This document shows, piece by piece, positions 1 to 64,000 of a DNA stretch of 64,000 nt. The stretch comes from Goekera deserti. Lineage in GTDB: Bacteria; Actinomycetota; Actinomycetes; Mycobacteriales; Geodermatophilaceae. Where the stretch lies: NCBI RefSeq assembly GCF_010685995.1, contig NZ_JAAGWK010000009.1:124001-188000 (forward strand), written 5' to 3'. Position numbers and translations under genes: made by a program. Numbering within the stretch: position 1 is the stretch's first letter; the number at the start of each line of letters is the position of its first letter. The notes below the pieces were generated by a model, which was given only the letters and a program-made list of their open reading frames with translations, was not told the origin of the DNA and searched no databases.

Positions 1-5
1 CTCCG

Positions 6-617
6 TCAGCGCGCGGCCGGGTCGCCCTCGGGCTCGGTGACGGAGTGCTCCTCCATGATGGCCTCGGCCAGCACCCGCATCGAGGTGCGCTCGTTCATGG
101 CGGTGCGCTGGATCCAGCGGAACGCCTCGGCCTCGGTGATCCCCCGGTCGGCCATCAGCTTGCCCTTGGCCCGCTCGACCACCTTCCGGGCCTCCAGCCG
201 CTCCTTCAGGTCGCCCACCTCGGCGTCCAGGGCGGTCATCTCCAGGAACCGGGCGCGGGCCACCTCGATCGCCGGCACCAGGTCGTTCTTGGAGAACGGC
301 TTCACCAGGTAGGCCATCGCGCCGGCGTCGCGTGCGCGCTCCACCAGCTCGCGCTGGCTGAACGCGGTGAGCACGATGACCGGGGCGATCCGGGCGGCGG
401 CGATCTGCTCCGCTGCGGCCAGGCCGTCCAGCACCGGCATCTGCACGTCCAGGATCACCAGGTCCGGCGTCAGCGCGCGGGCCTGGTCGACGGCCTGCTG
501 GCCGTCGCCGACCTCGGCCACGACCACGTACCCCTCCTCCTCCAGCATCTCCTTGAGATCGAGTCGGATGAGGGCCTCGTCCTCGGCGATGAGGACACGC
601 GTCGCAGCACTGGTCAC
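6..617 (-). CDS. pdtaR: ANTAR-domain response regulator, PdtaR-like
   Basis: A 203-aa response regulator with an N-terminal receiver domain (motifs VLIAEDEALIRLDL, phospho-acceptor Asp in LVILDVQMP, conserved Lys in AYLVKPFS) followed by a coiled linker and a C-terminal ANTAR RNA-binding domain (VERAKGKLMADRGITEAEA then FRWIQRTAM). Family knowledge: ANTAR regulators bind twin-hairpin RNA and act as antiterminators after phosphorylation by a histidine kinase such as PdtaS. The length matches mycobacterial PdtaR (about 205 aa). I chose GTG at 617 because a TAGGCT hexamer lies exactly 7 bases upstream (leaderless arrangement); an in-frame ATG at 635 is the alternative. The cognate kinase is not in the window. 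The neighbouring tRNA-Leu and pyk-tesB fit the mycobacterial neighbourhood. Confidence 0.93.
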   Translation of the reverse strand: MTSAATRVLIAEDEALIRLDLKEMLEEEGYVVVAEVGDGQQAVDQARALTPDLVILDVQMPVLDGLAAAEQIAAARIAPVIVLTAFSQRELVERARDAGAMAYLVKPFSKNDLVPAIEVARARFLEMTALDAEVGDLKERLEARKVVERAKGKLMADRGITEAEAFRWIQRTAMNERTSMRVLAEAIMEEHSVTEPEGDPAAR

Positions 618-624
618 GGCTGGG

Positions 625-630
625 AGCCTA
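625..630 (-). promoter_or_regulatory. Putative leaderless -10 element of pdtaR
   Basis: TAGGCT on the minus strand, 7 bases before the GTG at 617. No convincing -35 is seen. It fits the TANNNT -10 consensus of actinobacterial sigma-A promoters. Confidence 0.5.
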
Positions 631-678
631 GCCATCACCGGGGGTCCGGCGCGCCCGTTAGGCTGAGTGCGACTGTGA

Positions 679-752
679 GCCCCCGTACCCCAATCGGTAG
701 AGGGAGCGGATTCAAAACCCGCGCAGTGTCCGTTCGAGTCGGACCGGGGGCA
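679..752 (+). tRNA. tRNA-Leu (CAA) with short variable loop
   Basis: A cloverleaf can be drawn. The 7-bp acceptor stem is GCCCCCG (679-685) with CGGGGGC (745-751), followed by discriminator A. The D arm is closed by CCC/GGG with GG in the loop. The anticodon loop TTCAAAA (711-717) carries CAA. The T arm is GTCCG-TTCGAGT-CGGAC. The last base pair of the anticodon stem (710/718) is an A-C mismatch. The variable loop has only five bases (723-727), unlike the long arm usual for leucine tRNAs. CCA is not encoded (ACCG follows). A TAGGCT hexamer at 659-664 may be the -10. From memory, mycobacteria carry a comparable tRNA (leuV) beside pdtaR. Confidence 0.85.
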
Positions 753-1059
753 CCGTTCCGCGACCCCGGCTCCCGTCGCGGCCGGGTCCGGGCGCGGCCG
801 GGTCCCGGCGCGATCGCGACGAACGCGGTGGCGACGAGCGCGGTGGCCCACGCCACGCGTTGCGGTGGCGAGCGCCCGGGCACACCACACACTGCCCGCG
901 TCCTCCGGGCGTTGCCCGCCGTCCAGAGCCGGCACCGCCGGCCCCGAGCGGGCACCGCCGCCGCCCGAGCGGGCACTGCCCGTCGCGGTGCCGGGGCCGG
1001 GCGGCGCACCTCCCGGGGGCCCGGCTCCGCGGCGTGACCAGAGGGCCACAATGGGCGCC
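753..1059. other. Intergenic region with short tandem repeats
   Basis: No gene is supported here. The stretch is extremely GC-rich and holds small tandem repeats: two copies of GCGACGARCGCGGTG at 816-845, and alternating CCCGAGCGGGCAC-type units around 933-980. The only regulatory candidate is CACAAT at 1047-1052, just before the decarboxylase start. Confidence 0.5.
1047..1052 (+). promoter_or_regulatory. Putative leaderless -10 element of the decarboxylase gene
   Basis: CACAAT followed by GGGCGCC and GTG at 1060. The same spacer GGGCGCC precedes the ileS GTG at 51498, which supports a leaderless start here. Confidence 0.4.
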
Positions 1060-3012
1060 GTGACCGGCCACATGACCCCTGAGCAGTTCCGCCAGCACGG
1101 CCACGAGGTCGTGGACTGGATCGCCGACTACTGGTCGCGGCTGGAGACCCTGCCGGTGCGCTCGCCGCTGGCACCCGGCGACGTCCGGGCCGGGCTGCCC
1201 GCGCAGGCACCGGAGCAGGGCGAGCCGGTCTCGGCGATGCTGGCCGACCTCGACCGGGTCGTCGTCCCCGGGCTCACGCACTGGCAGCACCCCGGCTTCT
1301 TCGGCTACTTCCCGGCCAACACGTCCGGGCCCTCGGTGCTCGGCGACCTGGTCTCCGCCGGGCTCGGCGTGCAGGGCATGTCCTGGGTGACCAGCCCGGC
1401 CGCCACCGAGCTCGAGCAGCACGTCCTGGACTGGCTGGCTGACCTGCTCGACCTGCCCGCGGCGTTCCGCTCCACCGGCACCGGCGGCGGCGTGGTGCAG
1501 GACTCCAGCTCCGGGGCCAACCTGGTCGCCCTGCTGGCCGCGCTGCACCGGGTCAGCAAGGGCGCCACCGTCCGCGGCGGCGTGCTGCCCGACGACCAGC
1601 TCGTCTACGTCTCCGCCGAGACGCACTCCTCCATGGAGAAGGCGGTGCGGATCGCCGGCCTGGGCAGCGACGCCGTCCGGATCGTCGAGGTGGACGCCGA
1701 CCTGGCCATGCGCCCGGCGGCGCTCGCCGCGCGGCTGCAGCGCGACCGCGACCGGGGCTTCACCCCGGTCATGGTCTGCGCCACCGTCGGGACGACGTCG
1801 ACGACCGCGGTGGACCCGCTGGCCGAGATCGGCCCGATCTGCCGGGAGCACGGCGTCTGGCTGCACGTGGACGCCGCCTACGCCGGGGTCAGCGCCGTCG
1901 TCCCCGAGCTGCGCCACCTGCAGGCCGGCCTGGAGTGGGCCGACAGCTACACCACCGACGCGCACAAGTGGCTGCTCACCGGCTTCGACGCCACCTTGTT
2001 CTACGTGGCCGACCGGGCCGCGCTCACCGGGGCGCTGGCGATCCTGCCGGAGTACCTGCGCAACGCTGCCACCGACACCGGCACCGTGGTCGACTACCGG
2101 GACTGGCAGATCGAGCTGGGCCGGCGCTTCCGGGCGCTGAAGCTGTGGTTCGTGGTGCGCTGGTACGGCGCCGAGGGGCTCCGCGAGTACATCCGCGGGC
2201 ACGTGGCGCTGGCCCAGGAACTGGCCGGCTGGGCGCGGGCCGACCCGCGCTTCGACGTCGCCGCGCCGCACCCGCTGTCGCTGGTCTGCCTGCGGCCACG
2301 CTGGGCGGACGGGATCGACGCCGACGTGGCCACCATGACCCTGCTGGAGCGGCTCAACGACGCCGGCGAGGTGTTCCTGACGCACACCACGGTGGGCGGC
2401 CAGGCGGTGCTGCGGGTCGCCATCGGCGCACCGACCACCGAGCGCCGGCACGTGGAGCGGGTGTGGGCGCTGCTCGGCGAGGCGCACGACTGGCTGGCGG
2501 CGGACTTCGCCGAGCAGGCCCGCGAGCAGGCCGCCCGGGACGCCGAGGCCGCCGCCGCCCGGGCTGCTGCCGAGGCAGCGGCCGAGGAGGCCGCCGCGGC
2601 CGAGCGGGCCGCCACGGAGCTGCTCGCCGCCGAGCAGCGCGCCCGCGAGGAGGCCGACGACCGGACCGCCCAGCAGGCAGAGGGTCAGCAGGCAGAGGGT
2701 CAGCAGACCGAGCACCAGCAGACCGGGGACCAGCAGACCGAGGACCAGCAGACCGAGGACCGGCAGGCACGCCAGGCGGCGGACCAGCCCGCCGTCGACG
2801 GGCCCACCGAAGAGGCACTCGCCACCGCGCACCCCGCCGTCGACGTACCGGCCGCGCAGGACGTCACCGCCGCGCAGGTGGCGGCGCAGGCCCCGCTGGA
2901 GCAGGTCGTCGAGCACCTGCCCACCGCCGGGAGGCCCGAGCCGGCCGCGCCCGCGGCCGAGGAGCTCACCGTCCCCCCGGTGGACGAGCTGGACGGCCCC
3001 GGACCGCGCTGA
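1060..3012 (+). CDS. PLP-dependent decarboxylase (group II, aromatic-L-amino-acid type) with long C-terminal tail
   Basis: A 650-aa protein. Residues about 1-480 form a group II PLP decarboxylase, the family of DOPA/tryptophan and related decarboxylases. Visible motifs are HPGFFGYFPANTS, VGTTSTTAVDPL, the cofactor Asp in HVDAAYAG and the Schiff-base Lys in DAHKWLL (about residue 303). Residues about 485-650 are a low-complexity Ala/Glu/Gln tail containing six 5-residue repeats (QQAEG, QQTED and similar, residues about 538-567). Such a tail is not part of the family. Starts at 1051 (ATG) and 1072 (ATG) are also possible; GTG 1060 fits a leaderless promoter. The substrate (aromatic amino acid or other) cannot be decided from sequence. 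The gene is alone on its strand and ends in a bidirectional terminator. Confidence 0.88.
   Translation: MTGHMTPEQFRQHGHEVVDWIADYWSRLETLPVRSPLAPGDVRAGLPAQAPEQGEPVSAMLADLDRVVVPGLTHWQHPGFFGYFPANTSGPSVLGDLVSAGLGVQGMSWVTSPAATELEQHVLDWLADLLDLPAAFRSTGTGGGVVQDSSSGANLVALLAALHRVSKGATVRGGVLPDDQLVYVSAETHSSMEKAVRIAGLGSDAVRIVEVDADLAMRPAALAARLQRDRDRGFTPVMVCATVGTTSTTAVDPLAEIGPICREHGVWLHVDAAYAGVSAVVPELRHLQAGLEWADSYTTDAHKWLLTGFDATLFYVADRAALTGALAILPEYLRNAATDTGTVVDYRDWQIELGRRFRALKLWFVVRWYGAEGLREYIRGHVALAQELAGWARADPRFDVAAPHPLSLVCLRPRWADGIDADVATMTLLERLNDAGEVFLTHTTVGGQAVLRVAIGAPTTERRHVERVWALLGEAHDWLAADFAEQAREQAARDAEAAAARAAAEAAAEEAAAAERAATELLAAEQRAREEADDRTAQQAEGQQAEGQQTEHQQTGDQQTEDQQTEDRQARQAADQPAVDGPTEEALATAHPAVDVPAAQDVTAAQVAAQAPLEQVVEHLPTAGRPEPAAPAAEELTVPPVDELDGPGPR
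2671..2760 (+). repeat. Six tandem 15-bp units inside the decarboxylase gene
   Basis: Units are CAGCAGGCAGAGGGT (twice), CAGCAGACCGAGCAC, CAGCAGACCGGGGAC and CAGCAGACCGAGGAC (twice). They are in frame and encode QQ-A/T-E/G-x repeats. The identical adjacent copies suggest recent slippage. Confidence 0.95.
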
Positions 3013-3015
3013 GGC

Positions 3016-3049
3016 ACCGCCGGTCCCCACCCGCGTGGGGACCGGCGGT
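3016..3049. terminator. Bidirectional hairpin terminator between decarboxylase gene and tesB
   Basis: A perfect 15-bp stem (ACCGCCGGTCCCCAC at 3016-3030 with its complement at 3035-3049) and a CCGC loop lie between two convergent genes. There is no U-tract on either side. The last stem base is the final base of the tesB stop. Confidence 0.8.
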
Positions 3050-3983
3050 CACTCCTCGACGGCGCGGAGCAGGCCCTCCTGCGCGACGCTGGCGACGTGG
3101 GTGCCGTCGGCCGACCAGATCTGGCCGGTGCACAGCGCCCGGCCGCTGGCCGCGGCGGGGCTGTCGATCTCGTAGAGGAACCACTCGTCGGCCCGCACCG
3201 GCCGGTGGAACCAGACCGCGTGGTCCAGGCTCGCACCCACGATCCGGCCGCCCCAGCCGCCGCCGACCCGGGCGAAGCCGGCCGACAGCAAGGTCAGGTC
3301 GCTGGCGAAGGTGAGCGCGGCGCCGTGCACGCCGTCGTCGTCGGGCAGCCGGCCGGCGACACGCATCCACGTCCGTGACGCGGTGTGCGGCGGGGCCTTC
3401 GGGGTGGGGTCGTACGGGTCCTCGAGGTAGCGCTGCTCCACGGCCAGCCCGATGGCCCGGGCGGTCTGGCTGCGGTCGGGGTGCGCGGCGAGCACCTCGT
3501 CCAGGCCGGGCAGACCCTCGGGTCCGGGCACGTCGGGCATCGGCAGCGAGTGCTCCACGGCGGGCCGCTCGCCGGCGGTGAAGTCGGCGGTGAGCGCGAA
3601 GATCGCGACGTCCTCGCCCCGCCGGGTCTGCCGGGCGACCACCCGGCGGGTGCTGAACGAGCGGCCCTCGCGGATCCGGTCGACCTCGTACCGGATCTCC
3701 TCGTGCGGGTCGCCCGGCCGCAGGAAGTAGGAGTGCAGCGAGTGCACGTACCGGCCCTCGGGCACGGTGACGTCGGCGGCCATCAGAGCCTGACCGGCGA
3801 CCTGGCCGCCGAAGATGCGCTGCAGCGGGGAACGGGGGGTCTGCCCGACGTAGAGGTCCGGCGCCCGCTCCTCCAGCTCCAACACCACCATCAGCGCGGC
3901 CGCCTGGGTCTGCACCTCGGGCCGGGCCCGGGACGGGCCGTCCGCGGCCGGCGGGACCGGCGCGGACGGCTCAGCGGGTGCGC

Positions 3984-3987
<4 letters not shown>
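3049..3987 (-). CDS. tesB: Acyl-CoA thioesterase II
   Basis: A 312-aa double-hotdog thioesterase that hydrolyses acyl-CoA to free fatty acid and CoA. Family features seen: QRIFGGQVAGQAL in the first hotdog, YFLRPGDPHEEIRYEVDRIREGRSF, and the C-terminal catalytic region ending SVAQEGLLR, where the conserved Gln lies. The first 35 residues are Pro/Ala-rich and outside the domain. The GTG start at 3987 overlaps the pyk stop by four bases (GTGA), so it is translated with pyk. The pyk-tesB pair is also seen in mycobacteria. An alternative start is the internal ATG before VVLELEE. Confidence 0.93.
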
Positions 3988-5399
<1,412 letters not shown>

Positions 5400-5406
5400 G
5401 GCCCCA

Positions 5407-5412
5407 ACGCTA
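5407..5412 (-). promoter_or_regulatory. Putative leaderless -10 element of pyk
   Basis: TAGCGT on the minus strand, 7 bases before the ATG at 5399. It sits between the gltD terminator hairpin and pyk. Confidence 0.5.
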
Positions 5413-5428
5413 GCGGGTGGGCGGCGCG

Positions 5429-5460
5429 GTGCCGCCCCCGGCTCGGGCCGGGGCGGCACC
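5429..5460 (-). terminator. Hairpin downstream of gltD
   Basis: An inverted repeat, GGTGCCGCCCCCGGC with GCCGGGGCGGCACC (one bulged C, 3-base loop), starts five bases after the gltD stop on the minus strand. No U-tract follows. Confidence 0.65.
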
Positions 5461-5464
5461 TGCG

Positions 5465-6952
5465 TCAGCGCAGCGCGACGGCCGTCGGGGTCACCGGACG
5501 GGGCAGCATGGAGCTGCCCACCAGCCACGCGTCGCAGGCCCCGGCGGCGGCCCGGCCCTCGGCGATGGCCCACACGATGAGCGACTGGCCGCGGCCCACG
5601 TCACCGGCGACGAACACCCCGGGCACGGTGGACATGAACTCCCCGTCGCGGGTCACGTTGCCCCGGGCGTCCACACCCAGGTCCAGGGTCTCGACCAGGC
5701 CGGCCCGCTGCGCGCCGGTGAAGCCCATGGCCAGCAGCACCAGGTCTGCGGGCAGCTCGCGGTCGGTGCCCTCGATCTTCTGGAACCGGCCGTCGACCAT
5801 CTCCACGTCGTGCACCAGCACGGCGCGCACGTTGCCCTCGCCGTCGTCGAGGAAGCGCTCGGTGTTGACCGAGTAGAGCCGCTGGCCGCCCTCCTCGTGG
5901 GCGCTGGAGACGCGCAGCACCATCGGGTAGGTGGGCCACGGGTTCTTCTCCCCGCGGCTGGTCGGCGGCTCCGGCATGATCTCCAGCTGGGTCACCGACG
6001 CCGCACCCTGGCGGTGCGAGGTGCCGAGGCAGTCGGCGCCGGTGTCACCGCCACCGATGATCACCACGTGCTTGCCGCGGGCGCTGATCGGCGGCTCCTC
6101 GATCTCCCCCAGCGCCATCCGGTTGCCGTAGGGCAGGAACTCCATGGCCAGGTGGATGCCGGCGAGCTCGCGCCCCGGCGCGGGCAGGTCCCGGCCGACG
6201 GTGGCGCCGCCGGCCAGCACGACGGCGTCGTACTGCTCGCGCAGCTGCTCGGCCGACAGGTCGGACTCCCCCGCCCCGCCGATCTCCACGCCGGTGACGA
6301 ACCGGGTGCCCTCGGCGCGCATCTGGTCCAGCCGGCGGTCGAGGTAGCGCTTCTCCATCTTGAACTCGGGGATGCCGTAGCGCAGCAGGCCACCGATCTT
6401 GTCGGCCCGCTCGTACACGGTCACCTCGTGCCCGGCCCGGGTGAGCTGCTGGGCCGCGGCGAGCCCGGCGGGCCCGGAGCCGACGACGGCGACCTTCTTG
6501 CCGGTGAGCTCCTGCGGCGGCTGCGGCCGCACGAAGCCCTCGGCGAAGGCCCGGTCGATGATCTCGAACTCGATCTGCTTGATGGTGACCGGGGAGTCCT
6601 GCAGGTTGAGCACGCAGGAGCCCTCGCACGGCGCCGGGCACAGCTTGCCGGTGAACTCGGGGAAGTTGTTGGTGGCGTGCAGCCGCTCGATGGCCTCCTT
6701 CCAGTCGTCCCGGCGGACCAGGTCGTTCCACTCCGGGATCAGGTTGCCCAGCGGGCAGCCGTGGTGGCAGAACGGGATCCCGCAGTCCATGCAGCGCGCC
6801 GCCTGGGTGCGCAGCGCGGCGGTGCCGAAGAACGCCTCACCACCGTTCTCCCGGTCGAGGTAGACGTCCTTCCAGTCGGTGATCCGCACGTCGACCGGGC
6901 GGCGCGGCGGCACCGCGCGGTCGTACTTCAGGAAGCCGGTCGAGTCAGCCAC
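5465..6952 (-). CDS. gltD: Glutamate synthase small subunit
   Basis: The 495-aa beta subunit of NADPH-dependent glutamate synthase. It oxidises NADPH through FAD and passes electrons via Fe-S clusters to GltB. The N-terminal cysteines are visible in CMDCGIPFCHHGCPLGN and CPAPCEGSC. The FAD Rossmann motif is VVGSGPAGLAAAQQL and the NADPH site is IIGGGDTGADC. The GTG start at 6952 has a good ribosome-binding site (GGAGGTG five bases upstream). It is 50 bases behind gltB, so the two form one operon. The length is usual for the family. Confidence 0.97.
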   Translation of the reverse strand: MADSTGFLKYDRAVPPRRPVDVRITDWKDVYLDRENGGEAFFGTAALRTQAARCMDCGIPFCHHGCPLGNLIPEWNDLVRRDDWKEAIERLHATNNFPEFTGKLCPAPCEGSCVLNLQDSPVTIKQIEFEIIDRAFAEGFVRPQPPQELTGKKVAVVGSGPAGLAAAQQLTRAGHEVTVYERADKIGGLLRYGIPEFKMEKRYLDRRLDQMRAEGTRFVTGVEIGGAGESDLSAEQLREQYDAVVLAGGATVGRDLPAPGRELAGIHLAMEFLPYGNRMALGEIEEPPISARGKHVVIIGGGDTGADCLGTSHRQGAASVTQLEIMPEPPTSRGEKNPWPTYPMVLRVSSAHEEGGQRLYSVNTERFLDDGEGNVRAVLVHDVEMVDGRFQKIEGTDRELPADLVLLAMGFTGAQRAGLVETLDLGVDARGNVTRDGEFMSTVPGVFVAGDVGRGQSLIVWAIAEGRAAAGACDAWLVGSSMLPRPVTPTAVALR

Positions 6953-7002
6953 GGGGCACCTCCAGGGACGAGCAGGGGACGGCAGGCGGGAACAGCGGCC
7001 GG

Positions 7003-10000
7003 TCAGCCACGAGCGGCCTCCATGACGGCGAGGTCGACGTCGTAGCCGGCGGCCTCGGCGGCCCGCCGGGCCTCCATGGCGCGGCGGTAGTCGCGCGGCA
7101 TGATCACGCTGAACCGCTCCGACCAGCGGCCCCAGTCGGCCAGCAGCGCGGAGGCGACCGTCGACTCGGTCTCGACGGCGTAGCGCTCCAGCACCTCGCG
7201 CAGCCAGGCCGAGGACTCCGGCTCCAGCGTCTCGATGTCGACCATGTCCGGGTTGACCCGGTGCCGGGCGAGGTCGAGCACGTAGGCCACCCCGCCGGAC
7301 ATGCCGGCGGCGATGTTGCGCCCGGTGGCGCCCAGGATCACCGCGTGGCCACCGGTCATGTACTCGCAGGCGTGGTCGCCCACGCCCTCCACGACGGCCA
7401 GCGCACCGGAGTTGCGCACGCAGAAGCGCTCGCCGACCCGCCCGCGCAGGAAGATCTCCCCGCCGGTGGCGCCGTAGCCGATGACGTTGCCGGCGATGAC
7501 CGAGTCCTCGGCCGCGAAGGTGGCCTCGGCGGCGGGCCGGACCACGATCCGCCCCCCGGACAGGCCCTTGCCCACGTAGTCGTTGGCGTCCCCGAGCAGC
7601 CGCATGGTGATGCCGGCGGGCACGAAGGCACCGAAGGACTGCCCGGCCGACCCGGTGAAGGTCAGGTCGATCGTGCCGTCGGGCAGGCCCGCGCCGCCGA
7701 AGCGGCGGGTGACCATCGAGCCCAGCATGGTGCCGACGGTGCGGTTCACGTTGCGCACCGGCAGCTCCAGGCTCACCGGCCGGGCGTCCAGCAGCGCACC
7801 CTCGCACAGCTGGATCAGCGTCTGGTCCAGGGCGACGTCCAGCCCGTGGTCCTGCCCGCGGACCCGGCGGCGCGGGGCGCCCTCGGGCAGCTCCGGCACG
7901 GCCAGCATCGGGGCCAGGTCCAGGCCGGCGGCCTTCCAGTGGTCGACCGCCGGGGCCACCTCGAGCAGCTCGGCGTGGCCCACGGCCTCGTCGACGGTGC
8001 GGAAGCCCAGCTCGGCGAGGTACGCGCGCACCTGCTCGGCGAGGAACTCGAAGAAGGTGACGACGAACTCCGGCTGCCCGGTGAACCGCTTGCGCAGCTC
8101 GGGGTTCTGCGTGGCGACGCCCACCGGACACGTGTCCAGGTGACAGACCCGCATCATCACGCAGCCGCTGACCACCAGCGGGGCGGTGGCGAAGCCGTAC
8201 TCCTCGGCTCCCAGCAGCATGGCGACCAGCACGTCACGACCGGTCTTGAGCTGGCCGTCGACCTGCACGGTGATCCGGTCGCGCAGGCCGTTGGCCAGCA
8301 GCGTCTGCTGCGTCTCGGCCAGGCCCAGCTCCCACGGGGAGCCGGCGTGCTTCAGCGAGGTCAGCGGCGCGGCACCGGTGCCGCCGTCGTGCCCGGAGAT
8401 CAGCACGACGTCGGCGTGGGCCTTGCTGACCCCGGCCGCCACGGTGCCCACGCCCACCTCGGAGACCAGCTTGACGTGCACCCGCGCCTCGTCGTTCGCG
8501 TTCTTGAGGTCGTGGATGAGCTGCTTGAGGTCCTCGATGGAGTAGATGTCGTGGTGCGGCGGCGGGGAGATCAGGCCGACGCCCGGGGTGGAGTGCCGGG
8601 TGCGGGCGATCCACGGGTAGACCTTCTGGCCGGGCAGCTGGCCGCCCTCGCCGGGCTTCGCGCCCTGCGCCATCTTGATCTGGATGTCGTCGGCGTTGAC
8701 CAGGTACTCGCTGGTCACCCCGAACCGCCCGCTGGCGACCTGCTTGATCGCCGAGCGGCGGGAGTCGCCGTCGGGGTCGCGGACGAAACGGTCGGGGTCC
8801 TCCCCGCCCTCCCCGGTGTTCGACTTGCCGCCCAGCCGGTTCATGGCGATCGCCAGGGTCTGGTGCGCCTCGGCGGAGATGGAGCCGTAGCTCATCGCGC
8901 CGGTGGAGAACCGCCGGACGATCTCGCTGACCGGCTCGACCTCCTCGATCGGCACCGGCGGGCGCACACCGGTGCGCACCCGGAACAGCCCGCGCAGCGT
9001 CGCGGCGTCGGCGGAGAGCTGGTCGACGGCGGCGGTGTACTTCTCGAAGACGTCGAACTGCCGGGCCCGGGTGGCGTGCTGCAGCAGGAACACCGTCTCG
9101 GGGTTGAACAGGTGCACCTCGCCCTCACGGCGCCACTGGTACTCCCCGCCGGTCTCCAGCCGGCGGTGCGCCCGCTCGGTGGCGTTGGTCGGGTAGGCCC
9201 GCCGGTGCCGCATGGCGACCTCCTCGGCGAGCACGTCGATGCCCACGCCGCCCAGGGTGGACGACGTCCCGGTGAAGTACTCCTCCACCAGCTCCTGGGA
9301 CAGGCCGACGACCTCGAAGATCTGCGCCATCGTGTAGCTGCCGACGGTGCTGATGCCCATCTTGCTCATCACCTTGAGCACGCCCTTGCCCATGGCCTTG
9401 ACCAGGTTGCGCACGGCCTGGGCGGGCTGCACGCCGGTGAGCATGCCGTCGCGGATCAGGTCCTCGACGCTCTCGAAGGCCAGGTAGGGGTTGACGGCCG
9501 CGGCGCCGTAGCCGAGCAGCAGCGCCACGTGGTGCACCTCGCGGCAGTCGCCGGACTCGACGACGAGACCGACCTCCATGCGGGTCTTCGCCCGCACCAG
9601 GTGGTGGTGCACGGCGGCGGTCATCAGCAGCGACGGGATCGGCGCGCGCTTCTCGTCGCAGTCCCGGTCGGACAGCACGATGATCCGGGCGCCCGCGGCG
9701 ATCGCCTTGCTGACCTTGGTGCGCAGCTGCTCGACGGCCTCGGCGAGCGCGGCTCCCCCGCCGTCGACGTCGTAGTGGCCGGTGATCCGGACGGCGGCGA
9801 AGCCGGGCAGGTCGCCGTCGTCGTCGATGTGCAGGATCTTGGCCAGCTCGTCGTTGTCGATGACCGGGAACGGCAGGAACACCTGCCGGGAGGACGCCGG
9901 GGTGGCCTGCAGCAGGTTGTGCTCCGGGCCGAAGGTGCGCCCGAGGCTGGTCACCAGCTCCTCGCGGATGGCGTCCAGCGGCGGGTTGGTCACCTGGGCG

Positions 10001-11721
10001 AACAGCTGCCCGAAGTAGTCGTAGAGCAGCCGGGAGCGGTCCGACAGCGCCGCCACCGGGGTGTCGGTGCCCATCGAGCCGATCGGCTCGGCGCCGGAGG
10101 ACGCCATCGGGGTGAGCAGGACCCGCAGGTCCTCCTCGGTGTAACCGAACAGCTGCTGGCGCCGGACGACGGACTCGTGGCTGGGCCTCGACCGGCGGCG
10201 CTCGGGCAGCGAGGGCAGGTGGATCAGCCCGGCGTGCAGCCAGTCGTCGTACGGGGCCTGGGCGGCCAGCGCGCCCTTGACGTCCTCGTCGGAGACGATC
10301 TTCCCGGAGGCGGTGTCGACCAGGAACATCCGGCCCGGCTGCAGCCGGCCCTTGGCGACGATGTCACCGGCCGGGATGTCCAGCACGCCGACCTCGCTGG
10401 CCAGCACCACCAGGTCGTCCTTGGTCTGCCACCAGCGGCCGGGGCGCAGCCCGTTGCGGTCGAGCACGGCGCCGATCAGGGTGCCGTCGGTGAAGGCCAC
10501 GCAGGCCGGCCCGTCCCACGGCTCCATGAGCGCGGAGTGGAAGCGGTAGAACGCCCGGCGGGCGGGGTCCATTTCGTCGTGGTTCTCCCACGCCTCGGGG
10601 ATCATCATCAGCACGGCGTGCGGCAGCGAGCGCCCGGACAGGTGCAGCAGCTCCAGCACCTCGTCGAAGGTCGCCGAGTCGCTGAAGTCACCGGCGGTGA
10701 CCGGGAAGATCCGCTCCAGGCCGAGCTCGGAGGCGGGGCCCGCCGGGCCGTCGAACAGCTCGGTGGACAGCTTGGCCTCGCGGGCCCGCATGCGGTTGCG
10801 GTTGCCCTTGATGGTGTTGATCTCGCCGTTGTGCGCGATCAACCGGAACGGGTGCGCCAGTGGCCAGCTGGGGAACGTGTTGGTGGAGAACCGGCTGTGC
10901 ACCAGGGCGATCGCCGACTCGTACCGCTCGTCGGTCAGGTCGGGGAAGAAGGCGGGCAGCTGGTCGGTGGTCAGCATGCCCTTGTAGGTGATCGTGCGGG
11001 AGGACAGCGACGGGACGTACATCGAGCTGCCCGCGTCGACGGCGGCCCGCTCGGCCCGCTTGCGCAGCACGAAGGCCCGCCGCTCCAGCCGGGTCACCCC
11101 GTGCGGGGCGACGGTGCCGCCGAAGGCGCGCTCGTCGGCGCGGCCACCGGTGGTCTCGGCGACGAACAGCTGGGCGAAGTGCGGCATCACCGCGCGCGCG
11201 GTCGGCCCGACGTCGGCCCCGTCGGGGTCGACCGGGAGCTCGCGCCAGCCCAGGACGGTCAGGCCCTCCTCGGCGGCGATCCGGGCGACGTCCTCGTGCC
11301 GGGCGGCCCGCTCGGCCTCGTCGACCGGCAGGAACGCGATGCCGACGGCGTACTCGCCGCTGGGCGGCAGGTCGAAGTCGACGCTGGCCCGCAGCAGCCG
11401 GTCCGGCACCTGGGTGAGGATGCCGGCGCCGTCACCGGAGTTCGGCTCGGAGCCCGCGGCACCGCGGTGGTCGAGGTTGTGCAGGGCGGTGAGCCCGGCG
11501 GCGACGATCTTCCGGGAGCGCCGGCCGCGGGCGTCGGCCACGAAGGCCACGCCGCAGGCGTCGTGCTCGTGGGCCGGGTCGTACAGACCGGAGGCTGCCG
11601 GGACGGCCGAGAACGGCACCCGGGTGCCGGGTACGGGACGGGCCGTCGGGACGGGTGCCGATGCGGGCAGCGCTCGGTGGTCGGTGCTGGCCGAGTGCTC
11701 AGGGGCGGTGGGGGCAGACAT
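7003..11721 (-). CDS. gltB: Glutamate synthase large subunit
   Basis: The 1572-aa alpha subunit. It takes the amide of glutamine to 2-oxoglutarate, giving two glutamates. Order: about 50 residues of leader, then the class-II amidotransferase domain whose catalytic Cys is in EHDACGVAF (normally exposed by propeptide cleavage); central domain; FMN-binding synthase domain ([12 protein letters not shown]); 3Fe-4S cysteines in [15 protein letters not shown]; and the C-terminal GXGXG helix domain ([11 protein letters not shown]). All key residues are present. ATG 11721 has a short GGGAG ribosome-binding site. It is followed by gltD. The upstream gap of about 350 bases probably holds its promoter and a long leader. 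Confidence 0.97.
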
Positions 11722-12074
11722 GTCACTCCCGTCGTCGGCTGGCCGCGGCACCACCCGAGGGGGTGCCGGTGCGTCGGGTGGGTACCCGGCCGGTGGTCTG
11801 AGGACCGGCTCGCTGTGCTCAGCGTCGCCGGTGGACTGCGTGGTGCGGTGCAGGGCTGCCTGCCGTGCGGGGTGGGGCTACCGGTGCAGACACGGTGCGT
11901 CCGACCCGGGGACAGCTGCGCTCGGCCCGCCACTGGTGGCTGACGGACCGGTCGTGCTCGGGGCAGCGCTGGCCCGGTTCCGACAGGGACGGACCGGCCA
12001 GGATCGCTGGCGGTCCACCGGCAGCGTACACAGCCACGTCACCGTCGTGACCGCTGCTGGCCGCCTCCCCGACG
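11722..12074 (-). promoter_or_regulatory. Long noncoding region upstream of gltB
   Basis: This 353-base gap has no supportable gene. On the minus strand, TACGCT (12028-12023) with GTGACC-type sequence 18 bases upstream (complement of 12047-12052) resembles a promoter. That would give a 5' leader of nearly 300 bases before gltB. I do not recognise a known riboswitch in it. Several short inverted repeats around CACCCGAGGGGGTG (near 11752-11765) are present. Confidence 0.35.
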
Positions 12075-13055
12075 TCAGTCCGGGGCGCGGTCGGCGGGTC
12101 TCCCCGACGGCGTGTCGGGAGCCCCTGCTGCGGGGTGGTCGGCGTCACCGTCGCCGCCCGCGGCGACGGTCGTGACCGTGCCCGGCGACGGCACCGCACC
12201 GGCCGGTTCCGCGGACGCCTCGGCCGCCGCCGCGTCGGCGGCGCGGGTGAGCACCTCGCGCGGGCGGCCCCGCAGGGCTACGAGGTAGGCCACCGCGAGC
12301 AGCCCGACGACGACCGAGGTGAACACGTTGAGCCGCAGCCCGAAGAAGTACTCGGCGGTGTCGATGCGCAGCATCTCGATCCAGCCGCGGCCCAGGCAGT
12401 AGAGCGCCACGTACAGGGCGAACGCCCGGCCGTGGCCCAGCCGGAAGTGCCGGTCGGCCCACACGACCACCGCGGCCGCGGCCAGGTTCCACAGCAGCTC
12501 GTAGAGGAACGTGGGGTGGTAGGTGGCCGCGTCCAGGTAGCCGGCGACCCGGTGCTGCTGGTCGATCTCCAGCGCCCAGGGCAGCGTCGTGGGCCTGCCG
12601 TAGAGCTCCTGGTTGAACCAGTTGCCCAGCCGGCCGACCGCCTGCGCGACGAGCAGCCCGGGGGCCAGCGCGTCGGCGTAGACCGGCAGGGGGATGCCGC
12701 GGCGCCGGCAGGCGATCCACGCGCCGACCCCACCCAGGGCGATGGCACCCCAGATGCCCAGGCCGCCCTCCCAGATGGCGAAGGCCCGGATCGGGTCGCC
12801 GCCCTCGCCGAAGTACGGCTCCGGGGTGGTGATCACGTGGTAGACGCGGCCACCGACGATCCCGAACGGCACCGCCCAGACGGCGATGTCCAGCGCCTCG
12901 CCGGGGATGCCGCCGCGGGCCACCCAGCGCTTCTCCACGATGACCGAGGCCAGCACGATGCCCGCGATGATGCACAGCGCGTAGGCCCGCAGCGGGAACG
13001 GCCCGATCTCCCAGACGCCCTGGCTGGGGCTCGGGATGCTGGCCAGGACGGTCAC
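12075..13055 (-). CDS. lgt: Prolipoprotein diacylglyceryl transferase
   Basis: A 326-aa integral membrane enzyme that transfers diacylglycerol from phosphatidylglycerol to the lipobox Cys of prolipoproteins. Seven hydrophobic segments can be read. The signature appears as AVGRLGNWFNQELYG (about residues 136-150), with GGRVYHVI and GLGIWGAI earlier. The last 65 residues are a hydrophilic Ala/Pro/Asp-rich cytoplasmic-type tail absent from short Lgt proteins. Its ATG overlaps the trpA stop by four bases (ATGA), placing it at the end of the trp operon as in mycobacteria. Confidence 0.96.
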   Translation of the reverse strand: MTVLASIPSPSQGVWEIGPFPLRAYALCIIAGIVLASVIVEKRWVARGGIPGEALDIAVWAVPFGIVGGRVYHVITTPEPYFGEGGDPIRAFAIWEGGLGIWGAIALGGVGAWIACRRRGIPLPVYADALAPGLLVAQAVGRLGNWFNQELYGRPTTLPWALEIDQQHRVAGYLDAATYHPTFLYELLWNLAAAAVVVWADRHFRLGHGRAFALYVALYCLGRGWIEMLRIDTAEYFFGLRLNVFTSVVVGLLAVAYLVALRGRPREVLTRAADAAAAEASAEPAGAVPSPGTVTTVAAGGDGDADHPAAGAPDTPSGRPADRAPD

Positions 13056-13852
13056 GCCGGCACCCGCTGGCCGCGGCGCACACCGGCGGCGAGGTCGACC
13101 GACAGCGCCCGGACGGCCTCCGGCCCGCCGTCCACCAGGGCGCGCACGTAGGCCGAGCCGACGATCACGCCGTCGGCGAAGGCGGCCACCTCGGCGGCCT
13201 GGTCACCGTCGGACACGCCGAGCCCGACGCAGACCGCGAGGTCGGCCGCGGCGGCGCGGGTGCGCGTCACCAGCTGCTCGGCCGTGCCGGAGACCGTGCT
13301 CCGGGTGCCGGTGACCCCCATCGTGGACGCCGCGTACACGAACCCGCGGCAGGCGGCGGTGGTGGACAGCAGCCGGGCCTCGGTGGAGGACGGCGCCACC
13401 AGGAAGACCCGGTCCAGGCCGACCCGGTCGGAGGCGTCCAGCCAGGCGGCGGCCTCGTCGGGCACGAGGTCGGGGGTGATCGCCCCCGCTCCCCCGGCCG
13501 CGGCCAGGTCGGTGGCGAACCGGTCGACGCCGTAGCGCTCGATCGGGTTCCAGTAGCTCATCACCACCGGGACGGCGCCGGCAGCGGCGACGGCGGAGAC
13601 GGCGGCCAGCACGTCGCGCATCCCCACCCCGGCGCGGACGGCGACCTCGACGACCTCCTGGATCGTGGGGCCGTCCATGCCGGGGTCGGAGTAGGGCACG
13701 CCGATCTCCACGATGTCCGCCCCGCCCTCCACGGCGGCGGTCATCGCCTCGATCGACCCCGGCACGTCCGGGTAGCCCACCGGCAAGTAGGCGATCAGGG
13801 CGGCACGGCCCTCGGCACGGGCCCCGGCGATGCGTTCGGCCAGCGCGCTCAC
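13052..13852 (-). CDS. trpA: Tryptophan synthase alpha chain
   Basis: A 266-aa TIM-barrel subunit that cleaves indole-3-glycerol phosphate to indole and glyceraldehyde 3-phosphate. The catalytic Glu is in [12 protein letters not shown] and the Asp in the following GMDGPTIQ. The phosphate-binding segment GVTGTRS is present. It pairs with TrpB, which channels the indole. GTG start overlaps the trpB stop by four bases (GTGA), and its own stop overlaps lgt. Confidence 0.97.
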
Positions 13853-15198
13853 AGCGCGGTCCCGTCCTGCACGGTGGTGTCGTCCGCGGTGCCCAGGGCC
13901 GGGCCCGGCTGCGCGCCGTGGCCGGCCTCGACCGCGCGGGCGTCGCCGTCGGTGGTGGCCTGGCCCAGGCCGAACCAGGCCGTGGCGGTCTCGACGTCCT
14001 TGTCGCCGCGGCCGGAGAGGTTCACCAGCAGCAGGGCCTCCGGCCCCAGCTCACGGCCCACCACCAGCGCGCCGGCCAGGGCGTGCGCGGTCTCGATGGC
14101 CGGGATGATGCCCTCGGTGCGGCAGAGCAGCGCGAAGGCCTCCATGGCCTCGGTGTCGGTGACCGGCCGGTACTCCGCGCGGCCGATGTCGTGCAGGTGG
14201 GAGTGCTCCGGGCCCACGCCGGGGTAGTCCAGCCCGGCGGAGATGGAGTGCGACTCGATGGTCTGGCCGTTGTCGTCCTGCAGCAGGTAGGTGCGGGCGC
14301 CGTGCAGCACGCCCGGGTCACCGCCGGTGATGGAGGCCGCGTGCCGGCCGGTGCCGACGCCGTCGCCGCCGGCCTCCAGGCCGATCAGCCGCACGCCGGC
14401 GTCGGGCACGAAGGCGGTGAAGATGCCGATGGCGTTCGAGCCACCGCCGACGCAGGCCAGCACCGCGTCGGGCAGCCGGCCCTCCCGCTCGAGCACCTGC
14501 TGGCGGGCCTCGTCGCCGATGACCCGCTGGAAGTCGCGCACCATCTCCGGGAACGGGTGCGGGCCGGCCACGGTGCCGAAGACGTAGTTCGTCGTCTCGA
14601 CGTTGGTGACCCAGTCGCGGAACGCCTCGTTGATCGCGTCCTTCAGCGTGCGCGAGCCGGTGGTGACCGGGACGACGGTGGCGCCGAGCAGCCGCATCCG
14701 GGCCACGTTGAGCGCCTGCCGGCGGGTGTCCTCCTCGCCCATGTAGACCACGCACTCCAGGCCCATCAGCGCCGCCGCGGTGGCGGTGGCGACGCCGTGC
14801 TGCCCGGCGCCGGTCTCGGCGATGACCCGCTTCTTGCCGATCCGCTTGGTCAGCAGCGCCTGGCCCAGCACATTGTTGATCTTGTGCGAGCCGGTGTGGT
14901 TGAGGTCCTCGCGCTTGAGCAGCACGCGGGCGCCCCCGGCGTGCTCGGCGAACTTGGTCACCTCGGTGATCGGCGAGGGCCGGCCGGTGTACTCGCGCTG
15001 CAGCCGGTCGAACTCGGCGTGGAACTCCGGGTCGCGGCGCATCGCGGCGTAGGCCTCGGTCAGCTCGTCCAGCGCGGCGATCAGCGCCTCGGGCACGAAA
15101 CGGCCGCCGTAGACGCCGAAGTGACCGCCGGCGTCGGGCCACTCCGGGCGGGCCGGCGAGAGCAGTTCCTCGGACGGGCGCACGGGTGTGGTGGTCAT
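13849..15198 (-). CDS. trpB: Tryptophan synthase beta chain
   Basis: A 449-aa PLP enzyme joining indole and serine to make tryptophan. The cofactor Lys lies in [11 protein letters not shown], the phosphate loop is GGGSNAIG, and [14 protein letters not shown] is present. It is longer than usual (about 400 aa) because of a 40-residue Ala/Asp/Gly-rich C-terminal extension. A 91-base gap with a GC hairpin separates it from trpC. CAAGCT lies six bases before its ATG, so it may also have its own leaderless transcript (weak). Confidence 0.97.
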
Positions 15199-15249
15199 GG
15201 CACCAGCTTGACACGAGCTGCCGACGAACCGGCCCGACGGCCCGGGGAC

Positions 15250-15287
15250 CTCCCCCCACGGCCCCTCTCGGGGGTGGGGTGAGGGGT
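15250..15287 (-). repeat. Imperfect hairpin between trpC and trpB
   Basis: The region GGACCTCCCCCCAC ... GTGGGGTGAGGGGTCC forms an imperfect GC stem with a C/T-rich loop, just behind the trpC stop. It may attenuate or stabilise the trpC-trpB transcript. Similar G/C-rich hairpins appear in other gaps of the window. Confidence 0.5.
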
Positions 15288-15289
15288 CC

Positions 15290-16099
15290 TCAGCGCGTGG
15301 TGCGCGGGGTGGCGGGGTGCGCGCCGGCGGTGACCAGGTCGGCCACGGCCTGCCGCGCGTCGCCGGCGGTGACCAGGCCCTCGCCGACCAGGACGGCGTC
15401 GGCTCCGGCGGCCGCGTAGCCGATCAGGTCGTGCGGGCCGCGCACGCCGGACTCGGCGACCTTGACCACCTCCGAGGGCAGCCCGGGGGCGATCCGCTCG
15501 AAGGTGGAGCGGTCGACGTCGAGGGTGGTGAGGTCGCGGGCGTTGACACCGATGACCCGGGCGCCGGCGGCGAGCGCCCGGTCGGCCTCTCCCTCGGTGT
15601 GCACCTCGACGAGCGCGGTCATGCCGAGGGACTCGATCCGCTCCAGCAGGCCGACCAGGGCGTTCTGCTCCAGGGCGGCCACGATCAGCAGGACGACGTC
15701 CGCGCCGTGGGCCCGGGCCTCGTGCACCTGGTAGCTGCTGACGACGAAGTCCTTGCACAGCACCGGCACGCCCACCGCGGCGCGGACCGCGGAGAGGTCG
15801 GCGTGCGACCCGCCGAAGCGGCGCCGTTCGGTGAGCACGCTGATCACCCGGGCCCCGCCGGCGGCGTACTGCACGGCGAGGGCGGCGGGGTCGGCGATGG
15901 AGGCCAGGTCACCCTTGGACGGGCTCCGGCGCTTCACCTCGGCGATGACCCCGACGCCGGGTGCGCGCAGGGCGGCGAGGGCGTCCAGGGCCGGGCTGGC
16001 GGCGTCGGCGGCGGCCCGCACGGCGTCGAGCGGGGTGGCCTGCTGGCGGGCCGCGACGTCCTCCCGGACGCCGGCGACGATCTCGTCGAGGACGCTCAT
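15290..16099 (-). CDS. trpC: Indole-3-glycerol-phosphate synthase
   Basis: A 269-aa TIM-barrel enzyme converting carboxyphenylamino-deoxyribulose phosphate to indole-3-glycerol phosphate. Catalytic motifs are [13 protein letters not shown] (Glu and Lys), VLCKDFVV (Lys) and VGVNARDL-like [14 protein letters not shown] 16099 has a strong AGGAGG ribosome-binding site six bases upstream. It lies between the trp-associated membrane protein gene and trpB. Confidence 0.97.
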
Positions 16100-16309
16100 G
16101 AGCCCTCCTGGCCGATGGTGGTCGGACGGGTGTCCGCTGGTGCGACCCGGGCCCCGGAGGCCCTGCCCGAGGGGTGCTCGACGGCGCCCGCCCACGCGTG
16201 CCCCGGCCCGGATCGGTGTGCTGACTGTAGAGAGAGCTGTGTGGCGCACCACGGGCGGGGCCGCGGGACGGCGTCCGCCCGGTGCCGGGCCCGGCCCCTG
16301 GTCACGTGC

Positions 16310-16945
16310 TCACGCGGTGGGGTCCTCGCCGCGGTCCAGGGCCTTCCACGCCGCCTGGTGCCGGTCCTCGGCGGTCATCGGCCGGGCCGGCCCGGTGCCG
16401 CGGGCGGTGGCGCCGGCGGCCGGTCCCGGCGTCCGCTCGTAGCGCCGGCCGGTCCCCGACCAGCGGCGCCCGCGCAGCACCACGAACGCCCCGACGGCGA
16501 CGGCGACCAGCCCGGCGAGCACGGCCAGCACCGGCCAGGTGGCGTGCACCCGGGTGTCCAGGGTGGCGTCCACGACGCTGACCGTGGTGATGTCGGAGAG
16601 GTCGGGCCGGGACCCGCCGGTGAGCACGTCGACCCCGGTCCAGGCCAGCGCCAGGCCGCCGAGCACCATCAGCACGCCGACGACCGCCCGGAGCACGCCC
16701 TGGACGGCGAGCACGGCGAGCGCGGCGGCGAGCAGCACCAGCCCGGTGGCCGAGACCAGCGGCGAGGTGGCGGCACCGGACAGCTGGTCGGTGAACGGCG
16801 GCAGCGGCGGGCTGCGGGTGACCGTGACGTCGACCCAGGTCTGACCGGAGGTCATCAGGGCCAGCCCGCCGGCCGCGGCGCTGCCCACGACCGCCGCCGA
16901 CAGCTCGCGCCGGGTACGGGGCGCCGGCTGGTCGGGAGAGCTCAC
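16310..16945 (-). CDS. Trp-operon-associated membrane protein (TIGR02234-like)
   Basis: A 211-aa protein with four predicted membrane helices: about residues 17-34, a pair in the middle, and one ending VGAFVVLRGRRW. A periplasmic-type loop lies after SGQTWVDVTV, and the cytoplasmic tail ends with a HQAAWKALDRGEDPTA-type motif. Size, topology and position between trpE and trpC match the actinobacterial family of trp-region membrane proteins. Its function is not established. GTG overlaps the trpE stop by four bases. Confidence 0.85.
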   Translation of the reverse strand: MSSPDQPAPRTRRELSAAVVGSAAAGGLALMTSGQTWVDVTVTRSPPLPPFTDQLSGAATSPLVSATGLVLLAAALAVLAVQGVLRAVVGVLMVLGGLALAWTGVDVLTGGSRPDLSDITTVSVVDATLDTRVHATWPVLAVLAGLVAVAVGAFVVLRGRRWSGTGRRYERTPGPAAGATARGTGPARPMTAEDRHQAAWKALDRGEDPTA

Positions 16946-18462
16946 CGGTCGTCCCGGGGCGTGGGCACGACCAGCCGCAGGCGCTCGGCGGTGGCGATCG
17001 CGCTCAGCACGGCCCGGGCCTTGTGCCGGGTCTCGGCCTCCTCCAGGTCGGGGTCGCTGTCGGCGACGATCCCGGCGCCGGCCTGCACGTGGGCACGGCC
17101 GGCGTGCAGCACCGCCGTGCGGATGGCGATGGCCATGTCCAGGTCGCCGGTGGCGGCGACGTAGCCGACGGTGCCGGCGTACAGCGCGCGCCGGGTGGGC
17201 TCCAGGGACTCGATGATCTCCATCGCCCGGGGCTTGGGCGCCCCGGAGACGGTGCCGGCCGGGAAGGTGGCGTCGACGACGTCGAGGGAGTCCCGGCCCG
17301 GGGCGACCTCCCCGCCGACGGTGGAGACCAGGTGCATGACGTGGCTGTACCGCTCGACCCGCATGAAGTCCGCGACCTCCACGGTGCCCGGCACGCTGAC
17401 CCGGCCGAGGTCGTTGCGCGCCAGGTCCACGAGCATGACGTGCTCGGCCCGCTCCTTGGGGTCGGCCAGCAGCTCCTCGGTGAGCCGCAGGTCCTCCTCC
17501 GGGGTGGCCCCGCGCGGGCGGGTGCCGGCCGGCGGGTGCACGACGGCGGCGCTGCCGGTGACGGTGACCAGCGCCTCGGGCGAGGAGCCGACCACCTCGA
17601 ACGGCGACTCCCGCCCGGCGAAGCGCAGCAGGTACATGTACGGCGAGGGGTTGGTGGCCCGCAGCACCCGGTAGAGGTCCAGGGCCTCCACCGCGGTGGT
17701 GAGCGTGAAGCGCTGGCTGAGCACCACCTGGAAGGCGTCGCCGGCGCGGATGTGCTCGCGCACCCGCTCCACGCCGGCGGTGAAGACACCGGGGGCCATG
17801 TTGCTCTGCACCTCGGGCACGTCGGCCGTCTCGACGGTGGCCACCGCCGGCGGGCCCGCGGTGGTCAGGGCGTCGGCCATCGCGTCCAGCCGGGCGACGG
17901 CGTCGTCGTAGCCGCCGGGCACGCCGCGCAGCACGTTGGCGATGAGCAGCACGGTGCCGTCGGTGTGGTCCAGCACGGCCAGGTCGGTGACCAGCATCAT
18001 CGCCAGCTCGGGCATCCCGAGGTCGTCGGTGCTGCTGTCCGGCAGCCGCTCCAGGCGCCGCACGACGTCGTAGCCCAGGTAGCCGACCAGGCCCCCGGTG
18101 AGCCGCGGCAGCTCCGGGTCACGCGGGGAGCGCAGCCGGCGGGACAGCACCCGGACCGCCTCCAGCGGGTCGGCCGGCAGGTCGTCGGTGAGACCGGCCA
18201 CCACGTCGCCGGTCCAGACGGTGGCGCCGTCGCGCTCGGTGAGCAGGCCGGCGCTGCGGACCCCGATGAAGCTGTACCGCGACCACTGCTTGCCCTGCTC
18301 GGCCGACTCCAGCAGCACGGTGCCGGCCCGGTTGCCGGCCAGCTTGCGGTAGATGCCGACGGCGGTCTCGCTGTCGGCCAGCAGCCGCCGGGTGACCGGG
18401 AGCATCGGCTGGTCCAGGCCGTCGGCGGTGGCCCGGTCCGGGCTGGTGACGCCGAGCCTCAC
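16942..18462 (-). CDS. trpE: Anthranilate synthase component I
   Basis: A 506-aa chorismate-utilising enzyme making anthranilate with ammonia supplied by a TrpG glutaminase, which is not in this window. Characteristic C-terminal motifs are [37 protein letters not shown] and [11 protein letters not shown]. The N-terminal feedback region keeps an LLES-type tryptophan-binding motif ([18 protein letters not shown]). GTG start overlaps the hisI stop (GTGA), linking histidine and tryptophan genes in one transcript. Confidence 0.96.
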
Positions 18463-18842
18463 GCCGGCACCCCGACGACCGGCGCCAGGGAGCTGGCGAA
18501 GCAGCTGCGGGCGCCGGTGTGGCAGGCCGGGCCCTCCTGGTCGACGAGCACCAGCAGCGCGTCGCCGTCGCAGTCCAGCCGCACGTCGCGCACCCACTGC
18601 CGGTGCCCGGACGTCTCGCCCTTGACCCAGTGCTCGCCGCGGCTGCGGGACCAGTAGGTGGCCCGGCCGGTGGTCAGCGTGCGGTGCAGCGCCTCGTCGT
18701 CCATCCAGGCGAGCATGAGCACCTCGCCGGTGTCGTGCTGCTGCACCACGGCGGCGACCAGCCCGGCCGGGTCCCGGCGGAGCAGCGTGGCGACCGCGGG
18801 GTCGAGCGACGGGACGGGGTCGAGCGCGGGGACGACGGGCAT
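18459..18842 (-). CDS. hisI: Phosphoribosyl-AMP cyclohydrolase
   Basis: A 127-aa cyclohydrolase opening the adenine ring of phosphoribosyl-AMP (third step of histidine synthesis). The metal-binding and catalytic segments [13 protein letters not shown] and [10 protein letters not shown] are intact, as is the motif [14 protein letters not shown]. It is monofunctional; HisE is absent. ATG 18842 is chosen because GAGGAT stands exactly seven bases upstream; ATG 18851 (MGRM) is possible. It leads the hisI-trpE-trp-lgt transcription unit and is separated from hisF by an 8-kb accessory block. Confidence 0.94.
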
Positions 18843-18849
18843 GCGCCCC

Positions 18850-18855
18850 ATCCTC
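18850..18855 (-). promoter_or_regulatory. Putative leaderless -10 element of hisI-trp unit
   Basis: GAGGAT on the minus strand with GGGGCGC spacer to ATG 18842. A weaker match to TANNNT, but its position is the same as in the other leaderless starts here. Confidence 0.35.
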
Positions 18856-19036
18856 CCGCACGCGCCACGCCCTCCCGCCGCACCGTCCCCACCGCGCTGC
18901 GCGACCCCGCCGCGCCACCCCCGCCGTGGTCGTGCGGCCTTGCCCGCGCTCCTGCGGCCGGGCAGCACCGCGGGAGCGGGGGCAACACCGCAGGAGCCAC
19001 CTCCAGGCAGCCGACGACGAGCAGCCGACGCCGGGC

Positions 19037-20686
19037 TCAGACGGCGGCGGCCGCGGCCCGGCCGGCGGTGCGGCCGGAGAAGATGCAGCCGCCCAGGAAG
19101 GTGCCCTCCAGCGAGCGGTAGCCGTGCACGCCGCCGCCACCGAAACCGGCCACCTCACCGGCCGCGTACAGCCCGCGGAACGGCTCGCCGCCGGGGGTGA
19201 GCACCCGGCCGGACAGGTCGGTCTCCAGCCCGCCGAGGCTCTTGCGGGTGATCACGTTGAGCCGGACGGCGATCAGCGGGCCGGCCGCCGGGTCGAGCAG
19301 CCGGTGCGGGGTGGCGACCCGGATCAGCTTGTCGCCGAGGAACTTCCGTGCGCCGCGGATGGCGGTGACCTGCATGTCCTTGGTGAAGGCGTTGGCGATC
19401 TCCCGGTCGCGCCCGACCACCTCGGCCTCGACGGTGGCCAGGTCGACCGTCGGCGTCCCGCCGGTGACCTTGTTCATCCCCTCGACGAGCTCGGCGAGGG
19501 TGCCGGCCACGACGAAGTCGACGCCCTTGTCCAGGAAGGCCTGCACCGGGCCGGGGGCGCCCTTGCGCACCCGGGTGAGCAGGAGCTTCACGTCCTTGTT
19601 GGTCAGGTCGGGGTTCTGCTCGGAGCCGGAGAGGGTGAACTCCTTCTCCACGATCTTCTGGTCCAGCACGAACCAGGTGTGCCCGTACCCGGTCGTGCCG
19701 ATGTGGGCCAGCGTGCCGAGGGTGTCGAAGCCGGGGAACAGCGGTACGGGCAGCCGCTTGCCGGTGGCGTCGAGCCACAGCGACGACGGGCCGGGCAGGA
19801 TCCGGATGCCGTGCCGGGCCCAGATCGGGTCCCAGTTCTCCACGCCCTCGGTGTAGTGCCACATCCGGTCGGCGTTGACCACGTGGCCGCCGGCGTCCTG
19901 CACGGTCTGCTGCATCAGCCCGTCGACGTGCGCCGGGACGCCGGACAGCATCTTCTCCGGCGCCGGGCCGAGCCGCGCGGGCCAGTTGCGGCGCACCAGC
20001 TCGTGGTTGCCGCCGATGCCGCCGGAGGTGACCACGACGGCCTGCGCGGACAGCTCGAACTCGCCCACCTCGGTGCGGGAGGTGGCCACGCCGCGGGCCG
20101 CGGTGCTGGGCTCGAGCACGGCACCGCGCACGCCGGTGACGGCGCCGTCGGTGACCACCAGCCCGGTCACCCGGTGCCGGTAGCGGATCTCCACGAGCCC
20201 ACGGGCGACGGCGTCGGTGACGCGGCGGACGAACGGCTCGAGCACGCCGGGGCCGGTGCCCCAGGTGATGTGGAAGCGGGGCACCGAGTTGCCGTGGCCG
20301 GTGGCGCCGTAGCCGCCGCGCTCTGCCCAGCCGACGACGGGGAAGAACCGTATGCCCTGCTGGCGCAGCCACGACCGCTTCTCCCCCGCGGCGAACTGGA
20401 GGTACGCCTCGGCCCACTGGCGAGGCCAGTGGTCGGTGTCCCGGTCGAACCCGGCGGTGCCGAACCAGTCCTGGCGGGCGAGCTCGAGGGAGTCCTTCAC
20501 CTTGAGCCGGCGCTGCTCCGGGCTGTCCACGAGGAACAGCCCGCCGAAGCTCCAGAACGCCTGGCCGCCGAGGTTGCTCGCCGGCTCCTGGTCCAGCACG
20601 ATCACCCGCCTGCCGGCGTCGGCCAGCTCTGCGGTGGCGACCAGTCCGGCCAGCCCCGCACCCACCACGATGACGTCAGCGTCCAT
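19037..20686 (-). CDS. FAD-binding dehydrogenase (fumarate reductase / KstD-like flavoprotein)
   Basis: A 549-aa flavoprotein with N-terminal FAD motif [21 protein letters not shown], then [19 protein letters not shown]. The capping domain has [12 protein letters not shown]. The C-terminus has the FAD-closing stretch [19 protein letters not shown]. This is the fumarate reductase/3-ketosteroid-dehydrogenase superfamily; actinobacteria carry a conserved member annotated only as FAD-binding dehydrogenase. The substrate is unknown and no steroid genes are nearby. ATG 20686 has TAGCTT seven bases upstream and no ribosome-binding site, so it is probably leaderless and transcribed alone. Confidence 0.85.
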
Positions 20687-20693
20687 GGGTGCG

Positions 20694-20699
20694 AAGCTA
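20694..20699 (-). promoter_or_regulatory. Putative leaderless -10 element of the FAD dehydrogenase gene
   Basis: TAGCTT, spacer CGCACCC (7 bases), then ATG 20686. Confidence 0.5.
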
Positions 20700-20784
20700 C
20701 CGCCGCGGACCGCACCGGTCCTGGCGGCGGCGGACACCCGCTGCCCCGGCGCTTGGCTGCGGCCGACAACGTGACCGGGGTCGG

Positions 20785-21216
20785 TCAGTGGTGGCAGGCG
20801 GCGACCCAGCGTCGCACCTGGGGCAGGACCGGCAGCACCGTCGCGAGCAGCGGCCCGGCGCCGAAGAAGGCGACCGTCCCGAGTGCATCGGCGGTGATCC
20901 CGTCGGCGCAGGCGAACACCGCGACGACGGCGGTCGTCGCCAGGGCCGACACCGCGAGAACCGCCCAGGACCGCCGGCGCAGCAGCCGCACCACGCCGAT
21001 GAGGACGGCCACGCTCAGCACGGCCGGGACGGCGACCAGCCACCAGCCCGACCAGTCGCCGTGGCCGGCGGAGAACGCCCAGAAGACGAAGCCGGCGAAC
21101 GCCAGCGGCACGACCCCGACGACCGCGGCGACGGCGGCCAGGACCGCGGCGACCGGGGTGCGGGGCGCGGTGGCGGCCGGGGCGACGCGGTCGACGGTCA
21201 CCGGGGAGGAGCTCAT
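20785..21216 (-). CDS. Small four-helix membrane protein, unknown function
   Basis: A 143-aa protein not recognised as a named family. After a 20-residue polar N-terminus, four hydrophobic segments can be read (roughly residues 22-48, 57-79, 85-105 and 112-132), ending with a short basic/His tail (VRRWVAACHH). There is no catalytic motif. ATG 21216 has TAGCGT eight bases upstream, again a leaderless pattern. It sits between the ABC exporter and the FAD dehydrogenase without clear functional link. Confidence 0.7.
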   Translation of the reverse strand: MSSSPVTVDRVAPAATAPRTPVAAVLAAVAAVVGVVPLAFAGFVFWAFSAGHGDWSGWWLVAVPAVLSVAVLIGVVRLLRRRSWAVLAVSALATTAVVAVFACADGITADALGTVAFFGAGPLLATVLPVLPQVRRWVAACHH

Positions 21217-21224
21217 GGCAGGGC

Positions 21225-21230
21225 ACGCTA
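21225..21230 (-). promoter_or_regulatory. Putative leaderless -10 element of the 143-aa membrane protein
   Basis: TAGCGT, spacer of 8 bases, then ATG 21216. Confidence 0.45.
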
Positions 21231-21322
21231 GGCGCCGTCCGGCGTCCGCGGGGTGGTCCGGAGGCAGGCGTGGGTGTCGTGACCGGTGGGGCGGGCGGTG
21301 CGGGTCGGCCGACCGGCGCGGG

Positions 21323-23167
21323 TCAGCCGACCGGTGCGCGCAGCCCGCCGGAGGAGCGGCGCCAGGAGGCGTGCAGCCGGGCGTAGACGCCGTCGACGTC
21401 GACGAGCTCGTCGTGCCGGCCGCGCTGCACGACCCGTCCGGCGTCGACCACGACCACCTCGTCGGCGCGCTCGGCGGTGGACAGCCGGTGCGCGATGGTC
21501 AGCGTCGTCCGGCCGTCGGTGAGCCGGTCCAGGGCCAGGGTGAGCCGCCGCTCGGTGGCCGGGTCGACGGCGCTGGTGGCCTCGTCGAGGACCAGCACGT
21601 CGGGGTCGGCGACGTAGGCCCGGGCGACGGCGATCAGCTGCCGCTCCCCGGCCGACAGCGACTCGCCGCGCTGGCCGACCGGGGTGCCGACGCCGTCGGC
21701 GAGGCCACCGACCCAGTCGTCCAGCCCCAGTTCGGCGAAGGCCGCGGTGACCTCGGCGTCGGTGAGCCCGGGCCGGCCGTAGCGCACGTTGTCGGCGACG
21801 GTGGCGTCGAACAGGAAGCCGTCCTGCGGCACCATGACCACCCGCATCCGCAGCGAGTCGAACGCCACCTGGTCCAGCGGCACCCACGTGCCGTCGTGAC
21901 CGAGCAGCACCCGGCCCGACGTGGGGTCCATCAGCCGGGTCAGCAGCTTGGCGAAGGTGGTCTTGCCCGACCCGGTCTCGCCCACGACGGCCACCCGGGT
22001 GCGCGGGGCGACGACCAGGTCGACGTCGTCCAGTGCGGGCCGGCCGCCGGGTGAGTAGCGGAAGGTGACGTGGTCGAAGCGCACGCCGAGCGGCCCGGGC
22101 GGCAGCTGCCGCGCGGTGGCCGGGTCGATGACCGCGGGGTCGCGGATGTCCGGCTCGGTGTCCAGCACGTCGAGCACCCGGCGGAACCCGGCGACGGCGT
22201 TCTGCGCCTCGTTGATCACCTCGCTGGCGGTCTGCACCGGGGAGACGAACAGGGTGACCAGGAACAGGAAGGCGATCAGCGTGCCGGCGCTGAGGTCGCC
22301 GCCCACCCCGAGCAGCACCCCGACCACGACGACGGCGGCGTTGGCGACCGCGGCCACGAACTCACCGGTGACGTAGACGCCGGCGGTGACCTTCTGGGCG
22401 TGGACCGAGGCCTGGTAGTGCCGGTCGACGGCGGCGTCGATGCGGGCGGCGGTGCGCTGCCGGATGCCGTAGGCACGCACGGTCGGGGCGCCCACGACGC
22501 TCTCGGAGACGGCGGCCAGCACGTCGCCGACCCGCTCGCGCACCACGCCGTAGACCGCGGCGAGCCGGCGGGCGAACCACTTCACGGCCAGGCCCAGCGG
22601 GATGAAGCAGACCAGCACGACCAGGGTCAGCTGCCAGGAGTAGAACGCCATGACGGCGGTGGCGACCACCAGCTGGCCCATGCTGACCAGACCGAGCACG
22701 CCGCCCCACTGCATGAACACCGACAGCTGGTCGACGTCGCTGGTGACCCGGGAGACCAGCGACCCGCGCCGCTCGCCCTGCTGGTGCAGCACGGTGAGGT
22801 CGTGCACGTGCCGGAAGGCGCGCACCCGCAGACCGGCCAGCGCCGTCTCGGTGGTGCGGAACAGCCGCACGTTCATCCGGTACACGGCCAGCGCGGTGAC
22901 CAGCACCACGACGGCGCAGATGCCGACGACGACCTGGACGAACGTGATGTCCGGGCCGCCCGGGGCGTTCAGCCCGCGGTCCAGGGTCTGCTGCACGGCG
23001 ATCGGCACGACCACCCGGCCCGCGGTGGCGACCAGGGCCAGGGCGAGGGTGGCCGGGAGGCCGCGGCGGAACTCCGGCATCATGGCCAGCCCGCGCCGCA
23101 GGGTGCGGGTGGCGCTCTCCTCCGGCCGCTCGCCGGTGCGCTCGTCGGGCAGGGGCGCGGCGCTCAC
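21323..23167 (-). CDS. ABC exporter half-transporter with canonical ATP site residues
   Basis: A 614-aa fused permease-ATPase. Residues about 40-330 are a six-helix exporter domain; the nucleotide-binding domain follows. Walker A is GETGSGKTTFA, the signature is the variant LSAGERQ, Walker B is VLVLDEATSAVD with the catalytic Glu, and the switch His is in TIAHRLS. GTG overlaps the stop of the upstream half-transporter by four bases, so the two are expected to form a heterodimer. The pair resembles mycobacterial Rv1272c/Rv1273c (from memory). Substrate (drug or lipid) is unknown. Its last codons lie in a short tandem repeat (about 21299-21338). Confidence 0.92.
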   Translation of the reverse strand: MSAAPLPDERTGERPEESATRTLRRGLAMMPEFRRGLPATLALALVATAGRVVVPIAVQQTLDRGLNAPGGPDITFVQVVVGICAVVVLVTALAVYRMNVRLFRTTETALAGLRVRAFRHVHDLTVLHQQGERRGSLVSRVTSDVDQLSVFMQWGGVLGLVSMGQLVVATAVMAFYSWQLTLVVLVCFIPLGLAVKWFARRLAAVYGVVRERVGDVLAAVSESVVGAPTVRAYGIRQRTAARIDAAVDRHYQASVHAQKVTAGVYVTGEFVAAVANAAVVVVGVLLGVGGDLSAGTLIAFLFLVTLFVSPVQTASEVINEAQNAVAGFRRVLDVLDTEPDIRDPAVIDPATARQLPPGPLGVRFDHVTFRYSPGGRPALDDVDLVVAPRTRVAVVGETGSGKTTFAKLLTRLMDPTSGRVLLGHDGTWVPLDQVAFDSLRMRVVMVPQDGFLFDATVADNVRYGRPGLTDAEVTAAFAELGLDDWVGGLADGVGTPVGQRGESLSAGERQLIAVARAYVADPDVLVLDEATSAVDPATERRLTLALDRLTDGRTTLTIAHRLSTAERADEVVVVDAGRVVQRGRHDELVDVDGVYARLHASWRRSSGGLRAPVG

Positions 23168-24999
23168 GCGGGCACCTTCTCCCCGGCGGGCGACGGACCA
23201 CGACCCGGTGCTGCTGCCGGGTCGTCGACGTAGGCCTGGACGAGCCGGGCGTAGCCGGGCACGGAGGCGAGCAGCTGCTCGTGGCTGCCGCGGGCGACCA
23301 GCCGGCCGCGCTCGATCCAGACCACCTCGTCGGCCAGGCTGATGGTGGCCTGCCGGTAGGCGACGACGACCACGGTCGCCGGCTGCTCGCCGGGGGCGTC
23401 GGGTCGGCGCAGGGCGTCCAGGATGCGGGCCTCCACCGAGGGGTCCACGGCGCTGGTGGCGTCGTCGAGCACCAGCAGCCGCGGGCGCCGGACCACGGCC
23501 CGGGCCAGGGCCAGGCGCTGGCGCTGCCCGCCGGACAGGGTGGCGCCGCGCTCACCGACCTGGGTGTCCAGGCCCTCGGGCAGCCGGTCCACGAAGTCGT
23601 CGGCGGCCGCCGTCCGGAGGGCGCGGTGCACCTCGGCGTCGCTGTGGTCGCCGCCGAGGGTGATGTTGCCGCGCACGGTGTCGTCGAACAGGAAGGTGCC
23701 CTGCGGGACGAACGCGGCCTGGGTGCTCACCTCGCCCTCGCGCAGCGAGCGCAGGTCCACGCCGTCGAGCAGCACGGCGCCGTCCCGCGGGTCGACCAGG
23801 CGCACCAGCAGACCGGCGAGGGTGGACTTGCCGGAACCGGTGGGGCCGACGACGGCGACCGTGCTCCCGGCCGGGACGTCGAAGGTGACCCCGTGCAGCA
23901 CCTGCCGGTCCTGCCCCGAGCCGTCCTGGTGGGCGAAGTCGACGCCGTCCAGCGCCACGTGCGCGCCGCCGGTGCCGCCGGTGGCGGTGTCCGGGCCGTG
24001 CGGGGTCTCCCCCGACGCCTCCAGGACCGGGGTGACCCGGTCGTAGCCGGCCAGGGCGCGGGGCAGGTCGGCGAGCACCCAGCCGATCGCGCGGACGGGC
24101 AGCACCAGCAGGGTGAACAGGTAGGCGATGGACACCAGCTCGCCGGGCTGGGTGTCCCCGCGGGCCACCTGACCGGCGCCGATGAACAGCACGGCGAGGG
24201 TGCCGAGGTTGGGCAGCGCCTCCAGCACCGGGTCGAACAGGCCGCGGACCCGGCCGACCGCGACCAGCCCGTCGCGCAGCTCGTCGGCCCGCTGGGCGAA
24301 GCGCGCGGTCTCCGACGTCTCCCGGCCGAGGGTCTTGACGACCAGCGCGGAGTCGAAGCTCTCGTGCGCGATCTCGCTGACCTCGGCGCGCAGCTGCTGG
24401 GCACGCTGCATGCGCGGGGACATGACCTGGGAGTAGACGACGTTGGCCAGGAAGACCAGCGGGAAGACGACCAGGCCGACCAGCGCGAGGACCGGGTCGG
24501 TGAGCAGCAGGGCGACGACGGTGATGGCGACCATGACCAGCGCGCCGCAGGCGAAGGGCAGTGGCGAGACGAAGAACCAGGCGGCCTCGACGTCGGAGTT
24601 GGCGTTGGACAGCAGCTGGCCGGTGGGGTGGCGCTGGTGCCAGCTCAGCGGCAGCCGGAGGTACTGGCCGGTGACCCGGCGGCGGTACTCGGCCTGCAGC
24701 CGGAAGCCCATCACGCCGGCGAACAGCCGCCGGCCGAGGATCCCGAGGATCTTCAGCACGGCGACGCCGACGATGACGCCGGAGGCGAGGGCGAGCGCGC
24801 CTGCCGTCGTCCGGCCCTCGTCGAAGGCCGGGATGATCACCCGGTCGGCGACCCCGCCGATGACGTACGCGCTGGCCACGGTCATGGCGGCGTAGAGGCT
24901 GCTGCCCAGGAACGCGAGGGTGAAGAAGACCGGCTCACCCGCGATGGCCCGGCCGATGTGGCGGATCCCGCGCCGGACGACGGCATCACGGCCAGACAC
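23164..24999 (-). CDS. ABC exporter half-transporter with degenerate ATP site residues
   Basis: A 611-aa fused permease-ATPase, first gene of the exporter pair. Walker A GPTGSGKSTLA and signature LSGGQRQ are normal. Walker B reads LLVLDDATSAVD, with Asp in place of the catalytic Glu, and the switch-region His is Tyr (VVAYRQ). This is the pattern of the degenerate half of heterodimeric ABC exporters. GTG 24999 has a clear AAGGAG ribosome-binding site. The partner follows with a 4-base overlap. Role: most likely export of lipids or hydrophobic compounds, by family analogy only. Confidence 0.92.
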   Translation of the reverse strand: MSGRDAVVRRGIRHIGRAIAGEPVFFTLAFLGSSLYAAMTVASAYVIGGVADRVIIPAFDEGRTTAGALALASGVIVGVAVLKILGILGRRLFAGVMGFRLQAEYRRRVTGQYLRLPLSWHQRHPTGQLLSNANSDVEAAWFFVSPLPFACGALVMVAITVVALLLTDPVLALVGLVVFPLVFLANVVYSQVMSPRMQRAQQLRAEVSEIAHESFDSALVVKTLGRETSETARFAQRADELRDGLVAVGRVRGLFDPVLEALPNLGTLAVLFIGAGQVARGDTQPGELVSIAYLFTLLVLPVRAIGWVLADLPRALAGYDRVTPVLEASGETPHGPDTATGGTGGAHVALDGVDFAHQDGSGQDRQVLHGVTFDVPAGSTVAVVGPTGSGKSTLAGLLVRLVDPRDGAVLLDGVDLRSLREGEVSTQAAFVPQGTFLFDDTVRGNITLGGDHSDAEVHRALRTAAADDFVDRLPEGLDTQVGERGATLSGGQRQRLALARAVVRRPRLLVLDDATSAVDPSVEARILDALRRPDAPGEQPATVVVVAYRQATISLADEVVWIERGRLVARGSHEQLLASVPGYARLVQAYVDDPAAAPGRGPSPAGEKVPA

Positions 25000-25084
25000 G
25001 GAGCTCCTTCGGGGTGGGTGGCCCGAGCCTACCCGGTGGTTACCAGTCCTAACGGACTCCACGGGGCGGGCCAGGGTGCCCGAT

Positions 25085-25144
25085 CGCCTGCGTGCAGGGC
25101 GCCTACGTGCTGGGCGCCTGCGTGCTGGGTGCCTGCGTGCCAGG
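25085..25144. repeat. Four 15-bp tandem repeats between ABC exporter and GNAT genes
   Basis: Units are CGCCTGCGTGCAGGG, CGCCTACGTGCTGGG, CGCCTGCGTGCTGGG and TGCCTGCGTGCCAGG, head to tail. They lie in the divergent promoter space, ending nine bases before the GNAT GTG. Confidence 0.95.
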
Positions 25145-25152
25145 GTGGCCCG

Positions 25153-25968
25153 GTGACCGCGGACCTGCCCCGGGCCGAGCGGGCGGTGCACGCCCGGTCG
25201 CTGCTGGCCCTGGCCGCTGCGCGCGCCGCCGGCCTGCCCGGGGTGCTGGACGGCGGGGAGGTCGACGGTCTGCGGTTCACGCTGTGCACGTCGCCGGGGC
25301 TCGCCTTCCTGACCGGGGTGACCGGGGTGGACGCCGACACCGTGGGTGCCCTGCCGGGTCTGCTGGCAGCACTCGCCGGCCGTGGCGCCGAGGTGGTGGG
25401 CGTGGTGGGCTCGCCCGAGGTGTCGCCGGTACTGGAGGAGCTGGGGCTGCGGCGCACGGCGCCCCGCCCGATCGGCGTCCGGGCAGTGGGCGACGCGGAC
25501 CGGGCACCCCGCGCCGGACAGTCGGTGACCGCGCCCCCCGTGCCCGGACCGCCGGCGACGGCACTGCCGGTGACCAGGGACGACCCAGCGTTCCTCGACG
25601 TGCTCGTCGCGGGCTACGGGGGTGATGAGGCGGTCCGGCGGTTCCTGGCCGCGGAGCACGCCGATGTCCGGGTGCGGGGGTTCGTGGCCCGGCCGGACGG
25701 GGTGCCGGTGGCCGCGGCGGCGCTGAGCCTGCACGGCGACGTCGCCGTGCTCGGTGGCTCCTCGACGCTGCCGGCTCACCGTGGCAGGGGCGGGCAGACC
25801 GCGCTGCTGCACGCCCGGCTGGCCGCCGCGTGCGGCGCCGGCGCGACGCTGGCGACCGCCACGGCCGCGCCGGGGTCGCCCAGCGCCCGGAACCTGGCGC
25901 AGGCCGGGAGCACGGTGCACGAGCGGCCGGCCTGGACCGCCGGGCGAGCCGGCGGTCCGCCGTCCTGA
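25153..25968 (+). CDS. GNAT-family N-acetyltransferase-like protein
   Basis: A 271-aa protein. The N-terminal half (about 1-130) is a degenerate acetyltransferase-like domain. The C-terminal half carries a recognisable acetyl-CoA binding stretch, LGGSSTLPAHRGRGGQTALL (Q/RxxGxG/A type HRGRGGQ), and ATATAAPGSPSARNLAQAG where GNAT folds place N-linked helices. Substrate unknown. GTG 25153 has a modest AGGGTGG ribosome-binding site. It converges on another GNAT gene twelve bases downstream. Confidence 0.8.
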   Translation: MTADLPRAERAVHARSLLALAAARAAGLPGVLDGGEVDGLRFTLCTSPGLAFLTGVTGVDADTVGALPGLLAALAGRGAEVVGVVGSPEVSPVLEELGLRRTAPRPIGVRAVGDADRAPRAGQSVTAPPVPGPPATALPVTRDDPAFLDVLVAGYGGDEAVRRFLAAEHADVRVRGFVARPDGVPVAAAALSLHGDVAVLGGSSTLPAHRGRGGQTALLHARLAAACGAGATLATATAAPGSPSARNLAQAGSTVHERPAWTAGRAGGPPS

Positions 25969-25979
25969 CGTGGTCCGGT

Positions 25980-26552
25980 TCAGGCCAGGGCGCGCAGCCG
26001 GGCGTGCAGGTGCATGTCGTGGAAGCCGTCGGCGTGCCGGGCCTCGCGCCGCTTGGTCCCCTCCAGGTCGTAGCCGCAGGCCCGGGCCACGGCGCAGGAC
26101 GCCGGGTTGGCCGCCGAGTGCTGCAGCTCCAGCCGGTTGAGCCCCAGCTCGTCGAGCGCCCACCGGGTCATCGCGTCGAGCGCCCGGGCGGCGACCCCGC
26201 GGCCGCGGGCGGCGGGCACCACCCAGTAGGCGACCGACGCCAGACCCTCGTGCAGGTCCAGCGTGCGCAGGTCCATCCGGCCCACCAGGGTGCCGTGCTC
26301 GGTGACCGCCCAGCCGGCCCCGGTCTCCGCCGCCCAGCGCGCGGCGGGGGCGTCGACCCAGGCTGTGGCCTCCTCCGGTGTCATCGTGCGGGCGTGCCAG
26401 TGCTGGATGGCCGGGTCGGCGTAGGCGGCGGTGACGGCCGGCGCGTCGGTCACGGCCCAGGGCCGCAGCACCAGCCTCCCTGCGGTGAGCACCGGCTGCG
26501 CCCGACCGGACAGCGACCCGGGCGGCACGACGGGCGGGACGAGGGAGGGCAC
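25980..26552 (-). CDS. GNAT-family N-acetyltransferase (RimJ/RimL type)
   Basis: A 190-aa acetyltransferase of the RimJ/RimL-like branch. It shows LTAGRLVLRPWAVTD at the start of the domain, VAYWVVPAARGRGVAARAL (acetyl-CoA pyrophosphate loop RGRGVA) and LNRLELQHSAANPASCAVARACGY. Such enzymes acetylate protein N-termini, amino acids or small amines; the substrate is not predictable. GTG 26552 has CACACT six bases upstream, so it is possibly leaderless. It is divergent from the TIGR03085 gene and shares a 71-base promoter region. Confidence 0.88.
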   Translation of the reverse strand: MPSLVPPVVPPGSLSGRAQPVLTAGRLVLRPWAVTDAPAVTAAYADPAIQHWHARTMTPEEATAWVDAPAARWAAETGAGWAVTEHGTLVGRMDLRTLDLHEGLASVAYWVVPAARGRGVAARALDAMTRWALDELGLNRLELQHSAANPASCAVARACGYDLEGTKRREARHADGFHDMHLHARLRALA

Positions 26553-26611
26553 CTGCCGAGTGTGGCTCGCAGCGGGCCGGTGAGCGGGGTCGGCGCAGCA
26601 CATCCGCTGGG

Positions 26612-26617
26612 TAGCCT
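26612..26617 (+). promoter_or_regulatory. Putative leaderless -10 element of TIGR03085 gene
   Basis: TAGCCT, spacer CGGATC (6 bases), then GTG 26624. Confidence 0.5.
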
Positions 26618-26623
26618 CGGATC

Positions 26624-27235
26624 GTGACCTCCACCCCCTCGCTGTCCGTGTCGGAACGGCACGCGCTCGCCGACCTGCTGGCCGAGGTGGGGCCGGGTGC
26701 GCCGACCTGCTGCGAGGGCTGGACGACCGCGCACCTGGCGGCCCACCTGGTGATCCGGGACCGGCGGCCGGACTCGGCGCCGGGCGCGGTGCTCGGCGGT
26801 CCGTTCGGCGCGTGGACCGCCCGGTTGCTGGAGCGCACCCGGCTGGAACGGGACTACGCCGACCTGGTGCGGGACGTGCGCAGTGGCCCGCCGCGCTGGT
26901 CGCCGACCGCCTGGCCCGCGGTGGACCGGCTGGTCAACACCGCGGAGATGGCGGTGCACCACGAGGACGTGCGGCGGGCGCAGCCGGGCTGGGAGCCGCG
27001 CGTGCTGCCCCGGTCGGCGCAGGACCAGTTGTGGGGCGCGGTGCCGTTCCTGGCCCGGGCCGGCCGCGCCGACCACCCCGGCGGGCTGCTGTTCCGCCGC
27101 ACCGACGTCGAGGGCGTGGAGAAGCTGGTGAAGAAGGGCGACACGGTGACGTCGGTGGCCGGCGAGCCGATGGAGCTGCTCTTCTGGGCCGGTGGCCGGG
27201 ACGCCGCGCGGGTGACGGTCACGCCGCCCACCTGA
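26624..27235 (+). CDS. TIGR03085-type metal-binding protein (DinB/maleylpyruvate isomerase-like)
   Basis: A 203-aa protein of the actinobacterial TIGR03085 family, related to the mycothiol-dependent maleylpyruvate isomerase / DinB fold. The N-terminal part has CCEGWTTAHLAAHLVIRDRRPDS (metal-ligand His), the middle NTAEMAVHHEDVRRAQPGW (further His ligands), and the C-terminus the typical PMELLFWAGGRDAARV. Mycothiol dependence is family inference; substrate unknown. GTG 26624 appears leaderless. It is convergent with hisF. Confidence 0.87.
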   Translation: MTSTPSLSVSERHALADLLAEVGPGAPTCCEGWTTAHLAAHLVIRDRRPDSAPGAVLGGPFGAWTARLLERTRLERDYADLVRDVRSGPPRWSPTAWPAVDRLVNTAEMAVHHEDVRRAQPGWEPRVLPRSAQDQLWGAVPFLARAGRADHPGGLLFRRTDVEGVEKLVKKGDTVTSVAGEPMELLFWAGGRDAARVTVTPPT

Positions 27236-27362
27236 CGGCAGGAGTGCCGGCCACGACCCCGGCGGTTGGTCGGCTGCTCGACCGATGCCCTGGCGCCACG
27301 CGGCGACGGGTGCCGGGACGGACCACCTGCCGCCTCCCGTCCGGCGGCCCCGTCCCCGGCCC

Positions 27363-27395
27363 GTCGACATGTCGACACGGCGACCTGTCGACCGG
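27363..27395. repeat. GTCGAC-rich palindromic cluster between convergent genes
   Basis: A perfect 14-bp palindrome GTCGACATGTCGAC (27363-27376) is followed by GGCGACCTGTCGACC. It lies between the ends of the TIGR03085 gene and hisF and may act as a terminator or protein site. Confidence 0.6.
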
Positions 27396-27399
27396 GTGC

Positions 27400-28197
27400 T
27401 CAGCCAGGCAGCGGTGTGTCGCCCTCGTGCCGGACCGGCACCCCGGCCGCGGCGAGCGCCTGCTTGACGTCGCCCACCCGGAGTTGGCCGAAGTGGAAGA
27501 CGCTGGCCGCCAGCACGGCATCGGCGCCGGCGGCCACGGCAGGCGGGAAGTGCTCGACCGCACCCGCTCCCCCGCTGGCGATCACCGGGACGGCGACCTC
27601 CCGGCGGACGCTGCGGATCAGCTCGGTGTCGAAGCCGGCGCGGGTGCCGTCGGCGTCCATCGAGTTGAGCAGGACCTCGCCGATGCCCAGCTGCGCGGCC
27701 TGCACCACCCACTCCACGGCGTCCCGGCCGGTGCCGCGGCGGCCGCCGTGCGTGGTGATCTCGAAGCCGGAGTCGGTCCGCGCGCCGTCACGGCAGCGCC
27801 GCGCGTCCAGCGACAGGACCAGGACCTGGTTGCCGTAGCGGTCGGCGATCTCGGCGATCAGCTCCGGACGCTCGACGGCCGCGGTGTTGACCGCGACCTT
27901 GTCCGCGCCCGCGCGCAGCAGCCGGTCCACGTCCTCGGCGGCCCGCACGCCACCGCCGACGGTCAGCGGGATGAACACGCTCTCCGCGGTGCGCCGCACC
28001 ACGTCGTAGGTGGTCTCCCGGTTGCCCGAGCTGGCCGTGATGTCCAGGAAGGTCAGCTCGTCGGCGCCCTCGGCGTCGTAGACGCGGGCCATCTCCACCG
28101 GGTCCCCGGCGTCCACCAGGTCCACGAAGTTGACGCCCTTGACGACGCGGCCCGCGTCGACGTCCAGGCACGGGATGACCCGCACGGCCAGGCTCAC
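27400..28197 (-). CDS. hisF: Imidazole glycerol phosphate synthase subunit HisF
   Basis: A 265-aa TIM-barrel cyclase that, with HisH ammonia, converts PRFAR to imidazole glycerol phosphate and AICAR. The catalytic Asp residues are in [13 protein letters not shown] and in VLSLDARR. Phosphate loops [11 protein letters not shown] and [11 protein letters not shown] are intact. GTG overlaps the ridA stop by four bases. It ends the hisA-ridA-hisF unit. Confidence 0.96.
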
Positions 28198-28586
28198 GCG
28201 CTGGCCCCGCGGACGAGGTCGGCCTCGATCTCCACCAGCATCGCCGGGTCGATGAGCGCGGCCACCTGCACCATGGTGGTGGCCGGGCGGATGGCCCGGA
28301 ACACGTCGCCGTGCACGTGGCCGACCTCCTTCCAGCGGCTGATGTCGGTCACGTACAGCCGGGTCCGGATGACGTCGGTGAGCGAGAACCCGGCCTTCTC
28401 CACACCCGCGGCGAGGGTCTCCAGAGCCTGACGGGTCTGTCCGGCGACGTCGCCCGGGCAGACGACCTCCCCGTCGACGACGGCGGTCGTGCCGCTCACC
28501 CACGCCATGTCGCCGTGCACCACGACCCGGCTGTAGCCGACGATCGACTCCCAGGGCGCCCCGGACCCCAGCCGCAGGACCGTCAC
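28194..28586 (-). CDS. RidA-family (YjgF/UK114) protein
   Basis: A 130-aa protein of the Rid superfamily ([43 protein letters not shown], and C-terminal [14 protein letters not shown]). The conserved Arg of the deaminase site is in VIRTRLYV and the Glu in VEIEADL. RidA enzymes hydrolyse reactive enamine/imine intermediates from PLP enzymes. It overlaps hisA and hisF by four bases each, taking the place where mycobacteria have impA. A role protecting against 2-aminoacrylate-type damage is inference; Rid subfamily is not certain. Confidence 0.9.
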
Positions 28587-29314
28587 CGCTGCTCCCCGGT
28601 CACCCGCAGCGCCTCGGGCAGGGTGAACGCGCCCGCGTACAGCGCCTTGCCCACGATCGCGCCCTCGACGCCGATCGTCGTCAGCCCGGCCAGCGCCCGG
28701 ACGTCGTCCAGGGAGGACACCCCGCCGGAGGCGATCACCGGCCGGTCGGTGGCGGCGCAGACCTCGCGCAGCAGGCCGAGGTTGGGGCCCTGCAGCGTGC
28801 CGTCCTTGGTGATGTCGGTGACCACGTACCGCGCGCAGCCCTCGGCGTCCAGGCGGGCGAGGGTCTCGTACAGCTCGCCGCCCTCCCGGGTCCAGCCGCG
28901 GGCGGCGAGCCGGGTGCCCCGCACGTCCAGGCCGACGGCGATCCGGTCCCCGTGCTCGGCGATCGCCCGGGCGCACCACTCCGGCGACTCCAGCGCAGCG
29001 GTGCCCAGGTTGACCCGGCGGCAGCCGGTGGCCAGCGCGGCCTCCAGCGACGCGTCGTCCCGGATGCCGCCGGACAGCTCCACGTCCACGTCGAGCTCCC
29101 CGACCACCCGGGCGAGCAGCTCACGGTTGGAGCCGCGACCGAAGGCCGCGTCCAGGTCGACCAGGTGCACCCACTCCGCGCCGTCCCGCTGCCAGGTCAG
29201 GGCGGCGTCCAGGGGGTCGCCGTAGGAGGTCTCGCTGCCGGCCTCCCCCTGGACCAGGCGGACGGCGAGGCCGTCGGCGACGTCGACGGCGGGGAGCAGC
29301 TGCAGCTTCGGCAC
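28583..29314 (-). CDS. priA: Bifunctional HisA/PriA isomerase
   Basis: A 243-aa barrel. In actinobacteria lacking trpF this enzyme isomerises both ProFAR (histidine path) and phosphoribosyl anthranilate (tryptophan path). Motifs are [10 protein letters not shown] (catalytic Asp), [25 protein letters not shown] and [13 protein letters not shown] (second Asp). No trpF is seen near the trp genes, which supports dual function. GTG 29314 is chosen: TACGCT lies six bases upstream and the length (243) equals known PriA. GTG 29320 is the alternative. Confidence 0.93.
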
Positions 29315-29320
29315 CCGCAC

Positions 29321-29326
29321 AGCGTA
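29321..29326 (-). promoter_or_regulatory. Putative leaderless -10 element of priA-ridA-hisF
   Basis: TACGCT directly before GTG 29320, and six bases before GTG 29314. It indicates an independent transcription unit after the his cluster was split. Confidence 0.5.
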
Positions 29327-29456
29327 GGGACGGCGGCGGCGCGTCCGCGTCACCGGCCGCTGGTGTCGGCCCGGACGTCCGTGCCCGGCCCGCGCACCGT
29401 TCTGTCGGTGGGGTGCGGCAGGGTGCCGGGCATGCAGTCCCGAGGAGGTGCGCGCC

Positions 29457-30056
29457 GTGGAGTTCGCTGAGGTGGTGCGTCGCCGGCGCATGGTGCGCGA
29501 CTACGACCCCGATCGCCCGGTGCCCCCTGAGGTGCGCGAGCGGTTGCTGGAGCACGCCGTCCGGGCGCCGTCGGCGGGGTTCAGCCAGGGCTGGGCGTTC
29601 CTGGTGCTGGAGTCGGCCGGGGAGCGGGAGCGGTTCTGGGCGGCGACCACCGACGGTGGCACGCCGGACGGCTGGCTCACCCGGATGCGCCGGGCCCCGC
29701 TGCTGGTCGTGCCGCTGTCGCACAAGGCGGCCTACCTGGACCGGTACGCCGAGGCCGACAAGGGCTGGACCGACCGCGACGAGTCCCGCTGGCCGGTCCC
29801 CTACTGGGACGTCGACACCGGCATGGCCGCCCTGTTGATGCTGCTCACCGCCGTCGACGAGGGTCTGGCCGGGTGCTTCTTCGGGGTGCCGCCGGAGCGG
29901 GTGCCGGCCCTGCGCGCCGCGTTCGGCATCCCGGAGGACCACCGCCCGATCGGTTGCGTCTCGGTGGGCTACGCCGGGGCGGAGGACCGCCGGTCACCCT
30001 CGCTGCGGCGGGGCCGGCGGCCGGTCGAGGAGGTGGTGCACCGGGGGTCGTGGTGA
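29457..30056 (+). CDS. Nitroreductase-family flavoprotein
   Basis: A 199-aa FMN-dependent nitroreductase-fold protein. The N-terminal [15 protein letters not shown] and [21 protein letters not shown] match the family FMN-binding start, and [24 protein letters not shown] is the dimer/flavin helix. The family reduces nitroaromatics, quinones or acts in F420/FMN reactions; substrate unknown. The start is GTG 29457 because GAGGAGG stands eight bases upstream; the 29448 GTG overlaps that site. It is followed by an SDR gene 18 bases on, probably one transcript, within a block inserted between hisA and hisH. Confidence 0.88.
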
Positions 30057-30074
30057 CTGGTTGACTGCCGGGCC

Positions 30075-30914
30075 ATGACCACGGAGCCCACCATCACGGA
30101 CACCACGGAGCCCACGACGACGGAGCCCACGACCGGGCTGTCCGGCACCGCCGACGCCGCGAGCAGCGGCCGGGGCGTGCTGGTCACCGGCGCGTCCCGC
30201 GGCATCGGCCGGGCCGTCGCCGCTGCGTTCGCCGCGCGGGGTGACCGGGTCGCGGTGCACTGGGGCAGCTCGCGGGCCGAGGCGGAGCAGGTGCTGGCCG
30301 GGCTGCCCGGTGCCGGGCACGTGCTGGTGCAGGCCGACCTGGCCGACGCCGACCAGGTGGGCCGGATGGTCGACGAGGCCGCCGCGGGGCTCGGCCGGCT
30401 GGACGTGCTGGTGAACAACGCCGGGGTGTTCCTGGCCCACCCGCCGCTGGAGACCGACTACGAGCAGTGGCAGGCGGCGTGGTCCCGCACCCTGGCGGTG
30501 AACCTGCTGGGCGCGGCCCACGCCACGTTCCGCGCCGTGCCGCACCTGGTGGCCGCCGGCGGCGGTGCGGTGGTCAACGTCTCCAGCCGGGGCGCGTTCC
30601 GGGGTGAGCCGAACTGCCCGGCGTACGGCGCGTCCAAGGCCGGCATGAACGCCTTCGCGCAGTCGATGGCCCTGGCGCTGGCACCGCAGGGCATCTCGGT
30701 GACCGCGGTGGCGCCGGGGTTCGTGCAGACCGAGATGGCCCGCGACGTGCTCGACGGCCCGGGCGGGGACGCGGTGCGCGCCCAGTCGCCGTTCGGCCGG
30801 GTCGCCCGGCCCGAGGAGGTCGCCACCGCGGTGCTCTGGCTGGCCTCGCCGGAGGCGCGGTTCTCCAGCGGCACCATCGTGGACGTCAACGGCGCCTCCT
30901 ACCTGCGCAGCTGA
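30075..30914 (+). CDS. Short-chain dehydrogenase/reductase
   Basis: A 279-aa classical SDR. NAD(P) motif TGASRGIG, then NNAG, the catalytic Ser in VNVSSRG, and YGASK (Tyr and Lys of the triad). The C-terminus ELDVNGA-like VDVNGASYLRS is typical of FabG-like reductases. The first 30 residues are a Thr/Glu/Pro repeat (TTEPT, TEPTT) not belonging to the fold, encoded by short tandem repeats. Substrate unknown. It lies behind the nitroreductase gene, so the pair may act on the same compound (inference). Confidence 0.9.
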   Translation: MTTEPTITDTTEPTTTEPTTGLSGTADAASSGRGVLVTGASRGIGRAVAAAFAARGDRVAVHWGSSRAEAEQVLAGLPGAGHVLVQADLADADQVGRMVDEAAAGLGRLDVLVNNAGVFLAHPPLETDYEQWQAAWSRTLAVNLLGAAHATFRAVPHLVAAGGGAVVNVSSRGAFRGEPNCPAYGASKAGMNAFAQSMALALAPQGISVTAVAPGFVQTEMARDVLDGPGGDAVRAQSPFGRVARPEEVATAVLWLASPEARFSSGTIVDVNGASYLRS

Positions 30915-31160
30915 GCCGGGGCCGGTTCCCCGCACGGCGTGGTCGGCGCTCGGTCGTGGCACGACCACGTCCTCGTGGGTGGGATGCTCGGCCCACCCCG
31001 CGCCTTCTCCCCCGGGGACGGCCAGCAGCTGTCCTGCGACTCCCGGGCCAAGCGCCCGGCCCGCTTCGCCTTCTGCGGGCGCACCCGGACCACGACGCAC
31101 CCGGGTCCGCGGGAGCACCCGTCGGACCGGCCCCGGCACACGACCGAGCGACGCCCCTCC

Positions 31161-31182
31161 CGACGTTCCCGCGGGAACGTCG
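31161..31182. repeat. Perfect 22-bp palindrome
   Basis: Half-site CGACGTTCCCG (31161-31171) is mirrored exactly by its complement through 31182, with no loop. It could be an operator for a dimeric regulator or a cruciform. It lies about 190 bases before the ORF at 31374. Confidence 0.9.
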
Positions 31183-31323
31183 CACGTCCCGGACGCGGCC
31201 ACGTCCGGCAGCGGCCGCACACCCCACCTCGTTGCGGGGATGCTGGCGCCCTGCGAGCTGAGACCGATCGCCGTCGGCCGAGCATGTGGACTGGCTCGGG
31301 GGCAACACGGTCATCGAACCGGC

Positions 31324-31358
31324 GCGCCGTGCGCCGTGCGCCGTGCGCCGTGCGCCGT
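31324..31358. repeat. Five tandem copies of GCGCCGT
   Basis: Five perfect 7-bp units directly upstream of the 134-aa ORF, ending 15 bases before its ATG. This is a likely slippage site. Confidence 0.95.
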
Positions 31359-31373
31359 GGCAGGGTCCGCCTG

Positions 31374-31778
31374 ATGGCCATCGACATCGACGCCCTGCTG
31401 CGACGGGTGGTGGGTGACGTCTTCGCTGCCGACGTCCGGGTCGACTACTCGACAGAGAAGGCCCCGCACGAGCACCGCGTCCGGCTCACCGACCCGAGTG
31501 GAACGCGGCATGCGGGACTCCGGGCGTCCTACGAGTGGTTCGAGGCGGTCGTCTTCGACCTGGATGTCTCGACCGCGCTGTACGACTACGACGACGAGGA
31601 GGACGACAAGGAGGCCGTCCTGCGGGCGCTGGCACTCGTCGTCCGTGCCTATCTGGACGGCGAGGGACGCATCGTGCAGAGGCGCGGCCTGCTCCGGTCG
31701 TCCCCCGTGCTGAGGGTCGAGATGCTCGGACGCGAGTGGGAGCTGGGCCGCCGATGGAGCCGGCCGCACTACCCCTAG
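31374..31778 (+). CDS. Hypothetical acidic protein, unrecognised
   Basis: A 134-aa protein I do not recognise. It reads like a real small globular protein: an N-terminal helix (IDIDALLRRVVGDVF), alternating strands (VRLTDPSGTRHAGLRASYEWFEAVVFDLDV), a very acidic loop YDYDDEEDDKE, a helix VLRALALVVRAYLDG, and a basic C-terminal strand region ending RRWSRPHYP. Codon use seems less GC-biased than its neighbours (for example TCG, GCT, ACA and TAT codons), suggesting transfer. No ribosome-binding site or clear -10 is seen. ATG 31374 is chosen because upstream sequence lacks coding character. Confidence 0.55.
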   Translation: MAIDIDALLRRVVGDVFAADVRVDYSTEKAPHEHRVRLTDPSGTRHAGLRASYEWFEAVVFDLDVSTALYDYDDEEDDKEAVLRALALVVRAYLDGEGRIVQRRGLLRSSPVLRVEMLGREWELGRRWSRPHYP

Positions 31779-31865
31779 AAGCCTCTGCCCCGTGAGCGCC
31801 GGTCGTCCTCCCGGGCCTTGGTGGTCCGCTCCTGGCGCAGCATCGGCAGCCTCGCGGCCCCGCAG

Positions 31866-32495
31866 TCAGACCGTGGCGAGCCAGTTGGTGAGCAGCTGCG
31901 CGCCGGCGTCCCCGGACTTCTCCGGGTGGAACTGGGTCGCCGACAGCGGGCCGTTCTCCACGGCGGCGACGAACCGGTCGCCGTGTTCGGCCCAGGTGAC
32001 CTTCGGCGGCTGCAGCCGGCCGCCGTCGGGCTGCAGGGGGAACTCGCGCACGCCGTAGGAGTGCACGAAGTAGAACCGCTGGTCGGCGAGACCGGCGAAC
32101 AGCCGAGTGCCGTCAGCCGGCTGCACGGTGTTCCAACCCATGTGCGGCAGCACGGGTGCCTTCAGCTGCTCGACGACGCCGGGCCACTCACCGCAGCCCT
32201 CCGCGTCCTGGCCGTGCTCGACGCCGCGCTCGAAGAGCACCTGCATGCCGACGCAGATGCCCAGCACCGGGCGACCGCCGGCCAGCCGCCGGCCGATCAC
32301 CTGCGGCCCGTCGGCCTCCCGCAACCCGGCCATGCAGGCGGCGAACGCTCCCACGCCGGGGACGACGAGCCCGTCGGCCTCCAGGGCGGCGTGCGGGTCC
32401 CCGGTGACGGTCACGTCGGCACCGACCCGGGCCAGTGCCCGCTCGGCGGAACGCAGGTTGCCCGACCCGTAGTCGAGCACGACGACCTTCTTCAC
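31866..32495 (-). CDS. hisH: Imidazole glycerol phosphate synthase subunit HisH
   Basis: A 209-aa class-I glutaminase feeding ammonia to HisF. The nucleophile is in GICVGMQ, and the His-Glu pair in TQFHPEKSG. The N-terminus [13 protein letters not shown] is standard. GTG 32495 is chosen because TAGCGT lies exactly seven bases upstream and the protein begins at the usual place; GTG 32513 is possible. It follows the nucleotidyltransferase gene but apparently has its own promoter. Its partner hisF is 4 kb away, beyond an inserted block. Confidence 0.95.
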
Positions 32496-32502
32496 GGCTG
32501 CC

Positions 32503-32508
32503 ACGCTA
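32503..32508 (-). promoter_or_regulatory. Putative leaderless -10 element of hisH
   Basis: TAGCGT, spacer GGCAGCC (7 bases), then GTG 32495. Confidence 0.5.
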
Positions 32509-32548
32509 CCCACCAGCGGCAGCGACCGCGGACCTGTTCCCCGTCGTG

Positions 32549-32672
32549 CGCCGGCTCTCAGCCGGGGGCACGCCGTACAGCCACGACAGCACCGTCAGCT
32601 CCGGCCACCGCGCCGGCCCTCAGCCGGGCACGCCGTCCGGCCAGGGCAGCACGGTCAGCTCCGGCCACTGGG
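32549..32672. repeat. Direct duplication of about 62 bp at the 3' end of the nucleotidyltransferase gene
   Basis: 32549-32610 and 32611-32672 are diverged copies sharing CTCAGCCGG, GCACGCCGT and GTCAGCTCCGGCCAC. The second copy encodes the real C-terminus and stop of the nucleotidyltransferase; the first is outside the gene. Confidence 0.85.
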
Positions 32673-33201
32673 CCTGCCAGCGGGCCGCCTTCGCCTCGTA
32701 CACCGCTCGCGGCGCCAGCCGCGGGTTCGGCCGCACCACCAGGTCGAACAGGTCGCCGAACCCGTGCGGGGCGTACACCCGGGGCCGGCCGCCCGCGACC
32801 GTCACCCCGACGCAGCAGCACACCGCCGCGAAGTGGTCGATGGCGTCCGCGCAGTCCCGGAACGGCGGCGCCGGGCGGCCGAAGTGCTCGGCGTACCAGA
32901 GGTGCACCCGGGCCTCGTTGCGGATCTCCACCGGCACCCCGACGTCGGCGAACAGCGCCGCACCACGGCGGATGACGGCGTCTTCGGCGTCCCAGGAGGT
33001 GTCGGGGTCGAAGTAGAAGAGGTCGGCGTCCCGGATGCCGGTGCCCGGCGCGCGGCCGGTCAGCCCGTTCCACACCGACTGGACCAGCACGCCTGCGGTC
33101 AGCCACCAGTCCTGCACGCCCAGCTCCGGGGCCCGGTCCAGGACGGCTGCCACGTCCGGGGCGGCCAGGACCAGGTCCAGGAACCGTTGCTCGTCGCTCA
33201 C
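32620..33201 (-). CDS. Nucleotidyltransferase-family protein (DUF925-like)
   Basis: A 193-aa protein resembling the YjfP/DUF925 group of predicted nucleotidyltransferases: WWLTAGVLVQSVWNGLTG, IRDADLFYFDPDTSWDAEDAVI (acidic pair DAD), VEIRNEARVHLWYAEHFG and a Cys-rich ATTCCCVGV-like stretch (VCCCVGV). Substrate unknown. GTG 33201 overlaps the stop of the 58-aa membrane protein gene by four bases, so it is translated within the his operon. Its 3' end has been duplicated in tandem. It appears to be a hitch-hiker in the operon rather than a histidine enzyme. Confidence 0.75.
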   Translation of the reverse strand: MSDEQRFLDLVLAAPDVAAVLDRAPELGVQDWWLTAGVLVQSVWNGLTGRAPGTGIRDADLFYFDPDTSWDAEDAVIRRGAALFADVGVPVEIRNEARVHLWYAEHFGRPAPPFRDCADAIDHFAAVCCCVGVTVAGGRPRVYAPHGFGDLFDLVVRPNPRLAPRAVYEAKAARWQAQWPELTVLPWPDGVPG

Positions 33202-33374
33202 ACCTGGTAGAGGATCCCGGCCGCGACGGCGAGCCCGGCGGCGACGAGCAGGACGACGGTGAACAGCACCTGCGGGGTGGTACGGCCCTTCACGTCGTGG
33301 TCGGCCTGCCAGATGCTCCACGCGCCGCCCAGCAGGAACAGGCCCAGGGCGGTGAGCGCGATGCCGAAGCTCAC
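33198..33374 (-). CDS. 58-aa two-helix membrane protein in the his operon
   Basis: A small ORF starting GTG 33374, directly against the hisB stop at 33375, and ending in a 4-base overlap with the next gene. Translation gives VSFGIALTALGLFLLGGAW as helix 1, a polar loop SIWQADHDVKGRTTPQ, then VLFTVVLLVAAGLAVAAGI as helix 2, ending LYQV. The exact packing between two genes and the two clean membrane helices argue that it is real. From memory, small membrane proteins are found between hisB and hisH in other actinobacteria; function unknown. Confidence 0.82.
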   Translation of the reverse strand: MSFGIALTALGLFLLGGAWSIWQADHDVKGRTTPQVLFTVVLLVAAGLAVAAGILYQV

Positions 33375-36404
<3,030 letters not shown>

Positions 36405-36503
36405 GGGCCACCTCCGGCGGTCGTCAGGGGAGGGTCCAGCGTAACCAGCACCCGCCCGCCGGACCGACGGCGCCGATCACCACCGCCGGGGCCCTGGTCT
36501 GCG

Positions 36504-36509
36504 TAGGCT
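36504..36509 (+). promoter_or_regulatory. Putative leaderless -10 element of LON-domain gene
   Basis: TAGGCT, spacer GCGGCTC (7 bases), then GTG 36517. It is identical in arrangement to the pdtaR start. Confidence 0.5.
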
Positions 36510-36516
36510 GCGGCTC

Positions 36517-37410
36517 GTGGGCGATCTGATCCCGCTGTTCCCGCTGGGGTCGCCCCTCTTCCCCGGCGTGGTGCTGCCGCTGCAGGTGTTCGAGCCCCGC
36601 TACCGCCGGCTCGTCGCCGACCTGGTGGCGCTGCCCGCGGGCAGCGACCGCCGGTTCTTCGGCGTGGTCGCGATCCGGCAGGGCTGGGAGGTCGAGCGGG
36701 TCGCCCCCGCCGAGGCCCTGTTCGACATCGGCACCACCGCCCTGCTGCGCGCGGTCACCCCGCAGCCCGACGGCGGGTTCCGGATCGTCACCGTCGGCGG
36801 TGACCGGTTCCGGCTGCTGGACGTGCACGTGGCGGACGACCCGCCCTACCTGCAGGCCGACGTGGAGTGGCTGGCCGACGAGGAGGCAGCGGAGGAGGCC
36901 GCCGGGGACTCCGAGGGCCTGCAGGCGCCCGCGGTGCCCGGTGGCGACCCGGAGGGCAGCGAGAGCGCGGAGGTGGCGCGCTCGGTGGCCCGCGGCTCGA
37001 TGGGCCTGCTGGCCCGCAACGTCCGGGACCTCTTCGCCCGCTACGCCACCGAGGTGGCGCTGCTGCAGGGCGGGGTGCTCGACGAGTCCGACGTCGACCC
37101 GACCCTCGACGCGGCGCTGGCGCCGGGCGCGCAGCTCGGGCTGGACGGCGAGGACGGCCCGGGGCTGGACCCGGAGACCGCGGCGCTGCTGCGCCAGGTC
37201 AGCCACGACGCGCGCGGCCTGTCCTACCTGGTCGCCTCGGCCGCGCTGCTGACCACCGAGGACCGGCAGGCGCTGCTCGCCGAGTCCGCCACCCGGCGCC
37301 GGCTGGCCAGCGAGGTCCGGCTGCTGCGCCGGGAGCTGATGCTGCTGCGCGAGCTCGGTGCGGTGCCGGTGCCGCTGCACCAGTTCGCCGGGCCGCTGAC
37401 CCCCAACTGA
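36517..37410 (+). CDS. LON peptidase substrate-binding-domain protein
   Basis: A 297-aa protein consisting of a Lon N-terminal (substrate-binding) domain without ATPase or protease parts. It starts IPLFPLGSPLFPGVVLPLQVFEPRYR, the family hallmark, followed by VTVGGDRFRLLD. An acidic insertion of about 35 residues (EEAAEEAAGDSEG and on) separates it from the helical second half, which ends LRRELMLLRELGAVPVPL. Family members have no proven function; they may act in protein quality control or, in related proteins, with cereblon-like folds. Leaderless GTG start. Convergent with the next gene. Confidence 0.9.
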   Translation: MGDLIPLFPLGSPLFPGVVLPLQVFEPRYRRLVADLVALPAGSDRRFFGVVAIRQGWEVERVAPAEALFDIGTTALLRAVTPQPDGGFRIVTVGGDRFRLLDVHVADDPPYLQADVEWLADEEAAEEAAGDSEGLQAPAVPGGDPEGSESAEVARSVARGSMGLLARNVRDLFARYATEVALLQGGVLDESDVDPTLDAALAPGAQLGLDGEDGPGLDPETAALLRQVSHDARGLSYLVASAALLTTEDRQALLAESATRRRLASEVRLLRRELMLLRELGAVPVPLHQFAGPLTPN

Positions 37411-37543
37411 CGGACCCGTCCTCCTCACCCCGCGCAGGCTGGGGACGGTGCCTGGGCGGGATCCTGCGCGCGGGCCGTTCCCGTGCCGGGACGCACCACC
37501 GCGCCGGGTGGGTACATCCCGGCATGGGCGCGGCCCGATCGCC

Positions 37544-38347
37544 TCAGGCCTGGGTGCCGCTGCCCGGGCGCGGGGTGTCCAGGCCGGAGCCGGTGGCCGG
37601 GTCCGGCCTGAGCGGCGGGACGTCTGCGGCGGTGGCGTCGGCACGGGCGGCGGCGCCGTCGTGGGCGCTGTGGGGGGCGTCGGCCGGATCGGCGTCGGGC
37701 CAGTCGTCGCGGTCCAGGTCGTCGTGGGCGGCGAACACGGTGCACAGCAGGTAGACCAGCACCGCCAGGAACGGGCCGATGGCCAGCGCCGCGATCGCGT
37801 TCAGCTCCAGTGCCGTGGTGACCCGCCGGCCGACGTCGACCAGCTCCTCGGGGCTGGGCCCGGCGCCGAGCCGCTCCCCCACCTGCCAGGCGACGACGGA
37901 CGCCGCGACCATGCCCAGCGCCAGGGCGACCAGCACCGGGACGCCGCGGTGCCGGCGCAGCGCCCAGGTCGCGGCCCCGGCGAGCAGGCCCAGGCCGGCG
38001 AGCACGAACAGGTAGACGCTGTCGTCGCCGGCCAGCAGCTCGCTGGACACGTCGCCGATCGCGACCGGCCCGGTGTCGGTGATCCGGAAGTCGGCCCGCG
38101 GGGCCCACCACAGCCACAGCAGGCCGGCCGGCCCGCCGAGCACGGCCAGCACCAGGACGACACCCGCGGCGGTGCGCAGGTCGCCCCGGGCACCGCGCAG
38201 CCCGTCCCAGCGGGCCGAACGCACAGCGGGCACGGGCGACGGTCCACCCGGGTCACGATCCGGCGGCGGCAGGTACGGGGCACCGTGGGCCGGCGGCCCG
38301 CCCGGGACCGCGGGGCCCGGCGGCCCGCCCGGGGCGGCCGGCGTCAC
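37544..38347 (-). CDS. Proline-rich four-helix membrane protein, unknown function
   Basis: A 267-aa protein overlapping the dnaE1 stop by four bases (GTGA). Residues 1-55 are Pro/Gly-rich (GGPPGPAVPGGPPAHGAPY). Four membrane segments follow: AAGVVLVLAVLGG..WLWWAP, YLFVLAGLGLLAGAATWAL, VPVLVALALGMVAASVVAW and AIAALAIGPFLAVLVYLLC. The tail is Asp/Ala/Pro-rich. The layout resembles DUF2567-type actinobacterial membrane proteins, but I am not sure of the family. Translational coupling to the replicative polymerase is probably positional rather than functional. Confidence 0.72.
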   Translation of the reverse strand: MTPAAPGGPPGPAVPGGPPAHGAPYLPPPDRDPGGPSPVPAVRSARWDGLRGARGDLRTAAGVVLVLAVLGGPAGLLWLWWAPRADFRITDTGPVAIGDVSSELLAGDDSVYLFVLAGLGLLAGAATWALRRHRGVPVLVALALGMVAASVVAWQVGERLGAGPSPEELVDVGRRVTTALELNAIAALAIGPFLAVLVYLLCTVFAAHDDLDRDDWPDADPADAPHSAHDGAAARADATAADVPPLRPDPATGSGLDTPRPGSGTQA

Positions 38348-41300
38348 AGCAGCGCCACCGAGGTCGGCCCGAGCAACGCCTTGATGTCGCCCATCAGGGC
38401 GGTGCTGGGCCGTACCCGCAGCCCCTGGTCCAGCCGCAGGACCGTCTCCCGGCCCCCGTTGATCAGCTTGAGCTGCACCTCGGTGGTGCCCGGGTGGCTG
38501 CCCAGCACCTCGCGCAGCCGCTCCACAACCGGCGGCGTGCACCGGGAGGCCGGCATCGACACCAGCACCGGGCCGCGCGGGCCCTCGGTCAGCTCGGGCA
38601 CGTACACCTCGGAGGCGAACAGCGAGGGCGTGTCGTCCCGGCGGCTGATCCGGCCCTTGACCACCACGATCGCGTCGCGGACCACCTTGTCCTGCACCTG
38701 CGCCCAGGTCTTGGGGAAGAACAGCACCTCGATGCCGGCCTCGAGGTCCTCCACCGTGGCGATCGCCCAGGGCGCGCCCTGCTTGTTGGTGCGCGGGGCC
38801 ACGGCGGTGAGGATGCCGGCGATGGTCACGTTGGCGCCGTCCTCCACGCCGCCGGAGATGATCTCGGCCAGCGCGGTGTCGGCGTGCGAGGTGAGCACGT
38901 GCTCCACGCCGAACAGCGGGTGGTCGGAGACGTAGAGGCCGAGCATGTCCCGCTCGAAGACCAGCCGCTCGGACTTCGACCAGTCGGCGGTGGGGATCGG
39001 GATGTCCAGCGCGGCGCTGAGCGGGTCGGCCACCCCGGAGTCCTCGCCGAAGCTGCCGAACAGGTCGAACTGGCCCTCGGCCTCCTTGCGCTTGAGGCCC
39101 ATCGCGGAGTCGACCGCCTGCACGTGGATGGCGGCGATGCCCTGCCGGGAGTGGCCCAGGGAGTCGAAGGCGCCCGCCTTGGCCAGGGACTCGATGACCT
39201 TCTTGTTGCAGGCGACGGTGTCGATCTTGCGCATGAAGTCGGCGAAGTCCTTGTACGGGCCCTTCTCCTCCCGGGCGCGCACGATCGAGTCCACGACGTT
39301 GTGCCCCACGTTGCGCACCGACGCCAGGCCGAAGCGGATGTCGGTGCCGACGGCGGTGAAGTCCCAGGAGGACTCGTTGACGTCGGGCGGGAGCACCTTG
39401 ATGCCCATCCGCCGGCACTCGGCCAGGTACACCGGCCGGCGGTCCTTGTCGTCGCCGACGCTGGTGAGCAGGCCGGCCATGTACTCGGCCGGGTAGTTGG
39501 CCTTGAGGTAGGCCGTCCAGTAGGAGATCAGCCCGTAGGCGGCCGAGTGCGCCTTGTTGAACGCGTAGTCGGCGAAGGGGACGAGGATGTCCCAGAGGGT
39601 CTTGACCGCCGCCGCGGAGTAGCCGTTGGCCTTCATGCCGGCCTCGAAGCCCACGTACTCGGCGTCCAGCACGGACTTCTTCTTCTTGCCCATCGCCCGG
39701 CGCAGCAGGTCGGCCTTGCCGAGTGAGTACCCGGCGACCTTCTGCGCGATCGCCATGACCTGCTCCTGGTAGACGATCAGGCCGTAGGTCTGGCCCAGGA
39801 TCTCCTCCAGAGCCTCGGCCAGCTCCGGGTGGATCGGGGTGATCTCCTGCTGGCCGTTCTTGCGCAGCGCGTAGTTGGTGTGCGAGTTGGCGCCCATCGG
39901 ACCGGGCCGGTAGAGCGCACCGACGGCGGAGATGTCCTCGAAGTTGTCCGGGCGCATCAGCCGCAGCAGCGAGCGCATCGGGCCGCCGTCGAACTGGAAG
40001 ACCCCGAGCGTCTCGCCGCGGGCCAGCAGGGCGTAGGTGGCCGGGTCGGTGAGGTCCTTGCTGAGCTCGTCGAGGTCGATCGGCTCCTTGCCGTTGGCCA
40101 CGATGTTGCGCAGCGCGTCGTCGAGCACGGTGAGGTTGCGCAGGCCCAGGAAGTCCATCTTGAGCAGGCCGAGCGTCTCGCAGGTCGGGTAGTCGAACTG
40201 CGTGATCACCGCGCCGTCGGACTCCCGGCGCATGATCGGCACGCTGTCGATCAGCGGGTACCGGCCGATGATCACCCCGGCGGCGTGCACGCCCCACTGG
40301 CGCTTCAGGCCCTCGAGCTTGCGGGCCTGGTCGATCACCTCGGCGGCACCCGGGTCGGACTCGTAGCGGGCCCGGAACTCCGAGGCCTCCTTGTAGCGCT
40401 CGTGACTCGGGTCGAAGATCCCCGACAGCGGGATGTCCTTGCCCATCACGCCCGGCGGCATCAGCTTGGTCAGCTCGTCGCCCACGGAGTAGGGCCGGTC
40501 GAGCACGCGGGCGGCGTCCTTGACCGCGGCCTTGGCCTTGATCGTCCCGTAGGTGACGATCTGGCTGACCCGCTCCTCGCCGTACTTCTCCGAGACGTAG
40601 CGGATGACCTCACCGCGCCGGCGCTCGTCGAAGTCGATGTCGACGTCGGGCATGGAGACGCGCTCGGGGTTGAGGAACCGCTCGAAGATCAGCCCGTGCG
40701 CCAGCGGGTCGAGGTCGGTGATGCCCATGGCGTAGGCGGCCAGCGAGCCCGCGGCCGAGCCACGGCCCGGGCCGACCCGGATGCCCTGGTCCTTGGCCCA
40801 GTTGATGAAGTCGGCGACCACGAGGAAGTACCCCGGGAAGCCCATCTGGACGATGATCGAGACTTCGTAGTCGGCCTGCTTGCGCACGTGGTCGGGGATC
40901 GTCCCGCCCGGCCAGCGCTTGTGCAGCCCGCGCTCGACCTCCTTGACGAACCAGGAGGTCTCGTCCTCGCCCTCCGGCAGCGGGAAGCGGGGCATCAGGT
41001 CCGCGCCCTCGGTGAAGCCCACCTCGCACTGCTCGGCGACCAGCAGCGTGTTGTCGCAGGCCTCGGGGTGGTCGGGGAACAGCGCGCGCATCTCGGCGGC
41101 GCTCTTCAGGTAGTAGCCGTCGCCGTTGAACTTGAAGCGGTTGGGCTCGTTGAGCCGGGAGCCGGTCTGGATGCACAGCAGGGCGTCGTGCGCCGCGGCG
41201 TCCTCGCGGTGGGTGTAGTGCAGGTCGTTGGTGGCCAGCAGCGGGATGCCCAGGTCGCGGGCGATCTCCAGCAGCGCGGGCTTGGTCTTCTTCTCGATCG

Positions 41301-41904
41301 CCAGACCGTGGTCCATGATCTCGGCGTAGAAGTTCTCCCGCCCGAAGATGTCCTGGAAGTCCGCGGCGGCCTGCCGGGCGCGGTCGGGCTTGCCGGCGCG
41401 CAGCCACATGTTGACCTCGCCGGACGGGCAGCCGGTGGTGGCGATCAGGCCGGTGCCGTAGCGCTCCAGCAGGTCCCGGTCGAAGCGCGGCTTGCGGTAC
41501 TGGCCCTCCAGGCTGGCCAGCGAGGACAGCCGGAACAGGTTGTGCATGCCCTCGGTGGTGCGGGCCAGCAGGGTCATGTGGGTGTACGCGGCCTTGCCGC
41601 GGTTGGAGCCGCCGTCACCCTCCTCGTCCAGCATCTTCTCGCCGAAGTCGAACGGCGCGCGGTCGAAGCGGGAGCCGGGCGTGTAGTAGCCCTCCATGCC
41701 GATGATCGGCTTGACCCCGGCGGCCTTGGCCTTGGAGTAGAAGTCGTAGGCGCCGAACACGTTGCCGTGGTCGGTCATGGCGAGGGCCGGCATGCCCTCG
41801 GCGGCGGCGGCCTTGGTCACCTCCGGCAACTTGGCTGCGCCGTCGAGCATCGAGTACTCGGTGTGCACGTGCAGGTGCACGAAGTTCTTCGACGGATCAG
41901 TCAC
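38344..41904 (-). CDS. dnaE1: DNA polymerase III alpha subunit
   Basis: The 1186-aa main replicative polymerase. N-terminal PHP domain with metal-site residues (VHLHVHTEYSMLDG, MTDHGNVFGA), palm domain with the catalytic Asp pair in MPDVDIDFD and a third downstream, GPGRGSAAGSLAAYA in the nucleotide-binding loop, YQEQVMAIAQ, and C-terminal helix-hairpin-helix and OB domains (GANVTIAGILTAV). The intact PHP residues fit the proofreading role shown for mycobacterial DnaE1. Length is within two residues of the mycobacterial protein. GTG 41904 has GAGGAG about 12 bases upstream; an ATG at 41967 is less likely. Confidence 0.97.
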   Translation of the reverse strand: MTDPSKNFVHLHVHTEYSMLDGAAKLPEVTKAAAAEGMPALAMTDHGNVFGAYDFYSKAKAAGVKPIIGMEGYYTPGSRFDRAPFDFGEKMLDEEGDGGSNRGKAAYTHMTLLARTTEGMHNLFRLSSLASLEGQYRKPRFDRDLLERYGTGLIATTGCPSGEVNMWLRAGKPDRARQAAADFQDIFGRENFYAEIMDHGLAIEKKTKPALLEIARDLGIPLLATNDLHYTHREDAAAHDALLCIQTGSRLNEPNRFKFNGDGYYLKSAAEMRALFPDHPEACDNTLLVAEQCEVGFTEGADLMPRFPLPEGEDETSWFVKEVERGLHKRWPGGTIPDHVRKQADYEVSIIVQMGFPGYFLVVADFINWAKDQGIRVGPGRGSAAGSLAAYAMGITDLDPLAHGLIFERFLNPERVSMPDVDIDFDERRRGEVIRYVSEKYGEERVSQIVTYGTIKAKAAVKDAARVLDRPYSVGDELTKLMPPGVMGKDIPLSGIFDPSHERYKEASEFRARYESDPGAAEVIDQARKLEGLKRQWGVHAAGVIIGRYPLIDSVPIMRRESDGAVITQFDYPTCETLGLLKMDFLGLRNLTVLDDALRNIVANGKEPIDLDELSKDLTDPATYALLARGETLGVFQFDGGPMRSLLRLMRPDNFEDISAVGALYRPGPMGANSHTNYALRKNGQQEITPIHPELAEALEEILGQTYGLIVYQEQVMAIAQKVAGYSLGKADLLRRAMGKKKKSVLDAEYVGFEAGMKANGYSAAAVKTLWDILVPFADYAFNKAHSAAYGLISYWTAYLKANYPAEYMAGLLTSVGDDKDRRPVYLAECRRMGIKVLPPDVNESSWDFTAVGTDIRFGLASVRNVGHNVVDSIVRAREEKGPYKDFADFMRKIDTVACNKKVIESLAKAGAFDSLGHSRQGIAAIHVQAVDSAMGLKRKEAEGQFDLFGSFGEDSGVADPLSAALDIPIPTADWSKSERLVFERDMLGLYVSDHPLFGVEHVLTSHADTALAEIISGGVEDGANVTIAGILTAVAPRTNKQGAPWAIATVEDLEAGIEVLFFPKTWAQVQDKVVRDAIVVVKGRISRRDDTPSLFASEVYVPELTEGPRGPVLVSMPASRCTPPVVERLREVLGSHPGTTEVQLKLINGGRETVLRLDQGLRVRPSTALMGDIKALLGPTSVALL

Positions 41905-42026
41905 GTTCTCGCTGTGCTCCTCAAGCAGGACGGGCTCGTGCAGGCGTGGACCCCGGTGCCGGGGCACGCGGCCCGGCCCCGGGTACGGGGACGGGCAGCC
42001 CCTGCGATCCTCGCACCCCTGGAGGT

Positions 42027-42707
42027 CTACGCCGAGGGTCCGACATCCCGTGTCCGGGCGGGCCCGGTCGCCTGCTCCGCGGACCGGCCGCCGCGGTGCA
42101 GGTCAGCGCGGGCCAGCGCGGCCAGCCGGCCGGCCCACGGCCCGCCGGCGGCGGCCCGGGAGGTGAGCGTCACGCTCCCGCCGGCGACGGGGGCACCGGT
42201 CACCAGCGCGGTGACGGTCCCCTGCCCCGCGTCCGACAGTGCCCAGCGCAGGGCCGCCGGGTCGGCCTCCAGCACCGGCAGCGGACGGCGCATCGTGACG
42301 TGCTCGATGCCGGCCTCCCGGTAGGGCTCCCCCACCGGGGCGTAGCCGGCCCGCTCGTAGAACCCGCGGGCGGTGAGCTGGGCGTGCAGCTCCACCGCCG
42401 GGTGGCCGCGCAGCACCGCCTGCCAGTGCAGCTCGTCCAGCACGGCGGCGCCGTGCCCCCGGCCGCGGACGGCGCGGTCGGCGGCCATCCGGCCGATCAC
42501 CGCGAGCCCGTCGCGCTCCAGCAGCCGGCCGGTGGCCACGACCGCGCCGGTGGCGTCCCGGCTGAGCACGTGCACCGCCACCGCGTCGGCGGCGTCCTGC
42601 TCGATCTCGGCGGGCACACCCTGCTCGAGCACGAACACCCGGTGCCGCAGGGCGGCCACCTCCGGCAGGTCCGCAGCCGTCGCCCGGCACGCGGTGGGCG
42701 TGTTCAC
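42027..42707 (-). CDS. GNAT-family N-acetyltransferase with C-terminal extension
   Basis: A 226-aa protein. The first 145 residues are a GNAT domain of the ElaA/YjcF type: LRHRVFVLEQGVPAEIEQDAAD, then VIGRMAADRAVRGRGHGAAVL (acetyl-CoA loop) and QLTARGFYERAGYAPVGEPY. The remaining 80 residues, LEADPAALRWALSDAG onward, are an added domain of unknown role. Substrate unknown. GTG overlaps the stop of the CPBP gene by four bases, so it is the last gene of rluD-CPBP-GNAT. Confidence 0.86.
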   Translation of the reverse strand: MNTPTACRATAADLPEVAALRHRVFVLEQGVPAEIEQDAADAVAVHVLSRDATGAVVATGRLLERDGLAVIGRMAADRAVRGRGHGAAVLDELHWQAVLRGHPAVELHAQLTARGFYERAGYAPVGEPYREAGIEHVTMRRPLPVLEADPAALRWALSDAGQGTVTALVTGAPVAGGSVTLTSRAAAGGPWAGRLAALARADLHRGGRSAEQATGPARTRDVGPSA

Positions 42708-43561
42708 GAGGCGGGCTGCACGCGCGCGGCCGGCAGCCGGGACGCCGGGACCAGCAGGAAGCGCAGGTCGATGGCCGCGTGCAGCAGCACCGGCAGCAGC
42801 AGCGACCCGGTCTGCAGGTAGAGGGCGGCCAGCACCCCGCCCAGCACGCCGGTGGTCAGCACCCCGGCCAGGCCCTGGTAGGCGTGCGCGGCACCGAAGG
42901 CCACCGCCGCCAGCAGCACCAGCACCCCGGCCGGCGCCGACGGCGCCAGCGCCGCGACGACGGCGAGGAAGAACCCACGGTACAGCCACTCCTCGCAGAC
43001 CCCGGCGGTGACCCCGACCAGCGCGAACAGCCGCCGCTCGGCGGGCGATCGCGGCAGCAGGGCCAGCACCGCGGCGGCCGGCGGCTCGGCCGGCGGCCCG
43101 GCGTGCCGGCCCCCGGCAGCCCGGTGCCCGGTCAGCTCGGCGACGGTGACCGGCGCGGTCGGGACGGCGTCGGTGGCCGCGCCCGGGCCGGGGTCCTCCA
43201 GCAGCACGCCCGCCCGCAGGCTGCGCACCGACAGCACCAGCAGGACCAGCACCGCGGCGACCGCGAGCACGGTGAGCGGGCCGGGGGCGCTGTGCGGCCA
43301 GGCCAGCCCGAGCTGGGCGGCGTCGACGTCCGCGGCGGCGAGCCAGACCACGGCGACCAGCGCGGCGAGGCCCCACTCGAGCAGCAGCAGCCGCCGGTAG
43401 AACGACCGGCGCGCGGCCGGGTCGACCCGCAGGTGCGCCTCGAACCGGCGGTGCAGCGCCTGCCCGACGAACGGCTCCCCCACCACCAGGTACCCGGCGA
43501 TGACGACGGCGGCGAACGCGGCGGCCCCGAAGTCGTCCAACTGGTCGGGCAGGCCGGTCAC
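42704..43561 (-). CDS. CPBP-family intramembrane metalloprotease (CAAX-like)
   Basis: A 285-aa membrane protein with about eight hydrophobic segments. The three CPBP catalytic motifs are present: GVCEEWLYRGF (EExxxR), FGAAHAYQG (FxxxH) and HAAIDLRF (HxxxD/N). The loop after helix four is Ala/Pro/Gly-rich. In bacteria, such proteases have been linked to membrane-protein cleavage and bacteriocin self-immunity; the role here is unknown. GTG 43561 lies four bases past the rluD stop, so both are in one operon. Confidence 0.9.
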   Translation of the reverse strand: MTGLPDQLDDFGAAAFAAVVIAGYLVVGEPFVGQALHRRFEAHLRVDPAARRSFYRRLLLLEWGLAALVAVVWLAAADVDAAQLGLAWPHSAPGPLTVLAVAAVLVLLVLSVRSLRAGVLLEDPGPGAATDAVPTAPVTVAELTGHRAAGGRHAGPPAEPPAAAVLALLPRSPAERRLFALVGVTAGVCEEWLYRGFFLAVVAALAPSAPAGVLVLLAAVAFGAAHAYQGLAGVLTTGVLGGVLAALYLQTGSLLLPVLLHAAIDLRFLLVPASRLPAARVQPAS

Positions 43562-43565
43562 GGGA

Positions 43566-44504
43566 TCAGTACTCGGCCCGCAGGACCGCCAGCGCACCCG
43601 CGAGATCGGCCGGGTACTCGCTGGTGAACTCCACCCAGCGGCCGTCGCCGGGGTGGGCGAAGCCGAGCCGCCGGGCGTGCAGCCACTGCCGGGAGACGCC
43701 CAGCCGGGCGGCCAGGGTGGGGTCCGCGCCGTAGGTCGTGTCCCCGACGCAGGGGTGCTTGAGGGCGGAGAAGTGCACCCGGATCTGGTGCGTGCGGCCG
43801 GTCTCCAGCTTGATCGCCACCAGCGAGGCGGCGGGGAAGGCCTCGATCGTCTCGTAGTGCGTCACCGACGGCCGGCCCCCGGTCACGACGGCGAAGCGCC
43901 AGTCGTGCTTCGGGTGCCGGTCGATCGGTGCGTCGATGGTGCCGCGGGACGGGTCGGGGTGGCCCTGCACGAGGGCGTGGTAGCCCTTGTCCACGGTGCG
44001 CTGCTTGAACGCCGCCTTGAGCAGCGTGTAGGCCCGCTCGCTCTTGGCCACCACCATCAGGCCGGTGGTCGCGGCGTCCAGCCGGTGCACGATGCCCTGG
44101 CGCTCGGCGGCACCGCTGGTGGAGATCCGGTAGCCGGCCGCCAGCAGCCCGCCGACGACGGTGGGACCGTCCCAGCCGGGGCTCGGGTGCGCGGCGACGC
44201 CGACCGGCTTGTCCACGACCACGACGTCCTCGTCGTCGTACACGACGCCCAGCCCGTCGACGGGTGCGGCGACCACGGGGTCGCCCGGGGGCGGGGGCAG
44301 CTCGACCTCCAGCCAGCTGCCGGCCACGAGCCGGTCGCCCTTGCCGCGGGCCCGGCCGTCGACGAGCACGGCGCCGGCGTCGGCGAGGTCGGCGGCGGTC
44401 GAGCGGGTCAGCCCGAACAGCCGGGACAGCGCCTGGTCGACCCGCTGGCCCTCGAGACCGTCCGGCACGTGGAGCTCGCGGTGCAGGTCGGGGGAGCTGG
44501 TCAC
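43566..44504 (-). CDS. rluD: RluA/RluD-family 23S rRNA pseudouridine synthase
   Basis: A 312-aa enzyme with an N-terminal S4 RNA-binding domain ([26 protein letters not shown]) and a pseudouridine synthase domain with catalytic Asp in [27 protein letters not shown] follows. It likely modifies 23S rRNA helix 69 uridines if truly RluD. GTG 44504 has CACAAT six bases upstream, indicating a leaderless transcript separate from lspA, although order lspA-rluD is conserved in actinobacteria. Confidence 0.93.
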
Positions 44505-44510
44505 CCGACC

Positions 44511-44516
44511 ATTGTG
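44511..44516 (-). promoter_or_regulatory. Putative leaderless -10 element of rluD
   Basis: CACAAT, spacer GGTCGG (6 bases), then GTG 44504. Confidence 0.4.
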
Positions 44517-44565
44517 CGGGAGGACCGCACCCCGCTCACCACGCGCACGCGCGCGGGCCCCACAG

Positions 44566-45162
44566 CTAGTCGGCGGGCGCGGTCGCCCCGCTGCGGCTGC
44601 CGTCGAACTCGACGCCCCGGAAGGCCAGCAGCGCGCCCAGCACGCCGCCGCAGACGATCGCGGAGTCGGCGACGTTGAAGATCGGGTAGTACCGGCCGTC
44701 CGGGCCGAACACCGACAGGAAGTCCACCACACCGCCGCGCAGGAACCCGGGGTCGCGGAACACCCGGTCCACCAGGTTGCCCACCGCGCCGCCGAGCACC
44801 AGGCCCAGCGCCACCGCCCAGGCCGTCGAGTAGAGCCGGCGGGCGGTGCGGACGATGACCACCACGACGACTGCGGCCACCAGCGTGAAGACCACGGTGA
44901 AGCCCTCAGCGAAGCTGAACGCGGCACCGGTGTTGCGGGCCTGGGTCAGGTAGAGCAGCCCGCCGAGCACGCGGATGTCCTCACCGGGCTCGATGGTGGC
45001 CACCACGAGCAGCTTGCTGGCGAGGTCGACGCCGAACACCACCAGGGCCAGCCACACCAGCAGCGACAGCCGGCGGGGCCGGGCGGGGGGCGTGGGCTCG
45101 TCGGTGCCGCCGACGGCGGGCACCGGGGTCTCGGCGTCGTCCACCGGGTCGGGCTCGGACAC
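44566..45162 (-). CDS. lspA: Lipoprotein signal peptidase
   Basis: A 198-aa membrane aspartyl protease that removes signal peptides from diacylglyceryl-prolipoproteins, acting after Lgt (also in this window). Four helices; catalytic Asp residues in GNLVDRVF and in [12 protein letters not shown]. The first 35 residues are a polar Asp/Pro-rich extension. GTG 45162 is chosen because GAGGAG lies eight bases upstream; ATG 45180 would overlap that site. It is divergent from mqo across a 200-base region. Confidence 0.95.
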
Positions 45163-45361
45163 CTGTCTCGCTCCTCGCATCGCCGGGCGGCCGGGGCGGC
45201 GCCACCGTCGAGACGATAGCGGCGCGGGTCCGGCACCCGGGGCACCGCCGTGTGAGCCATGTCATGCGGTGGAGATGGATCACACCCCGTCGGGGTCATG
45301 CAGCCGAGCTCTTCGGACGACGATCAGAGGGAGACCGAGACCGCAGCAGGGAGAGGCACCA

Positions 45362-46846
45362 GTGAGCAGCGACCACGTACGTGAGACCGACGTCGTCCTC
45401 GTGGGCGGGGGGATCATGAGCGCCACGCTCGCCGGCCTGCTGGACGTGGTCGCCCCCGACTGGTCGGTGACGGTCTTCGAGTCCGCTCCCGAGGTCGCCG
45501 GCGAGAGCTCCAACGCGTGGAACAACGCCGGCACCGGTCACTCGGCCCTGTGCGAGCTGAACTACACCCCCGCCGGCCCCGACGGCCGGGTCGACCCCGC
45601 CAAGGCGGTCACCATCAACGAGGAGTTCCAGGTCTCCCGGCAGTTCTGGGCGCACCTGGTGCGCTCGGGTCTGACCGGGTCGCCCAAGGACTTCATCACC
45701 CCGGTGCCGCACGTCAGCTTCGTGACCGGTGAGGCCGGCCGGGCCTACATGCGCAACCGGCACGAGGCGCTGGCCGCCCAGCCGCTGTTCGGCGGCCTGG
45801 AGTACACCGACGACCGGGCGCAGCTCGAGTCCTGGATCCCGCTGATGATGGCCGGCCGTCCCGCCGACCAGGTGGTCGCCGCCACCCGCTCCACCGCCGG
45901 CACCGACGTGGACTTCGGCACGCTCACCCGCCTGCTGCTGGACGCCGCCGAGGCGCGCGGCGTGCGCGTGCACCGCAACACCCGGGTGCGCGACCTGACG
46001 CGCGGCACCGACGGCCGCTGGACGGTGTCGGTGCAGGACCGGGTCACCGGCGAGCGCCGCGAGGTGCGCAGCCGGTTCGTGTTCGTCGGCGCCGGTGGCG
46101 GTGCGCTGCCGCTGCTGCAGAAGTCCGGGATCGCCGAGATCGCCGGCTTCGGCGGTTTCCCGGTCAGCGGCAAGTTCCTGCGCACCCGCTCCCCCGAACT
46201 CGTCGGCGCCCACCAGGCCAAGGTCTACGGCCAGGCCGCGGTCGGCGCCCCGCCGATGTCGGTGCCGCACCTGGACCTGCGCCTGGTCGACGGCGACCAG
46301 ACGCTGATGTTCGGCCCCTACGCCGGCTTCTCCCCCAAGTTCCTCAAGGCCGGGTCGCTACTGGACCTGCCCCGCTCGGTGCGCCTGGACAACCTGGCCT
46401 CCATGCTCGGCGTCGCCCGCACCAACATGCCGCTGACCTGGTACCTGATCCAGCAGGTGCTGCAGAGCAGGGGTGCCCGGCACCAGGCCCTGACCGACTT
46501 CGTGCCCGAGGCCGACCCGCGCGACTGGGAGCTGATCACCGCCGGCCAGCGCGTCCAGGTGATCAAGAAGGACGCCCGCGGGCGGGGCGTGCTGCAGTTC
46601 GGCACCGAGCTCGTCGTCGGCGGCGAGGGCACGATCGCCGGGCTGCTGGGTGCCTCCCCCGGTGCCTCCACGGCCGCCTCGGCGATGCTGACCCTGCTGC
46701 GGCGCTGCTTCCCCGAGCACATCGAGGCCTGGCGGCCCGCGCTCACCGAGGCCATCCCGTCCTTCGGTCGCCGGCTCTCCGACGACCCGGCCCTGCTGGC
46801 CGACGTCCTGGCCGACACCGCGCAGGTGCTCGAGCTCAACCGCTGA
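45362..46846 (+). CDS. mqo: Malate:quinone oxidoreductase
   Basis: A 494-aa peripheral membrane flavoenzyme oxidising malate to oxaloacetate and reducing quinone; it serves the TCA cycle beside or instead of malate dehydrogenase. It shows the FAD motif VVLVGGGIMSATLAGLL, AWNNAGTGHSALCELNYTP, the active-site-type SFVTGEAG and the C-terminal GASPGASTAASAMLTLL. Length is typical. GTG 45362 has GGGAGAGG just upstream. It stands alone and ends in a hairpin terminator. Confidence 0.97.
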   Translation: MSSDHVRETDVVLVGGGIMSATLAGLLDVVAPDWSVTVFESAPEVAGESSNAWNNAGTGHSALCELNYTPAGPDGRVDPAKAVTINEEFQVSRQFWAHLVRSGLTGSPKDFITPVPHVSFVTGEAGRAYMRNRHEALAAQPLFGGLEYTDDRAQLESWIPLMMAGRPADQVVAATRSTAGTDVDFGTLTRLLLDAAEARGVRVHRNTRVRDLTRGTDGRWTVSVQDRVTGERREVRSRFVFVGAGGGALPLLQKSGIAEIAGFGGFPVSGKFLRTRSPELVGAHQAKVYGQAAVGAPPMSVPHLDLRLVDGDQTLMFGPYAGFSPKFLKAGSLLDLPRSVRLDNLASMLGVARTNMPLTWYLIQQVLQSRGARHQALTDFVPEADPRDWELITAGQRVQVIKKDARGRGVLQFGTELVVGGEGTIAGLLGASPGASTAASAMLTLLRRCFPEHIEAWRPALTEAIPSFGRRLSDDPALLADVLADTAQVLELNR

Positions 46847-46848
46847 GC

Positions 46849-46878
46849 GGTGAGAGGGGCGGCGAAGCCCCCCTCACC
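46849..46878. terminator. Bidirectional hairpin between mqo and the dioxygenase gene
   Basis: GGTGAGAGGGGC (46849-46860) pairs with GCCCCCCTCACC (46867-46878) across a GGCGAA loop, with one mismatch. It starts three bases after the mqo stop and abuts the convergent stop at 46879. Confidence 0.75.
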
Positions 46879-47844
46879 TCAGCGGGACACGACCGGGTTC
46901 AGCGGGGTGTCGATCACCTCTCCGGGTGCGGCACCGGGCAGGAACTGCTGCCACTCCCCGGACACCAGCGTCGGGGTCGGCACCACCCGGGCGCCGTCGG
47001 CGAAGTAGGTGGTCGCCAGCACCATCCGGGACGCCGTCGTGCGGTTGGCGCCCGCGGTGTGGAAGCACAGGCTGGAGTGCACCGACAGCTCCCCCAGCTC
47101 GAACGGCCCGTCCTCCACCGAGACCCCCGCCTCCCGGAACGCCGCCGACACCGCCCGGTCGTAGCTAGCGTCGGAGGTGGAGAACGGCACGTCGGCCACC
47201 AGGCGGTGCAGGTCGGTGCCGCGGGCGAAGGACAGCGGGCCCATCTCCTGCGGCGTGGCCTGCAGCGGCAGCCACACCGTGGCCACCGCCTGGCTGTCGA
47301 TCGGGAAGTGGTGGTCGTCGAAGTGCCACGGGGTGCGGCCGCAGCCGGACTCCTTGGCCAGCACGTTGTCGTGGTAGACGCGCACGTCGTCCACCCCGAG
47401 CAGGTCGGCCACGATCCGGCCCAGCCGCCGGCTGAGCACGAACTCGGCGATGCCGGCGTCCTCGGTCCACATCAGCTCCCGGCTGGTGAACCGGCCCGGC
47501 TCCGGCCGCCGCCCGCCGGCCGCCATCAGGTCGACCAGCCGCTGCCGCAGCAGGCCGAGCGCGGCGGGGGTGAGCACCGCGGGCAGCTTGACGAAGCCGT
47601 CGCGGGCGAAGGCCGCGCGGTGCGCCTCGGTGACCGGGTACACCTCGGCCAGCAGCGCGTCGAGCTCGGCCGCGGCCGGTGCCGGCACGGCCGCCGGCGG
47701 CGACACCTCCAGCAGCGGGGCCGGCTCGCCGTCGGTGTTGTCGGCCAGGGTCAGGTACCAGTCCCACCACTGCTCGTTGTCGCCCTGCCAGGCGCGGTCC
47801 AACCCGTCGCGCGCGGCGTGGTCCTGGGAGAGGTTGCCGCTCAC
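46879..47844 (-). CDS. Phytanoyl-CoA dioxygenase (PhyH)-family 2-oxoglutarate/Fe(II) oxygenase
   Basis: A 321-aa protein. The first 75 residues include a Trp-rich segment (DNEQWWDWYLTLADN) outside the domain. The PhyH domain follows, with iron ligands HFD in TPWHFDDHHFP and the distal His in SLCFHTAGANRT, whose Arg binds 2-oxoglutarate. PhyH enzymes hydroxylate diverse small molecules (phytanoyl-CoA, ectoine, natural products). Start GTG 47844 overlaps the methyltransferase stop by four bases, so the two act in one transcript. The substrate is not predictable, and ectoine genes are not nearby. Confidence 0.87.
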   Translation of the reverse strand: MSGNLSQDHAARDGLDRAWQGDNEQWWDWYLTLADNTDGEPAPLLEVSPPAAVPAPAAAELDALLAEVYPVTEAHRAAFARDGFVKLPAVLTPAALGLLRQRLVDLMAAGGRRPEPGRFTSRELMWTEDAGIAEFVLSRRLGRIVADLLGVDDVRVYHDNVLAKESGCGRTPWHFDDHHFPIDSQAVATVWLPLQATPQEMGPLSFARGTDLHRLVADVPFSTSDASYDRAVSAAFREAGVSVEDGPFELGELSVHSSLCFHTAGANRTTASRMVLATTYFADGARVVPTPTLVSGEWQQFLPGAAPGEVIDTPLNPVVSR

Positions 47845-48779
47845 GCCTGCACCTCCGCCTGCGCCGCGGCCGTGGGCTGCGGAGCGGTGGCCACCGGGCG
47901 GGTGGTCACCAGCCGGACCTCGTGGCTGAACACCCAGCGGTCGCCGCGCTCGCAGGAGCGCAGGTAGGCCCCGACCTGGGGGTCGGCGAGCATCTGGTCC
48001 AGCGACACCGTGTCGTCGAAGGCGCAGCGCTGCAGGAAGCCCTCCGCCGTCGCCCGGTCCTCCCGGGCCACCGAGGTCTCGTAGCGCAGCGTGGGGCCCT
48101 CGGCGGTGACGCCGCAGCCGGCCAGCCCGGCGACCAGCTGCTCGACGGTGCTGTACGGCACCCGGGAGCCGGACGGGTCGAAGGAGCGCCGGAAGACCTC
48201 GTCGAACACCAGGTAGTGCGACTGCCCGGTGGCCTGGGCGATGACGCCGAGCCCGCCGGGGGCGACGGCCTCGGCGAACCGGCGCATCGCGGCCGGCACC
48301 TCCTCGGCCGGCACCGCGTACAGCCCGTGCAGCGACCAGACGACGTCGTAGCCGCCCTCGGGCACGGCCAGCTCCTGCAGCGTGCACTCGTGGTCGGCGG
48401 CACCCACGAACGGCGGCTGCAGCTGGCCGCGGGCCTCGGCCAGGCTGAACGCCGAGGGGTCGAGCAGGTCGGTGTGCACGGTGAGCGCGCCGGCGAGGGC
48501 GCGCACGGCGGGGCGGGCGAGCAGCGCGGCCGGGAACTTGCCGCTGCCGCAGGCGACGTCCAGCAGCCGGACGGCGTCGCGGCCGGCGGCCACCCGGGTG
48601 AGCTCGGCCGCCCAGTCGACGGCGGTGGCGAGCTGGCGGTAGTCCTCGGTGGCGAGGGCGTAGAAGGCCTCCATGCCGGTGCGGCCGGCCTCCGACCAGT
48701 GCTCCAGGCTGGCGGCGGAGGTGGCGGTGGGTGGGGGCGTCCGGGGGTCTGCGGGCGCGTGAGCTGGGGAGGAGGGCAC
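47841..48779 (-). CDS. Class I SAM-dependent methyltransferase (cluster with PhyH)
   Basis: A 312-aa methyltransferase with motif I VRLLDVACGSGKFPAALL, an acidic ribose ligand in TVHTDLLDPS, and post-I motif DVVWSLHGLYAVP. The N-terminus is Pro/Ala-rich; the C-terminal 20 residues are a Thr/Ala/Gln tail. Substrate unknown. It is co-transcribed with the PhyH oxygenase gene, which suggests successive methylation and hydroxylation of one compound. It is divergent from another methyltransferase gene 102 bases away. GTG 48779 has no clear ribosome-binding site. Confidence 0.86.
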   Translation of the reverse strand: MPSSPAHAPADPRTPPPTATSAASLEHWSEAGRTGMEAFYALATEDYRQLATAVDWAAELTRVAAGRDAVRLLDVACGSGKFPAALLARPAVRALAGALTVHTDLLDPSAFSLAEARGQLQPPFVGAADHECTLQELAVPEGGYDVVWSLHGLYAVPAEEVPAAMRRFAEAVAPGGLGVIAQATGQSHYLVFDEVFRRSFDPSGSRVPYSTVEQLVAGLAGCGVTAEGPTLRYETSVAREDRATAEGFLQRCAFDDTVSLDQMLADPQVGAYLRSCERGDRWVFSHEVRLVTTRPVATAPQPTAAAQAEVQA

Positions 48780-48868
48780 ACCCCAGGGTGGGCCGCGCTC
48801 CGCGCCCTGTCCACCTCCGGCCCCCGGCCCGCCCGGTCCGGGCCCGCCGCCGGGTCGCTCAGGTGTGG

Positions 48869-48874
48869 TTCAGT
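48869..48874 (+). promoter_or_regulatory. Possible leaderless -10 element of the divergent methyltransferase
   Basis: TTCAGT, spacer CGCAGTG (7 bases), then GTG 48882. It is the weakest match to TANNNT of the set. Confidence 0.3.
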
Positions 48875-48881
48875 CGCAGTG

Positions 48882-49784
48882 GTGACCGACCCCGCCGCGC
48901 TGTCCGCCCTGCGTTCGATGCTCGTCCGCAGGGCACCGCTGGCCGCCCTCACCGGCGGCGCCTACGCGGCCGCGCACCTGCCCTACGAGCAGCGCAGCGA
49001 CCAGCGCGCCCTGCTCGCCGACTGGCTGGCGCAGCGACTGTCCGTGCTCGCGGACCGTCCGGCCGGGGCGCCCCCGCTGTCGGTGCTCAGCATCGGCGCC
49101 GGCGACGGCAGCGTGGACGTGCCGCTGGCCGCCCGGATGGCGGCCGGTGCGCGCGGGCTGCGCTGGGTCGTCGTCGAGCCCGACCCCGTCGTCGGGGCCG
49201 TGTGCCGGGACCGGCTGAGCGGCTCGGTCCGGCCGCGACCCGACGTGCGCCTGCACGCCGGGCCGTTCGAGACCCTCGCCGACACGGTGGGCGAGGAGTG
49301 CTTCGACGTGGTGCTCGCGGTGCACTCGCTGTACTACGTGCCCGACCTGGCCGCGGCGCTGCGCGCGGCGCGGCGGCGGCTGGCCCCCGGCGGCACGCTG
49401 GTCACCCTGCTGGCCCCGCTGGAGGACCTGTGCCGGCTGACCGCCGCGGTCACCCCGCCCGCCGCGCCGCCGGGGGCGTCCGGCCCGGCCGACTCGCAGT
49501 GGTGGAGCGGGGACCTGACCCGGGCGCTGGGCCCGGCCGGGCTCACCGCGACGGTGTGCCGGATCACCGGCCGGCTGGACGTCACCGACTGCTTCGACCC
49601 CGGGTCCGGCGACGGGCGGCTGGTGCTGGACTTCCTGACCCAGGCCCGCTGCGACGGGCTGACCGCGACCGAGCGCGGCGTCCTGCTCGACGCGCTGCGC
49701 AGCATCGCCACCACCGAGGGCGGCCGGCTCGTCGTCGAGCACCCGGTCGACGCCGTGCTCAGCACGCCGTCCTCGGCCACCTGA
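48882..49784 (+). CDS. Class I SAM-dependent methyltransferase (divergent)
   Basis: A 300-aa methyltransferase: motif I LSVLSIGAGDGSVDVPLA, acidic ligand in WVVVEPDPVVG, then CFDVVLAVHSLYYVPDLAAALRAARRRL. This arrangement resembles histamine N-methyltransferase-like and other small-molecule methyltransferases, but the sequence does not fix a substrate. It is transcribed away from the MT-PhyH pair, probably from the shared 100-base gap. A functional link is inferred from position only. It is convergent with the antiporter gene. Confidence 0.85.
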   Translation: MTDPAALSALRSMLVRRAPLAALTGGAYAAAHLPYEQRSDQRALLADWLAQRLSVLADRPAGAPPLSVLSIGAGDGSVDVPLAARMAAGARGLRWVVVEPDPVVGAVCRDRLSGSVRPRPDVRLHAGPFETLADTVGEECFDVVLAVHSLYYVPDLAAALRAARRRLAPGGTLVTLLAPLEDLCRLTAAVTPPAAPPGASGPADSQWWSGDLTRALGPAGLTATVCRITGRLDVTDCFDPGSGDGRLVLDFLTQARCDGLTATERGVLLDALRSIATTEGGRLVVEHPVDAVLSTPSSAT

Positions 49785-49810
49785 CCCGCCCCCGGCCCAC
49801 GCAGGCCCCC

Positions 49811-49868
49811 GGCCCCGCTGCAGGGCCCCGCGGCGTGCGGAGCGCGTCGTGGGGGGCAGCGGGGTCCT
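49811..49868. terminator. Possible convergent terminator, methyltransferase / antiporter
   Basis: GGCCCCGCTGC at 49811-49821 can pair with GCAGCGGGGTCC at 49857-49868. The enclosed 35 bases contain further GC stems. It lies between two convergent stops. Confidence 0.4.
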
Positions 49869-49871
49869 CCG

Positions 49872-51383
49872 TCAGTCGGCCTCGGTGGCCGCGCCGTCCT
49901 CGCCGCGCCAGGCGGCGAGCCGGCCGCCGCGGCTGACCGCCCGCAGCCGGCGCTCGGCCTCGGCCCGGGACTGCCGGCCGGAGACCAGCAGCGCCTGGTC
50001 CCCGCGCATCAGCCGGGTGGTCGGGTCGGGCACGAACGGCTTGCCGTCCCGGACGACGAGGACGACGGCGGCGTCCTCGGGCAGGCGCAGCTCGGGCAGG
50101 TACACGCCGTGCAGCTTCGACCGCTCCGGCACCCGCAGCTGCATCAGCTCGGCGCCCAGCTCGTCCAGCGGGGCGGACTCGACGTCGATGTCCCGGGGGG
50201 CCAGCGGGGTGGCGATGCCCAGCCAGCGGGCCACCGTCGGCAGCGAGCCGCCCTGGACGACCGTGAACACGACGACCAGCACGAACACCAGGTCGAACAC
50301 GAAGGCCGCGTCCGGCACCCCGGCGGTCAGCGGGAAGGTGGCCAGCACGATGGGCACCGCGCCGCGCAGCCCGGCCCAGGAGATGAACAGCTGCTGGGCG
50401 AGTGGGAACCGGAACCAGACCAGGCTGCACAGCACCGACAGCGGCCGGGCGACCAGCAGCAGCGCCGCCCCGATCAGCAGTGCCGCGGGCAGCGACTCCA
50501 GCAGGCGGGCCGGGGAGACCAGCAGACCCAGCAGTACGAACAGGCCGATCTGGGCGAGGTTGGCCATGCCCTCGGCGAAGCCGATGCTGGCGGCCCGGTG
50601 CGGCAGCGACGCGTTGCCGAGCACCAGCCCGCAGAGGTAGACCGCGACGAAGCCGGAGGTGTGCACCAGGTCGGCGCAGGCGAAGGCCAGCACGCACAGC
50701 GCCAGGGTGACCAGCGGGTAGAAGCCGACCAGCGGCAGCGCGGCCCGCTGCAGCAGCCACGCGCCGCCGAAGCCGATGGCCAGGCCGACGAGCGAGCCGC
50801 CGGCGAGCTCACCGGCGACCTCCAGCGCCACCAGCCACCACGGCGCGGTCTCGCCACCGGTCAGCACCTCGCACAGCACGGCGACCAGCAGCACCACCGG
50901 CGCGTCGTTCAGCCCGGACTCGACCTCCAGCGACGCCGCCATCCGCCGCGGCAGGGGCAGCCGGCGCAGCGTGGTGAACACCGCGGCGGCGTCGGTGGAG
51001 CTGACCACGGCCCCGACCAGCACCGCGAAGGCCCAGGAGAAGTCCAGCAGCCACACCCCGACCAGGGCGGTGACCGCGATGCTGACCAGCACGCCGACGG
51101 TCGACAGGGCCAGGCCAGGCCCCAGCGCCCGCTGCACGTCCGACCACCGGGTGGTCAGACCGCCCTCGGCCAGGATCACCACCAGCGCGGCCACGCCGAG
51201 GGTCTGGGTGAGCGAGGCGTCCTCGAACTGGATGCCGGCACCGCTCTCGCCCAGCGCGACGCCGAGGGCGAGGTACAGCAGCAGGCTGGGCAGCCCCAGC
51301 CGGTCGGCCAGCCGGAACGCCAGCGCCGCGACCAGCACGACGAGGGCACCGACGGCGAGCGCGACGGTGACCGTCGTGTCCAC
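49872..51383 (-). CDS. K+/H+ antiporter of the CPA1/NhaP2 type with TrkA-C domain
   Basis: A 503-aa transporter. About 12-13 membrane helices cover residues 5-390, with the CPA transport Asp motif VESGLNDAPVVLL and GAVVSSTDAAAVF. A cytoplasmic TrkA-C-like domain follows (about 415-480: ELMQLRVPERSKLHGVYLPELRLPEDAAVVLVVRDG), used in related proteins to bind regulatory nucleotides. It most likely exchanges K+ (or Na+) for protons for pH and turgor control; ion specificity is inference. GTG start 51383. It is divergent from ileS. Confidence 0.9.
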   Translation of the reverse strand: MDTTVTVALAVGALVVLVAALAFRLADRLGLPSLLLYLALGVALGESGAGIQFEDASLTQTLGVAALVVILAEGGLTTRWSDVQRALGPGLALSTVGVLVSIAVTALVGVWLLDFSWAFAVLVGAVVSSTDAAAVFTTLRRLPLPRRMAASLEVESGLNDAPVVLLVAVLCEVLTGGETAPWWLVALEVAGELAGGSLVGLAIGFGGAWLLQRAALPLVGFYPLVTLALCVLAFACADLVHTSGFVAVYLCGLVLGNASLPHRAASIGFAEGMANLAQIGLFVLLGLLVSPARLLESLPAALLIGAALLLVARPLSVLCSLVWFRFPLAQQLFISWAGLRGAVPIVLATFPLTAGVPDAAFVFDLVFVLVVVFTVVQGGSLPTVARWLGIATPLAPRDIDVESAPLDELGAELMQLRVPERSKLHGVYLPELRLPEDAAVVLVVRDGKPFVPDPTTRLMRGDQALLVSGRQSRAEAERRLRAVSRGGRLAAWRGEDGAATEAD

Positions 51384-51484
51384 TCAGCCGCCCCCGTCCA
51401 CGCAGGCAGTCTCCCGCACCGTGATCCGCACCGGGGCGCAGGGCGCCCCGGGCGCCGGGGCACATCCTGCTTGCCGCCCACTGG

Positions 51485-51490
51485 GATGAT
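51485..51490 (+). promoter_or_regulatory. Putative leaderless -10 element of ileS
   Basis: GATGAT, spacer GGGCGCC (7 bases), then GTG 51498. No T-box or long leader is present in the 105-base gap. Confidence 0.4.
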
Positions 51491-51497
51491 GGGCGCC

Positions 51498-54677
<3,180 letters not shown>

Positions 54678-54716
54678 GAGCGCGCCCACCCCGGGCGCAC
54701 GGCCGGTCGGGTCCGG

Positions 54717-55544
54717 TCAGTCGGCCGGGGTGCAGTGCTCGCAGGGGGCGAAACCGTGCGCGCGCGCCTCGGCGAGGGGCAGCGGCACGGTCGCCTGCCC
54801 CACCAGCCGGGCGCAGCTGGGCCGGTGGTGGAGCGGCTGCTCGTCCACCACCAGCACCACGTCCGCAGGCGCCCCGGCCGGGTGGTGACCGGTCCGGTGG
54901 CGGTCGAGGGGCCGCCGGGGCAGCACTGCCGCCGACGCGTGCGCGGCAGGGCCCGTCACGGGCCCGGAGTCCGGCCCGGAGTCGGTGGGGGGGTCGGGGG
55001 CCGCGTGCCGGGCACGCCCGCGCCGGGCTGCGGCCACGGGGACGAGCGTCTCGACCAGGACGGCGTGCTCCCCGGTGTGGCCGTGCCGCCCGCCCGACAC
55101 GGGCTCGCCGTCCACCAGCGACTGCCGGCCGGTGGGCGCGGCGGTCGAGGCGGTCGCCGGCGCAGCAGCCGGCGGACCGGCTGTGGTTCCAGTGGCTGTA
55201 GGCACGGTGACCCCGGGCCCGGTCACCGTCGACACCGTGGCTGTGGACCCGCCTGCCCCGGACCTGGCTGCCGTGGGCGCGGTGGCCGTGCGCTCGGTCG
55301 CTGGGGTCGGCAGGCGCACCGGGTGGTGGACGTCGTCCCGGTCCGGGCGGCGCGACCGCGCGGACCCGCCACCGGGCAGGGCCGCGGTGAGCGCCCGGGC
55401 GCGGGCGGCACCGAGCACGAGGAGCACCGTGGCGGTGGCGCTCACGGCCACGGCCGACCACTGCAGCGGCGGCGACCCCTCCGCCACCCCGGCCACGAGC
55501 AGGCCGATGCCGGCCAGCACCAGAGCGCCGCACAGCACGATCAC
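54717..55544 (-). CDS. Membrane-anchored protein with C-terminal Cys/His motif, unknown function
   Basis: A 275-aa protein. Two N-terminal membrane helices (IVLCGALVLAGIGLLVAG and LQWSAVAVSATATVLLVLGA) are followed by about 150 residues of Thr/Ala/Pro-rich, probably disordered chain. A compact C-terminal domain ends it: VLVVDEQPLHHRPSCARL, then EARAHGFAPCEHCTPAD. The spacing H-x3-C ... G-F-x-P-C-x2-C resembles the small metal-binding knot of Ada-type domains and may bind zinc. GTG 55544 has TATCGT six bases upstream (leaderless). It is convergent with ileS and downstream of wag31. Confidence 0.7.
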   Translation of the reverse strand: MIVLCGALVLAGIGLLVAGVAEGSPPLQWSAVAVSATATVLLVLGAARARALTAALPGGGSARSRRPDRDDVHHPVRLPTPATERTATAPTAARSGAGGSTATVSTVTGPGVTVPTATGTTAGPPAAAPATASTAAPTGRQSLVDGEPVSGGRHGHTGEHAVLVETLVPVAAARRGRARHAAPDPPTDSGPDSGPVTGPAAHASAAVLPRRPLDRHRTGHHPAGAPADVVLVVDEQPLHHRPSCARLVGQATVPLPLAEARAHGFAPCEHCTPAD

Positions 55545-55550
55545 GCCGTC

Positions 55551-55556
55551 ACGATA
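55551..55556 (-). promoter_or_regulatory. Putative leaderless -10 element of the Cys/His membrane protein
   Basis: TATCGT, spacer GACGGC (6 bases), then GTG 55544. Confidence 0.5.
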
Positions 55557-55626
55557 ATCCGGTCACCGCGGGCCGCCCACCGCTCAGGAGCACACCGCTC
55601 CGAGGCACGCCGCCGGCCGGCGGACG

Positions 55627-55662
55627 CGACAGGGCCCCGGACCGAGGTCCGGGGCCCTGTCG
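55627..55662 (-). terminator. Strong hairpin terminator downstream of wag31
   Basis: A perfect inverted repeat of 16-17 bp (CGACAGGGCCCCGGACC at 55627-55643 with its complement at 55646-55662) begins 26 bases after the wag31 stop. There is no U-tract. It is the longest stem in the window. Confidence 0.85.
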
Positions 55663-55687
55663 ACGGGTGCTGCTGCGGGAACTGGGG

Positions 55688-56416
55688 TCAGGCTCCGGCG
55701 TGCTGGTTCTGCCGCGCGTTGACCGCGGGCTCCGCGGAGCCGCGGCTCTCCAGGTCGCGCAGGTGCGACTCGAGGTAGGACCGCAGGCGGGTGCGGTACT
55801 CGCGCTCGAAGGTGCGCAGCTCGTCGATCTTGCGCTCCAGGCTGCTGCGCTTCTCCTCCAGCGAGCCCATCGCCTCGACGTGCTTGCGCTCGGCGTCCTG
55901 GTTGAGGGCGGTGGCCTTGGCGCGGGCCTCGCGCTCCATCGTGTCGGCGCGCGTGCGGGCGTCGCCCACCATGGCGTCGGCGCGGGCCTTGGCCTCGTTG
56001 AGCATCTGGTCGCTCTTGGAGCGGGCCTCGGTGAGCATGCGGTCGCTGGTGGACTTGGCGCCCCCGACGAGCTGGTCGGCCTGGGCCTTCGCCTCGGCCG
56101 AGTACCGCTCGGCGGTCTCGGTGGCCAGGGCGAGCATCCGGGACACGCGGACGCTGTCGTCCTCGCGCTGAGCGGCTGCGGGCGCCGGGGCCGCCTGCAC
56201 GGGCGGCGGGGCGGCCGGCCGCTCGGCCGGCCGCTCCTCGACACGGGGCATCGAGGGACCCGAGCTGCGCAGCTCGTTGTTCTCCTCGATGAGACGGGCG
56301 AGCTCGCCTTCCACCACGTCCAGGAAAGCGTCCACCTCGTCCTCGTCGTAGCCGCGCTTGCCGATCGGCGGCTTCTTGAAGACGACGTTGTGCACGTCGG
56401 CGGGCGTGAGTGGCAT
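55688..56416 (-). CDS. wag31: Cell-pole growth protein DivIVA/Wag31
   Basis: A 242-aa DivIVA-family scaffold that marks cell poles and organises polar wall synthesis in actinobacteria. The N-terminal membrane-binding domain begins [32 protein letters not shown]; a Pro/Ala-rich linker follows (about residues 60-85). A long coiled coil then runs from about 90 to 220 with repeats such as [20 protein letters not shown] and [13 protein letters not shown] 56416 has GAGGTGAG just upstream. It is the last gene of the division cluster before a strong terminator. Confidence 0.96.
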
Positions 56417-56516
56417 GAGGCTCACCTCGGGTCGGACGGGAGGACAGGGGACGGTGTCTGACGAGCGGCGGCAGACCAGCCGGGCGCGCGGTGGGGCCTC
56501 CCCGGGGGGAGGACCG

Positions 56517-56813
56517 TCACGCGGCCACGGCCAGGTAGGTGGTCACTGAACGCAGGAAGTACACGAGCAGCAAGAGAACCATAAACCCGAGATCAAGACG
56601 GATGGACCCCAGGTTGAGGGGCGGGATCACCTTCCGCACCGCCTTGAGCGGGGGGTCGGTCGTCGCGTAGACGATCTCCAGGCCCGCAGCGACGAGCCCC
56701 TGCGGACGCCAGCTGCGAGCCAGGACCATGACCCAGTCGACGACGAATCGCGCGAACAGCAGGATCAGGAAGAGCAGCAACACCGATGACACGATCTGCC
56801 AGAAGAGGGTCAC
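56517..56813 (-). CDS. YggT-family membrane protein
   Basis: A 98-aa protein with two hydrophobic segments, [25 protein letters not shown] and [22 protein letters not shown], separated by the family loop [26 protein letters not shown]. It lies between sepF and wag31 as in other Gram-positive bacteria. Membrane-associated; implicated in cell-envelope or osmotic functions but not mechanistically defined. Its DNA is less GC-rich than its surroundings (AT patch near 56570-56600). Confidence 0.93.
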
Positions 56814-56866
56814 GGTCCCCGCTCGCTCAGGCGCTCAGGGGGCTGTACCCCGCAGATGCGCAGTGG

Positions 56867-57640
56867 TCACGACTGGTTGAAGAACCCGGCCTCGCGGATG
56901 CGGGCCTTGTCCTCGGCTGTCACGTCGATGTTCTGCGGGCTGATCAGGAAGACCTTCGCCGTGACGCGCTCGATGCTACCGCGCAGGCCGAACGACAGGC
57001 CCGCAGCGAAGTCGACCAGGCGCTTCGCGTCGGCGTCGCTCATCTCTGTGAGGTTCATGATGACCGGCGAGCCGTCACGGAAACGTTCCCCGATGGTGCG
57101 GGCCTCGTTGTACGTGCGCGGGTGCAGCGTGGTGATCCGGTACGGCTGCGCGGCGGGCGCGGGGGCCGGGGCGGGGTCCGGCACCGGGGAGAGCACCGGC
57201 GGGGCCGAGGCGACGGTGGGCTCCCGCATCGCCAGCCCGGCGCTCGCACCGCCCATGCCGCCACCGCCACCGAGCCGCACCGGCGCGGAGGAGGCCAGGC
57301 TGCTCACCGAGGTGCTGCCACCCGACCCACCGGCCGAGCCGGCACCGGACGACGCCAGGCCCAGGGAACGGACGGAGCCGGCCGGGCGACGGGCCGCGAC
57401 GGGCTCCCGCTCGCGCACGCGCTCGACGACGGGCTCCTCGACCGGCACCTGCTCCTCGGTGTACTCGCTCTCCGGGTAGTCGCGGTCGTAGTCGTCGTAG
57501 CCCGCCTCGCGGGCGTACCGGCCGTAGCCGGGCTCCTCGTCGTAGCTGCCCTGCCTGGCCGCGTACCTGTCGTAGCCCGCGCGCTCGTCGTCCTCGACGA
57601 GACCGAGGTAGATCCCCATCTTGCGCATGGCTCCGGCCAT
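56867..57640 (-). CDS. sepF: Cell division protein SepF
   Basis: A 257-aa FtsZ-binding membrane anchor. The N-terminal amphipathic helix is [11 protein letters not shown] long Tyr/Asp/Glu- and then Gly/Ser/Pro-rich linker covers residues 15-155. The SepF domain ([58 protein letters not shown]) is complete. Actinobacteria lack FtsA, so SepF is the main Z-ring anchor. ATG 57640 has GGAGGAGG upstream. It follows yggS. Confidence 0.95.
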
Positions 57641-57700
57641 TCGACCGCCTCCTCCACCGTGTGAACCGTGTGACTCGAGTGGCCCCTGTGCACTGGGGTC

Positions 57701-58483
57701 TCAACCGGAGGCTAAGGGCCGGGCACCGAAGATCGCGGTTCCGACACGCACCATCGTGGCGCCGGCTGCGACCGCCTGCTCCAGGTCGCCGCTCATCCCG
57801 GCCGACAGCTCGATGGCCCGAGGGTGGTCGGTCCGGACCCGGTGGGCGAGCTCGGCGAGTGCGCCGAAGGCGGCGGCAGGGTCGACCGCGCGGGGCGCCA
57901 CGGCCATCAGGCCACGAAACGTCACACCACGCAACTCCGCAGCGTGATCAGCGAGTGCGGGCGTGTCGCTGATCGGGGCTCCGCCGCGCGCGGGGTCCGG
58001 TCCGCCCGGGGTGAGGTCGACCTGCAGGAACACCTCGACCGGTCGCTCGTCCCGCTCACCGGCCCGGGACAGGGCGTCGAGCAGGCGCGCCGAGTCCACC
58101 GAGTGCACCACGGCCCGCTGGGCCACGACCGCGTTGACCTTGTTGCGCTGCAACTGGCCGACGAAGTGCCACCGCACGGTGCCCGCCCCGGTTCCCTGCC
58201 CCTGCTCGCCGGCTCCGGTCCCGGCCCCGGCTCCGGTCCCACACCCGGCGCCGGCGCCGGTGCCGGTCAGGTCCGCCAGCTCAGCGGCCTTGGCGGTGAG
58301 CTCCTGCGCCTTGTTCTCCGCGAAGTCCACCTGGCCGAGGGCGGCGAGGGCCCGCACGTCGTCGGCGGGCCAGGTCTTGCTGACCGCGAGCAGGGAGACG
58401 TCGCCGGGGTCCCGGCCGGCCGCGCGGGCGGCCTCGTCGATCCGCTGCCGGACGCTGCGCAGGTTGCTCTCCAGCGGGTTCAT
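57701..58483 (-). CDS. YggS-family PLP-binding protein
   Basis: A 260-aa single-domain PLP protein (PLPBP/YggS) involved in vitamin B6 and amino-acid homeostasis. The cofactor Lys is in LLAVSKTWPADDV and the phosphate end in SAGMSGDLEQAVAAGATMVRVGTAIFG. Between about residues 72 and 102 there is a Gly/Thr/Ala/Gln repeat insertion (GTGAGAG type) not found in the family, which makes it longer than the usual 230 aa. ATG 58483 has GATGAT six bases upstream (possible leaderless start). It lies between pgeF and sepF, a conserved order. Confidence 0.93.
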   Translation of the reverse strand: MNPLESNLRSVRQRIDEAARAAGRDPGDVSLLAVSKTWPADDVRALAALGQVDFAENKAQELTAKAAELADLTGTGAGAGCGTGAGAGTGAGEQGQGTGAGTVRWHFVGQLQRNKVNAVVAQRAVVHSVDSARLLDALSRAGERDERPVEVFLQVDLTPGGPDPARGGAPISDTPALADHAAELRGVTFRGLMAVAPRAVDPAAAFGALAELAHRVRTDHPRAIELSAGMSGDLEQAVAAGATMVRVGTAIFGARPLASG

Positions 58484-58489
58484 GCCCTG

Positions 58490-58495
58490 ATCATC
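58490..58495 (-). promoter_or_regulatory. Possible leaderless -10 element of yggS
   Basis: GATGAT, spacer CAGGGC (6 bases), then ATG 58483. It is the same hexamer as before ileS. Confidence 0.3.
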
Positions 58496-58511
58496 CCGCC
58501 GGCCGGCCGGG

Positions 58512-59300
58512 TCAGCCGTACCCGTCCCGCGGGCCGCGGCGGGTCGCCGCGGGGACCGCGCGGGGCGTGTCGTCGAGCCAGGCGACACCGGCCTGCCGGC
58601 CGGTGACGCCGTCGCGCCGGTGGGAGAAGAGGAAACGGTCCTCGGCGGTGCACCGCGGGTCGTGCACCACCTGGCGCACGCCGGCCCCGGTCAGCACCTG
58701 GGCCAGGCCGGCGCGCAGGTCGAGGGCCGGCGTACCGGTGCGGGAACGCACGGCGGCCGCGGGCGCGACCCTCGCCACCTGCACCTGCATGGCCCGCGGC
58801 ACCTCGTAGCAGGGACCGCAGACCGCCGGGCCCAGCAGGGCCTGCACGTCGGCGGGGCGGGAACCGAGTCCGGCCATGGCGGCCAGCGCGGCGGGCACCA
58901 CGCCCTGCCGCAGGCCCTCCCGCCCGGCGTGCACGGCGGCCACCACCCCGGCGACCGGGTCGCTGAGCAGCACCGGCACGCAGTCGGCGACCAGGACGCA
59001 GAGCACCAGCCCCGGGGTGCCGGTGACCAGCGCGTCGCAGTGGGGCACCGGCCCCTCGGGGGCGGCGTCCAGCACGACCACCCCGGTGCCGTGCACCTGC
59101 GTCATCCAGCACAGCCGGTCCTCGGCCACCGCCAGCCCGGCGGCCAGCCGGGCACGGTTGGCCGCGACCGCCGCCGGGTCGTCCCCGACGTGGACGCCCA
59201 GGTTGAAGGAGTCGTAGGGCGCGACGGAGCGGCCGCCCCGGCGGTCGGTGACGACCCGCCGGGGTCGCACCGCCGCCGGGGCGGCCGGATCAGCACTCAC
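58512..59300 (-). CDS. pgeF: Multicopper polyphenol oxidase-fold purine nucleosidase (PgeF/YlmD)
   Basis: A 262-aa protein of the laccase-domain family, now known as purine nucleoside phosphorylase / peptidoglycan editing factor. Metal-site residues are in QVHGTGVVVL, VLVADCVPVLLSDP and AAVHAGREGLRQG; CGPCYEVP is present. The position between ftsZ and yggS is conserved. GTG 59300 is chosen for a GGAG seven bases upstream; GTG 59306 is an alternative. Confidence 0.92.
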   Translation of the reverse strand: MSADPAAPAAVRPRRVVTDRRGGRSVAPYDSFNLGVHVGDDPAAVAANRARLAAGLAVAEDRLCWMTQVHGTGVVVLDAAPEGPVPHCDALVTGTPGLVLCVLVADCVPVLLSDPVAGVVAAVHAGREGLRQGVVPAALAAMAGLGSRPADVQALLGPAVCGPCYEVPRAMQVQVARVAPAAAVRSRTGTPALDLRAGLAQVLTGAGVRQVVHDPRCTAEDRFLFSHRRDGVTGRQAGVAWLDDTPRAVPAATRRGPRDGYG

Positions 59301-59340
59301 CGACACACTCCAGATCGGCCCCCGTGCAGGGGCCCGATGG

Positions 59341-59391
59341 CCTCCCTTCAGGGTCCCGCCCCGAGCCTGCGAGGGGTGGGGGGAAGGGAGG
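59341..59391 (-). terminator. Long hairpin between ftsZ and pgeF
   Basis: CCTCCCTTC (59341-59349) pairs perfectly with GAAGGGAGG (59383-59391). The interior carries CCCC/GGGG complementarity around GCCTGC. It lies 38 bases after the ftsZ stop on the minus strand. Its interior shares CGCAGGCT-GGGG with the gap at 37411-37460. Confidence 0.6.
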
Positions 59392-59428
59392 TCCTTCTGG
59401 AGTGGCGGGGGGCACGGGGGTCCTTCCA

Positions 59429-60787
59429 CTACTGGCTGCGGAGGAACTCCGGGATGTCGAGCTCGTCCTCGAAGTCGTCGGAGGACAGCGGCCGACGGTT
59501 GCTGGGCACGCCGCCGGGGACCGGCGGCAGCGGCGGGACCGCGATGCCACCACCCTGGACCGGTGCGGGCTGCGGCGCGGGAGCGACCGGCTCCGGTGCC
59601 GGTGCCGGAGCGGGCGGCGCCTGGCCGGCCGCGCCGCGCGGGGTCGAGTACGAGCCCAGGTTCTGCTGACCGGGCGGGCGGGCGACGAGCCGCTCGCCGG
59701 TCTGGGTCGGCGCGGGGTCGTAGGTCCGGGCCGGCTGGTACGCCGGGCGGGCCGGGGGTGCCGGCGCCGGTGCCGGCTGCTCCACGGGGGGCGCGGGCGG
59801 CGGGGCCGCCTGGGCCACGTGGGCGGTCGTGCCGGTCGGCTTGCCGTTGTCGAAGCCGGCGGCGATGACCGTGACCCGCACCTCGTCACCCAGGGCGTCG
59901 TCGATCACGGCGCCGAAGATGATGTTGGCGTCCGCGTGCGCCGCGTCGGAGACCAGCGAGGCGGCCTCGTTGATCTCGAACAGACCGAGGTCCGAGCCGC
60001 CGGAGATCGACAGCAGCACGCCGTGGGCGCCCTCCATCGAGGCCTCCAGCAGCGGCGAGGCGATCGCCTGCTCGGCGGCCAGCAGGGCACGGTTGTCCCC
60101 CCGGGCGCTGCCGATGCCCATCAGCGCCGAGCCCGCCCCGGACATGACCGACTTGACGTCGGCGAAGTCCAGGTTGATCAGGCCGGGCGTGGTGATCAGG
60201 TCGGTGATGCCCTGCACACCGGAGAGCAGCACCTGGTCGGCGGTGCGGAAGGCGTCCATCACGCTGACGTTCCGGTCGCCCAGCTGCAGCAGCCGGTCGT
60301 TCGGGATCACGATGAGCGTGTCGCACTCGTTGCGCAGCTCCTCGATGCCCGACTCGGCCTGGACCGCGCGCCGCTTGCCCTCGAAGGAGAACGGGCGGGT
60401 GACCACGCCGATGGTGAGCGCGCCGAGCTTGCGGGCGATCGAGGCGACGACGGGTGCGCCGCCGGTGCCGGTGCCACCGCCCTCGCCGGCCGTCACGAAG
60501 ACCATGTCGGCGCCCTTGAGCACCTCTTCGATCTCCTCGCGGTGGTCCTCGGCGGCCTGCCGGCCGACGTCGGGCTGCGCGCCCGCGCCCAGCCCGCGCG
60601 TGAGCTCGCGGCCGACGTCGAGCTTGACGTCGGCGTCGCTCATCAAGAGGGCCTGTGCATCGGTGTTGATCGCGATGAACTCGACCCCCTTGAGGCCGAC
60701 CTCGATCATGCGATTGACCGCGTTCACCCCGCCGCCGCCGATGCCGACGACCTTGATGACCGCTAGGTAGTTGTGCGGAGGTGTCAT
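59429..60787 (-). CDS. ftsZ: Cell division GTPase FtsZ
   Basis: The 452-aa tubulin-like GTPase that forms the Z-ring. GTP-binding domain: [15 protein letters not shown], the tubulin signature in [15 protein letters not shown], and the T7 loop [11 protein letters not shown] with the catalytic Asp residues. The C-terminal domain ends about residue 315. A Pro/Ala-rich linker of about 120 residues leads to the conserved terminal peptide [11 protein letters not shown], which binds SepF and FtsW-type partners. ATG 60787 has a GGGGAG ribosome-binding site. It is separated from ftsQ by a 493-base promoter region. Confidence 0.98.
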
Positions 60788-61280
60788 GCCGCGCTCCCCA
60801 ACTGGACCCTCATCCTCTGGTTTAACCTCATAGTTATGTCAACTCGGTCGATGTGGTCGAAGTTAGGTGGGTGGTGGGTCCCGGACAAGCACCCTTCTCG
60901 GCTCGGCGTGTCGGAACTCGTTCACCTCAGCTGTCACCCAGTGCCACCTGGTCACATCGGCACCACGTCCGGTGACGACCCGCGCCGCCAGCGGCTCACC
61001 TTCAGCTTGAGACACCGGCTCGCCGCGCGCTGACCGGAGCCGGGAAGTCTTTCTCGGACCGGGCGTGTCGCATGCGCCCCGCGCGGCGTCCCGCGACCAC
61101 CGGTCACGGGGCGGCGGCGTGGCTCCGAAGCGGGTCGCCGTCCGCCGAGCCACCGCGTGCCGGGCCACCACGCGCCGGGGCCGGGCCGGGCCGACCGGGG
61201 ACGACGAGGCGGCGGGTCGGCGGGTCGACGACCGGGGACGCTCCCCCACCGGCGCCGGTCCCCCGACCGGTCGCGGCCGC
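60788..61280 (-). promoter_or_regulatory. ftsZ promoter region
   Basis: This gap between ftsQ and ftsZ has no supportable gene. It includes the most AT-rich patch of the window (about 60826-60862). There, on the minus strand, TTGACA (60842-60837) precedes GAGGAT at a 19-base spacing, a candidate promoter about 20-40 bases before ftsZ. Multiple ftsZ promoters in this gap are known in Streptomyces, so more may be present. Confidence 0.5.
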
Positions 61281-62147
61281 TCAGCGCAGGACGACGGAGT
61301 CCGGTACCGACACGTCGATGGTGCTGGCCGGCTCCAGCGTCCCGGCCTCGATCTGGGCCAGCAGCGCGGCCAGCACCCGGGCCTTGCGCTCGGGGTCGCC
61401 CTGGCCGCCCCACAGCACGGTGCGCCCGCCGGTGAGGGTGAGCGTGACGTCGTCCGCGCCGGTGGCGACGACGTCGGTGACGCTGGCCCGCACCGGGTCG
61501 GGCAGGGTCGTGAGCACCTGCACGGCCGCCCGGGTGGCCCGGTCGCCGGTGCCGGGACTGGGGACGTCGAGCGGCACCACGCCGTCCGGTGCGGGGCCGG
61601 TGACGGTGTCGTAGAGCGTGCCGGTGCGGTCGACCAGGGAGCGGACGCCGTCCTGCTCGACGACCGCGACCGGCAGGCGCTCGGTCAGGGTGATCACCAC
61701 GCTGTCCGGCCAGCCGCGCACCACCTCGACCGAGGCCACCGGGGGCAGTGCGGCCACCCGGGCGGCCACCGCGTCGGTGTCCACCCGCAGCAGCGCCTGC
61801 CCCGGGGTCACACCGGCGGCCGTGCGCACCTCCTCGGCGGTGAGGGTGCGGGCGCCGTCGACCGCGACCCCGCGCACGGACAGCAGGGGGCTGGCCAGCA
61901 CCAGCCAGGTCGTGACGCCGGCGACCAGGAGCACGGCCACCAGCACCTGGACCAGGCGCCGGCGGGGCGTGCGGGCGCGCACCCGGCCGCGTCGGCGGGT
62001 GCGCAGCGCGGTGACCCCGGCCAGGCCGGCGCGGACCGGCTGGTCGCCGGTGGGCCGGCCCCGGCCCGCACCCTGGTGCCCGCCCTGCCCCCGGACCCCG
62101 CCCCGACCGCGGATGCGGTCCCGGGTGGTCAGGCCGCTGCGGCTCAC
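61281..62147 (-). CDS. ftsQ: Cell division protein FtsQ
   Basis: A 288-aa bitopic protein. A basic Arg/Gly-rich cytoplasmic tail of about 70 residues is followed by one membrane helix (LVQVLVAVLLVAGVTTWLVLA). The POTRA domain comes next (LLSVRGVAVDGARTLTAEEVRTAAG, then ASVEVVRGWPDSVVITLTERLP) and then the FtsQ beta domain. It couples FtsZ to septal wall synthesis. GTG overlaps the murC stop by four bases. Confidence 0.93.
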   Translation of the reverse strand: MSRSGLTTRDRIRGRGGVRGQGGHQGAGRGRPTGDQPVRAGLAGVTALRTRRRGRVRARTPRRRLVQVLVAVLLVAGVTTWLVLASPLLSVRGVAVDGARTLTAEEVRTAAGVTPGQALLRVDTDAVAARVAALPPVASVEVVRGWPDSVVITLTERLPVAVVEQDGVRSLVDRTGTLYDTVTGPAPDGVVPLDVPSPGTGDRATRAAVQVLTTLPDPVRASVTDVVATGADDVTLTLTGGRTVLWGGQGDPERKARVLAALLAQIEAGTLEPASTIDVSVPDSVVLR

Positions 62148-63583
62148 CGCGGGTCCTCCTCCGCACCGGCGCCGTCGAGGGCGGCGAGCACCTCGGGACC
62201 CACCATGACGACGTCGCCGGCCCCCATGGTGATCACCAGGTCGCCGGGGCGGGCGCGCGCGGCGACGGCGGGTGCGGCCGCCGACCAGGACGGCTCGTAG
62301 AGCACCCGGCCGGCCGGCAGCGGCACCGCGTCGGCGACCAGGGCACCGGTGACGCCGGGCACCGGGTCCTCCCGGGCGCCGTACACGCCCATCACCACCA
62401 CCTCGTCGGCCAGCCCCAGCGCGGTGCCGAAGGCGGTGGCGAACTCGCGGGTGCGGCTGTACAGGTGCGGCTGGAACACCACGACGAGGCGGCCGTCGCC
62501 GACGACCGCCCGAGCGGCGTGCAGCTGGGCGGTGACCTCGGTGGGGTGGTGGGCGTAGTCGTCGTAGACCCGCACGCCAGCCGCGACCCCGCGCAGCTCG
62601 AAGCGCCGGTGCACGCCGCCGAAGCGGCGCAGCCCGGCGAGCAGGCCGGTGAGCGGGAAGCCGAGCTCCAGCCCGGCGAGCAGCGCCGCGGCGCTGTTGA
62701 GGGCCATGTGCGCGCCGGGCAGCCGGATCTCCACCCGGCCCAGTTCCTCGCCGTCCAGCACCGCCGTCCAGCTGGTGCCGGCCGGGCCGACCTCCAGGTC
62801 GCGCAGCTGCAGGTCGGCGCCGGGCTCGCGGCCGTAGGTGCGCACCCGGGCCCGGGTGGGGGCGGCGGCCAGCCGGGCCGAGCCGGGGTCGTCGGCGCAC
62901 AGCACCACGAAGCCGGCGGGGTCCACGGTGGTGAGGAACCGGTCGAAGGCGGCCTCGACGGCGGCCAGGTCGCCGTAGTTGTCCAGGTGGTCGGCCTCGA
63001 CGTTGGTGACGATCGCGGCGAACGGCGCCAGCAGCAGGAACGACCGGTCGCTCTCGTCGGCCTCGGCGACGAACACGTCGCCCTCGCCGGCGTGCGCGTT
63101 GGACCCGGACTCGTTGAGGTCACCGCCGATGGCGAACGACGGGTCGGCGCCGCACGCCTGCACGGCGACGGTGAGCATGGACGTGGTCGAGGTCTTGCCG
63201 TGCGTGCCGGCCACCGCAACGCTGCGCAGGCCGGCCATGACCGCGGCCAGCGCGACGGCCCGGGGCAGCACCCGCAGGCCGCGCTCCCGGGCGGCGACCA
63301 GCTCGGCGTTGTCGTCCCGGATGGCGGTGGACACCACCACGGTGTCGGCGTCGCCGACGTGCGCGGCGGCGTGCCCGATCTCCACCCGGGCGCCCAGCGC
63401 CCGCAGGGCGAGCACCGTGGGGGTGTCCCGGCGGTCGCTGCCGGACACCGGGACGCCGCGGGCCAGCAGGATGCGGGCGATGCCGCTCATCCCGGCGCCG
63501 CCGATGCCGATCAGGTGCACCGCGCCGAGCTCGGGCGGTGCCGGGATCGGTCCGGTCCAGGCGGCGACGTCGTCGGCGCTCAC
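62144..63583 (-). CDS. murC: UDP-N-acetylmuramate--L-alanine ligase
   Basis: A 479-aa Mur ligase adding L-alanine to UDP-MurNAc. It has the Rossmann motif [20 protein letters not shown] loop [25 protein letters not shown] and the C-terminal domain [10 protein letters not shown]. All catalytic residues appear intact. GTG 63583 overlaps the murG stop by four bases. Confidence 0.97.
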
Positions 63584-64000
63584 CTCCGGGCCCCGGTGGC
63601 GACGGCGAGCACGATGTCGGCCAGCCGCTCGTCGGCGTCCCGCGCCCCGGCGGCCGCGGCGTGCCGGGACAGCTCGGCGAGGGCGGCCGGGTCGGTGACC
63701 AGCGGCAGCAGGTGGGTGCCGATCCAGGCCGGGGAGAGGTCGGCGTCCTCGACGAGCAGCCCTCCCCCGGCCTCGACCAGCGGCAGGGCGTTGCGCCGCT
63801 GCTCGCCGTTGCCGATGGGCAGCGGCACGAACGCGCCGGGCAGCCCGACCGCGGACAGCTCGGCGACGGTGACGGCGCCGGAGCGGCACAGGGCCAGGTC
63901 GGCGGCGGCGTAGGCCAGGTCCATCCGCTCCAGGTAGTCCACGAGCACGTAGGGCGCGCTGCCGGCCGGGCGGGCCGGCACGGTGACGTCGGTGTTCTTG
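63580..64000 (-). CDS. murG: UDP-N-acetylglucosamine transferase MurG, C-terminal part
   Basis: The last 140 codons of murG; the 5' part lies beyond the window. The sequence shows [40 protein letters not shown] and [10 protein letters not shown]-like [18 protein letters not shown], the UDP-GlcNAc-binding C-terminal domain. The enzyme makes lipid II from lipid I at the inner face of the membrane. It overlaps murC by four bases. Confidence 0.95.

Follow-up and report, generated by a model that had tools for sequence, protein, structure and literature searches.

Introduction

The solved proteins that come closest by profile search to the 2-oxoglutarate oxygenase described here are SnoK (E 2.6e-20), SnoN, MysH and human PhyH, which have the same domain and metal triad and none of which is known to act on histidine derivatives. 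For the two methyltransferases encoded beside it, the nearest described counterpart is human HNMT (PDB 1JQD, 2AOU), the top PDB match of one of them by sequence and the top fold match of both models over about 260 residues, at 14–20% identity in the structural alignments. They differ from HNMT in being bacterial and clustered with an oxygenase. An HNMT-like protein with another substrate is chicken carnosine N-methyltransferase, described as acting on a histidine-containing peptide (PMC3660329). The ergothioneine pathway (EgtD, EgtB) probably shares EgtD as its first step with the module proposed below, in which the oxygenase and methyltransferases would stand in the place of EgtB.

Two natural products illustrate the type of compound that might come from such a module, namely 6-methylhercynine from a sponge, which carries its methyl group at imidazole C-2, a methylation discussed by its authors in terms of radical SAM chemistry (PMC8779493), and norzooanemonin, reported as a methylated imidazole betaine of marine animals (PMC11342128). 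We found no gene link to either of them. A description of the module itself was not found in the open-licence PMC literature, a scope that makes this a weak absence, and a term search of the main text of a paper on SAR11 habitat genes (PMC12636525) returned neither ‘phytanoyl’ nor ‘ergothion’ nor ‘EgtD’.

Results

The window, by which we mean the whole stretch of 64,000 nucleotides of Goekera deserti that was analysed, contains the three genes at the positions and on the strands given in the original prediction, as confirmed on the sequence: a PhyH-family Fe(II)/2-oxoglutarate oxygenase (PhyH; 46879..47844, minus strand, 321 aa, GTG start), identified by Pfam and by its profile relatives, and two class I SAM methyltransferases, MT1 (47841..48779, minus strand, 312 aa) and MT2 (48882..49784, plus strand, 300 aa). 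The stop codon of MT1 overlaps the start codon of PhyH in a GTGA (47841..47844, minus strand), a typical arrangement for translational coupling, which agrees with the coupling claimed for this pair; likewise, MT2 runs divergently from a gap that had been put at about 100 bases and that measures 102 bases between the MT1 and MT2 starts (48780..48881). Neither a sigma-70-like promoter nor a terminator was detected at the trio in a sequence scan, a type of scan of little meaning in high-GC actinobacteria.

The oxygenase scores 57.9 bits against Pfam PhyH (cut-off 22). In an alignment of 15 sequences from Actinomycetes, Alpha- and Gammaproteobacteria, the window’s included, H174 (47323-47325), D176 (47317-47319), H262 (47059-47061) and R273 are invariant; the HxD...H iron ligands, which span 47059..47325 on the minus strand, are thus intact as predicted, and R273 is, by its position, the putative arginine for 2-oxoglutarate binding. 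The Trp-rich N-terminal segment DNEQWWDWYLTLADN (residues 22-36, codons 47737..47781, minus strand) proved to be real and a hallmark of this PhyH family. D22, N23, W26, W27, D28, W29, Y30, L33 and A34, together with W19 just before the segment, are invariant in the same 15 sequences, and DNxxWWDWYxxLA occurs in all 80 PhyH loci of our set (63 SAR11, 17 non-SAR11), which was partly selected for it since DNEQWWDW and WHFDDHHF were among the patterns used to find the loci. WWDWY was also seen in two loci outside this set (L182 and L183); all 32 further PhyH homologues listed, which are more distant, lack it. Being a family hallmark, the segment likely has a conserved role, for which the suggested docking is one candidate. 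It belongs to an N-terminal extension of about 70 residues that distinguishes this family from SnoK, SnoN, MysH and human PhyH, and members outside Geodermatophilaceae, 46–53% identical to the window protein, have the same hallmark and metal site.

No named PhyH enzyme, ectoine hydroxylase (EctD) included, could be assigned, as no NCBIfam equivalog exceeded its cut-off and the sole match was methylphosphonate hydroxylase at 15.8 bits (cut-off 500). Homologues on plasmids (39 records) were set aside after the three examined turned out to be sister families without the Trp segment, with a GMC oxidoreductase, an alcohol dehydrogenase and AraC regulators as neighbours. Homologues of 37–42% identity in 19 other actinobacterial genomes (E at most 1e-40; 18 of the genomes in one family), in which the match starts at about residue 32–74, were not taken as orthologues either.

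MT1 and MT2 each exceed the Pfam cut-offs for Methyltransf_23, 25 and 11, and for neither of them, nor for PhyH, did NCBIfam give anything over cut-off. For MT2, human HNMT headed the sequence search of the PDB (E 5.5e-7) and was found by profile search at E 4e-5; the MT2 model matched HNMT in Foldseek at 4.0e-18 versus 2.2e-11 for the next protein, with Z 25.2, rmsd 3.4 and 269 aligned residues (next protein Z 19.4), and the HNMT fold spans the whole chain. In the profile alignment, MT2 His148 takes the position of HNMT Q143, which we take to be a histamine contact, and Y152 aligns with Y147, so that the Tyr is kept there. Y147 is described as a histamine contact in HNMT (PMC3660329). The MT1 model also placed HNMT first, by a small lead: 4.1e-14 versus 5.4e-11 in Foldseek, and Z 20.6, rmsd 3.5 and 264 aligned residues versus Z 18.2 for the next protein, 4VPMT2, followed by juvenile hormone acid O-methyltransferase at 17.6. 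The HNMT entries for MT1 range from Z 20.6 down to 19.0, the lowest within 1 of the next protein, and no HNMT match was listed for MT1 in the sequence and profile searches of the PDB. MT2 is therefore HNMT-like in sequence and predicted fold and MT1 possibly so in predicted fold, and a fold does not fix a substrate. A third methyltransferase, MT3, found at related loci, was not accepted as an HNMT relative: its profile matched general methyltransferases in the PDB at E 1e-4, with HNMT absent among the matches listed, and the resemblance among the MT1, MT2 and MT3 profiles lies chiefly in the SAM-binding region that class I methyltransferases share. The MT1 alignment was made without L026 and L027; L031, whose translation contains X, was excluded from the alignments for MT1 modelling and genome searches and kept in those for the MT1 and PhyH profile searches of the PDB.

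All six Geodermatophilaceae genomes in which PhyH is full-length have the trio together, as do two genomes from other actinobacterial families, and with no NCBIfam family over cut-off for any member, the view of a single co-operating module lacking a curated family name is supported. The expectation that the three genes stay together held within these genomes and less so beyond them. PhyH keeps MT1 in 15 of the 17 non-SAR11 loci, and MT1 is common to Actinobacteria and Proteobacteria; MT2 is absent beside PhyH in two Actinomycetospora and is replaced by MT3 in all 11 proteobacterial non-SAR11 loci. The SAR11 arrangement is PhyH-MT3 without MT1, which was not found in any of 17 SAR11 PhyH genomes searched (14 of the 24 PhyH-positive SAR11-family genomes and three further SAR11 PhyH genomes; six other genomes were searched as well). 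Since MT2 is not obligatory and MT1 was not found in SAR11, the conserved unit is PhyH plus a varying set of methyltransferases.

That no known pathway genes adjoin the trio is true of the window only, as relatives often have egtD beside PhyH. The gene shares the fetched locus with PhyH in 46 of the 63 loci from SAR11, a group of abundant ocean bacteria, and in four of the 17 from elsewhere, in several arrangements (TIGR03438 exceeded its cut-off in all three loci that were scanned); in the remaining 13 non-SAR11 loci there is no egtD within the fetched stretch. Among 147 sampled SAR11-family genomes, 24 have PhyH, and EgtD is present in 22 of these versus 15 of the 123 without PhyH (Fisher one-sided p 2.5e-14, a value that ignores kinship, the SAR11 counts not being independent events). 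EgtB over cut-off was seen in 3 of 24 versus 8 of 123 (p 0.39), so that EgtB is untied to PhyH in this sample and PhyH there tracks the making of hercynine and not that of ergothioneine. Across 38 PhyH genomes searched (all 17 non-SAR11, all 17 from SAR11 whose locus lacks egtD, and four from SAR11 whose locus has it), EgtD was found in 34, in 30 over cut-off, and not found in three SAR11 genomes and Rhodosalinus, which has the cluster. The window genome has both EgtD and EgtB, with egtD on another contig, and none of the actinobacterial loci read, the window’s included, has egtD beside PhyH. EgtB exceeded its cut-off in seven of seven actinobacterial genomes checked, and ergothioneine thus explains the presence of EgtD there; the EgtD search in actinobacterial genomes left out G430 and G654.

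An EgtD tree was built from 36 rows picked by hand (12 PhyH neighbours, that is 8 of the 46 from SAR11 and all four others, and 24 non-neighbours), and on it the PhyH-neighbour state needs at least three changes on the starred branches, which could amount to a single gain plus two losses; the long rows L128 and L100/L105 may be joined falsely. SAR11 also has a second type of EgtD, and in seven of the eight regions fetched for it a glycine-betaine ABC transporter is encoded no more than about 4 kb away.

Discussion

We propose, with a probability of about one in two, that the three genes together tailor a small molecule derived from histidine, with hercynine as the likeliest candidate, by hydroxylation and ring methylation off the ergothioneine route. 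This reading is favored because of the egtD linkage and co-occurrence, the HNMT-like models of MT1 and MT2, and the precedent of an HNMT-like enzyme acting on carnosine. EgtD would supply hercynine (histidine betaine) as the entry compound; PhyH would oxidise it or a close histidine derivative, probably by hydroxylation in analogy with other 2-oxoglutarate oxygenases; and the HNMT-like MT1 and MT2 would add methyl groups, with the nitrogens of the imidazole as the most likely sites. This would yield a histidine betaine with a hydroxyl and ring methyl groups, on a branch apart from ergothioneine, and SAR11 would run a shorter version with EgtD, PhyH and MT3. We infer the substrate, methylation site, reaction order and product alike, and the window organism presumably uses the same substrate as its relatives. 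A more far-reaching version is rather doubtful, namely that bacterial relatives of animal HNMT take part in an undescribed branch in which hercynine is turned into histidine betaines that are hydroxylated and N-methylated (possibly 1,3-dimethylimidazolium). Such a branch would be found in some SAR11 and here and there among Proteobacteria and Actinobacteria, and its betaines might serve as compatible solutes or protectants and might be one bacterial origin of the imidazole betaines known from marine animals.

The substrate in Actinobacteria might instead be another imidazole, such as histamine, histidine, urocanate or a histidine-containing peptide, with hercynine confined to the proteobacterial versions. 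The lack of adjacent egtD in the actinobacterial loci, the use of MT2 where Proteobacteria have MT3, and the activity reported for the HNMT-like carnosine enzyme (PMC3660329) would fit this; yet a single PhyH family with one hallmark and metal site extends across both groups, as does MT1, and we regard such a split as unlikely. His148 at the Q143 position argues weakly against histamine itself; Y147 is kept.

Slightly less probable still is that the module decorates ergothioneine or an intermediate formed after EgtB, for example by S- or N-methylation. Of the 63 SAR11 loci, 19 do have EgtB adjacent to PhyH on its upstream side, and EgtB exceeds its cut-off in 13 of 18 non-SAR11 PhyH genomes, the window’s included; against this, 19 of the 22 SAR11-family genomes with PhyH and EgtD have no EgtB over cut-off, eight other genomes of that sample have EgtD and EgtB but no PhyH, and in Marivita (G146) and the proteobacterial G145 PhyH occurs with egtD while EgtB was not found, a weak absence as both are MAGs.

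We give equally little credence to O-methylation, on the hydroxyl just introduced or on a carboxylate, or to methylation elsewhere on a metabolite that is not an imidazole, with the egtD link marking a shared neighbourhood of SAM or betaine metabolism. Class I folds serve many substrates, two other methyltransferases closely trail HNMT for MT1, and the second SAR11 EgtD type has its betaine transporter nearby, but PhyH and egtD come together in several different arrangements and HNMT tops the rankings for both methyltransferases of the window. Of the original prediction that one small molecule or lipid is modified, the small molecule is probable, and the egtD neighbours point to a histidine betaine, not a lipid; lipid or polyketide tailoring was not supported, the genes seen next to the module in relatives being egtD, egtB and small-molecule transporters.

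Tailoring of hercynine by PhyH and its methyltransferases would likely constitute a new branch of histidine-betaine metabolism. If this is correct, EgtD would be the entrance to a second pathway besides ergothioneine, a new class of betaines would be predicted in surface-ocean bacteria, and a PhyH family as well as bacterial HNMT-like methyltransferases would gain a function.

Results

In the window, the gene of the PhyH-family Fe(II)/2-oxoglutarate oxygenase (PhyH; 46879-47844, minus strand) overlaps by GTGA with that of the class I SAM methyltransferase MT1 (47841-48779, minus strand), and a second methyltransferase gene, MT2 (48882-49784, plus strand), diverges from MT1 across a gap of 102 bases, matching the oxygenase-methyltransferase pair and the divergent second methyltransferase of the original prediction, which had put the gap at about 100 bases. 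Downstream of PhyH and convergent with it lies malate:quinone oxidoreductase (Mqo; 45359-46846, 722 bits), and past MT2, on the strand opposite to it, a Na+/H+ exchanger gene; neither neighbor suggests a pathway. The PhyH metal ligands, described earlier as an intact HxD...H set, and the likely 2-oxoglutarate Arg are invariant in our alignment, and among solved structures a profile search places the oxygenase closest to SnoK, SnoN, MysH, and human PhyH. The Trp-rich N-terminal segment, singled out before as unusual, turned out to be a mark of the PhyH family to which the window oxygenase belongs. Sister PhyH families (L107 5734-6786 and loci L184-L206) lack it; one sister PhyH resides on a Streptomyces plasmid, adjoining alpha/beta hydrolases and a GMC oxidoreductase.

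Among 112 genomes of the Geodermatophilaceae, six carry a full-length PhyH match (77-100% identity), all six with the order MT2 (divergent)-MT1-PhyH beside mqo, and one (G081) has a PhyH fragment at a contig edge. The Klenkia and Modestobacter loci share this mqo neighbor. In a class-wide sample (n = 394), the full-length form occurs only in G000, G430 (52% PhyH identity), and G654 (51%); in the latter two genomes, from two other families, MT1-PhyH is again accompanied by a divergent MT2 (37-46% identity; in G654 the contig breaks off within MT2). The trio thus stays together in these lineages, but not everywhere: two Actinomycetospora have MT1-PhyH without MT2 at the locus (genome-wide, a 30-bit partial MT2 match in one, none in the other), proteobacterial loci replace MT2 by another methyltransferase, MT3, and the SAR11 loci lack MT1. 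Among the best 80 of 102 loci from named records (17 non-SAR11 by title, 63 SAR11), MT1 is present in 15 of the 17 non-SAR11 loci and on another contig in the remaining two genomes, MT3 in 11 (every proteobacterial one), and MT2 in four, while in SAR11 MT3 lies directly 3' of PhyH in 63/63 loci and MT1 in 0/63; nor was MT1 found by genome-wide search in any of 17 PhyH-bearing SAR11 genomes examined. At L031 (6063-10563), after PhyH and MT3 come genes for a sodium:solute symporter, for an MFS transporter that shares 35% identity with the one at L097, and for MT1, which is some 4 kb away from PhyH. PhyH was detected in 24/147 genomes of the SAR11 family, 3/390 of Jannaschia's order, and 3/394 of the window's class, a patchy distribution that would fit horizontal spread of the module.

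The earlier statement that no known pathway genes adjoin the trio holds for the window, but not for its relatives. Among the best 80 of 102 loci, the histidine trimethylase EgtD is encoded within the fetched locus in 46/63 SAR11 and 4/17 other cases. Locus L062 reads EgtB (ergothioneine pathway; 528 bits, NCBIfam equivalog cut-off 360), PhyH, MT3, EgtD (355 bits, cut-off 290.9) on one strand; egtD is divergent from PhyH in Marivita, separated from it by one MFS transporter gene in an Oleiphilaceae MAG, and just upstream of it in two closely related proteobacterial MAG loci. In a tree of 36 EgtDs, neighbor state requires at least three changes on well-supported branches, although rows were hand-picked, some branches are long, and a single gain followed by two losses may account for the three. 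Combined with the differing arrangements, the tree is suggestive, though not proof, of more than one origin of the neighborhood. A genome-wide search for 38 of the 80 loci recovered EgtD in 34, 30 over the cut-off and four as fragments (two of these in two pieces on different contigs), so that EgtD is present at the locus or elsewhere in the genome for 76/80 (best 80 of 102). Locus and genome searches did not find it for three SAR11 loci and Rhodosalinus sediminis (L102/G147); the latter, with PhyH-MT1-MT3 and neither EgtD nor EgtB in its genome search, is an exception to explain.

In 147 SAR11-family genomes (PhyH at E <=1e-30, EgtD at E <=1e-10), EgtD occurs in 37 (32 over the cut-off): 22 have PhyH and EgtD, 15 EgtD only, and two PhyH only (Fisher one-sided p 2.5e-14, descriptive only because the genomes are related and many incomplete). 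EgtB exceeds its cut-off in 11/147, three with PhyH and eight without (p 0.39). The 37 EgtD genomes comprise 19 with PhyH alone, eight with EgtB alone, three with both, and seven with neither (G150, G197, G214, G223, G231, G232, G277); the last are either incomplete assemblies or have hercynine, the EgtD product, as end product. PhyH and EgtB hence seem, for the most part, to partner EgtD one in place of the other, and hercynine would be the natural substrate common to both. Outside SAR11, EgtD alone is uninformative, since EgtB exceeds the cut-off in 13/18 PhyH genomes, the window's included. A second SAR11 EgtD type (L150, L172-L177) has a glycine-betaine ABC transporter (OpuAC, permease) within ~4 kb in 7/8 fetched regions (not L178); at L174, EgtD and transporter are separated by a TauD-family oxygenase and an HD-domain protein.

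MT2 matches human histamine N-methyltransferase (HNMT) by sequence over residues 33-257 (E 5.5e-7) and also by profile (E 4e-5), where two HNMT variants are the sole matches under 0.001. With its model (pLDDT 83, five rows), Foldseek put five HNMT chains on top (4.0e-18; next protein 2.2e-11); structural alignment with HNMT gives Z 25.2, rmsd 3.4, and 269 aligned residues (next protein Z 19.4). For MT1, HNMT was not among the sequence or profile matches; its model (pLDDT 89, 14 rows) again has HNMT on top (4.1e-14; next 5.4e-11), with Z 20.6, rmsd 3.5, and 264 aligned (next 18.2; four HNMT entries, Z 20.6 to 19.0). This modelled likeness of MT1 has a modest lead, and a fold does not fix the substrate. 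MT3 matches general methyltransferases by profile.

Discussion

Two independent lines, the proteobacterial gene neighborhood and the fold of the window methyltransferases, both point to a histidine or imidazole substrate, to which we assign a probability of roughly 0.65. There is precedent for use of the HNMT fold on histidine derivatives other than histamine: in birds, carnosine is converted to anserine by an HNMT-like protein, according to PMC3660329. In the full scheme, to which we would give even odds, EgtD would convert histidine to hercynine, PhyH would oxidize it, and MT1 with MT2 or MT3 would methylate it, most likely at ring nitrogens. As a guess, the Trp-rich segment might form an aromatic cage for trimethylammonium, which would fit a betaine substrate. 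The transporters (MFS at L097 and L031, sodium:solute symporter at L031) and the betaine ABC transporter near the second SAR11 EgtD type fit a small zwitterion crossing the membrane.

Related compounds are on record: 6-methylhercynine from a deep-sea sponge carries a methyl group at C-2, and the authors of that study discuss a radical SAM methylation for this step (PMC8779493), and norzooanemonin is described as a methylated imidazole betaine of marine animals (PMC11342128). We found no gene link of either to the PhyH/MT genes, and no description of the module in the open-licence literature that we searched. The original prediction of an undescribed pathway that could hydroxylate and methylate a small molecule or lipid is supported in part: a small molecule is the likelier substrate, and the composition of the trio varies with lineage. 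The PhyH-methyltransferase module is real, conserved, and unnamed, and it probably represents a new branch of histidine-betaine metabolism.
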